From Alphaproteobacteria bacterium (GTDB lineage Bacteria > Pseudomonadota > Alphaproteobacteria > UBA828), in NCBI GenBank assembly GCA_011523425.1, contig WTGU01000111.1:1-41234 (forward strand): a stretch of 41,234 nt of DNA, written 5' to 3'. Within the stretch, counting starts at the first letter, position 1; each line of letters opens with the position of its first letter. Below the pieces are notes generated by a model, which saw only the letters and a program-made list of their open reading frames with translations, was not told the DNA's origin and ran no database searches. The position numbers were made by a program, and so were the translations under genes. Positions 1-41,234 of this stretch are shown piece by piece.

Positions 1-555
1 CTGCCAGTTGCAGAAGTCCGGGTCGGCCGCTCCCATCAGGATGGCGCCGTCGCAAGTCTCGCCTGCAAGCTCGAGCATGCGCGGCTGCGAGACGGCGAGA
101 TAGATCGGAATCTGCCGGCGCGCGGTGGCAAGCCGCCCCTTGGCGCCGGAAAAATCGACCTCCTCGCCCGCGAACAGCTTGCGGAACAGCTCCATGCTCT
201 CCCGCAGCTCGGCGATCCTGTTCGGCTTCTCGCCGATGGAGTGGACGGCAACCCAGCCCGCGCCAAGGCCCAGCAGGGCGCGTCCGTCGGATAGCTCGTC
301 GAGCGCGGTCGTGGCGTTGGCGGTGACCGTCGGATGACGCGTCCGAAGATTGGTGACCGCACAACCGATCTCCATCGACTCGGTCGCCATCGCCGAAACG
401 TTCATCGCCGCATAAACATCCTTCATCCCGAGCTGATGATCGATGAACCACAGCACGCCGAAGCCCAGTTCCTCGGCCTTCTTCGCGATCTCGACGACCT
501 GGCCGAACGTCTCACGCGGGCTGACTCCCCTCGAAATTCCGAAACTCTTCACCAT
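1..555 (-). CDS. LLM-class flavin-dependent oxidoreductase, C-terminus cut by window edge
   Basis: Only the first 185 codons are visible; the family is usually around 300-350 residues, so the C-terminal part lies outside the window. The frame stays open to base 1. The translation has the luciferase-like monooxygenase / F420-type reductase pattern: an N-terminal beta-alpha unit (AKKAEELGFGVLWFIDH, residues 24-40), a strand with TNLRTRHP (69-75), and the typical DELSDGRALLGLGAGW stretch (86-101). Such enzymes use reduced FMN or F420 to oxidise or cleave small organic substrates. ATG at 555 overlaps the TGA of the upstream hydrolase by one base (TGATG), so translation is probably coupled. It is the third gene of an operon with an acyl-CoA ligase and a hydrolase. 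The substrate is not readable; the family call is firm. Confidence 0.88.
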   Translation of the reverse strand, partial: MVKSFGISRGVSPRETFGQVVEIAKKAEELGFGVLWFIDHQLGMKDVYAAMNVSAMATESMEIGCAVTNLRTRHPTVTANATTALDELSDGRALLGLGAGWVAVHSIGEKPNRIAELRESMELFRKLFAGEEVDFSGAKGRLATARRQIPIYLAVSQPRMLELAGETCDGAILMGAADPDFCNWQ

Positions 556-1340
556 CAGGCGCTGCTTTCGAGTGCGTTGCGAATGGCCTCTGCATAGGCG
601 TCGGGCTGATCGACGCTCATCAGGTGCCCGGCGCGTGCCACCTCGTGATAGGTTCCGTGGCGCAGGGCGCCGAGCATGATCTCCGCCGCCTTGCGCGGAC
701 AGAACACGTCGCCGTCGCCGCCGATCACATGGACCGGGCAGGTGATTTCCGGCAGGAGCTCGGTTAGCGGGTCCTCGTTGAGTCGCGCCATCGCGCGCGC
801 TGCATTGACGTAGCCATCTCCGTTGCCGATGGCCTTGAGGCGTCTGGCCGCGATTTCTTCGAGCCGGTCGCTGGCGACGACCAGCTGCTGGCGCGTGTCC
901 TCCTTGAGCGCGCCGGCGAAGCCGGAGAAGTCGCTCCGAATCGTCTCGATACGGTCACGGAAGAACCCGACGGCGCGTCGTCCGACAACGGTCGAGGTGC
1001 CGGCGACCGCGGCTCGGGTTACCAAATCGGGCCGCTTGGCCGCGACCCAGAGCACCACGGCGCCGCCGAGCGAGTAGCCGATGCAGTCGGCGGGACCCGT
1101 CAGCGCCTCGAGGAACGCAATCAGGTCGTCGCCAAGCTGTTCCAGCGAGCCCTCGGCCTCGCCCAGCTCGGTTTCACCGTGACCGCGAAGGTCGTAGGCG
1201 TAGGTCGTGAAGTCACTCAGTCGGCGCTGAACGTCCGCCCAGCTATTCCGGTCCTCCGCCAGGCCGTGGAGCATGACCGCCGGTGGCCCGTCTCCCATGC
1301 GCGTATAGCCGACGTCGATGTCGTCGAGCCGCGTCCTCAT
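555..1340 (-). CDS. alpha/beta hydrolase
   Basis: 261-residue alpha/beta-hydrolase fold protein of normal single-domain length. Visible landmarks are the oxyanion motif VMLHGL (residues 22-27), the DLRGHGET turn (50-57), the nucleophile elbow GYSLGG with Ser90, an acid candidate in GGDGDVFCP (Asp211) and a catalytic His in RAGHL (His239). It resembles the esterase, enol-lactonase and C-C hydrolase branch that often sits in aromatic or alicyclic degradation operons, but specificity cannot be assigned. The start overlaps the end of the acyl-CoA ligase by four bases (ATGA), and its stop overlaps the next start, so ligase, hydrolase and LLM monooxygenase form a tightly coupled operon. Confidence 0.9.
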   Translation of the reverse strand: MRTRLDDIDVGYTRMGDGPPAVMLHGLAEDRNSWADVQRRLSDFTTYAYDLRGHGETELGEAEGSLEQLGDDLIAFLEALTGPADCIGYSLGGAVVLWVAAKRPDLVTRAAVAGTSTVVGRRAVGFFRDRIETIRSDFSGFAGALKEDTRQQLVVASDRLEEIAARRLKAIGNGDGYVNAARAMARLNEDPLTELLPEITCPVHVIGGDGDVFCPRKAAEIMLGALRHGTYHEVARAGHLMSVDQPDAYAEAIRNALESSA

Positions 1341-3010
1341 GTCCCGTCACCGGAGGCAGCGTCATCGCCGGTCACGACGGCGCGGAGGTCGGCCTTACGG
1401 ATCTTCCCCGCCGGGGTCATCGGCATGGAATCCACGATGCGCAGAACCTCGGGGCAGTGATGCTTGGGCAGGCGTCTCGCTCGCGCGTGGGCGATCAGGT
1501 CGTCGAGGCTCGGGGCTTCGCCGTTCACCACCACCACCGCGCAGATGCGTTCGCCCAAGCGCTCGTCGGGATGGCCGATGACGGCCACGGCGTTGACGTC
1601 CGGATGGTCGGCGAGCGCATTCTCGATCGGCGCGGGTGAGATGTTGACGCCGCCGCGAATGATCAGATCCTTCAGCCTGCCGGTGATGCGCACGTACCCG
1701 TCAGTGTCGATCCGCGCGAGATCGCCGGTGCGAAAGAACCCGTCGTCGGTGATCATGGAGTCGTAGAGGTCTTGCTGGCCGAAATAACCGATGAAGACTC
1801 CCGGCCCCCGCATGGCCAGCTCGCCCTCCTCGCCCGCGGGCAACGTGCCGCCAGCGGCGTCGAGGCAACGCAGTTCGAGCCCCGGCAGTCCGATGCCGGC
1901 GGTCCGCATCAATTTCTCGCGGGGGCTTTCACGAACACAGGTGACGAGCCCACCCTCGGTCATGCCCCAAAGGACCGTCACGAAGGTCTTCGGAAACTGC
2001 GCCTGCGCGGCCTCCATCAGCGACGGCGGCACCTGCGCGCCGCCGCACAGAAACGAGCGGAGCGGTGCCAGCTTCGGCGTCGAACGTGGCCAGCGCGCGT
2101 CCACCAGATCCTTCAGAAACGGCGTCGCCGCGGCGGTGAACGCACAGCCGAATTCTTCAATCATTTCGAGCGCGTGCTCGGGATCCCAGACGTCCTGAAG
2201 AACGAGCGGCGCGCCCGTATGGAGCGCCAATCGCATGCCGTGAATGGCGCCGATGCTGTGCCCGAGGGGAGAGGCGAGAAAGATCGGCGCGTCCGGGCCG
2301 AGCGAGAAACGCTCCGTGAACCCGATATTCAGGGCGGCGAGGGTGTCTTCGCTGTGCATGACGGCCTTGGGCTGGCCGGTCGTGCTCGACGTGAACATGA
2401 TGTGCGCGAGGTCGGCAGCGCTCGCCGGCAAGGGAGTTCTTCGACCCGCCGGTGCCGCCCGCCACGTCCCGATGCTCTCGTCGAGCAGGAAGACGCCCGG
2501 CCCATGCCCGCAGGTCGAGGCAGCCTCCCGGGCGATGTCGCCCAGCGGCGCACTGCCGTGGCGCTCCACCGAAATCAGCGCCCGCGCGCCCGTCAGCCCG
2601 GCAACGTAGGCGACCGTTTGGGGATCGGTGCGGGTCGGCAAACTCGCGGGTATGGCGCCGAGACGCAGCAACGCGACGAACGCGACCTGCCCGTCAACGA
2701 TGTTCGGCAGAAGAAGGATCACGATGTCGCCGCGCCCGATTCCGCCCTCTTCCAACTCTTGGGCGAGGCGTCCGGCTTCCCGCCACAACCCGCCGTGGCT
2801 GAGCCGCCGACCGGTTGCATCGGCGACGGCGAGGCGGTCCTGGAAGCGCTGGCCGAGGACGGTGTAGCGGTCACACAAGCGTTCGCCTAGCCACCACCCC
2901 TTCGCGCGGTACCGGCGTTCTCGTTGGGCACGGTTGGCAGCGGCAGTATCCGGAAGCGCTGCTCGCGCGCCTCGCGAACCTTCGGGATCTGCGGGACGAA
3001 TCTCCCTCAT
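1337..3010 (-). CDS. AMP-dependent acyl-CoA ligase (AliA / long-chain type)
   Basis: 557-residue acyl-adenylate-forming enzyme that would activate a carboxylic acid with ATP and load it onto CoA. Core motifs are in order: the phosphate loop TSSTTGQPK (about residues 207-215), LWGMTEGG (about 347-354), the hinge region RTGDLARIDTDGYVRITGR (about 427-445), and the C-terminal lysine in TPAGK (about 536). The overall look resembles cyclohexanecarboxylate-CoA ligase (AliA)-like proteins more than acetyl-CoA synthetase. ATG 3010 is chosen because GGAG lies six bases upstream; an in-frame GTG at 3040 would add ten Arg-rich residues and has no clear ribosome site. It is first in the minus-strand operon and divergent from the TetR gene at 3308, its likely regulator. 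Confidence 0.9.
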   Translation of the reverse strand: MREIRPADPEGSRGARAALPDTAAANRAQRERRYRAKGWWLGERLCDRYTVLGQRFQDRLAVADATGRRLSHGGLWREAGRLAQELEEGGIGRGDIVILLLPNIVDGQVAFVALLRLGAIPASLPTRTDPQTVAYVAGLTGARALISVERHGSAPLGDIAREAASTCGHGPGVFLLDESIGTWRAAPAGRRTPLPASAADLAHIMFTSSTTGQPKAVMHSEDTLAALNIGFTERFSLGPDAPIFLASPLGHSIGAIHGMRLALHTGAPLVLQDVWDPEHALEMIEEFGCAFTAAATPFLKDLVDARWPRSTPKLAPLRSFLCGGAQVPPSLMEAAQAQFPKTFVTVLWGMTEGGLVTCVRESPREKLMRTAGIGLPGLELRCLDAAGGTLPAGEEGELAMRGPGVFIGYFGQQDLYDSMITDDGFFRTGDLARIDTDGYVRITGRLKDLIIRGGVNISPAPIENALADHPDVNAVAVIGHPDERLGERICAVVVVNGEAPSLDDLIAHARARRLPKHHCPEVLRIVDSMPMTPAGKIRKADLRAVVTGDDAASGDGT

Positions 3011-3307
3011 TTGCCGCTCCCGTCGCCGGCCCGGAACCACAGTGTTTCCACTGCCATCCCCACTCGCGTCCAGCCTAGACCCGCTTCAATTCAAATTCAA
3101 GATGACGATGTCGCTTTTTTTATTTATGCTCATTTTTAATGACCGTCATTCTCTCTCTTGCTACCTTCCTGGCATGACCGAGAGCGGGGGCTCCCGCGGG
3201 TCCGCACAGGAGCAACCACGCCATCCCCCGGGGGGATGGCCTGTGAGGAGGGTGAGCCGGCGCCGCCCAAAGAGTTGCGGCGCCCTTGGCGGGTGGAGTC
3301 CGGTGGA
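3011..3307. promoter_or_regulatory. divergent promoter region between acyl-CoA ligase operon and TetR gene
   Basis: About 300 bases between divergent starts. Bases 3088-3160 are strikingly AT-rich against the GC-rich background, with a T-run at 3114-3121 and TTTTTAAT at 3133-3140. That composition fits back-to-back promoters. A perfect palindrome sits at 3138-3150. Exact -35/-10 boxes are not assigned with confidence. Confidence 0.6.
3138..3150. promoter_or_regulatory. palindromic operator candidate for the adjacent TetR protein
   Basis: AATGACCGTCATT is a perfect 6+1+6 inverted repeat in the AT-rich part of the divergent promoter region. TetR-family repressors commonly bind such short palindromes next to their own gene. 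Position and symmetry support an operator; binding is inferred. Confidence 0.6.
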
Positions 3308-3994
3308 ATGGCGGCGCAAATGACCCAAGTCCCCACCACACCCAAGGGCCGGCGCACGCGCAGCCGTCTCCTGGCGAGTGGCCGCAGAGTGCTGGCTCGC
3401 AACGGTTACGTCGACCTCAAGATGGTCGACGTAGCCGAAGAGGCAGGGGTATCGCTAGGCGCTCTCTATCGGTATTTCCGCAACAAGGAGGACCTGTTCA
3501 GGGCCTTGGTCGACGGCATTCACGAGGCATTGTTCGAAGCGAGTCGAGCACCGAACAAGGAACTGGCGACCGACCCCAAGGGGGCCTTGCTCGAAGCAAA
3601 CCTCGGCTATCTTTCGCTTTACGCGGAAAACCGCGACGTGATGCGCGCCCTCATCGAGGCCTCCACGGTCGACGAGCGGTTCCGCAGCGTCTGGTGGGCG
3701 ATGCGCAACCGCCACGTTGACCGCTTCGTCGGCGCCCTCGGGGCGAAGTGCGGTATAGAGGAGGTAGACGGCGTTCCGGCCCGCCTCGTTGCGGAAGCCA
3801 TGGCCGCGATGGTCGAGCAATGCGCCTACGTCTGGTTTGCGCAGGAGGAGCAACTGAACGAGCAGCCGGTCTCCGTCGACGACGCCGCAAGGGTGGTGAC
3901 GCGGATATGGCACGACGCCTTCTTTGAGCCCGAAACACGCTCAGCCTCCGCAGCCGAAACTGGCCGGGCCAAGTCGTCAATCGAGGACCTGTGA
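3308..3994 (+). CDS. TetR/AcrR family transcriptional regulator
   Basis: 228-residue one-domain repressor. The helix-turn-helix is clear near residues 31-60: VDVAEEAGVSLGALYRYF followed by RNKEDLF, the standard TetR recognition-helix signature. The C-terminal ligand domain (about 70-205) is diverged and does not point to a named subgroup. ATG 3308 is chosen because GGTGGAG lies about nine bases upstream; ATG 3320 is nearly as good. The upstream in-frame extension to 3158 would be Pro/Arg-rich and lies in the promoter region, so it was not used. The gene is divergent from the acyl-CoA ligase operon and probably represses it, with release by an acid or its CoA ester. The effector is inferred. 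Confidence 0.88.
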   Translation: MAAQMTQVPTTPKGRRTRSRLLASGRRVLARNGYVDLKMVDVAEEAGVSLGALYRYFRNKEDLFRALVDGIHEALFEASRAPNKELATDPKGALLEANLGYLSLYAENRDVMRALIEASTVDERFRSVWWAMRNRHVDRFVGALGAKCGIEEVDGVPARLVAEAMAAMVEQCAYVWFAQEEQLNEQPVSVDDAARVVTRIWHDAFFEPETRSASAAETGRAKSSIEDL

Positions 3995-4130
3995 AGGCCC
4001 CCTGTACCTATCATGACTTTTCTTCGGCAGTGAGGTTGCGTTGCGATTGAGATTCCGTTCCTAGGCTCAGGCAGCGGCGGTACTGTCCGCCCATCACTTC
4101 ACAGTCAGACCCCTCCGAGTAACCCGGGTT

Positions 4131-4302
4131 AGAGCACGATTCGATCCAATTGAATCGCGTAGATTTTCAAAAGCTTAGTCTTCTCTCGGTCGAGGCGGAT
4201 ATGCCTCCCACGAGTTTCGCGGCGCTCGGGTTGCCGCTGTTAGCCAAGTTGGCAGCCGATCGGAGCGGGTTGTGATCCAGGTTGATCGGATAACGCTCTA
4301 AT
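4131..4302. repeat. inverted TTAGAGC / GCTCTAA bounded element
   Basis: TTAGAGCACGATTCGATCC at 4130-4148 faces TGATCGGATAACGCTCTAA at 4283-4301, so the segment is bounded by a seven-base inverted repeat. An inner arm pair CGATTC (4138-4143) and GAATCG (4152-4157) can form a hairpin. Related words occur at 14851-14866 and 37070-37081. The pattern recalls intergenic palindromic repeats I know from Rhizobiales and relatives; the identity is from memory only. Confidence 0.4.
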
Positions 4303-4714
4303 CCCCTGCGCATGGACTTCGAGGCGGTTTTCTTCACCAACTCAGTAGACAGCCGACTCGCAAGCCATGAGAAGCCCTTGCAAGGCCGTGGCCTCGTGCA
4401 AGTGGACTGTGGCGGTTCGGGCTGCATGTGAGAACACGAGGCCCTGGAAGTTCGGCTTGTATGCATCGGTAGGTTCTGCACATGGCACAGAAGGCTCGCC
4501 GAGCCGGCCGGCAGGATCTCGACCGGCGCTGCAGCGCCTCCAGTGCAACCCGCGCGGCAGGCGGATCGGCCCAGTCCCGAGGGGCCCCTGCCGCCTGCCT
4601 GACCCCGATGCCGGTGCATCGGAGATGGCGGCTTGCAGGTCATGGCCGTGGAATCGCCCGGCAAGGAGAAGACAGTCGGCGGGGTTTTAGGCGACTCGAT
4701 GCTGTCTTAACCTC

Positions 4715-4760
4715 GATTTCTCACCAATGTCACAGCCTGCGTCGCGCCCAGGCGCCCGCC
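4715..4760 (+). repeat. dispersed repeat copy A (TTTCTCACCA segment)
   Basis: Shares TTTCTCACCA, then GTCA, then CTGCG, then TCGCGCCCAGGCG and CCGCC with bases 14737-14799, in the same order and orientation; copy B has about 15 extra bases in the middle. Probably the remnant of one mobile or repeated element present at both places. Confidence 0.45.
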
Positions 4761-4976
4761 CGCGTCGTGCGTCCACGCGCGCGTCAAGCTCACGATCGCA
4801 AAGAGTGCCATGGACGGCCTCACGCCCGCCGGCGCAACATCCGGCCTTCGATCCCGCATCCAGTTGGAGGCGGTAACCAGATGTCGGCCGGGTGCGACAA
4901 ACGCGGTAGCCTCATGAGCCACATCCGGGCACTCTCGGTGGGTATGATGCGCCCGGCTTGAAAGGAGAGAAGGCTG

Positions 4977-5717
4977 ATGAGACTGCTTGCGGTAGCGTTG
5001 GTTCTGGCGCTCTGCGCGGCGACGCCGACGCTCGCGACCGAGAAGCTGCGTATCGCCACGACCGGCGGCTATCCGCCGTTCACCTATGTCGACGATGCCG
5101 GTGAGGTTGCAGGCTTCGACCTCGACATCGCGCGTGCGCTCTGCGCCGAACTCGGCGCGGAGTGCGAAGTCGTGCTGGAGGAATGGGAGCGGCTGATTCC
5201 GGAGCTGCGCGCCGGCAGCTTCGATGCCATCGCCGCCAGTATGTCGATTACCGAGAAGCGGCGCGAACTGGTGAGCTTCACGAACCGGTACTACAGCAAC
5301 GTGGTCCGCTTCGTGGCGCGCAAGGGCTCCGACTTCGACCCGGCCGACGCGGCGGGCAAGACCATCGGCGCGGCCCGCGCCACGATCGCCTCCGACTGGC
5401 TCGAGGCGAACCTGGCCGGCACGGCGACCATCGAGCTCTATACCGGCCAGGAGGAGCTTTACCGGAACCTGGTCGCCGGTCGCCTGGATGCCATGTTCGG
5501 CGACGGCCTGGGCTCATACGCCTGGCTTGAGGGTCCGGAAGGTGCCGGCTTCGAGTTCGTCGGCGAGGGATACAGACTGGACGAAGGCATCGGCATCGCC
5601 GTGCGCCACGAGGACGCCTCCCTTCTGTCGCGCCTGAACGGCGCCCTCGAGGCCATCCTCGCGAACGGTACCTACGAGCGGATCAACGCCCGCTACTTCC
5701 CGTTCAGCATCCACTAG
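4977..5717 (+). CDS. periplasmic amino-acid-type substrate-binding protein (family 3 SBP)
   Basis: 246 residues with a classical signal peptide (about residues 1-20, cleavage near ATPTLA-TE) and a full bacterial family 3 binding domain. Typical landmarks are RIATTGGYPPFTYVD (25-39), GEVAGFDLDIARAL (42-55), the SFDAIAASMSITEKRRE stretch (81-97) and a C-terminal LNGALEAILANGTYERINARYFP. This matches polar-amino-acid binding proteins (lysine/arginine/ornithine or cystine group). GGAG of the AAAGGAGAGAAGG ribosome site lies about ten bases upstream of ATG 4977. No permease or ATPase gene is next to it, so it is an orphan here: its membrane partners must be elsewhere, or it serves as a sensor or scavenger. 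The ligand is not assignable. Confidence 0.92.
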   Translation: MRLLAVALVLALCAATPTLATEKLRIATTGGYPPFTYVDDAGEVAGFDLDIARALCAELGAECEVVLEEWERLIPELRAGSFDAIAASMSITEKRRELVSFTNRYYSNVVRFVARKGSDFDPADAAGKTIGAARATIASDWLEANLAGTATIELYTGQEELYRNLVAGRLDAMFGDGLGSYAWLEGPEGAGFEFVGEGYRLDEGIGIAVRHEDASLLSRLNGALEAILANGTYERINARYFPFSIH

Positions 5718-5870
5718 GCCGTGAGGTCATCGGCGCACGGCGGCGCTCGAGAGCCAGCGTCGCTCACCTGATGAGACTTGTCCCGCCTTCCGTTTCCCTC
5801 CGCTCCGAGTCCCCCCTGCAACCTGTCGTCGTTTTGGGGCTGGCCCCGCAGCACCGAAGAGGGGCAGAGA

Positions 5871-5964
5871 ATGCTTGACGAGCGGGCCAGGTTCTCGAAT
5901 CGTAGAACATGACACACGTGTCAGGTTCTCCCGTTGCGGGCAGGAGCGGACGGACGCCACGACC
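5871..5964 (+). promoter_or_regulatory. control region of the glycosylase-GMC-NIPSNAP operon, copy 1
   Basis: Contains CTTGACG at 5874-5880, TAGAAC at 5903-5908 and the palindrome at 5910-5923. The same words, with identical spacing (TGAC to TGAC 34 bases; TTGACG to TARAAC 22-base gap), recur at 9850-9899. The 22-base gap is too long for an ordinary sigma-70 promoter, so TTGACG may belong to a second regulator half-site instead. Confidence 0.65.
5910..5923. promoter_or_regulatory. RutR-like operator, copy 1
   Basis: TGACACACGTGTCA is a 6+2+6 inverted repeat. E. coli RutR binds TTGACCA-NN-TGGTCAA, which has the same TGAC half-site and 2-base centre. The same site stands next to the RutR-like gene at 9886-9899. 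Regulation by that protein is inferred. Confidence 0.68.
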
Positions 5965-6813
5965 ATGCGACTGAGAGCGGCGCTGCACGAGACGCTCGAC
6001 GGCTGGCACGGGGATATCGACCCTTCCTGGCGCGCTCTCGTGCACGACGTCGCGTTGGCCTTCGATGCGGTCGACGCCGCGCTCGAGCTGGAGCCGTGGG
6101 AGCCGATCTTTCCGGCCCGGCGGGGCAGGAGCCTGCCCGGAGCGCCCTTGGGCGCGCACCTGCTGCGCGCCTTCGACGGGATCGCGCCGGAGAGCGTGCG
6201 CTGCGTGATCGTGGGCCAGGACCCCTATCCGTGCCCCGCGTTTGCGACCGGGCGGGCCTTCGAGGCGGGCAACGTCGCCCGCTGGCGGGAGCTCGACAAG
6301 ATGTTCTCGCCGAGCGTCCGCGCGGTGATCCAGCTCGTCGTCGCGGAGCGCACCGGCGCGGCACGCTACGCCGAGGGCTTCGCGCAGTGGCCGGAGACGT
6401 TGGCGGCCATCGAAGCGGGCGCGGTCGATCTGGAGGCGCCGGAGGCGCTGGCCGAGCGCTGGGTCGCCTCCGGCGCGCTGCTGCTCAACAGCTCGCTCAC
6501 GCTCTCCCGCTTCCGGCGCGAGGGCGATCCACACCAGGTGCGGGGCCATCTGCCGCTCTGGCGCCCCTTGCTGGTCCGGGTGCTCGACCGACTGGCGCGG
6601 CGGGGAACGCCGGTCGTCTTCATCGGCTTCGGCGACGCGGCCGCCGAGACGCTGGCTGCGGCGGGGCTTGGAGAGGCTGAACAACGCGCAGCGGGGCGCG
6701 TCATCCTCCGCCCGCACCCCGCTGCGGCCGCCGAGATGCTGGCGCAGGAGAACCCGCTCTCGCTCTGCAACCGGCGCCTGCGGGCCATGGGCGCGGCGCC
6801 GGTGGACTGGTAG
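5965..6813 (+). CDS. uracil-DNA glycosylase-fold protein
   Basis: 282 residues. Family 1 UDG landmarks are all present: GQDPYP at 84-89 (Asp86 as water-activating acid, Tyr88 in the thymine-excluding position), an aromatic Phe99 in ATGRAFE, LLLNSSLTL at 172-180 (Asn175 as base-reading Asn), VVFIGFGDAAAETL (217-230), and PHP at 250-252 (His251). The usual minor-groove loop HPSPLS is replaced by HPAAAAEM, and GQDPYH by GQDPYP, so it is a divergent member; true DNA repair activity is not certain. ATG 5965 is used because the short copy at 9937 begins at the same residue. The ribosome site is weak. It is first in an operon with GMC oxidoreductase and NIPSNAP genes, an odd place for a repair enzyme. 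Confidence 0.85.
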   Translation: MRLRAALHETLDGWHGDIDPSWRALVHDVALAFDAVDAALELEPWEPIFPARRGRSLPGAPLGAHLLRAFDGIAPESVRCVIVGQDPYPCPAFATGRAFEAGNVARWRELDKMFSPSVRAVIQLVVAERTGAARYAEGFAQWPETLAAIEAGAVDLEAPEALAERWVASGALLLNSSLTLSRFRREGDPHQVRGHLPLWRPLLVRVLDRLARRGTPVVFIGFGDAAAETLAAAGLGEAEQRAAGRVILRPHPAAAAEMLAQENPLSLCNRRLRAMGAAPVDW

Positions 6814-6816
6814 CCG

Positions 6817-8475
6817 ATGCCCCGCGAGCGCGCCTTCGACTACGTCATCGTCGGCGCCGGCTCCGCCGGTTGCGTGCTAGCGAACCGGCTGTCGGCCGAT
6901 CCCGATTGCTCCGTTCTCCTCATCGAGGCCGGCGGCAGGGACCGCAATCCGCTCTTCCGTCTGCCCATGCTGATGGGCCGGCTGTTCCAGTCCGGCATCT
7001 ACAACTGGCGCTACCACACCGAGCCGGTGCCGAGCCTCGGCGGCCGCTCGCTCTATTGGCCGCGCGGCAAGGTGCTGGGCGGATCCTCCACCATCAACGG
7101 CATGATCTACGTGCGCGGCAATCGCCACGACTATGATCGCTGGGCGCAGCTTGGGCTCGACGGCTGGTCGTACGAAGACGTGCTGCCGGCCTTTCTCCGC
7201 TCCGAGGGCCATGTGGAGCGCAGCGGCGTTCATCACGGCACCGGGGGAGAACTCACCGTCTGCCGTGCGCGCGGCACCAATCCGCTCTTCGACGCGTTCG
7301 TCGAGGCGGGCCATCAGGCCGGCCATCCCGTCAACGACGACTTCAACGGGCCGGAGCAGCAGGGAATAGGCCGCTACGACTTCACCATCAGGCGGGGCAG
7401 GCGCTGCTCCACGTCGGCCGCCTTCCTGCATCCGATACGACATCGGCGCAATCTGTCCACCGCCACCGGGAGCCTCGTGCGCCGCGTGGTCGTCGACGGC
7501 GGCTGCGCGACGGGGGTCGAGATGGCGCGGGGCGGCGGCACGCGCACCGTCGGCGCGAGGCGCGAGGTCATCCTCTGCGCCGGCACCGTCAACTCGCCCC
7601 AGCTCCTGATGCTGTCCGGCATCGGGCCGGGCGATGCGCTGCGCCGGCACGGCATCCGGGTGGTCCACGAGCTCCCCGGCGTCGGCCGCAACCTGCAGGA
7701 CCACGTGGACTGCGTTCTCTCCTACGCGTGCACGAAGCCGGTCACCCTCTATCGCGAGCTCCGGGCCGACAGGATGATCCGTTCGGTGGCGGAGGGGATG
7801 CTGTTCGGCCGCGGCATCGCCACGACCTTTCCCTACGAGGCGGGCGCGTTCTTCAAGAGCCGGCCGGAACTGGTGGCGCCGGACATCCAGGTGCACTTCA
7901 TGCCGGCGCTGGAAAGCACGGCGAGCCTGCATGTTCCCAACCCCTTCGGTAAGGCCGCGGCCGACGCCGGCCACGGCTTCGCGCTCCGCGTGGGCCCGGT
8001 CAACCCGGCGAGCCGGGGGTGGATCGACCTGCGTTCCGCCGATCCCGCCGACGCGCCGCTGATCCAGCCCAACTATCTGCAGGACGACGCCGACTGCACG
8101 ACGACGATCGCGGGCATCCGCATGGTCCGCGATGTGATCGCACAGCCGGCCTTCGACACCTGTCGCGGCCCCGAGCTTGCGCCGGGCGATGCGCTGCAGA
8201 GCGATACCGACCTCACCGCCTGGCTCCGTGCCAACGCCATGACGACCTTTCATCCCGTCGGCACCTGCCGCATGGGCACCGACCCGATGGCGGTGGTGGA
8301 CGCCCGGCTCGCCGTCCGCGGCATCGCCGGGCTCAGGGTCGCTGACGCCTCGGTCATGCCCGTCATCACGAGCGGCAACACCAACGCGCCCGCCATCATG
8401 ATCGGCGAGAAGGCGGCCGAGTTCATACGGGGCGGGGCCGAACCTCAGGCGACAGCCAAGGAGAGCGAGGAATGA
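6817..8475 (+). CDS. GMC-family FAD-dependent oxidoreductase (choline dehydrogenase-like)
   Basis: 552 residues, the usual length for the glucose-methanol-choline family of FAD alcohol oxidoreductases. The N-terminal dinucleotide fold is YVIVGAGSAGCVLANRLS (about 9-26) with the acid at the end of strand 2 in LLIEAGG. The GMC signature WPRGKVLGGSSTING lies near residues 85-100. The active-site pair is His479 in TFHPVGTCRMG and Asn in SGNTNAPAIMI (521-523). No signal peptide or haem site is seen, so it is probably cytoplasmic and passes electrons to oxygen or a quinone-linked carrier. It starts three bases after the UDG-fold gene and overlaps the NIPSNAP gene by four bases. The substrate is an alcohol of unknown type. 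Confidence 0.94.
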   Translation: MPRERAFDYVIVGAGSAGCVLANRLSADPDCSVLLIEAGGRDRNPLFRLPMLMGRLFQSGIYNWRYHTEPVPSLGGRSLYWPRGKVLGGSSTINGMIYVRGNRHDYDRWAQLGLDGWSYEDVLPAFLRSEGHVERSGVHHGTGGELTVCRARGTNPLFDAFVEAGHQAGHPVNDDFNGPEQQGIGRYDFTIRRGRRCSTSAAFLHPIRHRRNLSTATGSLVRRVVVDGGCATGVEMARGGGTRTVGARREVILCAGTVNSPQLLMLSGIGPGDALRRHGIRVVHELPGVGRNLQDHVDCVLSYACTKPVTLYRELRADRMIRSVAEGMLFGRGIATTFPYEAGAFFKSRPELVAPDIQVHFMPALESTASLHVPNPFGKAAADAGHGFALRVGPVNPASRGWIDLRSADPADAPLIQPNYLQDDADCTTTIAGIRMVRDVIAQPAFDTCRGPELAPGDALQSDTDLTAWLRANAMTTFHPVGTCRMGTDPMAVVDARLAVRGIAGLRVADASVMPVITSGNTNAPAIMIGEKAAEFIRGGAEPQATAKESEE

Positions 8476-8798
8476 TCGTCGAGCACAGGACTTACACCTT
8501 CCGCCCCGGCACGGTGGAGGGCTGGCTGAAGAAGTACGAGGCAGAGGGGCTGCCCATCCAGGAGCGCCATCTCGGACCGCTGGTCGGCATCTACGTCTCC
8601 GAGATCGGCCGGCTGCACCGGGTCGTCCTGATCCGGGCCTACGAGAGCCTGGCGGATCGCGAGCGGCGCCGCGCCGAGATGGGCGCGGACCCCGCGTGGC
8701 AGGCGTTCATCCAGTCGGTCTGGTCCCTCGACGCGATCCAGGAGCAGGACGTGATGGTCATGAACCCCGCGCCCTGCTCGCCGCCGCTCCGCGACTGA
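8472..8798 (+). CDS. NIPSNAP family protein
   Basis: 108-residue small protein with the NIPSNAP / dimeric ferredoxin-like alpha-beta-barrel pattern: VEHRTYTFRPGTVEGWLKKYE at the start, GPLVGIYVSEIGRLHRVVLI in the middle strands, then YESLADRERRRAEMGADPAW and a closing strand before MVMNP. Family members sit in many bacterial catabolic operons, sometimes as small oxygenases or accessory proteins; no catalytic residue is certain. It overlaps the GMC gene by ATGA and ends the operon begun at 5965. Confidence 0.88.
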   Translation: MIVEHRTYTFRPGTVEGWLKKYEAEGLPIQERHLGPLVGIYVSEIGRLHRVVLIRAYESLADRERRRAEMGADPAWQAFIQSVWSLDAIQEQDVMVMNPAPCSPPLRD

Positions 8799-9100
8799 AC
8801 GGCGCGACGCCGCGGGACGTACTCGCGCATCCGACCCGGCGTGTGTTGTTAAGCGCACCTTGTTGACCCCGTGCAGCCCAGCGAGATCAATGGATTAGCG
8901 TGCCGATCGGCATCGAACCCCTGCGCCGATCAACACGAATTTGGACGAAGCGACAAACCTTCCACATCGCTCCCAAGTAATGCGTGAAGGAATTCGCACC
9001 GGCGGCGTCATTCACTCGGCCCGCGTCTTCGGCTGCGGTGCGGGCTTCGCCGTCGTCGTCGGGCAGCCAAGGCCTTCCAGCGAGAGGAACTGGACCGCTC
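8799..9100. other. convergent intergenic stretch, no gene seen
   Basis: About 300 bases between the end of the NIPSNAP gene and the end of the RutR-like gene. The only ordered feature is a perfect 12-base palindrome TGCCGATCGGCA at 8901-8912. It lacks a T-run, so a terminator is not claimed. Confidence 0.5.
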
Positions 9101-9763
9101 TCATTGCGACGATGTGGAAGGGCTGCAGCATCCATCCAGGATGACCTTGGTCATGGTCTCAGCCGCAGCGTCGAAGTCCGTCCTCGTGAGCCGTCGCCGC
9201 CCGAGCACGTCGGCGGCGAGCATCCCGAAGTCCGCGTAGAACTGGGTCGCGGACCACAGCATGATGAAGAAGTGGCGCGGGTCCACCGGCGCCATGTGTC
9301 CCCGCCTGATCCATTCTTCCACCACGTGGGCGCGCTGGTCGGTGACCGCGCGGATATGCTGGCGCTGCCGCCGCTCCAAGAACTGCGCACCACGCAGGAT
9401 CTCGTTGGCGAAGAAGCGGGATTCGGTGGCGTGGCGGCGCGAATACTCGAGCTTTGCGCGGATGTAGGCAGCGATCGCGTCGCGCGGTTCGCGCTCGGGC
9501 ACGATGTGATCGAACGCGCGATCCCACCCCTCGATCAACCGCTCGATGACGGCAGAATAGATGCTCTCCTTGGTCGGGAAGTAGTAGTAGACGTTCGTCT
9601 TCGGCAGGCCGCAAACCCGCGCTATCTCCTTGACATGGGTGCCGTGAAAGCCCTTGTCGGCGAAAAGGCCGACGGCGGCGCGTAGGATTCTTTCCTCGTT
9701 CCTGGCGCGAATGCGGGGTGTCGACGGCTCCGCCTCTGCATCAGTCCGCACGCTCTTCGTCAT
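9101..9763 (-). CDS. RutR-like TetR-family regulator
   Basis: 220 residues. The HTH lies at 43-62 (HVKEIARVCGLPKTNVYYYF then PTKESIY). The C-terminal half resembles E. coli RutR and its YcdC-type relatives: FFANEILRGA (117-126) matches the LFCMEMLAGAP helix, and APVDPRHFFIMLWSATQFYADF (158-179) matches APIDPQHLIFMIWASTQHYADF. RutR senses uracil or thymine and controls pyrimidine use; many alphaproteobacterial homologues sit beside pyrimidine or purine transport genes. An AGGGAAG ribosome site precedes ATG 9763. It is divergent from a BMP-type transporter, and operator-like palindromes stand upstream. Its ligand could be a pyrimidine or purine base; this is inference. Confidence 0.9.
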   Translation of the reverse strand: MTKSVRTDAEAEPSTPRIRARNEERILRAAVGLFADKGFHGTHVKEIARVCGLPKTNVYYYFPTKESIYSAVIERLIEGWDRAFDHIVPEREPRDAIAAYIRAKLEYSRRHATESRFFANEILRGAQFLERRQRQHIRAVTDQRAHVVEEWIRRGHMAPVDPRHFFIMLWSATQFYADFGMLAADVLGRRRLTRTDFDAAAETMTKVILDGCCSPSTSSQ

Positions 9764-9851
9764 GGTCTTCCCTCGCGTTGCACGCCAACGAGGCCTTTCT
9801 GCGGCAGCCGCAGTCTAGCCCCGCATTCAGGCTGAGGGAGCAGAAAATACT

Positions 9852-9865
9852 TGACGCACGTGTCC
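9852..9865. promoter_or_regulatory. RutR-like operator, distal site
   Basis: TGACGCACGTGTCC, an imperfect 6+2+6 inverted repeat. It starts 34 bases before the second site. In the copy near 5876 the matching site is degenerate (TGACGAGCGGGCCA). Confidence 0.6.
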
Positions 9866-9885
9866 ACTTCCAAGACCGTAAAACC

Positions 9886-9899
9886 TGACACACGTGTCC
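9886..9899. promoter_or_regulatory. RutR-like operator, proximal site
   Basis: TGACACACGTGTCC, differing in one base from the perfect palindrome at 5910-5923. It lies 123 bases upstream of the RutR-like start codon and 38 bases before the short UDG-copy start. Confidence 0.68.
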
Positions 9900-9936
9900 A
9901 GTTTCGATGCAAGCGGGAGCCTGCGGACCCTATGCG

Positions 9937-10023
9937 ATGCAACTGAGGGCGGCGCTCCGGGAGACCCGAGAGGGCTGGTGGGAGGACATCCATCCGCCCT
10001 GGCGCGACGTCATCGGCGACTGA
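9937..10023 (+). pseudogene. truncated 28-codon copy of the start of the UDG-fold gene
   Basis: Translation MQLRAALRETREGW followed by WEDIHPPWRDVIGD and a TGA. Compared with the first 28 residues of the protein at 5965 (MRLRAALHETLDGW...), 16 positions are identical, including the GW, DI and PW pairs. The upstream control region is also duplicated. The likeness ends at the stop, and the BMP binding-protein gene begins 77 bases later. It is either the remnant of a second UDG-fold gene displaced by the transporter genes or a short peptide that is now part of the leader. Confidence 0.75.
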
Positions 10024-10100
10024 ACGGTCCGCCGACGGGGGCCCGCCCACGAATGCAAGCCGGGCGCAGCGGGCGCCCGAGGGAGAGAAGGAGAAACGCC

Positions 10101-11174
10101 ATGTCGAACAAGCCGAACGCGATAGGTCCGGGCGCACCGTTCGCGCGCCTCAGCCGCCGCAGGTTCCTGGCGGCAACCGCCGGCATCTCCGCGGTCGTCG
10201 GTGCGAGTTCCGCGCTGCCCCTTGCCGCGCGCGCGGACGCGGGCCTTGTCGCCTTGGTTCACACCCAGGCGGCGGGCGACAGCGGCCCCATCGATTCCAT
10301 GATGGGCCGGCTCGATCAGCTCTCGGAGGCGCAAGCCTTCGAGACCCGAAGCATCTACGCCCAGGACCCGGCGACCTACGAGACCGTGCTGCGCACCCTC
10401 GGCGATGCGGGTGCCTCCATCGTGCTCGGGACCTTCCCGGTCATCTCCGAGGCGTTCAAGGCGGTGGCTCCGCTCTATCCCGATACCAGATGGATCCAGC
10501 TCTTCGGCGATGCCGTCGACCCGCCCATCCCCAACCTGGTGACAGTCTCCTACGACTACTATCTCGGCTGCTACCTGTCGGGCATCTTCGCCGCCCACGT
10601 CTCGCAGTCGAAGCAGATCGGCTTCATCGGCGGCATCAGCATTCCGCCGATCAACGCCGACTTCAACGCGCTCGAGGCCGGTGTCCATGCGGTCGATCCG
10701 GAGGCCTCCGTTACCGCCGCCTTCGCCGGCTCCTTCCAGGATCCGGCCAAGGGCTACGAGATCGCGAGCCAGATGTTCCTGGACGGGATCGACTACATCC
10801 AGACCGATTCCGCCGCGACCGACGGCGGCATTATCCAGGCGGCCAACGAGCGCGAGGGCGCCATGGTCAGCGCACTCGACCCGGCCCAGTACCCGCTGGG
10901 ACCCGCCTCGGTGATCGGGGTGGTCAGCCTCGACTTCGGCCAGTCGCTCCATAACGAGACCAGCGCGGCGCTCGCCGCCGACTGGCAGGGCGGGCGGCAT
11001 GTGCCGACGGGCCTCGGCAGCGGTGTCATCGACTTCCTCCGCTCGCCCCTCTATCGGGAGCAGGGGCCGGCGGCTATCGTCGCACGATCGGACGAGGCGT
11101 GGCCTGCGGTCGAAGCGGCGCGGGCGGGTATCCTCGACGGCTCGGTCGCGGTGCCGTTTGACACGGAGCTCTGA
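10101..11174 (+). CDS. BMP-family (nucleoside-type) ABC transporter substrate-binding protein
   Basis: 357 residues. The N-terminus carries a Tat-like signal SRRRFLAATAG (about 18-28) followed by a hydrophobic stretch ending near ALPLAARADA. The mature part fits the BMP/PnrA basic membrane lipoprotein family that binds purine or pyrimidine nucleosides: LVTVSYDYYLGCYLSG, IGFIGGISIPPINADFNALEAG, and a long segment with QTDSAATDGGIIQAA. GGAG at 10090-10093 precedes ATG 10101; longer upstream reading in the same frame runs through the control region and was not used. It is the first gene of a four-gene transporter operon with ATPase and two permeases, under the RutR-like operators. Confidence 0.92.
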   Translation: MSNKPNAIGPGAPFARLSRRRFLAATAGISAVVGASSALPLAARADAGLVALVHTQAAGDSGPIDSMMGRLDQLSEAQAFETRSIYAQDPATYETVLRTLGDAGASIVLGTFPVISEAFKAVAPLYPDTRWIQLFGDAVDPPIPNLVTVSYDYYLGCYLSGIFAAHVSQSKQIGFIGGISIPPINADFNALEAGVHAVDPEASVTAAFAGSFQDPAKGYEIASQMFLDGIDYIQTDSAATDGGIIQAANEREGAMVSALDPAQYPLGPASVIGVVSLDFGQSLHNETSAALAADWQGGRHVPTGLGSGVIDFLRSPLYREQGPAAIVARSDEAWPAVEAARAGILDGSVAVPFDTEL

Positions 11175-11209
11175 TCGCACGCCCGGACCAGGAGGCGCTC
11201 TCGGAACAG

Positions 11210-12790
11210 ATGACCGCCGCGGACCCGCCGGCCCTTCACTGCCGCGGGATTCGCGTCACATACGGCGAGGTGACGGCGCTCGCCGACCTCGACATCGCCT
11301 TCGCGCGCGGCGCCATCCACGCCGTGGTCGGCCAGAACGGCGCCGGGAAGACGACATTCGCCCGTGTCGCAGCCGGGCTGGTCCGCCCCGACGCGGGCTC
11401 GCTCGCCATCGACGGGCGTGCGCTACGCCTCGGCCGCGTCGCCGGCGCGCGCGCGGCTGGCGTCGAGCTTGTCCACCAGAGCTTCGCGCTGCCGCCCTCC
11501 TTCACCGTAGCGGAGGCGCTGGAATTCGGCGCTGGCGGCGGCATCGGCGTCTACAGTCGACGCCGGCTCTTGAAGCGATGTCGTGAGCGCCTCGCGGCCC
11601 TCGATCTCGATGTCGATCCTCGGCGGCGCATCCGCGACCTGCCGGTCGAGGTCCAGCAGGGGGTGGAGATCGCCCGCGCGCTGGTCACCGATGCACGACT
11701 CCTGATTCTGGACGAGCCGACGGCGGTGCTGCCGCCCGCCGGCATCGAGGCGCTGTTCGAGCGTATCCGCAGCCTCAAGCGGCACGGGGTCACGGTCATC
11801 CTGATCCTGCACAAGATCCGCGAAGTGATGGCCGTGGCCGACACCATCTCCGTTCTGCGCGGCGGCAGGCTGGTCGCGGGACCCATCCCGCGCGAGCGGG
11901 CGGACGAAGCGAGCGTCGCCGAGATGATCGTCGGCCAGGCCGCGGTGGGTCCCGTCAGCGCCGACGATACCCAGGCGCTGGTCGGGGCGGCGCCGGTTCG
12001 GGGTGTGGCCACGCATCGCGTTCCCGTCGCAGCGTCGCCCGAGGCCGGCGAGACGGTGCTCCAACTGGCGGATGTGAATACGGCGAAGGACCCGGAAGAG
12101 CCACCGCTGGATCGGGTCTCGCTGCTGGTCAGGCCGGGAGAGGTCGTCGGCGTCGCCGGGGTTCAGGGCAACAGTCAGCGGACGCTGGTGAAGGCGATCG
12201 CCGGCCTCGCTGATGTCACGGGCGGCGATATCTATCTGAACGGCCGCCGCGCGAGCCGTACCAGCGCCGCCAATCGCCGCGCGCTGGGCCTGCGAGTCAT
12301 CCCCTTCGAGCGCAACAGCGAGGGCCTCAGCCTCACCAGCGCGCTGTGGGAGAACTGGTCCGTCCGTGAGCTGCTTCAACAGCCGCTGTTCAGTTTCGTC
12401 GACCCGGCCGCGCTGCGCCGGCGCTGCGACGAGGCGCTCGAGACCTGGGGCGTGCGCTATGCGTCCGCCACCCAGAACGCCGGCGCACTCTCGGGCGGCA
12501 ACGCGCAGAAGGTGATCCTCGCGCGCGAGATCGACGACGACGCACGCCTCATCATCGCCGCCCAGCCCGCGCGCGGCCTCGATATCGGCGCCACCGCCTT
12601 CGTCTGGTCGGCGCTGCGTGAGGCGGCCGGGCGCGGCTGCGGTGTGTTGCTGATCTCGTCCGATCTGGACGAGCTGTTCGACGTCAGCCACCGCTTGGTG
12701 GTCATGCTCTCGGGCCGCATCGTCGCCGAGTTCGTCCCGCCCTATGACATCGCTGCGGTGGGCCGCGCCATGACCGGGGCGTCCACATGA
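11210..12790 (+). CDS. ABC transporter ATPase with two nucleotide-binding domains (BMP/nucleoside type)
   Basis: 526 residues with two ABC cassettes, as in the YufO / sugar-type ATPases paired with BMP proteins. NBD1 has a full Walker A (GQNGAGKTT, 41-49) and Walker B LLILDEPTAVL, but its signature is LPVEVQQGVEIARAL, weaker than the usual LSVGEQQRVEI. NBD2 has a degenerate Walker A (GVQGNSQRTL) and a good signature LSGGNAQKVILAREI; its Walker B acid region reads LIIAAQPARGLDIG. One competent and one degenerate site is normal in this group. It starts 35 bases after the binding protein and overlaps the first permease by four bases (ATGA). Confidence 0.92.
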   Translation: MTAADPPALHCRGIRVTYGEVTALADLDIAFARGAIHAVVGQNGAGKTTFARVAAGLVRPDAGSLAIDGRALRLGRVAGARAAGVELVHQSFALPPSFTVAEALEFGAGGGIGVYSRRRLLKRCRERLAALDLDVDPRRRIRDLPVEVQQGVEIARALVTDARLLILDEPTAVLPPAGIEALFERIRSLKRHGVTVILILHKIREVMAVADTISVLRGGRLVAGPIPRERADEASVAEMIVGQAAVGPVSADDTQALVGAAPVRGVATHRVPVAASPEAGETVLQLADVNTAKDPEEPPLDRVSLLVRPGEVVGVAGVQGNSQRTLVKAIAGLADVTGGDIYLNGRRASRTSAANRRALGLRVIPFERNSEGLSLTSALWENWSVRELLQQPLFSFVDPAALRRRCDEALETWGVRYASATQNAGALSGGNAQKVILAREIDDDARLIIAAQPARGLDIGATAFVWSALREAAGRGCGVLLISSDLDELFDVSHRLVVMLSGRIVAEFVPPYDIAAVGRAMTGAST

Positions 12791-13833
12791 GCGGCATCAG
12801 CATCCGCGCGGGCGCGGTCATCCGCACACTCGCCTTCATCGTGCTCGCGCTCGCTCTCTGCGGCGTCGTCTTCGAGCTGGCCGGCTACTCGGCGCTTCTG
12901 ATGCTCGAAAGCGTCGTCGAGGGCGCCTTCCTGCGCGCGGGCGGCTGGGCGCAGAGCCTGCGCTGGGCCCTGCCGCTCTTCATCACCGCGACCGGTGTCG
13001 CCATCTCGTTCCGCTGCGGCTTCTTCAATATCGGCGCGCAGGGCCAGTTCTATGTGGGCGCCATCTGCGCTGCCTTCGTCGCCGATGTGCTCGGTGGTGC
13101 GCCTGCGGCCCTCGTGCTGCCGGCGACCTTCCTCGCCGGCATGGCAGGTGGCGCGCTGTGGGCGCTCTGGCCGGGATATCTCAGGCTTCGCTCCGGCACC
13201 GACGAGGTCATCACGACGCTGATGGGCAACTTCATCGCAGCCCTCGTGCTGGTCTACGTCACCTCGGGCCCGCTCAAGGACCCCTCCGGCACCGGCCAGC
13301 AGGCGGCGAGCCCGCTGCTGCCGGCGGTCTACCGCATCAGCGATTCCCAGGGCATCTCGCCTGCGATCATCGGCATCGCCGCCGCCGTCGCGCTCGCCAT
13401 GTGGGTGCTGGTCAACCGCACGCCCTTCGGCATGCTGGCGAGCCTCGCCGGGCGCAACCCGACCATGGTGCGCTTTCAGGGGGCGCGCCTCTGGACCCTG
13501 GGTCTTTCGAGCTTCCTCATCAGCGGGGGCCTCGCCGGGCTCGCCGGCACCATCGAGCTGCTCGGCCCGACCGGGCGCATCGCGAGCGGCTTCCTGCCCG
13601 GCCACGGCTTCACCGCGGTGCTGATCGCGCTGGTCGCGAACCTCTCGGTCGTGGCGACTGCCGTGGTCAGCATGCTCTTCGGCGGCCTTGCCTCGGCCGC
13701 GCTCTACCTGCCGATCCTGGCCGGGTTGCCGGCCGCTGCCATCGACATCTTCAACGCCTCCGTCGCGCTCTTCATCACCGCGAAGTCGGGATTGCTGGAT
13801 CGCCTCCTGCGCGCAGCGAGGCTCCCCACATGA
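12787..13833 (+). CDS. BMP-type ABC transporter permease 1 (YufP-like)
   Basis: 348 residues, about nine or ten membrane segments. The hallmark of this permease group, CGFFNIGAQGQFYVGAI, lies near residues 77-93. TDEVITTLMGNFIA (about 138-151) and a NRTPFGMLASLAGRNPTMVRF segment form the cytoplasmic coupling region. It forms the inner-membrane channel with the second permease. Start and stop both overlap neighbours by ATGA, so stoichiometry is probably held by coupled translation. Confidence 0.92.
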   Translation: MSGISIRAGAVIRTLAFIVLALALCGVVFELAGYSALLMLESVVEGAFLRAGGWAQSLRWALPLFITATGVAISFRCGFFNIGAQGQFYVGAICAAFVADVLGGAPAALVLPATFLAGMAGGALWALWPGYLRLRSGTDEVITTLMGNFIAALVLVYVTSGPLKDPSGTGQQAASPLLPAVYRISDSQGISPAIIGIAAAVALAMWVLVNRTPFGMLASLAGRNPTMVRFQGARLWTLGLSSFLISGGLAGLAGTIELLGPTGRIASGFLPGHGFTAVLIALVANLSVVATAVVSMLFGGLASAALYLPILAGLPAAAIDIFNASVALFITAKSGLLDRLLRAARLPT

Positions 13834-14732
13834 CCGAATTCCACGAGTTCATGGTGGCGATCCTGCGCTCCGGCACGCCGCTGGTTTACGTCACCATGGC
13901 GGGCGTCATCGCCCAGCGCGCCGGCGTCTGGCACCTCGGCCTCGAAGGCGTGATGATCATCGGCGCCTGCGCCACGATCCTCGGCATCGTCCTCACCGGC
14001 TCGTTTCCGGCCGCCATCGCCATTGCCTGCCTGCTCTGCGTCGCCGCTTCGGTCCTGCTCTGGTTCGTGATCGAGAAGCTCGGCGCCAACCCCATCATCG
14101 CGGGCTTGGGCCTCACGGGGCTCGGGATCGGCGGGACGGCGCTCGCCGTCCAGGCCATTTTCGGCAGCCTGGCGGCCGTGACCGCGCCCTTCGGCGTGCC
14201 CCGGCTCGGCGCGGCCTTCGGCCCCTACGGCGCGCTCTCCATCTTCGTCCTGATGATGCCCTTCGTCGTCTGGGGCATGTGGGTGCTGCTGCGCCGTACC
14301 CGCTTCGGCCTGCGCCTCGCCGCTGCCGGGGAGCATCCGCTCGCGGCGCGGAGCGTCGGCACCAGCCCCGCCAATGCACGGCTGATCGCGCTTGCGGCAG
14401 GCGGCGTCCTCTGCGCCATCGGCGGCGCCGAGCTCGCGGCCGGCGGCCTCACCATCTTCGCGCAGAACATGACCGCAGGGCGCGGCTTCATGAGCTTCGC
14501 CGCCGTCATCTTCGGCGCGGCGCATCCCGTCGGGGCTGCCTTCGCCGCACTGTTCTTCAGCCTCGTGGGCGTCGCGGGAATCAGGCTTCAGCTTCTCTTC
14601 GGGGCGAGCATCCCGCATGACGTGCTGCTCTCGCTGCCCTACATGGCGACGATCCTCGGCGTCTGGATCAGCGGGCGGATGCGCGGCGGCGCCAAGGCCG
14701 CCACCGAAGCCTCGGAACTCCGCGATTACTAG
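13830..14732 (+). CDS. BMP-type ABC transporter permease 2 (YufQ-like)
   Basis: 300 residues and about eight membrane segments. GVWHLGLEGVMIIGACA (about 29-45) is the family motif equivalent to NIGLEGMM. A later RTRFGLRLAAAGEHPLAARSVG segment is the ATPase-contact region. ATG 13830 is used because it overlaps the stop of permease 1 by ATGA; the frame is open further upstream to 13158 but that is only a shadow of permease 1. Last gene of the transporter operon; its TAG is followed directly by dispersed repeat copy B. Confidence 0.92.
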   Translation: MTEFHEFMVAILRSGTPLVYVTMAGVIAQRAGVWHLGLEGVMIIGACATILGIVLTGSFPAAIAIACLLCVAASVLLWFVIEKLGANPIIAGLGLTGLGIGGTALAVQAIFGSLAAVTAPFGVPRLGAAFGPYGALSIFVLMMPFVVWGMWVLLRRTRFGLRLAAAGEHPLAARSVGTSPANARLIALAAGGVLCAIGGAELAAGGLTIFAQNMTAGRGFMSFAAVIFGAAHPVGAAFAALFFSLVGVAGIRLQLLFGASIPHDVLLSLPYMATILGVWISGRMRGGAKAATEASELRDY

Positions 14733-15185
14733 CCCGCATTTCTCACCAGGGTCATGGTCTGCGCGGCGCTGTCCGGGTCGCGCCCAGGCGTCCGCCGCAA
14801 CAAGGTGAGTGCCGCCTTCGATGATGTTGATCGGCGCGTGGATTGGACGCTGATCGACGCTCTAACTCATTGATATAGCATGAACCCGTAGGGTCAAAAT
14901 GGGTACCTAGCAACGGCCATGGCACTGCGTCTCCTGGGAAAACAGTCGCCCACCGGCAGGTGGCCGCGTACTCGCTTGTCGTCTGCCTGGCGCCATGGCC
15001 GGCCCGGATCGCGCGGGCGCCAGCACGCCGGCGCCGTTGAACTCCGATCGGTATCCGGTAGCGTCGATACTAGGGCGGGTTGTGCCCTCAAAGGCCGTTC
15101 CGATGCAGCGGCGATCCGTCGTTCTTGATCCGAGTCCTGCGAGGGCTCCCGCGGTCGAGCGTCGGGCGTGGATTTCAGGCCGGCG
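14733..15185. other. convergent intergenic stretch with repeat remnants
   Basis: No plausible gene in 450 bases. The first 70 bases hold repeat copy B, and 14851-14866 reads TGATCGACGCTCTAAC, matching one arm of the 4131-4302 element. Beyond that nothing is recognised. Confidence 0.5.
14737..14799 (+). repeat. dispersed repeat copy B (TTTCTCACCA segment)
   Basis: GCATTTCTCACCAGGGTCA, then GTCTGCG, and TCGCGCCCAGGCG further on; the ordered words match 4715-4760 on the same strand. It begins right after the permease stop. A shorter likeness, TAGCCCGCATTTC, is also seen at 31814-31826. Confidence 0.45.
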
Positions 15186-15485
15186 CTAGCCGGGACGACC
15201 CGTCCTCCACTCCCACGGCCGGACCTGAACATCGGCGAAGACGTCCGCCTTGCCATAAGGGCTGTCCGCCAGGAATGCTCGCGCCGCCTCCAAGGAAGGC
15301 GCCTCGGCGATCAGGAGCAGGCCGACGATGGTCTCCGAATCATCGGAGAGTGTCGGGCCGGCGTTATGAACGACGACGCCGGGATGTTCGGGATGGTTAC
15401 GCAGATAGTCGATGAAGGCGCCCTGAATCTCGCTGCCTGCCTCGACCCGTCCCGGCTTGTGCGTGACGAAAGCGACGACGTGCAT
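15186..15485 (-). CDS. YciI-like protein
   Basis: 99 residues with the YciI / dimeric alpha-beta-barrel pattern: HVVAFVTHKPG at the start, then a helix ending FIDYLRNHPEH, a hairpin HNAGPTLSDDSETIVGLLLIAEA, and the diagnostic SLEAARAFLADSPYGKADVFADVQVRPWEW. The His-Asp pair known from YciI enzymes is partly present. A GGGAG ribosome site precedes ATG 15485. It follows the NCS2-type permease gene by 52 bases in the same direction and is probably the last gene of the TRAP/NCS2 run. Exact function is unknown for most members. Confidence 0.88.
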   Translation of the reverse strand: MHVVAFVTHKPGRVEAGSEIQGAFIDYLRNHPEHPGVVVHNAGPTLSDDSETIVGLLLIAEAPSLEAARAFLADSPYGKADVFADVQVRPWEWRTGRPG

Positions 15486-15537
15486 CGGTCTTCTCCCTGT
15501 CCCTATGCATAACCCGCCTTGATCACGCTAGGCCCGC

Positions 15538-17295
15538 TCATCGCACCCTGTCAATCGACAGCTCCACGCGGACGGTCACGATATCCGTGTCGTGGTACTG
15601 CTGATGGCGGACCGACGAGGCCAGGTGACGCAGCAGCCGTAGCGAGACCTCCCGCTCGATCATCGCGCCGGCGCTGGCCTCGCCCAGCAGCGCGAGCCGG
15701 TCCTGAATGTTCTCCTCGCCTTTCGAGGCGACGAACTCCAGCACCGCGCCGCCGTCCTCGCTGCGCGCCGTGAGGAGCAGCCGCCGCCGCTCCGTGTCCG
15801 CACCGGGCTCGTCCTGTCTCTGGAGCGTCAGCAGCGTCTCTTCGCAGACGGCATCGAGGCGGTCCACCATCTGCGCATCCCAGCCTCTTCGCGACGCGAA
15901 CGCGTCGATGAACGCCCGGATCTCGTGCAGGGCGGAGGGATCGAACGCCACCTCCAGCCGGCGGCGGCGCGGCTTCGTCAGCTCGACGAACATGGTCATG
16001 ACGATCGCCGCGATGCCTCCGGTCAGCATCCCGTTCTTCAGGAAGCCGCCCGCGAACGCCGTGACATGCTCGGGAAAGATCGCCTCGCTCTGAAAGCCCA
16101 CGCCGATCCAGAACGCGACCCCGGCGATCAGGCCTTTGCGGTAGTCGATCCCGTCCTGAATGATCACCCTCATGCCGATGATGAAGATCGTCGCCATCGT
16201 GACGCCGACGAACGCCGTGATGACCGGCCCTGGTATCGCAAGGATCACGGCAAGCGCCTTGGGCACGAATGCCAGCACGATGAACGCCGCTCCGAGCGCG
16301 ATGCCGATGCGGCGGGAGCTGATCCCGGTAATCTCGACCATGGACGCGCCCGTCGGCCGGAAGCCGAGCGGCATCGTGCCCGCGAGGCCCGACAGCAGGT
16401 TGCCCGCCCCGTCAGCTGCCACGGCGCCCTGCACCGCCCGGAAGTCCACGGCCCGGCTCTCGGCCCACGAGACGCGCTGGATCGCAACGGCGCCGCTGAT
16501 GGTTTGAATCGTGCAGACCAGGGCGATGAACACGAAGGCGGGCAGCAGCGCCCAGAAGTCGGGCTCGAAGCGTAGGTCCAGGGCCGACCACTCGGGCGTC
16601 GGAATGCCGATCCACGACGCCTGGACGATGCGGTCGACGTCGTAGAGGCCGAACACGCCCGCGACGAACGAGCCCGCGACGATTCCGATGATCGGCGCCC
16701 AGAGGCGCACCCGTCCCTTTGCCGTCAGCGTGACCCCGACGATGACGACCAGCGTCGCCGCTGCGCTGAGCGGGGCGGCTAGAGGCGGCGTGCCGCTCGG
16801 CACGTTCTTCAACTGGTCGAACATGACCGGCATGATCGTCACCGGAGTCAGCATGAGAACCGTCCCGGTGACGGTCGGCGTCAGGATGCGGCGGAACAGA
16901 GAGAGGCGCGCGGAGAAGACGAACTGGACCAGGGCGAGGGTAACGACCAGGGTCGCGAGCAACGCCGGGCCGCCGGCGGAGAGGGCGGCGATGCTGACCG
17001 CGATGGATGCCCCGGACGTTCCGATCGCGAGGATGTAGCCGGCGCCGAAGCGGCCGATGCGCCGCGCCTGGAGAATCGCGGTCACGCCGCAGAGCGCGAC
17101 GGAGGCGAACACGGCCCACAGCAGGACGTCCTCCGGCTGGCCGGCCGCCCTGAACACGACCGTCGGAATCATCACCGCACCCGGCAGGACCAGGCAGGCG
17201 ATCTGCAAGGCGAGGCCCACACTGAGCGGGACCGGGATCTTCGCGTCGGGATGACGGCGGCTTCCGGAGCGCCGGTTGGACTCGTCGAGTCCCAT
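15538..17295 (-). CDS. NCS2 (xanthine/uracil-type) permease with C-terminal HATPase-like domain
   Basis: 585 residues from ATG 17295. Residues about 20-435 are a nucleobase:cation symporter-2 fold with some 12-14 hydrophobic segments; MPLGFRPTGASMVEITGISSR matches the conserved region that follows the NCS2 substrate loop. Residues 451-585 are soluble and look like an RsbW/SpoIIAB-type HATPase: a helix with DRLDAVCEETLLTL, strands RRRLLLTAR and GAVLEFVA, then an ending REVSLRLLRHLASSV and IVTVRVEL. The N-box Asn is not present (ETLLTL), so ATP binding may be lost. Starts at GTG 17400 or TTG 17427 are possible and would add 35 or 44 residues; 17295 has a GGGGA ribosome site. Plain NCS2 proteins are about 430-480 residues, so this is a fusion. 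Confidence 0.8.
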   Translation of the reverse strand: MGLDESNRRSGSRRHPDAKIPVPLSVGLALQIACLVLPGAVMIPTVVFRAAGQPEDVLLWAVFASVALCGVTAILQARRIGRFGAGYILAIGTSGASIAVSIAALSAGGPALLATLVVTLALVQFVFSARLSLFRRILTPTVTGTVLMLTPVTIMPVMFDQLKNVPSGTPPLAAPLSAAATLVVIVGVTLTAKGRVRLWAPIIGIVAGSFVAGVFGLYDVDRIVQASWIGIPTPEWSALDLRFEPDFWALLPAFVFIALVCTIQTISGAVAIQRVSWAESRAVDFRAVQGAVAADGAGNLLSGLAGTMPLGFRPTGASMVEITGISSRRIGIALGAAFIVLAFVPKALAVILAIPGPVITAFVGVTMATIFIIGMRVIIQDGIDYRKGLIAGVAFWIGVGFQSEAIFPEHVTAFAGGFLKNGMLTGGIAAIVMTMFVELTKPRRRRLEVAFDPSALHEIRAFIDAFASRRGWDAQMVDRLDAVCEETLLTLQRQDEPGADTERRRLLLTARSEDGGAVLEFVASKGEENIQDRLALLGEASAGAMIEREVSLRLLRHLASSVRHQQYHDTDIVTVRVELSIDRVR

Positions 17296-17451
17296 GTCCT
17301 GATCCCCGTTGCCTGCGGAGAGCGCGGCGACGACGGCTTCGCCGATGCGTCGGGCGACCTCGACGGGCAGAACGCTGCTTTTCGAGGGATCCTCGCGCAC
17401 GCGTTCGCCGCTCCCATTCAACGGCAAACGCGCGGGCCGCGCAAAGAAGCG

Positions 17452-18768
17452 CTAGCTCAGGCCCGGCAGCCAGAGGCAGATGGCGGGGAGCGACAAAATG
17501 ATCGCGAGGAGAACGAGCGCGCTCAGCACGAACGGCACGACGCCTCTGAACGACTCGCCCAGCCGGGTCTTTCCGTCCAGCGAATTGATCACGTAGACGT
17601 TGAGGCCGATGGGTGGCGTGATCAGTCCGATCTCGACGGCGATCAGGGCCAGGATGCCGAACCAGATGGCGATCTCCTCTTCCGTGTAGCCGAAGTCGAG
17701 TCCGGTCACCAACGGAAAGAAGACGGGGACCGTCAGCAGGATCATGGCCAGGCTGTCCATGACGCAGCCGAGGATCAGGTAGACGAGCACGATCCCGACC
17801 ATGATCGTTATCGGCGCAAGCCCCGACCCAGCCAGCGCATCCGCCAGCGCGGTGGTGACCTGGGACAACGCGAGGAAGCTGTTGAAGATCTCGGCGCTGA
17901 TCAGGATGAGGAAGATCATCGCGGTGGCCTGCGCGGTCTCGAGCAGGCTCGACACGAAGGCCGACCAGCCCAGCCGCCCGAAGGCGAGCGCGACCAGGGC
18001 GGTCGCCGCAGCCCCGATCGCGGCGGCCTCGGTCGGCGTGAAGACGCCGAAGTAGATCCCGCCGATGACCGAGAAGAAGATCGCCACCACCGGCCACACC
18101 GCGCCCAGGCTGCGGATACGCGCGCGGTACGGCAGGGCCGGCACTACCGGACCCGCCTCGGGCTTCAGCCGGACATAGACGGCGATCGCCACCGCGTAGC
18201 CGAGCGTCGCGACGAGACCAGGGATCAGCGCGGCCAGGAAGAGCGTGCCCACCGACTGCTCCGTGATGACAGCGTAGATCACCAGGATCACCGATGGCGG
18301 TATTAGGATGCCGAGGGTTCCGCCGGCGGCCAGCGTGCCGGTGGCCAGCGCCCCGGAATAGCCGTGGCGCCGCATCTCGGGCAGCGCCACCGAGGCCATC
18401 GTCGCTCCGGTCGCGATGGAGGAGCCGCAAATCGAGCCGAACGCGGCGCAGCCGAAGACGGTGGAGACGGCCAGCCCGCCGCGCCGGTGCCCGACCCAGG
18501 CGCGAGCCGCATCGAACAGCGCGCGGCTGAGCCCGGAGCGTGTCGCCAGCTGACCCATCAACAGGAACAGCGGCAGCACCGATAGCGTGTAGCTCGACAC
18601 CCGGCCGAACGGCGCGGTGTTCAGCAGGTTGAGGAATGCCGACCACCCGGCGAGCGACGCGAAGCCGAAGCCGCCGACGACGAACATCGCCACCGCGACC
18701 GGCATCCTGAGAGCGATCAGCACCAGGCAGACGCCGAACAGGAGCCCGCCGAACTCGATGCTCGTCAT
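17452..18768 (-). CDS. dctM: TRAP transporter large permease (DctM)
   Basis: 438 residues, the standard length of the 12-segment TRAP large membrane subunit, which carries the sodium-coupled transport path. Typical segments are SVLPLFLLMGQLATRSGLSRALFDAA, FGSICGSSIATGATMASVALPEM and GTLAAGGTLGILIPPS, and near the end GLITPPIGLNVYVINSL. ATG 18768 overlaps the stop of the small permease gene by four bases (ATGA). Longer reading upstream is a shadow of the small permease. Substrate is set by the DctP partner and is unknown, probably a carboxylate. Confidence 0.94.
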   Translation of the reverse strand: MTSIEFGGLLFGVCLVLIALRMPVAVAMFVVGGFGFASLAGWSAFLNLLNTAPFGRVSSYTLSVLPLFLLMGQLATRSGLSRALFDAARAWVGHRRGGLAVSTVFGCAAFGSICGSSIATGATMASVALPEMRRHGYSGALATGTLAAGGTLGILIPPSVILVIYAVITEQSVGTLFLAALIPGLVATLGYAVAIAVYVRLKPEAGPVVPALPYRARIRSLGAVWPVVAIFFSVIGGIYFGVFTPTEAAAIGAAATALVALAFGRLGWSAFVSSLLETAQATAMIFLILISAEIFNSFLALSQVTTALADALAGSGLAPITIMVGIVLVYLILGCVMDSLAMILLTVPVFFPLVTGLDFGYTEEEIAIWFGILALIAVEIGLITPPIGLNVYVINSLDGKTRLGESFRGVVPFVLSALVLLAIILSLPAICLWLPGLS

Positions 18769-19325
18769 CGCCTCAGGGCGTGCACGTGGCGATAGACCAC
18801 CAGGACGCAGATCGCGGTCAGCAATCCCGCTCCGAGCAGCGCGGAGAAGTAGGCCCAATGGATGGGGATGCCCAGGAACAGAGTCGTCTCGCCGTCCTTG
18901 AGCTTGTGCATGCCGCCTACGAACAGGCGCCACGTGATCAGGCCGGCAACCAGCGTGAAGGCGATATTGTGAAGCGTGCCCAGCGCCGTCTTGTGACGCG
19001 CAGGCAATCCGCCGGTGAAGAACTCCACGACGATGTTGCCGCTCCTGGCGTGGCAATACGGGAAGAAGGCGAACACCGCGACGCCGCAGGCAAGCTCGGT
19101 GAGCTCGTAATCGCCGGGGATCGGGGCGTTGAAGAGATAGCGCCCGAGGACGCTGATCACGGTCATCAGCACGACCCCGATCAGCAGCATGCCTCCGGCG
19201 ATTGCAACCAATCGGGCCAGCCGTTCCAGGCGGGCTCCGATGTTGTGGCCTGCGGAATAGGGGGTCGGCCCGCGCGCCGTATCGCCCGCCTCGTGGTCCT
19301 CTCCCGGCTTAGCGCTGGAGCTCAT
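18765..19325 (-). CDS. dctQ: TRAP transporter small permease (DctQ)
   Basis: 186 residues with four membrane segments after a polar N-terminus of about 35 residues. SVLGRYLFNAPIPGDYELTE (about 58-77) is the family signature. Its start lies inside the last 17 bases of the dctP-type gene in another frame, and its stop overlaps dctM. Typical P-Q-M order. Confidence 0.93.
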   Translation of the reverse strand: MSSSAKPGEDHEAGDTARGPTPYSAGHNIGARLERLARLVAIAGGMLLIGVVLMTVISVLGRYLFNAPIPGDYELTELACGVAVFAFFPYCHARSGNIVVEFFTGGLPARHKTALGTLHNIAFTLVAGLITWRLFVGGMHKLKDGETTLFLGIPIHWAYFSALLGAGLLTAICVLVVYRHVHALRR

Positions 19326-20358
19326 CGCCGTACTTGGCGACGAGGCGCCTTGCGTCGGCGAGCATGGCCTCCCCGTCGTGTCCCAGGGCGTTGACCTTCT
19401 CCACCCATCCGTCGATCACCGGCTGCGCGGTGGCCCGCCACCGCGCGCGCTCCGCTTCCGCCAACGGAAATATCGAATGGCCCTGCTCCAGCGCGATCGC
19501 GCGGCCCGGCTCCTCGTCATCCTGCCACAGGCGGCCGAGACGCTTGGCCAGCGCTCTTCCCGTGGTCTCGTCGATGATCGTCCGGATGTCCGCCGGTAGC
19601 CCGTCGTAGCGCGCCTTGTTCATGGTCATCAGGAACAGAACGCAGGAGAGGGAAACCTCGGTGTGGAACTGCGTCACCTCGTGCAGGCGAAAGGGCCGCA
19701 TGATGGTCCACGGGAGCCAAGCGCCTTCCACCACGCCCCGTGAGAGCGCCTCGTAGACCTTCGGGACCGGCATGCCGATCGGCACGGCGCCGAGCGCCTC
19801 CAGCATCGCCGCGCTGGCCCGCGACGGGGCACGCATCTTAAGCCCTTCGAGGTCTTCGAGGGTTCGGACCTCCCGGTCGGCGGTGTGGATGTGGCCGGGA
19901 GCCGCGGCATGGAATACCAGGGGATGGGTATCCTCGTACTCGTCCTGCAGCCACGTCCGGTAGAAGTCGTTCAAGGCCTGGCTGGTCGCCTCCGCATCCG
20001 CGCAGACGAAGGGCAGCTCGAACGCTTCGGTCAGCGGAAACCGCCCCGCCGAGTAACCCGGCAAGGTCCAGACGATATCGACCACGCCGTCGCGCGCCTG
20101 CCCGTAAAGGTCGGACGGCTTGCCGCCGAGCTGCATCGCCGGGAACACCTGCACGTCGACCCGGCCTTCGGTTCTCTCCTCGATCTCCTCGGCCCATGGC
20201 TGCAGAAACAGCCGCACCGCGATCGACTTGGGCGAGTTGAAGGTGTGCAGCCGGAGCGTGATCGGCTCCGCGTTCGCGCTGCCTGCAAGCGCACAGAATA
20301 GTGCCGCAGCAAGGGAAGGAAGCAGCGCACAGACGACGGTTCGGCGAATCACGCCCAT
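19309..20358 (-). CDS. dctP: TRAP transporter substrate-binding protein (DctP)
   Basis: 349 residues with a signal peptide (about 1-30, ending GSANA-EP). The binding fold shows LRLHTFNSPKS, FPAMQLGGKPSDLYGQARDG, FELPFVCADAE, and LEGLKMRAPSRASAAMLEALG with the conserved Arg that clamps the substrate carboxylate. GAWLPWTIMRPFRLHEV replaces the usual hinge wording, so the ligand may differ from C4-dicarboxylates. GGGAGG lies just upstream of ATG 20358. First gene of the minus-strand run dctP-dctQ-dctM-NCS2-YciI. Confidence 0.93.
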   Translation of the reverse strand: MGVIRRTVVCALLPSLAAALFCALAGSANAEPITLRLHTFNSPKSIAVRLFLQPWAEEIEERTEGRVDVQVFPAMQLGGKPSDLYGQARDGVVDIVWTLPGYSAGRFPLTEAFELPFVCADAEATSQALNDFYRTWLQDEYEDTHPLVFHAAAPGHIHTADREVRTLEDLEGLKMRAPSRASAAMLEALGAVPIGMPVPKVYEALSRGVVEGAWLPWTIMRPFRLHEVTQFHTEVSLSCVLFLMTMNKARYDGLPADIRTIIDETTGRALAKRLGRLWQDDEEPGRAIALEQGHSIFPLAEAERARWRATAQPVIDGWVEKVNALGHDGEAMLADARRLVAKYGDELQR

Positions 20359-20487
20359 CGGTTGCCTCCCTTGAGCCCCATGATCGAAACCGCACGCGCT
20401 CGAACGACCCGGCCCTGAGGACGGGCGACGGTCGTCCGGGCGCCACGGAATACCGGTCGGCTCCTATCGGGTGGTCCGGTTTGAATG

Positions 20488-20891
20488 TTAGTTGAGGGCC
20501 GTCGGAGAGGCCATGTCCGAAGTCGCCAGTCGCGCCCTCTCCAGCGCCGGCGAGGCGGGTCGCAAAGGTGACTGGAACACGAGGTCGGAGCCGTCATGGA
20601 TGGACTCGGCTTCTGCCAGGATCGCCACGGAGCGAGGCGAGCGAGGCCCCCGGTGCTCGACGTTGGCCGTCATACGCTCGGCAGGGACGGTCCAGGTGGC
20701 GGCTTCCATGTCCATTTCAGACCAGTGTGCGCCGCGCGTTTCGCTGCTGCGCGCCGCCGGCCTGCGACGGCAATGCGCTTTATCCAGGATCGCGTGCCGG
20801 CCTGCGAAATCTTGAAGTAGAGCCCGCCGCCGTCGCCGTGCATACCGGGCGTCTTGAGGGTTCGAATGCCCGTAGCGGTCAGTCTCGCCAT
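20488..20891 (-). pseudogene. decayed P4-type tyrosine integrase
   Basis: The start MARLTATGIRTLK then GMHGDGGGLYFKISQAG and SW is the N-terminal arm-binding domain of P4-type tyrosine integrases (about 20800-20891). The reading then shifts frame into ARSSETRGAHWSEMDME followed by WTVPAERMTANVEHR and VAILAEAE, the middle of the catalytic domain with the first catalytic Arg. The part between them, and the HxxR and Tyr regions, are missing; the frame ends at 20488. So this is an internal deletion plus frameshift of a roughly 400-residue gene. It lies 138 bases past the 3' end of tRNA-Ala, a classic island attachment arrangement. Confidence 0.8.
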
Positions 20892-20895
20892 CGCA

Positions 20896-20931
20896 CATCC
20901 CCACATCCATCCTCACACCGTTGTGGGGATG
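20896..20931. repeat. inverted repeat in the leader of the integrase remnant
   Basis: CATCCCCACA (20896-20905) and TGTGGGGATG (20922-20931) form a perfect 10-base inverted repeat with a 16-base loop. No T-run follows on either strand. It lies directly upstream of the integrase remnant start and could be an old integrase or directionality-factor site. Confidence 0.5.
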
Positions 20932-21028
20932 GATGGGAAGGAGTGGGAGCATTCAAGACCCTATTGGGCAGGAAACCGTTGATTTCCAGGGGGGGCCAGA
21001 CGTCTCGGGAGTAACTGAAAGAGGGGGA

Positions 21029-21104
<76 letters not shown>

Positions 21105-21203
21105 GACGCGGCGGCCGGGCGTTCCCCCGGCCGAAAGCGGCCGGATCATGCGGCGGCGTGCGGACCCCTGTCAAGCTGCGGGCGGGGTGCGCCCCGCCCC
21201 GGC

Positions 21204-23207
21204 TCACTCGTCTGCGGCAAACTCCATGATGACCTGGTCGGCGGCGAGGCTGTCACCCACCTGCACGCGGACCGCGACGATGCGGCCGTCGCGCTCGGCG
21301 CGCAGCACGTTCTCCATCTTCATCGCGTCGACGATGGCGAGCGGCTGCCCCGCCCGCACCGTGTCGCCTTCCGCCGCCGGCAGCGCCACCACCAGCCCCG
21401 GCATGGGCGAGAGCAGGAAGCGGGAGAGGTCGAGCGCCGCCTTCGCCGGCATCTGGGCGGCGAGCTTCGCCGCCCGCGGCGTCCGCACCCTGGCCCGCAC
21501 CTCATGGCCACGCCAGCGCAGCGCGAGTGCGGTGCCCTGGCGTTCGACCTGGACCGTGACCGGGGTGCCCACCACGGTGCCGCTGAAGAGACGCTCGTGG
21601 GGTTGCCAGTCGCTTGCGACCGGCACGGCACCGTCCTCGCCCGCGACCACGATCCCGCCCCCATCCCCATCCTCGTCGAGCCGCACCGCGTGCCGGCTCC
21701 TGCCCAGATCGACCATCCAGTCGCCCGTGTGCCTGAGCGGCGGCGCGCCCGCGACCTGGCCCGAGATGCGGGCGGCGCGGGCCGCGAGCCTCGCGTGCAC
21801 CAGGGCCGCGACCGCGACGAGGACGCGGCGGGCCTCGTCGTCGAGAACGGCAGGATCGAAGCCCGCGCCGAACTCCTCCTCGATGAAGGCGGTCGACAGC
21901 CTGCCCTCGGCGAAGCGCGCGCGCCCCAGAACGGCGTTGAGGAAGCCCGCATTGTGGGCGACGCCGCGTATCTCGTAACGGTCGAGCGCATCCCGCATGG
22001 CGGCGATGGCGGCGGTCCGGTCCGGCCCGTGGGTGACGAGCTTCGCGATCATGGGATCGTAGAACATGGAGATCTCGGAGCCTTCGTCCACGCCGGCATC
22101 GACCCGCACCGACTCCGTCTCCGCCGGCTCGCGGTAGCGCGAGAGGTGCCCGATCGAGGGGACGAAGCCCCGTACCGGGTCCTCGGCGTAGATGCGGCAC
22201 TCCATGGCCCAGCCCCGCCGCGCCACGTCCTCCTGGGCGAAGGCGAGCGGCTCGCCGGCGGCGATCCTGATCTGCTGCTCCACCAGGTCGATGCCGGCGA
22301 CCATCTCGGTGATCGGGTGCTCGACCTGGAGGCGCGTGTTCATCTCGAGGAAGTAGAAGTTCCGGCTCTGGTCGGCGACGAACTCGACCGTGCCGGCAGA
22401 GCGGTAGCCGACGGCCTTCGCCAGCGCGCAGGCCTGGGCGCCCATCGCCGCCCGGGTCGCCTCGTCAAGCAGCGGACTCGGCGCCTCCTCGATCACCTTC
22501 TGGTGGCGGCGCTGGATCGAGCATTCGCGCTCGCCGAGATGGACGACCGTGCCGGCGCCGTCGGCCAGCACCTGGATCTCGACGTGGCGCGGGTCCTCGA
22601 TGAAGCGCTCGACGAAGACCCGCCCGTCGCCGAAGGCCGCGGTGGCCTCGTTGATGGCCGACGCCATGCCCTCGCGCAGGCCCGCCTCGTCCCACACGAG
22701 CCGCATGCCCTTGCCGCCGCCGCCGGCGGCCGCCTTGAGCATGACCGGATAGCCGATCTCGCGCGCGGCCCTGGCCGCCTCGTCGATATCGTCGACGGCG
22801 TCCTCGGTGCCGGGGATGATGGCCACGCCGGCGTTTGCTGCGATCCTGCGGGCGGCGATCTTGTCCCCCATCGCCGCGATCGCGTCCGGCGGAGGCCCGA
22901 TGAAGGCGATCCCTTCCGCGGCGAGTGCCTCGGCGAAGGCCGCGCTCTCGGAGAGGAAGCCGTAGCCGGGATGCACCGCGTCCGCGCCTGTCTCCGCGAT
23001 CGCGCGGAGCAGCGCGTCAACGTTCAGGTAGCTTTCCGCGGCGGCGGCCGGGCCGATGGCGCAGGCCTCGTCCGCCATGCGCGCATGCAACGCGCCCTCG
23101 TCGGCCTCGGAATAGACGGCGACGGTGCCGATGCCGAGCCTGCGCGCGGAGCGGATCACCCTGCAGGCGATCTCCGCGCGGTTGGCGATCAGGATCTTGG
23201 AGAACAC
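21204..23207 (-). CDS. pccA: propionyl-CoA carboxylase alpha subunit (biotin carboxylase + biotin carrier)
   Basis: 667 residues, the usual PccA length. Residues 1-450 are biotin carboxylase: ILIANRAEIACRVIR at the start, the ATP-grasp loop AAAGGGGKGMR (159-169), ERECSIQRRHQKVIEE, and EMNTRLQVEHP near 288-298. A mixed BT domain follows. The C-terminal carrier holds DAMKMEN with the biotinylated Lys630. Phrases such as FYDPMIAKLVTHGPDR and RFAEGRLSTAFIEEEF fit PccA better than MccA or AccC. It follows pccB by 31 bases and carboxylates propionyl-CoA to methylmalonyl-CoA together with it. Confidence 0.93.
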   Translation of the reverse strand: MFSKILIANRAEIACRVIRSARRLGIGTVAVYSEADEGALHARMADEACAIGPAAAAESYLNVDALLRAIAETGADAVHPGYGFLSESAAFAEALAAEGIAFIGPPPDAIAAMGDKIAARRIAANAGVAIIPGTEDAVDDIDEAARAAREIGYPVMLKAAAGGGGKGMRLVWDEAGLREGMASAINEATAAFGDGRVFVERFIEDPRHVEIQVLADGAGTVVHLGERECSIQRRHQKVIEEAPSPLLDEATRAAMGAQACALAKAVGYRSAGTVEFVADQSRNFYFLEMNTRLQVEHPITEMVAGIDLVEQQIRIAAGEPLAFAQEDVARRGWAMECRIYAEDPVRGFVPSIGHLSRYREPAETESVRVDAGVDEGSEISMFYDPMIAKLVTHGPDRTAAIAAMRDALDRYEIRGVAHNAGFLNAVLGRARFAEGRLSTAFIEEEFGAGFDPAVLDDEARRVLVAVAALVHARLAARAARISGQVAGAPPLRHTGDWMVDLGRSRHAVRLDEDGDGGGIVVAGEDGAVPVASDWQPHERLFSGTVVGTPVTVQVERQGTALALRWRGHEVRARVRTPRAAKLAAQMPAKAALDLSRFLLSPMPGLVVALPAAEGDTVRAGQPLAIVDAMKMENVLRAERDGRIVAVRVQVGDSLAADQVIMEFAADE

Positions 23208-23238
23208 CGGCGGCCGTCTTCGCTTCGCCCGGCGTCCC

Positions 23239-24771
23239 CTAGAGAGGGATGTTCCCGTGCTTCTTCCACGGGTTCTCCAGGCGCTTGGTGCGCAGCGTCT
23301 CGAAGGCGCGCGCCACGCGGGCGCGGGTGTCCTGCGGGCGAATCACGTCGTCGATGAAGCCGCGGCTGGCGGCGACGAAGGGGTTGGCGAAGGTGCGGCG
23401 GTATTCCTCGGTCTTCGCGTCGACGGCGGCCGGGTCGTCCAGCGAGCCGCGGAAGATGATCTCCACCGCTCCCTTCGGCCCCATCACCGCGATCTCCGCC
23501 GTGGGCCAGGCGTAGTTGAGGTCGCCGCGCAGGTGCTTGGACGCCATCACGTCGTAGGCGCCGCCATAAGCCTTGCGCGTGATGACGGTGACCTTGGGCA
23601 CCGTCGCCTCGGCGTAGGCGTAGAGCAGCTTGGAGCCATGGGTGATGATGCCGCCATACTCCTGGTCGGTGCCCGGCAGGAAGCCCGGTACGTCGACGAA
23701 GGTGAGCAGCGGTATGTTGAAGCAGTCGCAGAAGCGGACGAAGCGGCCCGCCTTGCGCGAGGATGCGATGTCGAGGCAGCCGGCGAGCACGGTCGGCTGG
23801 TTGGCGACGACGCCGACGGTGGTCCCGCCGATGCGCCCCATCCCGGTGATGATGTTCTGCGCGTAGGCCGGCTTCAGCTCGAAGAAATCGCCTTCGTCGA
23901 CGACCTTCGTGATCAACTCCCTCATGTCGTAGGGCATGTTGGGGTTGGCCGGTACCAGGCGGTCGAGGGAAGGCTCCGCGCGGGTCAGCGGGTCGGTGGC
24001 CGGCCAGGCGGGCGGCTGCTCGCGGTTGTTGGCGGGCAGGAAGTCGATGAAGCGCCTGGTCTCGGCCAGTGCGTCGACGTCATTGTCGAAGGCACGGTCG
24101 GCGACGCCGGAGCGGCCGGTGTGGGTGGTGGCACCGCCGAGCTCCTCGTGCGTCACCACCTCGTGCGTCACCGTCTTCACCACGTCCGGCCCGGTCACGA
24201 ACATGTAGGCGCTGTCGGAGACCATGAAGATCGCGTCGGTCATGGCCGGCGAATAGACCGCGCCGCCGGCGCACGGCCCCATGATCACCGAGACCTGCGG
24301 CACCACGCCCGACGCGAGCACGTTGCGCTGGAAGACCTCGGCATAGCCGGCGAGCGAGGCGACGCCCTCGTGGATGCGTGCGCCGCCGGAATCGTTGAGG
24401 CCCACCACCGGCGCGCCCACCCGCATGGCGTGGTCCATGATCTTGCAGATCTTCTCCGCGTGCGCCTCGCTGAGCGAGCCGCCGAACACGGTGAAGTCCT
24501 GGCTGAAGACGAAGACGAGCCTGCCGTTGACGGTGCCGCGCCCGGTGACCACGCCGTCGCCCGGCACGCGCTGCTCGGCCATGCCGAAGTCGGAGCTGCG
24601 GTGCTCGACGAACATGTCGTATTCCTCGAACGAATCGTCGTCGAGGAGCAGCTCCAGGCGCTCGCGGGCGGTCAGCTTGCCCTTCGCGTGCTGCCGTTCG
24701 ATCCGCGCCTCGCCGCCGCCCAGCCGGGCGCGGGTGCGGCGCTCTTCGAGCGTGCGCAGGATGTCGTCCAT
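23239..24771 (-). CDS. pccB: propionyl-CoA carboxylase beta subunit (carboxyltransferase)
   Basis: 510 residues, exactly the normal PccB length from ATG 24771, which has GGGAGG upstream; the in-frame ATG at 24813 would add 14 residues without a good ribosome site. Crotonase-fold halves carry the oxyanion glycines: [33 protein letters not shown] and, in the second half, [17 protein letters not shown] and [18 protein letters not shown]. The DVPGFLPG and SKHLRGD wording is typical of propionyl-CoA carboxylase; the Asp/Ile switch for chain length is not mapped with certainty. It works with PccA in odd-chain and branched-chain breakdown. Confidence 0.93.
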
Positions 24772-24986
24772 CGCCTCCCTTCCCGGCGACGCGAGGAATT
24801 GCGCTGTCGCCACCCGCTCTTAGCACGAAATGCCCCGACCGGGCGACCGAGGGCTTTCGGAATAGCAAGCGTAAGGAGCACCGGGCCGCCAGGCCTGGAC
24901 GGCGCGACTGCGCCGCGCGCCGATAGGCGCGAAAGCCAAGCGAGCGGAGCGAGCGCCCGGCGATTGAGGGAAATGAAGAATTGCTA

Positions 24987-25697
24987 TCAGGCGGCGAGTA
25001 GGCGGAAGAGGCGCGCCGCGCTGGCGGCGTCTTGCGCCACCCTGCGGCAACGGGCGGCGAGCTCCTCGTCCTCGCCCCAGCGCTCCATCTGGTAGCGCTC
25101 GTCGACCAGCGAGGCGTCGGCGGCGGCGGCGGCATCGAGCCGGCCATCGCGCAAGCCGAGCGCGATCACCAGCGAGCCGAAGCTCCGGGTGACCAGGCTC
25201 AGCCCGGCGAGGGCGAAGTCCTCTTCCGCCTCGACCGCATCGCGAAACGCGGCCAGCGCAGCCGGCGGCTGCGCGATGGGGGTGATCGACGTCGTGACCG
25301 CGAGGCGGGCGCCGTAGCGTTCGTCCGCCCAGGCCACCAGCGGCTGCCAGGCGTCGGCCTGGCGGCGGGCGAGCGCCGGCGGCTCGTCGGTGCGATAGCA
25401 GATCAGATCGGTCTCGGCGTAGGAACTCACCTCGGCGACGGTCTCCGCTCGCCGCTCGGGCACCAGGTCGAGCGCGGTGCAGGCGAGGCGGGTGAGCGGC
25501 ATGGTCGCGTGCTCGATGGTCTCTCCCTGCGCCGCCCACTCCTCAGCCAACGCATCGGCGAGAGCGGCGCCCGGCAGCGCCAGCGGCCGGCCCGCAGGCG
25601 TGCGCACGGGCTTGCCGTCGAGCGCGATGCCGTGCCCGTCGTCGGCCTCCGTCGCCGCCGCGTTCTCGTAGAAGCGTTTCGGCCCGGCCGCGCTCAC
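24987..25697 (-). CDS. ATP12 family F1-ATPase assembly chaperone
   Basis: 236 residues. ATP12 signature: RFYENAAATEADDGHGIALD with GKPVRTPAG (about 8-36), EEWAAQGETIEH and MPLTRLACTALD in the middle, and SLVTRSFGSLVIALGL near residue 170. In mitochondria and alphaproteobacteria the protein binds the F1 alpha subunit before assembly, so it is a good marker for the lineage. GTG 25697 is chosen because it overlaps the stop of the pseudouridine synthase gene (GTGA); longer reading upstream lies in that gene's other frame. Last of a chain of overlapping genes. Confidence 0.9.
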   Translation of the reverse strand: MSAAGPKRFYENAAATEADDGHGIALDGKPVRTPAGRPLALPGAALADALAEEWAAQGETIEHATMPLTRLACTALDLVPERRAETVAEVSSYAETDLICYRTDEPPALARRQADAWQPLVAWADERYGARLAVTTSITPIAQPPAALAAFRDAVEAEEDFALAGLSLVTRSFGSLVIALGLRDGRLDAAAAADASLVDERYQMERWGEDEELAARCRRVAQDAASAARLFRLLAA

Positions 25698-26695
25698 GGC
25701 GCGTCCGCGAAGGGGGCGAACTCGTCGCCGCCCGGCGCCGGGTCGAACCCAAGAAAGCGCCACGCGGCGGCCATGTGCGGCGGCAGCGGTGCGGTGAGCA
25801 CCAGCGGCGCCTTGCCCGCCCGCGGCAACGCCAGCGCCCGGGCGTGGAGGTGCAGGCGCGGCTCGAAGCCGGCGGGGAATGCCGCCTCGCCGCCATACTT
25901 GCCGTCGCCGACGACGGCGTGGCCGAAGACCTGGGCCGTATGTGCGCGGAGCTGGTGCGTGCGGCCGGTGCGCGGCATGAGCGCGAGCCACGCGAGCCGG
26001 CGGCCGGCGGCCTCGATGAGCGCATAGTCGGTCACCGCGCGCAGGCCCTCCTCGGCGGTCGCCACCATGCGCTCGCCTGCGCCTGTTTCGCGCTTGGCGA
26101 GTGCAGCGTCGATCCGCCCCTGTGCCGGCTTCGGCACGCCGGCGACGAGCGCCCAGTAGAGCTTCTGCAGCCGGCGGGAGCGGAAGAGGGCGGCGAGATC
26201 CCGCGCCGCCTTCGCGTGACGGGCGAGGAGCAGGACACCGCTGGTGTCGCGGTCGAGCCGGTGGACGAGGCGGGGCGTCTCGTCCGCCTCAAAGCGGAGC
26301 GCGGCGAGCATCACGTCGAGGTGGCGGCGGACCCGGCTTCCGCCCTGCACGGGCAGGCCGGGCGGTTTGTTGAGAGCGATCAGGTCGGCGTCGCGGTAGA
26401 TGACCGCCGCCTGCACCATGGCGGCGTCGGCCTCGTCCACCGGCGGGCTGGGCCTGGGGGCGCGGCCTTCGCCGTCCTCTCCGAGACCGGGGAGCGGCGG
26501 CACGCGGACCCGGTCACCCGCGGCGAGCCTGGTGCCGGCCCGCGCACGGCTGCCGTTCACCCGGATCTGGCCGGTGCGCAGCAGCTTCTCCAGCCGGCCG
26601 TGGCCAAGGCCGGGATAGTGCCGCCTGAACCAGCGGTCGAGGCGCTGGTCGCCGTCCTCGGGTCCGATCTCCCGCGTGGCGACGCCACTCACCAT
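25694..26695 (-). CDS. RluA-family pseudouridine synthase (RluC/RluD type)
   Basis: 333 residues: an S4 RNA-binding domain (about 16-65, with RLEKLLRTGQIRVNGSRA) and the RluA catalytic domain with HRLDRDTSGVLLLA, where Asp148 is the catalytic residue. PRTGRTHQLRAH near residue 240 is the second family motif. The S4 domain and length favour RluC or RluD, which modify 23S rRNA, but the exact target is not decided here. ATG 26695 shares one base with the crcB stop; its own stop overlaps atp12 by four bases. Confidence 0.92.
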   Translation of the reverse strand: MVSGVATREIGPEDGDQRLDRWFRRHYPGLGHGRLEKLLRTGQIRVNGSRARAGTRLAAGDRVRVPPLPGLGEDGEGRAPRPSPPVDEADAAMVQAAVIYRDADLIALNKPPGLPVQGGSRVRRHLDVMLAALRFEADETPRLVHRLDRDTSGVLLLARHAKAARDLAALFRSRRLQKLYWALVAGVPKPAQGRIDAALAKRETGAGERMVATAEEGLRAVTDYALIEAAGRRLAWLALMPRTGRTHQLRAHTAQVFGHAVVGDGKYGGEAAFPAGFEPRLHLHARALALPRAGKAPLVLTAPLPPHMAAAWRFLGFDPAPGGDEFAPFADAP

Positions 26696-27084
26696 CAGAG
26701 CACTCCGCGCACCAGCCGGAGGCCGAGGTAGAAGCCGCCGACCGAGAGCACGACCGAGAGCACGATGTAGAGCAGCGCCCGGCCGATATCGCCCCGCTCC
26801 AGCATCGCGATGGTGTCGGCCGAGAAGGCGGAGAAGGTGGTGAAGCCGCCGAGCAGCCCGACGAAGAGGAAGCGCTGCAGCACCGTGCCCACGTCGAAGG
26901 AGGTCGCCAGCCCCTGTACCAGCGCGCCGAGGACGAAGGAGCCAGCGACGTTCACCGTCAGCGTGCCGTAGGGGAAGCCCGTGCCGATGAGCGAGGTGAG
27001 CCAGCGCTCGGCGTAGCCGATGACGTAGTAGCGACCGACCGAGCCGAGCGCGCCCCCCAGCGCGATGGCAAGCGCGATCTTCAC
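26695..27084 (-). CDS. crcB: fluoride channel CrcB (Fluc)
   Basis: 129 residues and four membrane segments. Family motifs are GGALGSVGRY (10-19), GTLTVNVAGSF (40-50) and GLLGGFTTFSAF (76-87), which hold the Asn and the Phe/Thr/Ser residues of the fluoride pore. Works as a dual-topology dimer exporting fluoride. GTG 27084 overlaps the stop of rarA by four bases. No fluoride riboswitch can fit since the gene lies inside a coupled chain. Confidence 0.94.
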   Translation of the reverse strand: MKIALAIALGGALGSVGRYYVIGYAERWLTSLIGTGFPYGTLTVNVAGSFVLGALVQGLATSFDVGTVLQRFLFVGLLGGFTTFSAFSADTIAMLERGDIGRALLYIVLSVVLSVGGFYLGLRLVRGVL

Positions 27085-28418
27085 GGCTCGTCCTCCGCCT
27101 CGTCCGCGTCCCCTGTGCCGCCCGCCGCTTCGCGCAGCTTCTGCCAGTAGGCGAGGCGCTTCCGCACCTCGCGCTCGAAGCCCCGCTCGCGCGGCTCGTA
27201 GAAGGTCTGCCGCGCCATCCCGTCCGGGAAATAGTCCTGCGCGGAAAAGCCCTCCTCGGTGTCGTGGTCGTAGACATAGCCCTCGCCGTAGCCGAGGTCC
27301 TTCATCAGCCGCGTCGGCGCGTTGAGGATGTGCTTGGGCGGCATGAGCGAGCCGGTTTCGCGGGCGGCCCCCATGGCGTGGGAGAGCGCGCGGTAGCTCG
27401 CGTTCGACTTGGCGGCGGTGCCGAGATAGATCACGGTCTGAGCGATGGCGAGCTCGCCTTCCGGCGAGCCCAGCCGCTCGTAGGCCTCCCAGCCGGCGAG
27501 CGCCTGCGGCAGCGCGTCGGGGTCGGCCAGGCCCACGTCCTCGACCGCGAAGCGCACCAGGCGCCGGGCGATGTAGCGGGGATCCTCGCCGCCGGCGAGC
27601 ATGCGCGCGAGCCAGTAGAGCGCGGCATCGGTGTCGGAGCCCCTGAGCGACTTGTGCAGCGCCGAGATCAGGTTGAAGTGGCCTTCCTGCGACTTGTCGT
27701 AGAGCGGCGCGCGGCGTTGCACCGTCTCCATCAGCTGGGGCACGTCGAGGGGCGCCGTGGTGCCGGCGGCGAAGAGGGCCTCCGCCAGGTTGATGAGTGA
27801 GCGGCCGTCGCCGTCCGCCATGGCGCGCAGCATGGGGCGGGCGTCTTCGGCGAGCGGCAGCGTGCGGCCCTCCGCCACCTCGGCGCGGGCGAGCAGGGTC
27901 TCCAGCGCGCCATCGTCCAGCCGGTTCAGCACCAGCACCGCGCAGCGCGAAAGCAGCGCGCCGTTGAGCTCGAAGGAGGGGTTCTCGGTGGTGGCGCCGA
28001 CGAGGGTGACGGTGCCGTCCTCCACAACCGGCAGGAAGGCATCCTGCTGGGCCCGGTTGAAGCGGTGGATCTCGTCGACGAAGAGCAGCGTGCCGACGCC
28101 GCCCGCGCGGCGGGAGCGGGCGTCCGCGAAGACCTCGCGCAGCTCCGCGACGCCGGAGAAGACCGCGCTCAGCGGCGCGAACAGCATGTCCGTGTGATCC
28201 GCCAACAGGCGGGCGATGGTGGTCTTGCCGCAGCCCGGCGGGCCCCAGAGGATGGTGGAGGCCAGCGCGCCGCTCGCCACCATCCGACCCAGCGGGCCGT
28301 CCGCGCGGAGCAGGTGGTCCTGCCCCACCACCTCGTCCAGCGCCTGCGGCCGCAGTCGGTCGGCGAGTGGCCGCGGCGCGTCGCCTTCGAACAGGCTCGG
28401 CGCGTCCTGCCGCGTCAT
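27081..28418 (-). CDS. rarA: replication-associated recombination protein A (RarA/MgsA)
   Basis: 445 residues, AAA+ clamp-loader-like ATPase that acts at stalled forks. Walker [10 protein letters not shown] (59-67), Walker [12 protein letters not shown] (about 110-120), sensor 1 [14 protein letters not shown], Arg finger region LLSRC. The C-terminal tetramerisation part has the typical [34 protein letters not shown] and SNASYRAL words. ATG 28418 overlaps the upstream phosphatase gene by four bases. Confidence 0.95.
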
Positions 28419-29047
28419 GGCGCCGGCAGATTGACCGCCGCCACCCGCCAGGCACCGCCTCGCGCGGGTCCGTCCACGTGGTCGATGCGGGTGATCGAGA
28501 GATTGTCGATGCTGAAGGCGAGCGCGCGCTCCGGATCGAGGCCGAGCGCCAGCGCGAGCGCGGCGCGGATCGAGCCGCCGTGGGCCACCGCGACGATGTC
28601 CGCGCCGGCGTGCTGCGCGGTGCGGCGGTCGACGGCGGCAGCGACCCGCTCCATCACCGTGACGAAGCTCTCGCCTTCCGGCGGCGTGATGTGGGCCGGC
28701 GCGACCCAGAACTTGTGCGCAAGCCCGTGCCCCCGCTCGCTGGCCACCTCGCTCCAGGTGAGCCCGTGCCAGGCGCCGAAATCCTGCTCGTCCAGGTCCG
28801 CCTCGACGAACCGCTCCGGCACCGCATGGCCCGCGTCGGCGATCGCGTCGGCGGTCTGCTGGGTGCGGAGCAGGTTGCTGGTGAGCCATACGGCGCCCTC
28901 CGGCAGCGCCCGGGCCAGCGCGTCGAAGCGCACCCGCTCGCTTGTGTTGGCAGGCACGTCGGTGCGGCCGTAGAGCCGGCCTCCGTGGTCGGTGACGGGT
29001 GCATGGCGCACCCACCACCACCGGGTCACGATCGTGTCGTTTGTCAT
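28415..29047 (-). CDS. cobC: histidine phosphatase, probable alpha-ribazole phosphatase
   Basis: 210 residues of the histidine phosphatase family: WWWVRHAPV with Arg14-His15 as phospho-acceptor motif, GGRLYGRTDVPA as in CobC-type enzymes, SNLLRTQQTADAI, a Glu region DFGAWHGLTWSEV and the second His in AVAHGGSIRAAL. Directly beside cobS and near cobT, so removal of phosphate from alpha-ribazole-5'-phosphate (or cobalamin-5'-phosphate) is the most likely job; sequence alone cannot exclude a general phosphatase. Overlaps both neighbours by four bases. Confidence 0.85.
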   Translation of the reverse strand: MTNDTIVTRWWWVRHAPVTDHGGRLYGRTDVPANTSERVRFDALARALPEGAVWLTSNLLRTQQTADAIADAGHAVPERFVEADLDEQDFGAWHGLTWSEVASERGHGLAHKFWVAPAHITPPEGESFVTVMERVAAAVDRRTAQHAGADIVAVAHGGSIRAALALALGLDPERALAFSIDNLSITRIDHVDGPARGGAWRVAAVNLPAP

Positions 29048-29850
29048 CGAACCGCCGCGAGGGTGAGAAGGAACAGGACTTCCGAGATCTGCTGCACGCC
29101 GCCGAGCACGTCGCCGGTGTGGCCGCCTACCTGGCGCTCGGCGAGCCAGGCGAGGCTGGCGGTCCCGAGGCCCGCGATGAGGAAGGCGACCAGCCCGCTC
29201 CAGGTGAGCAGGCCCACGGCCAGCACCGCCGCGAGCGCGAGGCCGGTCCACACGTGGCTGTCCGGCGGCCGGCCTGCGTCGGCGGCGAGGCCCTCGCTCC
29301 GCGCAGGCCCGAGCCACAGCATGACCGCCGGCATGGCGGCGCGCGATGCGCCCGCGGCGGCGACCATGGCGGCGATCACCAGGCCGGTTTCCTCGAGGTC
29401 GGCGATCGCGCCCACCTTGGCCGCCAGCACCACCACCAGCGCGATCACGCCGTAGGCGCCGATGCGGCTGTCCCGCATGATGGCGAGCTTGCGCTCCGCC
29501 GTGCTGCCGCCGCCGAAGCCGTCGGCCATGTCGGCGAGGCCGTCCTCGTGCAGCGCGCCGGTGACGAGCGCGCCGACGCCGACGGCGAGCACCGCCGCCA
29601 CGATGTCGGGCAGGTCGATTCCGGCGGCGATGGCGTAGGCGATCCCCGCGGCGAGCCCGATCAGCCCGCCGACGACGGGGAAGGCGCGGACGGCGCGTCC
29701 CAGCGGAGGTCCGTCAGCCGCCGGTCGCGCCGCCTTCAGCGGCACCCGCGTGAGGAAGAGAAGGGCGGCGCGAAGGTCGCTCCACCAGGCGCGCGCCGCA
29801 CGGTACGCCGCCCGTTGGAGGGGAGCCTCGTCGCCGTCGTCGTAGCGCAT
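29044..29850 (-). CDS. cobS: adenosylcobinamide-GDP ribazoletransferase (CobS/CobV)
   Basis: 268 residues with about six membrane segments. The metal and substrate site is HEDGLADMADGFGGG followed by ERKLAIMRDSRIGAYG, the strongest fingerprint of this family. RAALLFLTRVPL near residue 25 is the normal first helix. It joins adenosylcobinamide-GDP with alpha-ribazole in the membrane. ATG 29850 is chosen; reading further upstream crosses into the cobT side and gives Arg/Pro-rich sequence. Divergent from cobT with 122 bases between starts. Confidence 0.94.
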   Translation of the reverse strand: MRYDDGDEAPLQRAAYRAARAWWSDLRAALLFLTRVPLKAARPAADGPPLGRAVRAFPVVGGLIGLAAGIAYAIAAGIDLPDIVAAVLAVGVGALVTGALHEDGLADMADGFGGGSTAERKLAIMRDSRIGAYGVIALVVVLAAKVGAIADLEETGLVIAAMVAAAGASRAAMPAVMLWLGPARSEGLAADAGRPPDSHVWTGLALAAVLAVGLLTWSGLVAFLIAGLGTASLAWLAERQVGGHTGDVLGGVQQISEVLFLLTLAAVR

Positions 29851-29972
29851 CACCACCCTTGCCCGAGCCGTGCGAGCCCGGCATCCTCCCTCAGCCTTAT
29901 AGGCTAGGGCGCCGCCCGCGCCAAGAATGCCGGGCGGGTGCCGTCTCGCGCCACCGCGTGCAAAGATCCGCC

Positions 29973-31001
29973 ATGCCAGATCATCTTCCGCTCGGCTCGT
30001 TGAGCGCCTTTCGTGCATGCATCGCCGCCATGCCGGGCCCGGACGAGGCGGCGGCGGACCGCGCGCGCGCACGCGATGCGACCCTCACCAAGCCGGCCGG
30101 CGCGCTCGGCCGACTCGAGGCGCTGGCGCGCTGGACCGCCGCCTGGCAGGGGCGCCACCCGCCGCGTGCAGATCGCATCCGGATCGCGGTGTTCGCCGGC
30201 AATCACGGGGTGGCCGCGCGCGGCGTCTCCGCCTATCCCGCGGCAGTCACCGCGCAGATGGTGGCCAACTTCGAGGCCGGCGGGGCGGCGATCAACCAGC
30301 TCTGCGATGTGCTGGGCGCCGAGCTGACGGTGGTCCCTCTCGAGCTGGACCGGCCGACCGCCGACATGACCGAGGCACCGGCGATGGACCAGGCCGGCTG
30401 CGTCGCTGCGCTGGAGACCGGCTTGGCGGCGGTCGACGAGGGCGCGGACCTGCTCTGTCTCGGCGAGATGGGAATCGGCAACACCACGGCTGCGGCGGCG
30501 CTCGCGGCGGCGCTCTTCGGCGGCGACGGCGCCTCCTGGGTGGGCCCCGGCACCGGCGTCGACCGCGAGGGGCTTGCGCGCAAGGCGGCGACGGTGGACG
30601 CGGCGCTGGAGCGGCATCCCGAGGCGCGCCGCGATCCTCTGGCCGCTCTCGCCTGCCTGGGCGGCCGGGAGCTGGCGGCGATCGCGGGCGCCGTGGTTGC
30701 GGCCCGTCACCGCCGCGTGCCCGTGCTGCTCGACGGCTTCGCCTGCACCGCCGCCGCCGCGGTGGTGGCGCGCCTGCACGATGGCGGCCTCGACCACGCC
30801 CAGGTGGCCCACCGCTCGGCGGAACCCGGACACGGGCGGCTGCTCGATGCGCTGTCCCTGATCCCGCTCCTGGACCTCGACATGCGGCTCGGGGAGGCCT
30901 CCGGCGCCGCGCTCGCCGCTGCCTTGGTGCGCATGGCGGTGGCGGCTCACAACGGCATGGCGAGCTTTTCGGCCGCCGGCGTCAGCGGCCCCGCGGAATG
31001 A
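29973..31001 (+). CDS. cobT: nicotinate-nucleotide--dimethylbenzimidazole phosphoribosyltransferase (CobT)
   Basis: 342 residues of the CobT/CobU family, which makes alpha-ribazole phosphate from DMB and nicotinate mononucleotide. Landmarks: TKPAGALGRLEALA, VFAGNHGVAARGVSAYPAAVTAQMV, the GEMGIGNTTAAAALAAALFG nucleotide region, GTGVDREGLARK and LLDGFACTAAA. The C-terminal GMASFSAAGVS lacks the Glu seen in the GMATFAEAGVS form I recall from relatives. ATG 29973 fits the family start. It is convergent with the ABC-2 permease, with only three bases between stops. Confidence 0.93.
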   Translation: MPDHLPLGSLSAFRACIAAMPGPDEAAADRARARDATLTKPAGALGRLEALARWTAAWQGRHPPRADRIRIAVFAGNHGVAARGVSAYPAAVTAQMVANFEAGGAAINQLCDVLGAELTVVPLELDRPTADMTEAPAMDQAGCVAALETGLAAVDEGADLLCLGEMGIGNTTAAAALAAALFGGDGASWVGPGTGVDREGLARKAATVDAALERHPEARRDPLAALACLGGRELAAIAGAVVAARHRRVPVLLDGFACTAAAAVVARLHDGGLDHAQVAHRSAEPGHGRLLDALSLIPLLDLDMRLGEASGAALAAALVRMAVAAHNGMASFSAAGVSGPAE

Positions 31002-31004
31002 GCG

Positions 31005-31823
31005 CTATTCCCCGATCTGGTGCAGCAGGCCGCGGATGCGGGCGCTGCGCAGGAAGCCGAGAAAGGTCGCGATGCCCGCCGCCATCCAGCCGACGTTGAG
31101 CAGGGTCGCGCGCATCATGTGGTCGCCGCTGAAGGTGCCGTCCACCAGGAGCGCACGCATGCCCTCGAAGACGTGGGCGGACGGCAGCACGGCGGCCACC
31201 GGCTCCAGCCAGTCGGGCAGGATCGAGAGCGGGTAGTAGACGCAGCTGAACGGCGCCAGCGCGAAGATCAGGAACCAGGCGAGACTCTCCGCGCCGAGAC
31301 CGAAGCGCAGCACCAGGCCGCACACGAAGAAGCCCACAGCCCAGCCCATCACGATCAGGTTGACGAAGAAGCCGATCAGCGCGAAGCCGAGATCGAAGAT
31401 CGAAAAGGCGTAGAGGAGGAAGGCGAAGCCGACCGCGCCCGTCATCCCGATCAGGGTGCGGATCAGGCTGATGAGCATGAGCGCGCAGATCAGCTCCCAG
31501 GGCCGCAGGGGGCTGGCGAAGAGGTGCCCCAGGTTGCGCGCCCACATCTCCTCCATGAACACCAGCGAAAGCCCGATCTGGCCGCGGAACATGACGTCCC
31601 AAAGAATGACTCCGGCGAGCAGGACTCCGACGGCCTGCGCCACCCACGAGCTGTGGGTGACGAGGAACTGGGTGACGAGGCCCCAGATAATCATCTGCAC
31701 CGTGGGCCAGTACATGAGCTCGAGAATGCGCGGCCAGGAGCGCCGCAGCAGGTATGTGTGGCGCAGCACCAGCGCGCCGATGCGCCGCGCCGATGCACGC
31801 CAGGGTGGGGTCCTAGCCCGCAT
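31005..31823 (-). CDS. ABC-2 type transporter permease
   Basis: 272 residues with six membrane segments after a short basic N-terminus (RRIGALVLRHTYLLRRSW). The wording LMYWPTVQMIIWGLVTQFL and SPLRPWELICALM, and the final PFSCVYYPLSILPDWLEP before LPSAHVFEGMRALL, fit the NodJ / ABC-2 export permease group. Its ATPase is probably the gene at 33589-34329, two genes upstream in the same direction, which is an unusual split. ATG 31823 sits in a TAGCCCGCATTTC word also seen at 14730-14742. Exported substrate unknown. Confidence 0.88.
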   Translation of the reverse strand: MRARTPPWRASARRIGALVLRHTYLLRRSWPRILELMYWPTVQMIIWGLVTQFLVTHSSWVAQAVGVLLAGVILWDVMFRGQIGLSLVFMEEMWARNLGHLFASPLRPWELICALMLISLIRTLIGMTGAVGFAFLLYAFSIFDLGFALIGFFVNLIVMGWAVGFFVCGLVLRFGLGAESLAWFLIFALAPFSCVYYPLSILPDWLEPVAAVLPSAHVFEGMRALLVDGTFSGDHMMRATLLNVGWMAAGIATFLGFLRSARIRGLLHQIGE

Positions 31824-31915
31824 TTCCCGCCACTGCCGACGCCACACGCGGTAGCCGGTGCTCAGATGGCATATAGGCCACTGTTCTGTCGTTGTAATTT
31901 GCCGGCCGCTTCTCG

Positions 31916-32503
31916 TCAGCGCAGCGGGATGTCGCTGCCCTCCTTCGACGCCTGGTACACGGACGAGAGCTCGTCGTAGAGGGCCCCGAGGCGGCGCACC
32001 CGCTCCTTCAGATCCTCGCTCCCGCTGCCAATGAGATCCTCGATGGAGCGGCTGCGCCAGAACGCGTTCTCGCGAGCGTAGTCTCCGTTCTCGATGCGGA
32101 AGACCTCGCTCAGGATCTTCAGGTCGTGGGGGATGTTGAAGGCGTCGCGGGTGTCCGCGTAGCCGAAGAGGTAGTGGAAGTTGTCGAACCCGGCCCAGGT
32201 GATCGCCGACAGGCATAGAGAGCAGGGCTCGTGGGTCGACAGGAACAGGCACTCCTCAGGGGCAGGGCGCGCTGGTCCGGGCAGCGCGAAGTACGCGTTC
32301 AGGGTCGCCACCTCCCCGTGGTACAGCGGATTCACGGTCTCCCGGTTGGTCCCGGCGATGACGAGCGCGAGGTCCGACTTGCGGAGGATCGCGCCGCCGA
32401 ACACCTTGTCGCCGCGCGCCACGCCCGCCCGCGTCAGCGGAACGATGTCATGCTCGATCACGTCCAGGAAGCGGGTGGCCAGCATGTGATCCGAATGAGT
32501 CAC
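31916..32503 (-). CDS. cytidine/deoxycytidylate-deaminase-fold nucleoside or base deaminase
   Basis: 195 residues from GTG 32503. Zinc deaminase motifs are present in order: YHGEVATLNA (His62, Glu64; the usual form is HAE) and HEPCSLCLSAITWAG (Cys94, Cys97). A long C-terminal tail of about 80 residues with YADTRDAFNIPHDLKILSEVF follows, longer than in guanine deaminase or TadA. Substrate could be a base, nucleoside or a related amino-heterocycle. An ATG at 32530 would add nine residues but has no ribosome site. Lies in the run with adenine deaminase and amidase genes. Confidence 0.82.
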   Translation of the reverse strand: MTHSDHMLATRFLDVIEHDIVPLTRAGVARGDKVFGGAILRKSDLALVIAGTNRETVNPLYHGEVATLNAYFALPGPARPAPEECLFLSTHEPCSLCLSAITWAGFDNFHYLFGYADTRDAFNIPHDLKILSEVFRIENGDYARENAFWRSRSIEDLIGSGSEDLKERVRRLGALYDELSSVYQASKEGSDIPLR

Positions 32504-32571
32504 GGTCCTAGTCCGGCAGGTGGGCGGCATCGATCGCGGCAGCTTCGTTCGGCATCCGGCCGCGGCGCGGC

Positions 32572-33492
32572 TCAGGTCCCGCCCGATTGCGGGCCCGTCT
32601 CGATCGGGAGGTCGGGGTCGTGCGCCCACTCGCCCATCGAGCCGTCGTAGAGGGTGAGGTCGCGGTAGCCGAGCTGGTGGAGGAGAAAGAGGCCGACGGT
32701 GGCGGAGATGCCGCCGCCGCAGTAGGCGACGACGTGGCGGTCCGGGGTGATCCCGACGTCTTCGTGGAGCCGCTGCGCCTCGTCCAGCGACACGAAGGCT
32801 CCGTTCGACGGATCGAGCAGGCTTGCGGCGGGCACGTTGACGCTCCCCGGAATCCGTCCAGGGCGTCCGTAGCGGCTCGGGCCTGCGCCGAGGTGGAACT
32901 CGGGCGCGAGCGCGTTCACCATGACGGCCTCGGCATCCCCGAGCCGGGAGAGCACGTACTCACTGTCCACGAACTGACCCGGTCGAGGCTTGGCAGTGAA
33001 GCGCGCCGGCGGGTACTGCCCCGGTACGGAGGATACGGGACGCCCCTCCGCCGTCCACTTCTCCCAGCCGCCGTCGAGCACCGACGCACGATCGCATCCG
33101 AACGCGCGCAGCATCCACCACACCCGGGTGGCCCACATGATGTTGCTGGCCGAATAGAGCACGACGCGCGCCTCGTCGCCGATGCCGAGCCCGCCCATCG
33201 CGTCCGCGAACCGCCCGGCATCAGGTGCCATGAAGCGGAGCCGCGTGTCCGGATCGGAGATCTGGCCCTGGATGTCGAGGAAGACGGCGCCGGGTATATG
33301 CGCCGCCTCGTATTCGGCCCGGCCGGGGACGACTCGGTAGGGGGCATCGTCGCCCGGCTCGGCCGGCTTGAGCCACGTCGTGCAGTCCACGATGCGAAGG
33401 CCGGGCGCATCGAGACACGCCTCCAGCGCGTCGGTCTCGATGAGCGCGTGCGGCTCGCGCCACTCCGGGAGGTCGGCTCGGCCCTCGGTCAT
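32572..33492 (-). CDS. two-domain sulfurtransferase (rhodanese / mercaptopyruvate type)
   Basis: 306 residues, two rhodanese domains. The N-terminal domain has lost its Cys (LYSASNIMWATRVWW), as is normal; the C-terminal one carries Cys258 in the loop YCGGGISATVGLFLL. YEAAHIPGAVFLDIQ and GRIPGSVNVPAASLL are the matching CH2A-type motifs. The CGGGIS loop differs from the CRKGVT loop of rhodanese and the CGSGVTA loop of MST, so donor specificity is open. AGGAGGGA stands nine bases upstream of ATG 33492, the best ribosome site in this part. Confidence 0.92.
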   Translation of the reverse strand: MTEGRADLPEWREPHALIETDALEACLDAPGLRIVDCTTWLKPAEPGDDAPYRVVPGRAEYEAAHIPGAVFLDIQGQISDPDTRLRFMAPDAGRFADAMGGLGIGDEARVVLYSASNIMWATRVWWMLRAFGCDRASVLDGGWEKWTAEGRPVSSVPGQYPPARFTAKPRPGQFVDSEYVLSRLGDAEAVMVNALAPEFHLGAGPSRYGRPGRIPGSVNVPAASLLDPSNGAFVSLDEAQRLHEDVGITPDRHVVAYCGGGISATVGLFLLHQLGYRDLTLYDGSMGEWAHDPDLPIETGPQSGGT

Positions 33493-33588
33493 CGACGGTC
33501 TCCCTCCTGATGCCGCTATGTGCGAAAGGCGGCCGCTCATAGGGACATGGGGTCAACAGGTTAGCACACCGGTGGCCGTCGTCGTCGG

Positions 33589-34329
33589 TCACTGCGCCGC
33601 CTGGTCGAGGCAGGTCGTGCCGCGCACGATCTCGAGGAAGACCTCCTCCAGCGTGGCGCGGCCATGCCGCTCGATCAGGCCTGCCGGCGTGCCGCTCTCG
33701 ACGATGCGGCCGCCCGACATGACGAACACATCATCGCAGAGCCGCTCGACCTCGGCCATGTTGTGGGAGGCGAGCAGGATCGTGGCACCGGTCTCGGCGC
33801 GGTAGCTCTCGATGACGCCGCGCGCCCAGTCGGCGGTGTCGGGGTCGAGCGAGGCCGAGGGCTCGTCGAGCAGCAGCAGCTCGGGCTCGTTGAGAAGCGC
33901 CTTGGCGAGCGCCACCCTGGTGCGTTGCCCGGCGGAGAGCTTGCCGGTCGGCCTCTTCAGGAAGGCGCCGATGTCGAGGGTCTCAGCCAGCACTTCGATG
34001 CGGCCGGCGACGTCCTCGATGCCGTAGAGCTTCGCGTAGACGGCCAGGTTCTCCCGCACCGTGAGTCGGTGGGGCAGGTCCGTGTAGGGCGAGGAGAAGT
34101 TCATGCGCGGCAGCAGGGCATAGCGCTCCGTCGCCAGGTCGCGGCCGAAGATGCGTACGCGGCCTGCGCTCGGCTGCACGAGGCTCAGGATCATCGCCAT
34201 GGTGGTGGTCTTGCCGGCGCCGTTGGCGCCGAGCAGCGCCGCCGTCGCGCCGCGCGCCACTGCAAAGCTCACCGAATCGACGGCACACACCGTGCCGAAG
34301 CGCTTGGTGAGGCCGTCGACCTCCAGCAC
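33589..34329 (-). CDS. ABC-2 type transporter ATP-binding protein
   Basis: 246 residues, one ABC cassette. Walker A GANGAGKTT (34-42), signature LSAGQRTRVALAKALL (about 133-148), Walker B ELLLLDEPSASLDP and switch His in ILLASHNMAEVERL. The wording is that of the NodI/CcmA-type drug and polysaccharide exporters, so the permease at 31005-31823 is the natural partner. Starts 61 bases after the amidase large subunit gene. Confidence 0.92.
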   Translation of the reverse strand: MLEVDGLTKRFGTVCAVDSVSFAVARGATAALLGANGAGKTTTMAMILSLVQPSAGRVRIFGRDLATERYALLPRMNFSSPYTDLPHRLTVRENLAVYAKLYGIEDVAGRIEVLAETLDIGAFLKRPTGKLSAGQRTRVALAKALLNEPELLLLDEPSASLDPDTADWARGVIESYRAETGATILLASHNMAEVERLCDDVFVMSGGRIVESGTPAGLIERHGRATLEEVFLEIVRGTTCLDQAAQ

Positions 34330-34390
34330 CGGCCCGTCGGCCGGAGCCGGCGGGGCTTTGGTTCGACCCGCGCCGGTGCGCGGCGCGTGC

Positions 34391-36643
34391 TTAGAAGGGG
34401 GTCGGATCGGCGAAGCGGCGCAGGACGTTCTCGGTCATGCGCGAGACGTTGTTGTCGTGGTCGTTGTGGGCGAGGCTGCCGCACCAGGCGATCGAGCTGG
34501 TGGAGAACACCGCGCCGCCGTTCGCCGTCTCGTAGAACACGATGTCGGCGCGCACCAGCGGGTCCTGCGTGCCGTCGCAATTCGGCCGGTTCACGTCGAG
34601 CTCCTCGCAGACCACGAGGTAGAGGTCGGTGTGGCCTTCGGAGGTCGCGAGCACGTAGGTGTTGGGCGGCGTGCCGAGTAGCGGGTCGGCCCGGTCGAGC
34701 TCCAGCCCCGCCGCGCCGCCGCCGATCAGCCCGAAATCGCCGATCCTCTCGTCCTTGCCGATGCCCTCGAAGATCCAGGCGACCTCCCGCTTGAAGCTGT
34801 CCGGCTGGCGCACATAGTAGGACGAGATGTCGAAGCCCTGGGCGCTGAACCCGGTGCCGGCGATGACCTGCGGCGGCCTGCCGTTGCGCCGCCAGAGCCC
34901 GCCATACTCGCCGGTGAAGCTGTGGTAGTACTCGCCGGGCCGCGCGATCCAGGTGCGGATACCGTCCTCGGCGCGGCGCACCTCGATGCATCCCGGCACC
35001 TCGGTGTGGTAGGCGATGCGCCAGTACCAGCCGTTGGCGCCCATGTACATGAGCCGTCCGCCGCGCTGCTGATAGGCGTACATCGCGTCCCACATCGCCT
35101 TCGAGTGATATTCGGGATGCGAGCCGGTGAGGACGACGGTGTAGTCCTGGATCGCCGCCAGGCCTTCGTAGTGCAGGTCCTCGTCGGTGACGACGTCGTA
35201 CTCGAAGCCCTTCGCCTCCAGCCATTCGGTGAGGTGCGTGTCGGCGTTGAACTGCCAGAGGGTGGATTCGGTGCCGCCGATCCACTCCAGCGCCTTCGGC
35301 CGGAAATTCAGGATCGGCCTGAGCCGCGAGGAGTAGCAGATTCCGCTGCCGTCGATGTGGCTGTCGTAGAGCGAGGTGCCGTACTCCCGGTGCTCGCTGC
35401 GCTGGAGATTCTTCTCGTTCAGCACGGTGAGCCGGCCGGTGAGAATCTGCGCCGGCCCCATGTTGGTGGACATGTTGGTATTGGCGTAGGCCATGTAGCT
35501 CGCGGTGGGGAGCAGGAAGCAGATCTTTGCGGTGGGCGCGCCGCGCGGGGCACGCACGGCGAAGGGAATGTAGTCCTCGCCGCTGCCCTCGCCACGCAGC
35601 CTTGCGGCGTAGACGCCGCTCTTCAGCCGCTTGGGGCAGGTGAGGGAGAAATCCACGTCCCAGCGCGCGTCGTAGACATCGTCCTCGTGGAAGTGGATCG
35701 CGCCGTACTGGGAGGGCGCGTTCCGCCAGTTCATCTCGCTGCCGTCCCAGCACCAGCCCGTAACGGCGCGCGTCGGCAGGTTGACGAGGCTGCCGTGCAG
35801 CCCGTTGGCGGAGAGATCGGTCACCGCCGTCGTGGTGATCCCTTCGGAAAAGTCCCAGGCGCCGACGATGGCGGTGGCGAGCGCGCCGTCCACCGGGCGG
35901 GTCTTGGCGAGTTCCATCTCCGCCGGCGTCAGCACGCGATTGGCGATGCGCGGGCTGTCGATGCGGCCGTTGTAGAAGCCGCCGCAGACGGTGCGTCCCT
36001 TGTCGACGCGCCGGAAGTAGGCGCCCATGGTGAGCGGGGCGTCATGCTTGCCCGGCGCCTTCAGGGCGGACTTCTTCTTGACGGTGCCGCCGTGGCGGAC
36101 CTTGGGGTACTCGTTGAGCGGCTGCTGTACCAGCGTGACCTGCTTCGAGGAGGCGTCGTAGCTGGCGGCGACGAAGTACCACTGGTGCGGGAGCAGCGGC
36201 CGCTTGGTGGCGATCACCTCGATCTTGCCCCTGCCGTCGCCGAGGCAGAGCGCGAGCGAGCCGTCCTGCTTGGTGATGATCATGGCCGCGCCGGCCTTGT
36301 CGCGGTCGCGCCAGTTGGAGATCAGCGCCTGGGTGCCGCGATCGGGCGTCGTCGGCCAGATGAACGCCTGGAAGGTGAAGCTCTCCAGGGCCTGGATCGC
36401 AGGATGGGCGGGAACTTCCAGGAAGGAGCCGTCGTAGCAGACCTGCCTGCGCCCCTTGTAGGTGCCGTTGGCGCCGGTCCGGACCACCTGTTCCTTGAGG
36501 CCCGGCCCGTCTGGGTTCTCGTCGCCGCAGACGAGGCGGACGATGTCGCATCGGTAGGAGGGCGCTTCGCTGCTCACCATGAAGTTGATGGTCTCTCCCG
36601 GCGTCACGCTGACGCGGTCGGCATAACCCGCGATTCTGGTCAT
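34391..36643 (-). CDS. N,N-dimethylformamidase large (beta) subunit-like amidohydrolase
   Basis: 750 residues; the Paracoccus-type DMFase beta subunit is about 760. Residues about 85-250 look like a LamG/concanavalin-type beta-sandwich (FTFQAFIWPTTPDRGTQALI at the start, NGRIDSPRIANRVLTPAEME at the end). Residues about 320-750 are the catalytic DMFase_C-like part. The known enzyme binds mononuclear iron with two Tyr and one Glu; by position the best candidates here are Tyr386 (ASYMAYANT), Tyr426 (SLYDSH) and Glu511 (GSHPEYHS). This assignment is my reading, not an alignment. The small subunit gene lies just upstream. The amide substrate is unknown. Confidence 0.88.
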   Translation of the reverse strand: MTRIAGYADRVSVTPGETINFMVSSEAPSYRCDIVRLVCGDENPDGPGLKEQVVRTGANGTYKGRRQVCYDGSFLEVPAHPAIQALESFTFQAFIWPTTPDRGTQALISNWRDRDKAGAAMIITKQDGSLALCLGDGRGKIEVIATKRPLLPHQWYFVAASYDASSKQVTLVQQPLNEYPKVRHGGTVKKKSALKAPGKHDAPLTMGAYFRRVDKGRTVCGGFYNGRIDSPRIANRVLTPAEMELAKTRPVDGALATAIVGAWDFSEGITTTAVTDLSANGLHGSLVNLPTRAVTGWCWDGSEMNWRNAPSQYGAIHFHEDDVYDARWDVDFSLTCPKRLKSGVYAARLRGEGSGEDYIPFAVRAPRGAPTAKICFLLPTASYMAYANTNMSTNMGPAQILTGRLTVLNEKNLQRSEHREYGTSLYDSHIDGSGICYSSRLRPILNFRPKALEWIGGTESTLWQFNADTHLTEWLEAKGFEYDVVTDEDLHYEGLAAIQDYTVVLTGSHPEYHSKAMWDAMYAYQQRGGRLMYMGANGWYWRIAYHTEVPGCIEVRRAEDGIRTWIARPGEYYHSFTGEYGGLWRRNGRPPQVIAGTGFSAQGFDISSYYVRQPDSFKREVAWIFEGIGKDERIGDFGLIGGGAAGLELDRADPLLGTPPNTYVLATSEGHTDLYLVVCEELDVNRPNCDGTQDPLVRADIVFYETANGGAVFSTSSIAWCGSLAHNDHDNNVSRMTENVLRRFADPTPF

Positions 36644-36718
36644 CTGTGGCTCCCTCGGGGCCTGGCGGCGAATTGATGGTGGTGAAGAGTGCCGCGCGCG
36701 CGGCGATGGCAGCGGCGG

Positions 36719-37021
36719 CTACTTCGGCAGCGCCTTGCCCGTGTGCTGCTTCCAGCGCAGGCGGAAGACGTAGCGCTCGGCGTCCTCGATATTGTCGAAG
36801 GTCTTGGCGAGCAGCTTGACCGGCTTGCCGCGCACGCCGGAGAGCTGGGCGAGGCGCCACTCGCGACCCGGCTTGGTGCAGACCAGGCAGTGCTTGTCCT
36901 TCACGTCGGCGCCCCGGAACGTGTTGAGCACGCGTTGCAGGTCGGGACTGTGGTGGCCGATCGGATTGGCCATGAACTCGTCGACGACGTAAAGGTCCTT
37001 TTCCGTGACTTGGTATGCCAT
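36719..37021 (-). CDS. N,N-dimethylformamidase small (alpha) subunit-like protein
   Basis: 100 residues. EFMANPIGHHSPDLQRVLNTFRG (about 15-37) matches the ANPFGY..SPYLQRVHNYFR core of the DMFase alpha subunit, and the end AERYVFRLRWKQ matches its last helix. Shorter than the roughly 130-residue relative, missing part of the N-terminus. Contains HCLVC, which may be just two buried Cys. It is 75 bases upstream of the large subunit gene, the usual order. Confidence 0.85.
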   Translation of the reverse strand: MAYQVTEKDLYVVDEFMANPIGHHSPDLQRVLNTFRGADVKDKHCLVCTKPGREWRLAQLSGVRGKPVKLLAKTFDNIEDAERYVFRLRWKQHTGKALPK

Positions 37022-37069
37022 CGGCTGCTCCCTGTGGCGCGCTGCCTGCGCGTGCTCTCGGCGGCACGG

Positions 37070-37081
37070 ATTAGAGCGCGA
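37070..37081. repeat. TTAGAGC-type repeat word
   Basis: TTAGAGCGCGAT, one base different from TTAGAGCACGAT at 4131-4142. It lies in the 137-base gap between the adenine deaminase and amidase small-subunit genes. Too short to be sure of common origin. Confidence 0.3.
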
Positions 37082-37142
37082 TGCGCAGGCCGAGACAACT
37101 CCCCCGTTGACGCGCGCCGGAGCCCCGCGCTTTGCCGGTCAG

Positions 37143-37156
37143 GGGCCGGCCGGCCC
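37143..37156. terminator. possible hairpin after the adenine deaminase gene
   Basis: GGGCCGGCCGGCCC is a perfect 14-base palindrome two bases after the stop codon on the minus strand. No T-run follows, so it would be a pause or stability hairpin at most. Confidence 0.3.
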
Positions 37157-37158
37157 GG

Positions 37159-38178
37159 TCACCCGTCCGCCGCGACTACCCGGTCGATCCGCTCCAGATG
37201 CGCCGTCCTCGCGGAGTCATCGAGGAACGAGCCTTCGATCGAATTCCGGGCCAGCGTGACGAGGTCCGCCCACTCCAGTTCGAGCGCCTCGGTCACGGCG
37301 ACGAAATTGTCCAGCAGATAGCCCCCGAAATAGGCCGGATCGTCCGAGTTGACGGTGGCCTTGAGGCCTGCGTCGAGCATGCGCTTCAGCGGGTGCCGCT
37401 GCAGATCGGGGACGACGCCGAGCCGGAGGTTGGAGAGCGGACACACGGTGAGGGTCATGCCCCTCTCGGCCAGGCGGCGGACCAGCGCCGGATCGTCGAG
37501 CGCGCGATTGCCGTGATCGATTCGATCCACGGCCAGCCGATCCACCGCCTCGGCGACGTAGGATGCCGGGCCCTCCTCGCCGGCGTGGGCGACGAGCCTG
37601 AGGCCGGCTTCGCGCGCCGCGGCGTAGAGGCGCTCGAACTTCGCCGGCGGATGGTCGATCTCGGTCGAATCGAGGCCGAGTCCGGCGATTCTGCGGTCGG
37701 CGACGTAGGGCTCGGCGTGGCGAAAGGCGGCGAAGCCGTCGTCCTCGCTCAGGTCTCGCCAGACGTTCATGATGAGCAGCGACGTGATGCCGAGCCGCTC
37801 GCGGCCGTCGGCGAGCGCGGCCAGGATTCCGTCCGCCGCGGTGGCGAAGGGGATGCCCCGAGCGGTGTGGCCCTGGGGATCGAAGAACACCTCGACGTGG
37901 ACCGCTCCGTCTGCGGCCACGCGCTCCAGGTAGGCTGCGGTGAGTTCGAAATAGTCCTCCTCGGCGCGCAGCACGGTCATGCCCTGGTGGTAGAGGTCCA
38001 GGAAATCCTGCAGTCGGGTGAAGCGGCAGGCGGCCCGAATCTCGTCCGCCGAGCGGAACGGGATATCGACGTTGTTCCTGACGGCCAGCCGCATCATCAA
38101 CTCCGGGTCGATCGCGCCCTCCAGATGCAGGTGAAGCTCGGCCTTGGGCAGCGCCCGGATATGCGATCTCAGATCCAT
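37159..38178 (-). CDS. adenine deaminase of the adenosine-deaminase-like (ADE/Aah1) group
   Basis: 339 residues from ATG 38178 (GGAG six bases upstream); ATG 38190 would add four residues. Metal site HLH at 16-18, His198 and Glu201 in AHAGEEGPASY, His222 in RIDHGNRA, Asp279/Asp280 in VNSDDPAYFGGY. HAGEEGP and SDDPAYFGGY are features of adenine deaminases such as the Pseudomonas PA0148 type, while true adenosine deaminases usually read otherwise. It would turn adenine into hypoxanthine and ammonia. Follows the PotC-type permease by 35-47 bases, so the transporter may import its substrate or a precursor. Confidence 0.88.
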   Translation of the reverse strand: MDLRSHIRALPKAELHLHLEGAIDPELMMRLAVRNNVDIPFRSADEIRAACRFTRLQDFLDLYHQGMTVLRAEEDYFELTAAYLERVAADGAVHVEVFFDPQGHTARGIPFATAADGILAALADGRERLGITSLLIMNVWRDLSEDDGFAAFRHAEPYVADRRIAGLGLDSTEIDHPPAKFERLYAAAREAGLRLVAHAGEEGPASYVAEAVDRLAVDRIDHGNRALDDPALVRRLAERGMTLTVCPLSNLRLGVVPDLQRHPLKRMLDAGLKATVNSDDPAYFGGYLLDNFVAVTEALELEWADLVTLARNSIEGSFLDDSARTAHLERIDRVVAADG

Positions 38179-38225
38179 TTCCGTCTCCATCCGATCCCGA
38201 CGGCCTGCCGTGAGCGAATAAGGCG

Positions 38226-39029
38226 CTACTCGCTGCGCTCCTGCCGCCGCCTGCGGACGATCAGGAACATGTAGCCGCCGAAGAGGATCGTGATGGCGCC
38301 GAACACCGAGAGCGCACCCATGGTCGGGATCATCGGCGTATAGCCGGAACCCATCTTGGTGTAGAGCCACTCGGTCACCGTGCTGTCGGCGCCGGTGGTG
38401 AAGGTCGACAGCGGGAAATTGCCCCACGAGAGCAGGAAGGCGAAGAGCGCGCCGGAGAAAAGGCCGGGCGCGAGCGCAGGCAGTGTGACCTCGCGGAAGG
38501 CCTGCCAGCGGTTGGCGCCGAGATCGTAGGCCGCCTCCTCCTGGGCTGCGTCGAAGCCGTAGACCTGGATCGAAATCACTAGGGTCACGATCGGCACGAT
38601 CCAGACGAGATGTGCGAAGACCGCCGCTTCCCAGCTCGGCAACACGCCCACATAGGTGAACCAGAGCAGCAGCGCGAGGCCCAGCACGGCCTGCGGGAAG
38701 AAGATCGGCAGCATGATGAGGCGCTGATAGAACTGGCGGCCACGCCAGTCGTAGCGGGCGAAGGCGAGCGCGCCGAAGAAGCCGAGCACGACCGAGATGA
38801 GGGCTACGCAGCCGGCGACGTAGAACGAGGTGAGGTGGAGGTCGGTCGTCAAGTTGGCGCCAAGCGTCTGGTCGTACCACTTGTCGCTCCACGCCTTAAC
38901 GGGGAAGCGGAAGTAGCGGGACTTGCCGAACGAGCTGACGATGACCGAGAAGATCGGGATGTAGAGGAAGAGCGCGATCACGCCGGTCCAGACCGCGATT
39001 AGGCTCGTCACCCAGCGCTTTCTCTCCAT
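38226..39029 (-). CDS. PotC-like ABC transporter permease
   Basis: 267 residues, six membrane segments. EEAAYDLGANRWQAFREVTLPALAPGLFSGAL (about 163-194) is the EAA loop that contacts the ATPase. Opening VWTGVIALFLYIPIFSVIVSSFGKS fits the spermidine/putrescine permease II group. Pairs with the permease at 39078-39992. Ribosome site is weak. Confidence 0.93.
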   Translation of the reverse strand: MERKRWVTSLIAVWTGVIALFLYIPIFSVIVSSFGKSRYFRFPVKAWSDKWYDQTLGANLTTDLHLTSFYVAGCVALISVVLGFFGALAFARYDWRGRQFYQRLIMLPIFFPQAVLGLALLLWFTYVGVLPSWEAAVFAHLVWIVPIVTLVISIQVYGFDAAQEEAAYDLGANRWQAFREVTLPALAPGLFSGALFAFLLSWGNFPLSTFTTGADSTVTEWLYTKMGSGYTPMIPTMGALSVFGAITILFGGYMFLIVRRRRQERSE

Positions 39030-39077
39030 CTCAGTGCGCCCCGCCGCCGCAGGGGCGCGCGCCTGCGCCCGCCCGCA

Positions 39078-39992
39078 TCATCGTCGGCCCAGCAGCCGGT
39101 CGAGGTCGAGCCGGCGCATCAACAGCACCACCAGGAAGCCGGTGACGACGATGGTGAGCACCGAGATCGCGGACCCCAGCGGCCAGTTCTGCGCGTAGGT
39201 GAACTCGTGCTGGATGTCCTGGGCGATGACCGGCGTGTTCTGGCCGCCGAGGAGCTTGGCCTCCGAGATCGCGCCCACCGCCAGCACGAAGGTCAGCAGG
39301 GCGCCGATGAGGATGCCGGGCATGGCGATGGGGAGCTCCACCTCGCGGAAGATCTGGAAGCGGCTGGCACCGAGATCGCGCGATGCCTCCACCTGATCGC
39401 GCGGCACCATGGAGAGCCCGAGCACGATGGGGAAGAGGGTGAAGGGCAGATAGACGTAGATCATGCCCATGAGGATGGTGCCGGGTTCGTAGAGCAACGT
39501 GCCGGTGTCGATGCCGAAGGCGGTCTTGAGTCCGCCCGCCAGGATGCCGCCGCCCTTGATCAGGAACAGGTACCAGCCGAAGAGCCGCACGTTCTCCGAG
39601 ACGAAGAGGGGGATGACGAGGACCAGCATGACCGGCGCGGCCCAGCGGCCGAACAGCTTGGAGAGGCCGTAGGCGATGGGATAGCCGATCAGGAGGTTGC
39701 AGGCGACGGTGACCGCGGCCAGCGCGAACGACCAGACGAAGGAAATGTAATAGCTCTCGGTGAAGATGTGCTCGTAGTTCTCGGTGGTGAAGCCTGCGCC
39801 GAGGTCGAAGGTGCGCTCCGGGGTGAAGCTGAAGGCCAGTACGATCACCAGCGGGCCGACGAAGCCGATCAGGAAGTAGATCAGCACCGGGGCTGCGCTC
39901 AGCACGCCCGGCGAGCGCAGCCAACCGAGCAGCAGCGCCGGGATGCTGGGCTGGCGCAGCAGCGCCGCAGGCGCCTCGGAACGGTCGGTCAT
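39078..39992 (-). CDS. PotB-like ABC transporter permease
   Basis: 304 residues, six membrane segments, EAA loop EASRDLGASRFQIFREVELPIAMPGILIGALL near residues 201-233. The long first periplasmic loop (FTPERTFDLGAGFTTENYEHIF) is typical of the PotB/permease I group. ATG 39992 shares one base with the stop of the ATPase gene (TGATG). Confidence 0.93.
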   Translation of the reverse strand: MTDRSEAPAALLRQPSIPALLLGWLRSPGVLSAAPVLIYFLIGFVGPLVIVLAFSFTPERTFDLGAGFTTENYEHIFTESYYISFVWSFALAAVTVACNLLIGYPIAYGLSKLFGRWAAPVMLVLVIPLFVSENVRLFGWYLFLIKGGGILAGGLKTAFGIDTGTLLYEPGTILMGMIYVYLPFTLFPIVLGLSMVPRDQVEASRDLGASRFQIFREVELPIAMPGILIGALLTFVLAVGAISEAKLLGGQNTPVIAQDIQHEFTYAQNWPLGSAISVLTIVVTGFLVVLLMRRLDLDRLLGRR

Positions 39993-41059
39993 CAGTCGGT
40001 CACGAGCACGCTGTCCTTGGCATCCCAGCCGATCAGGACGTCGTCGTTGAGCGAACCCTGATAGGCGTGCTCCCGGAGCTTCTCGACGACGAACATGCTA
40101 TCGCCCGCGCTCACGTGGTACTGCACCCGGGAGCCCAGCGCGTACTCGTTGAAGAGCGACCCCTCTAGGTGGTTCTCCGCCTCCGAAGGGTCGTTCAGGA
40201 AGCGCATCGATTCGGGCCGGATGACGAGATAGCCCCGGGCAAAGCCGTCGGGCCGCGCCGGGCTGGTGAAGCGGCGCTCGAAGGCAGGGCAGTCGATGCC
40301 GCCGTCGGCGCCGGTCTGCACCGCCAGCGTGTTCACCTCGCCCATGAACTCCGAGACGAACTTGTTGCGCGGCTGCAGATAGATCTCGTTGGGCGAGCCG
40401 ATTTGGATGAGCCGCCCCTCCTGCATGATGCCGATGCGGTCGCTCATCACCATCGCCTCCTCGAGGGAGTGGGTGATGTAGACGAAGGTCTTGCCGGTGG
40501 TGCGGTGGAGGTCCTTGAGCTCGACCTCGAGCAGCTTCCGCAGGCGATAGTCGATGGCGGACAGCGGCTCGTCGAAGAACAGGATGTCCGGGTCGGAGGC
40601 TAGCGCGCGGGCGAGCGCCACGCGCTGGCGCTCACCGCCGGAGCACTTGGTCACGGACTTGTCGTAATAGTCTTCCGGAAGCTGGACCAGTTTCATCAGC
40701 GAGAGACCGCGCTCGCGGCGGGCGCGGCGGCTCTCGCCCCGCATCTTCAGCGAGAACTCGATGTTCTGGCCGACCGTCTTGTGATTGAAGAGGGCGAGGG
40801 ACTGGAAGACCATGCAGGTGGGCCGCCGGTTGGCGGGCACGCTGTTGACCCGCTCCTCGCGCAGGTAGATGTCGCCTACCGTCGGCTTCTCCAGCCCGCC
40901 CAGCATGCGGAGCAGCGTGGTCTTGCCGCTGCCAGACGGGCCGACGATGGTGAAGAACTCGCCCTCGGTAATGTCGAGGTTGACGTCGTTCACGGCGACC
41001 AGTCGGCCGAACTGCTTGGTCAGGTTGACCATGCGCAGGATGGGCGCGGCATCCACCAT
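39992..41059 (-). CDS. PotA-like ABC transporter ATPase
   Basis: 355 residues: ABC domain (1-240) with Walker A GPSGSGKTTLL (about 37-47), signature CSGGERQRVALARAL, Walker B ILFFDEPLSAID and switch His in YITHSLEEAMVMSD, then a TOBE-type C-terminal domain (about 250-355). This is the polyamine/iron/opine group. FDEPLSAID in place of the usual FDEPLSNLD and the CSGG signature are small departures. Follows the binding-protein gene by 125 bases that hold a strong hairpin. Confidence 0.93.
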   Translation of the reverse strand: MVDAAPILRMVNLTKQFGRLVAVNDVNLDITEGEFFTIVGPSGSGKTTLLRMLGGLEKPTVGDIYLREERVNSVPANRRPTCMVFQSLALFNHKTVGQNIEFSLKMRGESRRARRERGLSLMKLVQLPEDYYDKSVTKCSGGERQRVALARALASDPDILFFDEPLSAIDYRLRKLLEVELKDLHRTTGKTFVYITHSLEEAMVMSDRIGIMQEGRLIQIGSPNEIYLQPRNKFVSEFMGEVNTLAVQTGADGGIDCPAFERRFTSPARPDGFARGYLVIRPESMRFLNDPSEAENHLEGSLFNEYALGSRVQYHVSAGDSMFVVEKLREHAYQGSLNDDVLIGWDAKDSVLVTD

Positions 41060-41098
41060 GACGCTCGTCCCCTAGTCCTCTCTCCGCAATTGCGCCGC

Positions 41099-41122
41099 CG
41101 CCCGGCCGGAGCCGGCCGGGCG
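41099..41122. promoter_or_regulatory. strong intercistronic hairpin between binding-protein and ATPase genes
   Basis: CGCCCGGCCGG (41099-41109) and CCGGCCGGGCG (41112-41122) are perfect inverted copies with only two bases between, so an RNA stem of about ten pairs can form. Hairpins after binding-protein genes commonly stabilise that message and reduce read-through into the transporter genes. No T-run follows, so it is not a plain terminator. Confidence 0.6.
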
Positions 41123-41184
41123 TGCGGTCGGGGCGGGAGCGCGCGGCGTCAGCCGCCGCACGCCCCCGCCGAAGCCGCCCGGGC

Positions 41185-41234
41185 TTACGACTTCTCGCGC
41201 CGCGCCGCCGTGTAGATGTCGTAGAGCCGGTTGT
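41185..41234 (-). CDS. C-terminus of a probable periplasmic binding protein (PotD-like), cut by window edge
   Basis: Only 16 codons and a TAA are visible: NRLYDIYTAARREKS at the end. The place directly upstream of PotA/B/C-type genes on the same strand, and the basic helical ending, fit the substrate-binding protein of the same transporter. The sequence itself is too short to prove this. Confidence 0.55.
   Translation of the reverse strand, partial: NRLYDIYTAARREKS

Follow-up and report, generated by a model that had tools for sequence, protein, structure and literature searches.

An operon conserved across two classes of Pseudomonadota joins a gene of the uracil-DNA glycosylase (UDG) fold to genes for a GMC oxidoreductase, a NIPSNAP family protein and a BMP/PnrA-type ABC importer. 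One copy lies in the window, as we call the whole 41,234-nucleotide stretch of alphaproteobacterial DNA analysed here (Table 1). Judging from sequence, the balance tips slightly towards the UDG-fold protein encoded at 5965 being an N-glycosidase that has shifted from DNA repair to catabolism, within an operon for the import and breakdown of a pyrimidine nucleoside. The further proposal, that the family has left DNA altogether and serves, with an oxidoreductase partner, as a free-nucleoside N-glycosidase in a conserved nucleoside-catabolic operon, is to us an even call. We know of no UDG-superfamily member with a free-nucleoside catabolic role, and a literature search for one found none. Literature searches likewise found neither a description of a UDG–GMC–NIPSNAP–BMP operon nor a paper joining NIPSNAP, GMC and UDG or nucleoside operons, in keeping with the initial annotation, which was aware of no described system of this make-up.

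Table 1. Features of the UDG–GMC–NIPSNAP–BMP operon and its putative control sites in the window
Feature	Positions	Strand	Remarks
RutR-type operator-like pair	5875–5924		TTGACGAGCGGGCCAG at 5875, ATGACACACGTGTCAG at 5909; upstream of UDG
UDG-fold protein, divergent family-1-like	5965–6813	+	282 aa; catalytic residues kept, Leu wedge lost, putative lid insert WRELDKMF
GMC (choline-dehydrogenase-like) FAD oxidoreductase	6817–8475	+	GMC_N 185.6 bits, GMC_C 130.7 bits (Pfam)
NIPSNAP family protein	8472–8798	+	100.7 bits; overlaps GMC stop codon
RutR-like TetR regulator	9101–9763	-	Profile match; 35% identical to E. coli RutR
Second operator-like pair, before importer genes	9851–9900		Sites at 9851 and 9885
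Second UDG gene remnant	9937–10023	+	28 codons in frame, then stop
BMP/PnrA-like solute-binding protein	10095–11174	+	PF02608, 120.8 bits; best PDB match BmpA
ABC transporter ATPase, double domain	11210–12790	+	
ABC permease 1	12787–13833	+	126.7 bits
ABC permease 2	13830–14732	+	Synteny and identity

The initial annotation had placed the UDG gene at the head of a short catabolic-looking operon; the coordinates of the UDG, GMC and NIPSNAP genes hold, and their order is conserved in relatives. In the window, 3 bp separate the UDG and GMC genes, and the regulator gene sits between the NIPSNAP gene and the importer genes. The importer comprises four genes (10095–14732), with a Bmp domain well above its Pfam cutoff of 24.1 bits and two BPD_transp_2 permeases, as in BMP/PnrA-type importers. 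The alignment of its BMP protein with nucleoside-binding relatives starts at about residue 92 and leaves out the N-terminal part of the pocket, including the base-stacking part. The window operon contains no nucleoside hydrolase or aminohydrolase gene. Just past the operon, on the opposite strand (15538–17427, -), is a gene for an NCS2 permease of the xanthine/uracil type (pbuX, 164.8 bits), extended at its C-terminus by a long additional part that looks like a regulatory ATPase-like domain.

The uninterrupted open reading frame at 5965 encodes a protein whose homology to UDGs is, by sequence comparison, real if weak in profile libraries. It scores 17.6 bits against the Pfam UDG model (PF03167; cutoff 24.3) and at most 63 bits against the NCBIfam Ung equivalogs (cutoffs 143–237); as a single sequence it matches Ung sequences in the PDB at E 8e-11, and the profile of its homologues matches solved Ung sequences at E 5e-19. 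The structure prediction and comparison with Ung proposed in the initial annotation were run: the AlphaFold2 model (pLDDT 86, pTM 0.88), predicted to have the UDG alpha/beta fold of family 1, matches solved Ung with a Foldseek E of 1e-7 and a VIA Z of 17.6 (rmsd 3.2 over about 207 residues). The protein is a divergent family 1 UDG fold.

Nine residues, Q85, D86, P87, Y88, P89, F99, N175, H251 and P252, are invariant among 40 family members, so that the GQDPY motif and the catalytic Asp, Asn and His reported for this protein extend to all 40 homologues. We take D86 to be the catalytic Asp, Y88 the Tyr gate, F99 the stacking Phe, N175 the uracil-reading Asn and H251 the active-site His. With the catalytic and uracil-reading residues retained, the protein should still recognise a uracil-like base and cut a glycosidic bond, and retention of the Tyr gate points to a base lacking a 5-methyl group. 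Five further invariant residues, R182, F183, H190, Q191 and H195, have no explained role.

What has changed lies around this pocket. None of the 40 family members has the HPSPLS motif 2 with its intercalating Leu, or even HPSPL, though His-Pro is kept; in the profile alignment the loop is two residues shorter, and the wedge Leu is among those deleted. The positions of Ser189, Ser192 and Ser166 are mostly occupied by Ala, Asp and Asp, the phosphate-binding Ser of Ung being replaced in the profile alignment by Ala or acidic residues, and 32 of 40 members have Gly-Asp for the Gly-Ser loop. From the stacking Phe to a conserved Ser there are 18 steps, against 11 in Ung, owing to seven residues inserted at the mouth of the pocket, ahead of the 4-Pro-loop Ser; within this insert W107, E109, L110, K112, M113 and F114 are invariant across the 40. 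The model is least certain near this insert (blocks 91–110 at pLDDT 51–61), and a conserved mobile stretch beside the pocket mouth suggests a lid. Family proteins are also acidic (mean net charge -8.5, mean pI 5.4), whereas eight canonical alphaproteobacterial Ungs, a small comparison set, range from -2 to +4 in charge and from 6.6 to 9.2 in pI; acidic pI by itself does not exclude DNA binding.

The initial annotation had read altered function in two other motifs, GQDPYP and HPAAAAEM, both of which are present as it described. GQDPYP is found as well in the active M. tuberculosis Ung (2zhx), and many phage UDGs combine it with a full HPSPLS; HPA, cited as altered DNA reading, recurs in the window genome's own family-4-like UDG, which reads FHPAYLLRSP. 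We rejected both as signs of a protein acting off DNA. The lost Leu wedge, the Ser-to-Asp change in the Gly-Ser loop, the acidity and the conserved insert, none of which the initial annotation mentioned, are better signs.

Among solved enzymes, the family 1 Ungs (E. coli, M. tuberculosis 2zhx/4wpl and human) share with the 5965 protein the fold, the GQDPY motif with its Asp and Tyr, the stacking Phe and the active-site Asn and His, at 18–28% identity in structural alignment. Unlike them, it has no HPSPLS Leu loop, Gly-Asp in place of the Gly-Ser loop, a seven-residue insert, about 55 extra residues, an acidic composition and a place in a metabolic operon. The UNG of Nitratifractor salsuginis (5x3g), alignable over residues 63–230, resembles it in having GQDPYP and a longer Phe-to-Asn stretch; unlike the operon-encoded protein, it was solved as a stand-alone enzyme. 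It has been described as an unconventional family 1 UDG (FEBS J 2017).

Several lines of evidence support the operon as a unit. First, a scan of bacterial genomes returned 41 UDG relatives at 55–91% identity, in Rhizobiales, Rhodobacterales, Variovorax and some metagenome-assembled genomes. In 38 of these 41 UDG-found loci the GMC gene adjoins the UDG gene, at a median gap of 3 bp and with overlap in 16 of 37. The initial annotation had named the absence of a conserved GMC/NIPSNAP/BMP neighbourhood as what would speak against its reading; the opposite was found, the BMP gene also lying on the examined stretch in 35 of the 41. The four-part operon is kept in both classes of Pseudomonadota at UDG identities of 55–76%. 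The order in relatives is UDG–GMC–NIPSNAP–BMP–ABC–permease–permease, with the regulator divergent and adjoining UDG. Downstream follow, in varying combinations, genes for a VOC protein, a RihA-like nucleoside hydrolase and a TrzA-type aminohydrolase; the closest solved relative of the hydrolase in the S. meliloti operon is a RihA-like pyrimidine nucleoside hydrolase. One Paracoccaceae locus (L047) has a RutR-like gene, operators and UDG with no GMC, NIPSNAP or BMP gene beside them.

Second, in a sample chosen independently of UDG, 297 Hyphomicrobiales genomes searched with the BMP protein, 12 genomes carried the BMP protein and 11 of these the ordered UDG–GMC–NIPSNAP trio. A search of the same 297 genomes with UDG returned exactly those 11, all carrying the BMP operon, a co-occurrence with a hypergeometric probability of 4e-19 if the two were independent and shared ancestry is ignored. 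The closest GMC homologues (60–71% identity) are in the same 11 genomes, and those elsewhere reach at most 57%; the surroundings of sister GMC genes that have no UDG beside them were checked and gave no hint of a substrate. In the single exception (L183), the whole trio is absent and the regulator and importer are retained. In a class-wide sample of 385 genomes the sole true member is the window genome, the other eight matches being ordinary Ung, so the family is patchy.

Third, the operon is associated with RutR-type control sites. The nucleobase-type regulator of the initial annotation proved to be a RutR-like TetR protein, which scores 174 bits against the NCBIfam RutR model, under its cutoff of 368. 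In relatives, [CT]TGAC-N6-GTCA[AG] sites occur in 35 of 37 stretches between regulator and UDG. They total 62, where shuffled sequence yields 0.015, and the 580 kb of flanking DNA contains 6; 24 pairs of sites are spaced exactly 34 bp apart. The two sites upstream of UDG in the window, and likewise the two before the importer genes, keep this 34-bp spacing; they are degenerate copies of the TTGAC-N6-GTCAA-type operator, the strict pattern of the relatives having no match in the window. The E. coli rut operon offers the closest regulatory parallel, with RutR and similar TTGAC...GTCAA-type operators; unlike it, the window operon has no RutA–F genes and a different transporter and enzymes. The second operator pair in the window is followed, upstream of the BMP gene, by a UDG remnant whose DNA is 70% identical to that surrounding the start of UDG. 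With this remnant and the second pair, the window operon looks like two copies joined by deletion after a duplication. Sister genomes carry two full-length UDG copies; in one (L013) the two genes lie head to head with a RutR-like gene near each.

In the phylogeny, the operon UDGs group as a single clade, split off by one branch in every bootstrap tree. A long stem (support 100/98, 1.8 changes per site) sets this clade and two plasmid proteins off from the canonical and viral UDGs. The presence of the complete operon in Variovorax, a betaproteobacterium, implies that it moved between lineages as one unit. A phage or plasmid origin was rejected: viral UDGs are at most 30% identical and outside the clade, and the nearest outsiders are three plasmid proteins on long branches of unsure placement. 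On a Variovorax plasmid (L055, 10001–10852), a UDG relative annotated as hypothetical (35% identical) adjoins genes for an amidohydrolase and a cytochrome P460 protein, and on an Azospirillum plasmid (L056, 10001–10570), a UDG-like stretch that carries no annotation (residues 3–194, 34% identical) lies near genes for a GMC oxidoreductase and a gluconate 2-dehydrogenase subunit 3.

The scheme that we infer, as to substrates, order of reactions, regulator ligand and lack of DNA activity alike, would run as follows. The BMP-type ABC importer would bring in a pyrimidine nucleoside, probably of uracil type; it may be a poor substrate for RihA-like hydrolases, for instance a 2'-deoxynucleoside or one with a modified sugar. 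The UDG-fold enzyme would hydrolyse its N-glycosidic bond by means of Asp86 and His251, with Asn175, Phe99 and Tyr88 reading the base. The GMC enzyme may oxidise a hydroxyl group on either the substrate or the sugar that is set free, before or after base release, although its acting on an alcohol or sugar product is a guess. The NIPSNAP, VOC, aminohydrolase and RihA-like proteins would supply accessory or parallel steps, and the RutR-like repressor would turn the operon on upon binding a pyrimidine-like ligand. The pyrimidine theme comes from the RutR-like regulator, the BmpA-like binding protein, the RihA-like hydrolase and the uracil-type pocket; it thus draws partly on relatives, since the window itself lacks the hydrolase and aminohydrolase genes. 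BmpA is reported to bind thymidine (PMC13325309).

A RihA-type hydrolase performs the reaction expected of the 5965 protein, release of a base from a free nucleoside, and is often encoded in the same operon among relatives; it is a separate protein, of a fold and mechanism unrelated to UDG. A second glycosidase beside it would need a distinct substrate. The proposal of the initial annotation, that the fold was recruited to act on a free nucleoside, gains from the conserved operon, the operators and the relatives' hydrolase and aminohydrolase genes, which back a role in nucleoside catabolism, and loses the motif changes it cited, which are not diagnostic. Against the catabolic reading stand the catalytic and uracil-reading residues, which are those of the DNA enzyme, the HPA-type loops of family-4-like UDGs, and the L047 UDG and regulator without adjoining GMC, NIPSNAP or BMP genes.

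The first two of these points also serve its chief rival, which we hold to be unlikely: a DNA-acting UDG co-expressed with a nucleoside importer would clear uracil or an analogue misincorporated upon nucleoside uptake. Every family 1 catalytic residue is kept, the fold matches Ung–DNA complexes at a Z of about 17, and neither GQDPYP, present in active Ung, nor an HPA loop is foreign to UDGs. A DNA-sanitising enzyme of this kind would, however, have to work with its Leu wedge deleted, an Asp in place of the Gly-Ser-loop Ser and an acidic overall composition, and its gene is tightly coupled to an oxidoreductase rather than to DNA genes. Each genome checked encodes two or more further UDGs (three in the window genome, family 4-, 5- and 2-like judged by motifs), so housekeeping repair need not rely on the 5965 gene.

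Quite unlikely, in our estimate, is that the fold now serves other chemistry or binding only, on a non-nucleoside heterocycle or in a substrate-handling complex with the GMC and NIPSNAP proteins. The conserved putative lid, the five invariant residues of unexplained role, the long and well-supported stem and the joint loss of the trio in L183 are consistent with such a change, whereas full retention of the Asp, Asn, His and Phe favours base hydrolysis. An anti-phage DNA glycosylase akin to Brig1 is very improbable. Enzymes of the UDG superfamily can become specialised for modified bases of phages (PMC11078745), and Brig1, like the protein proposed here, has a UDG-superfamily fold turned to a task other than uracil repair, but it is closest to family 4, acts on phage DNA and belongs to no metabolic operon, whereas the 5965 gene belongs to one, with an importer and operators of RutR type. 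No defence genes were seen adjoining UDG, and PADLOC, in a 2023 library older than Brig1, gave no match.

For the catabolic N-glycosidase, the consequences extend beyond the window. Family proteins carry a uracil-DNA glycosylase annotation in public genomes, S. meliloti included, which would mislead if free nucleosides are the true substrate. The operon is present in culturable, genetically tractable rhizobia and in Variovorax, and is thus directly testable. If the reading is right, these bacteria would have an undescribed route of pyrimidine nucleoside degradation with an oxidative step, and a DNA-repair fold would have crossed into carbon and nitrogen metabolism.
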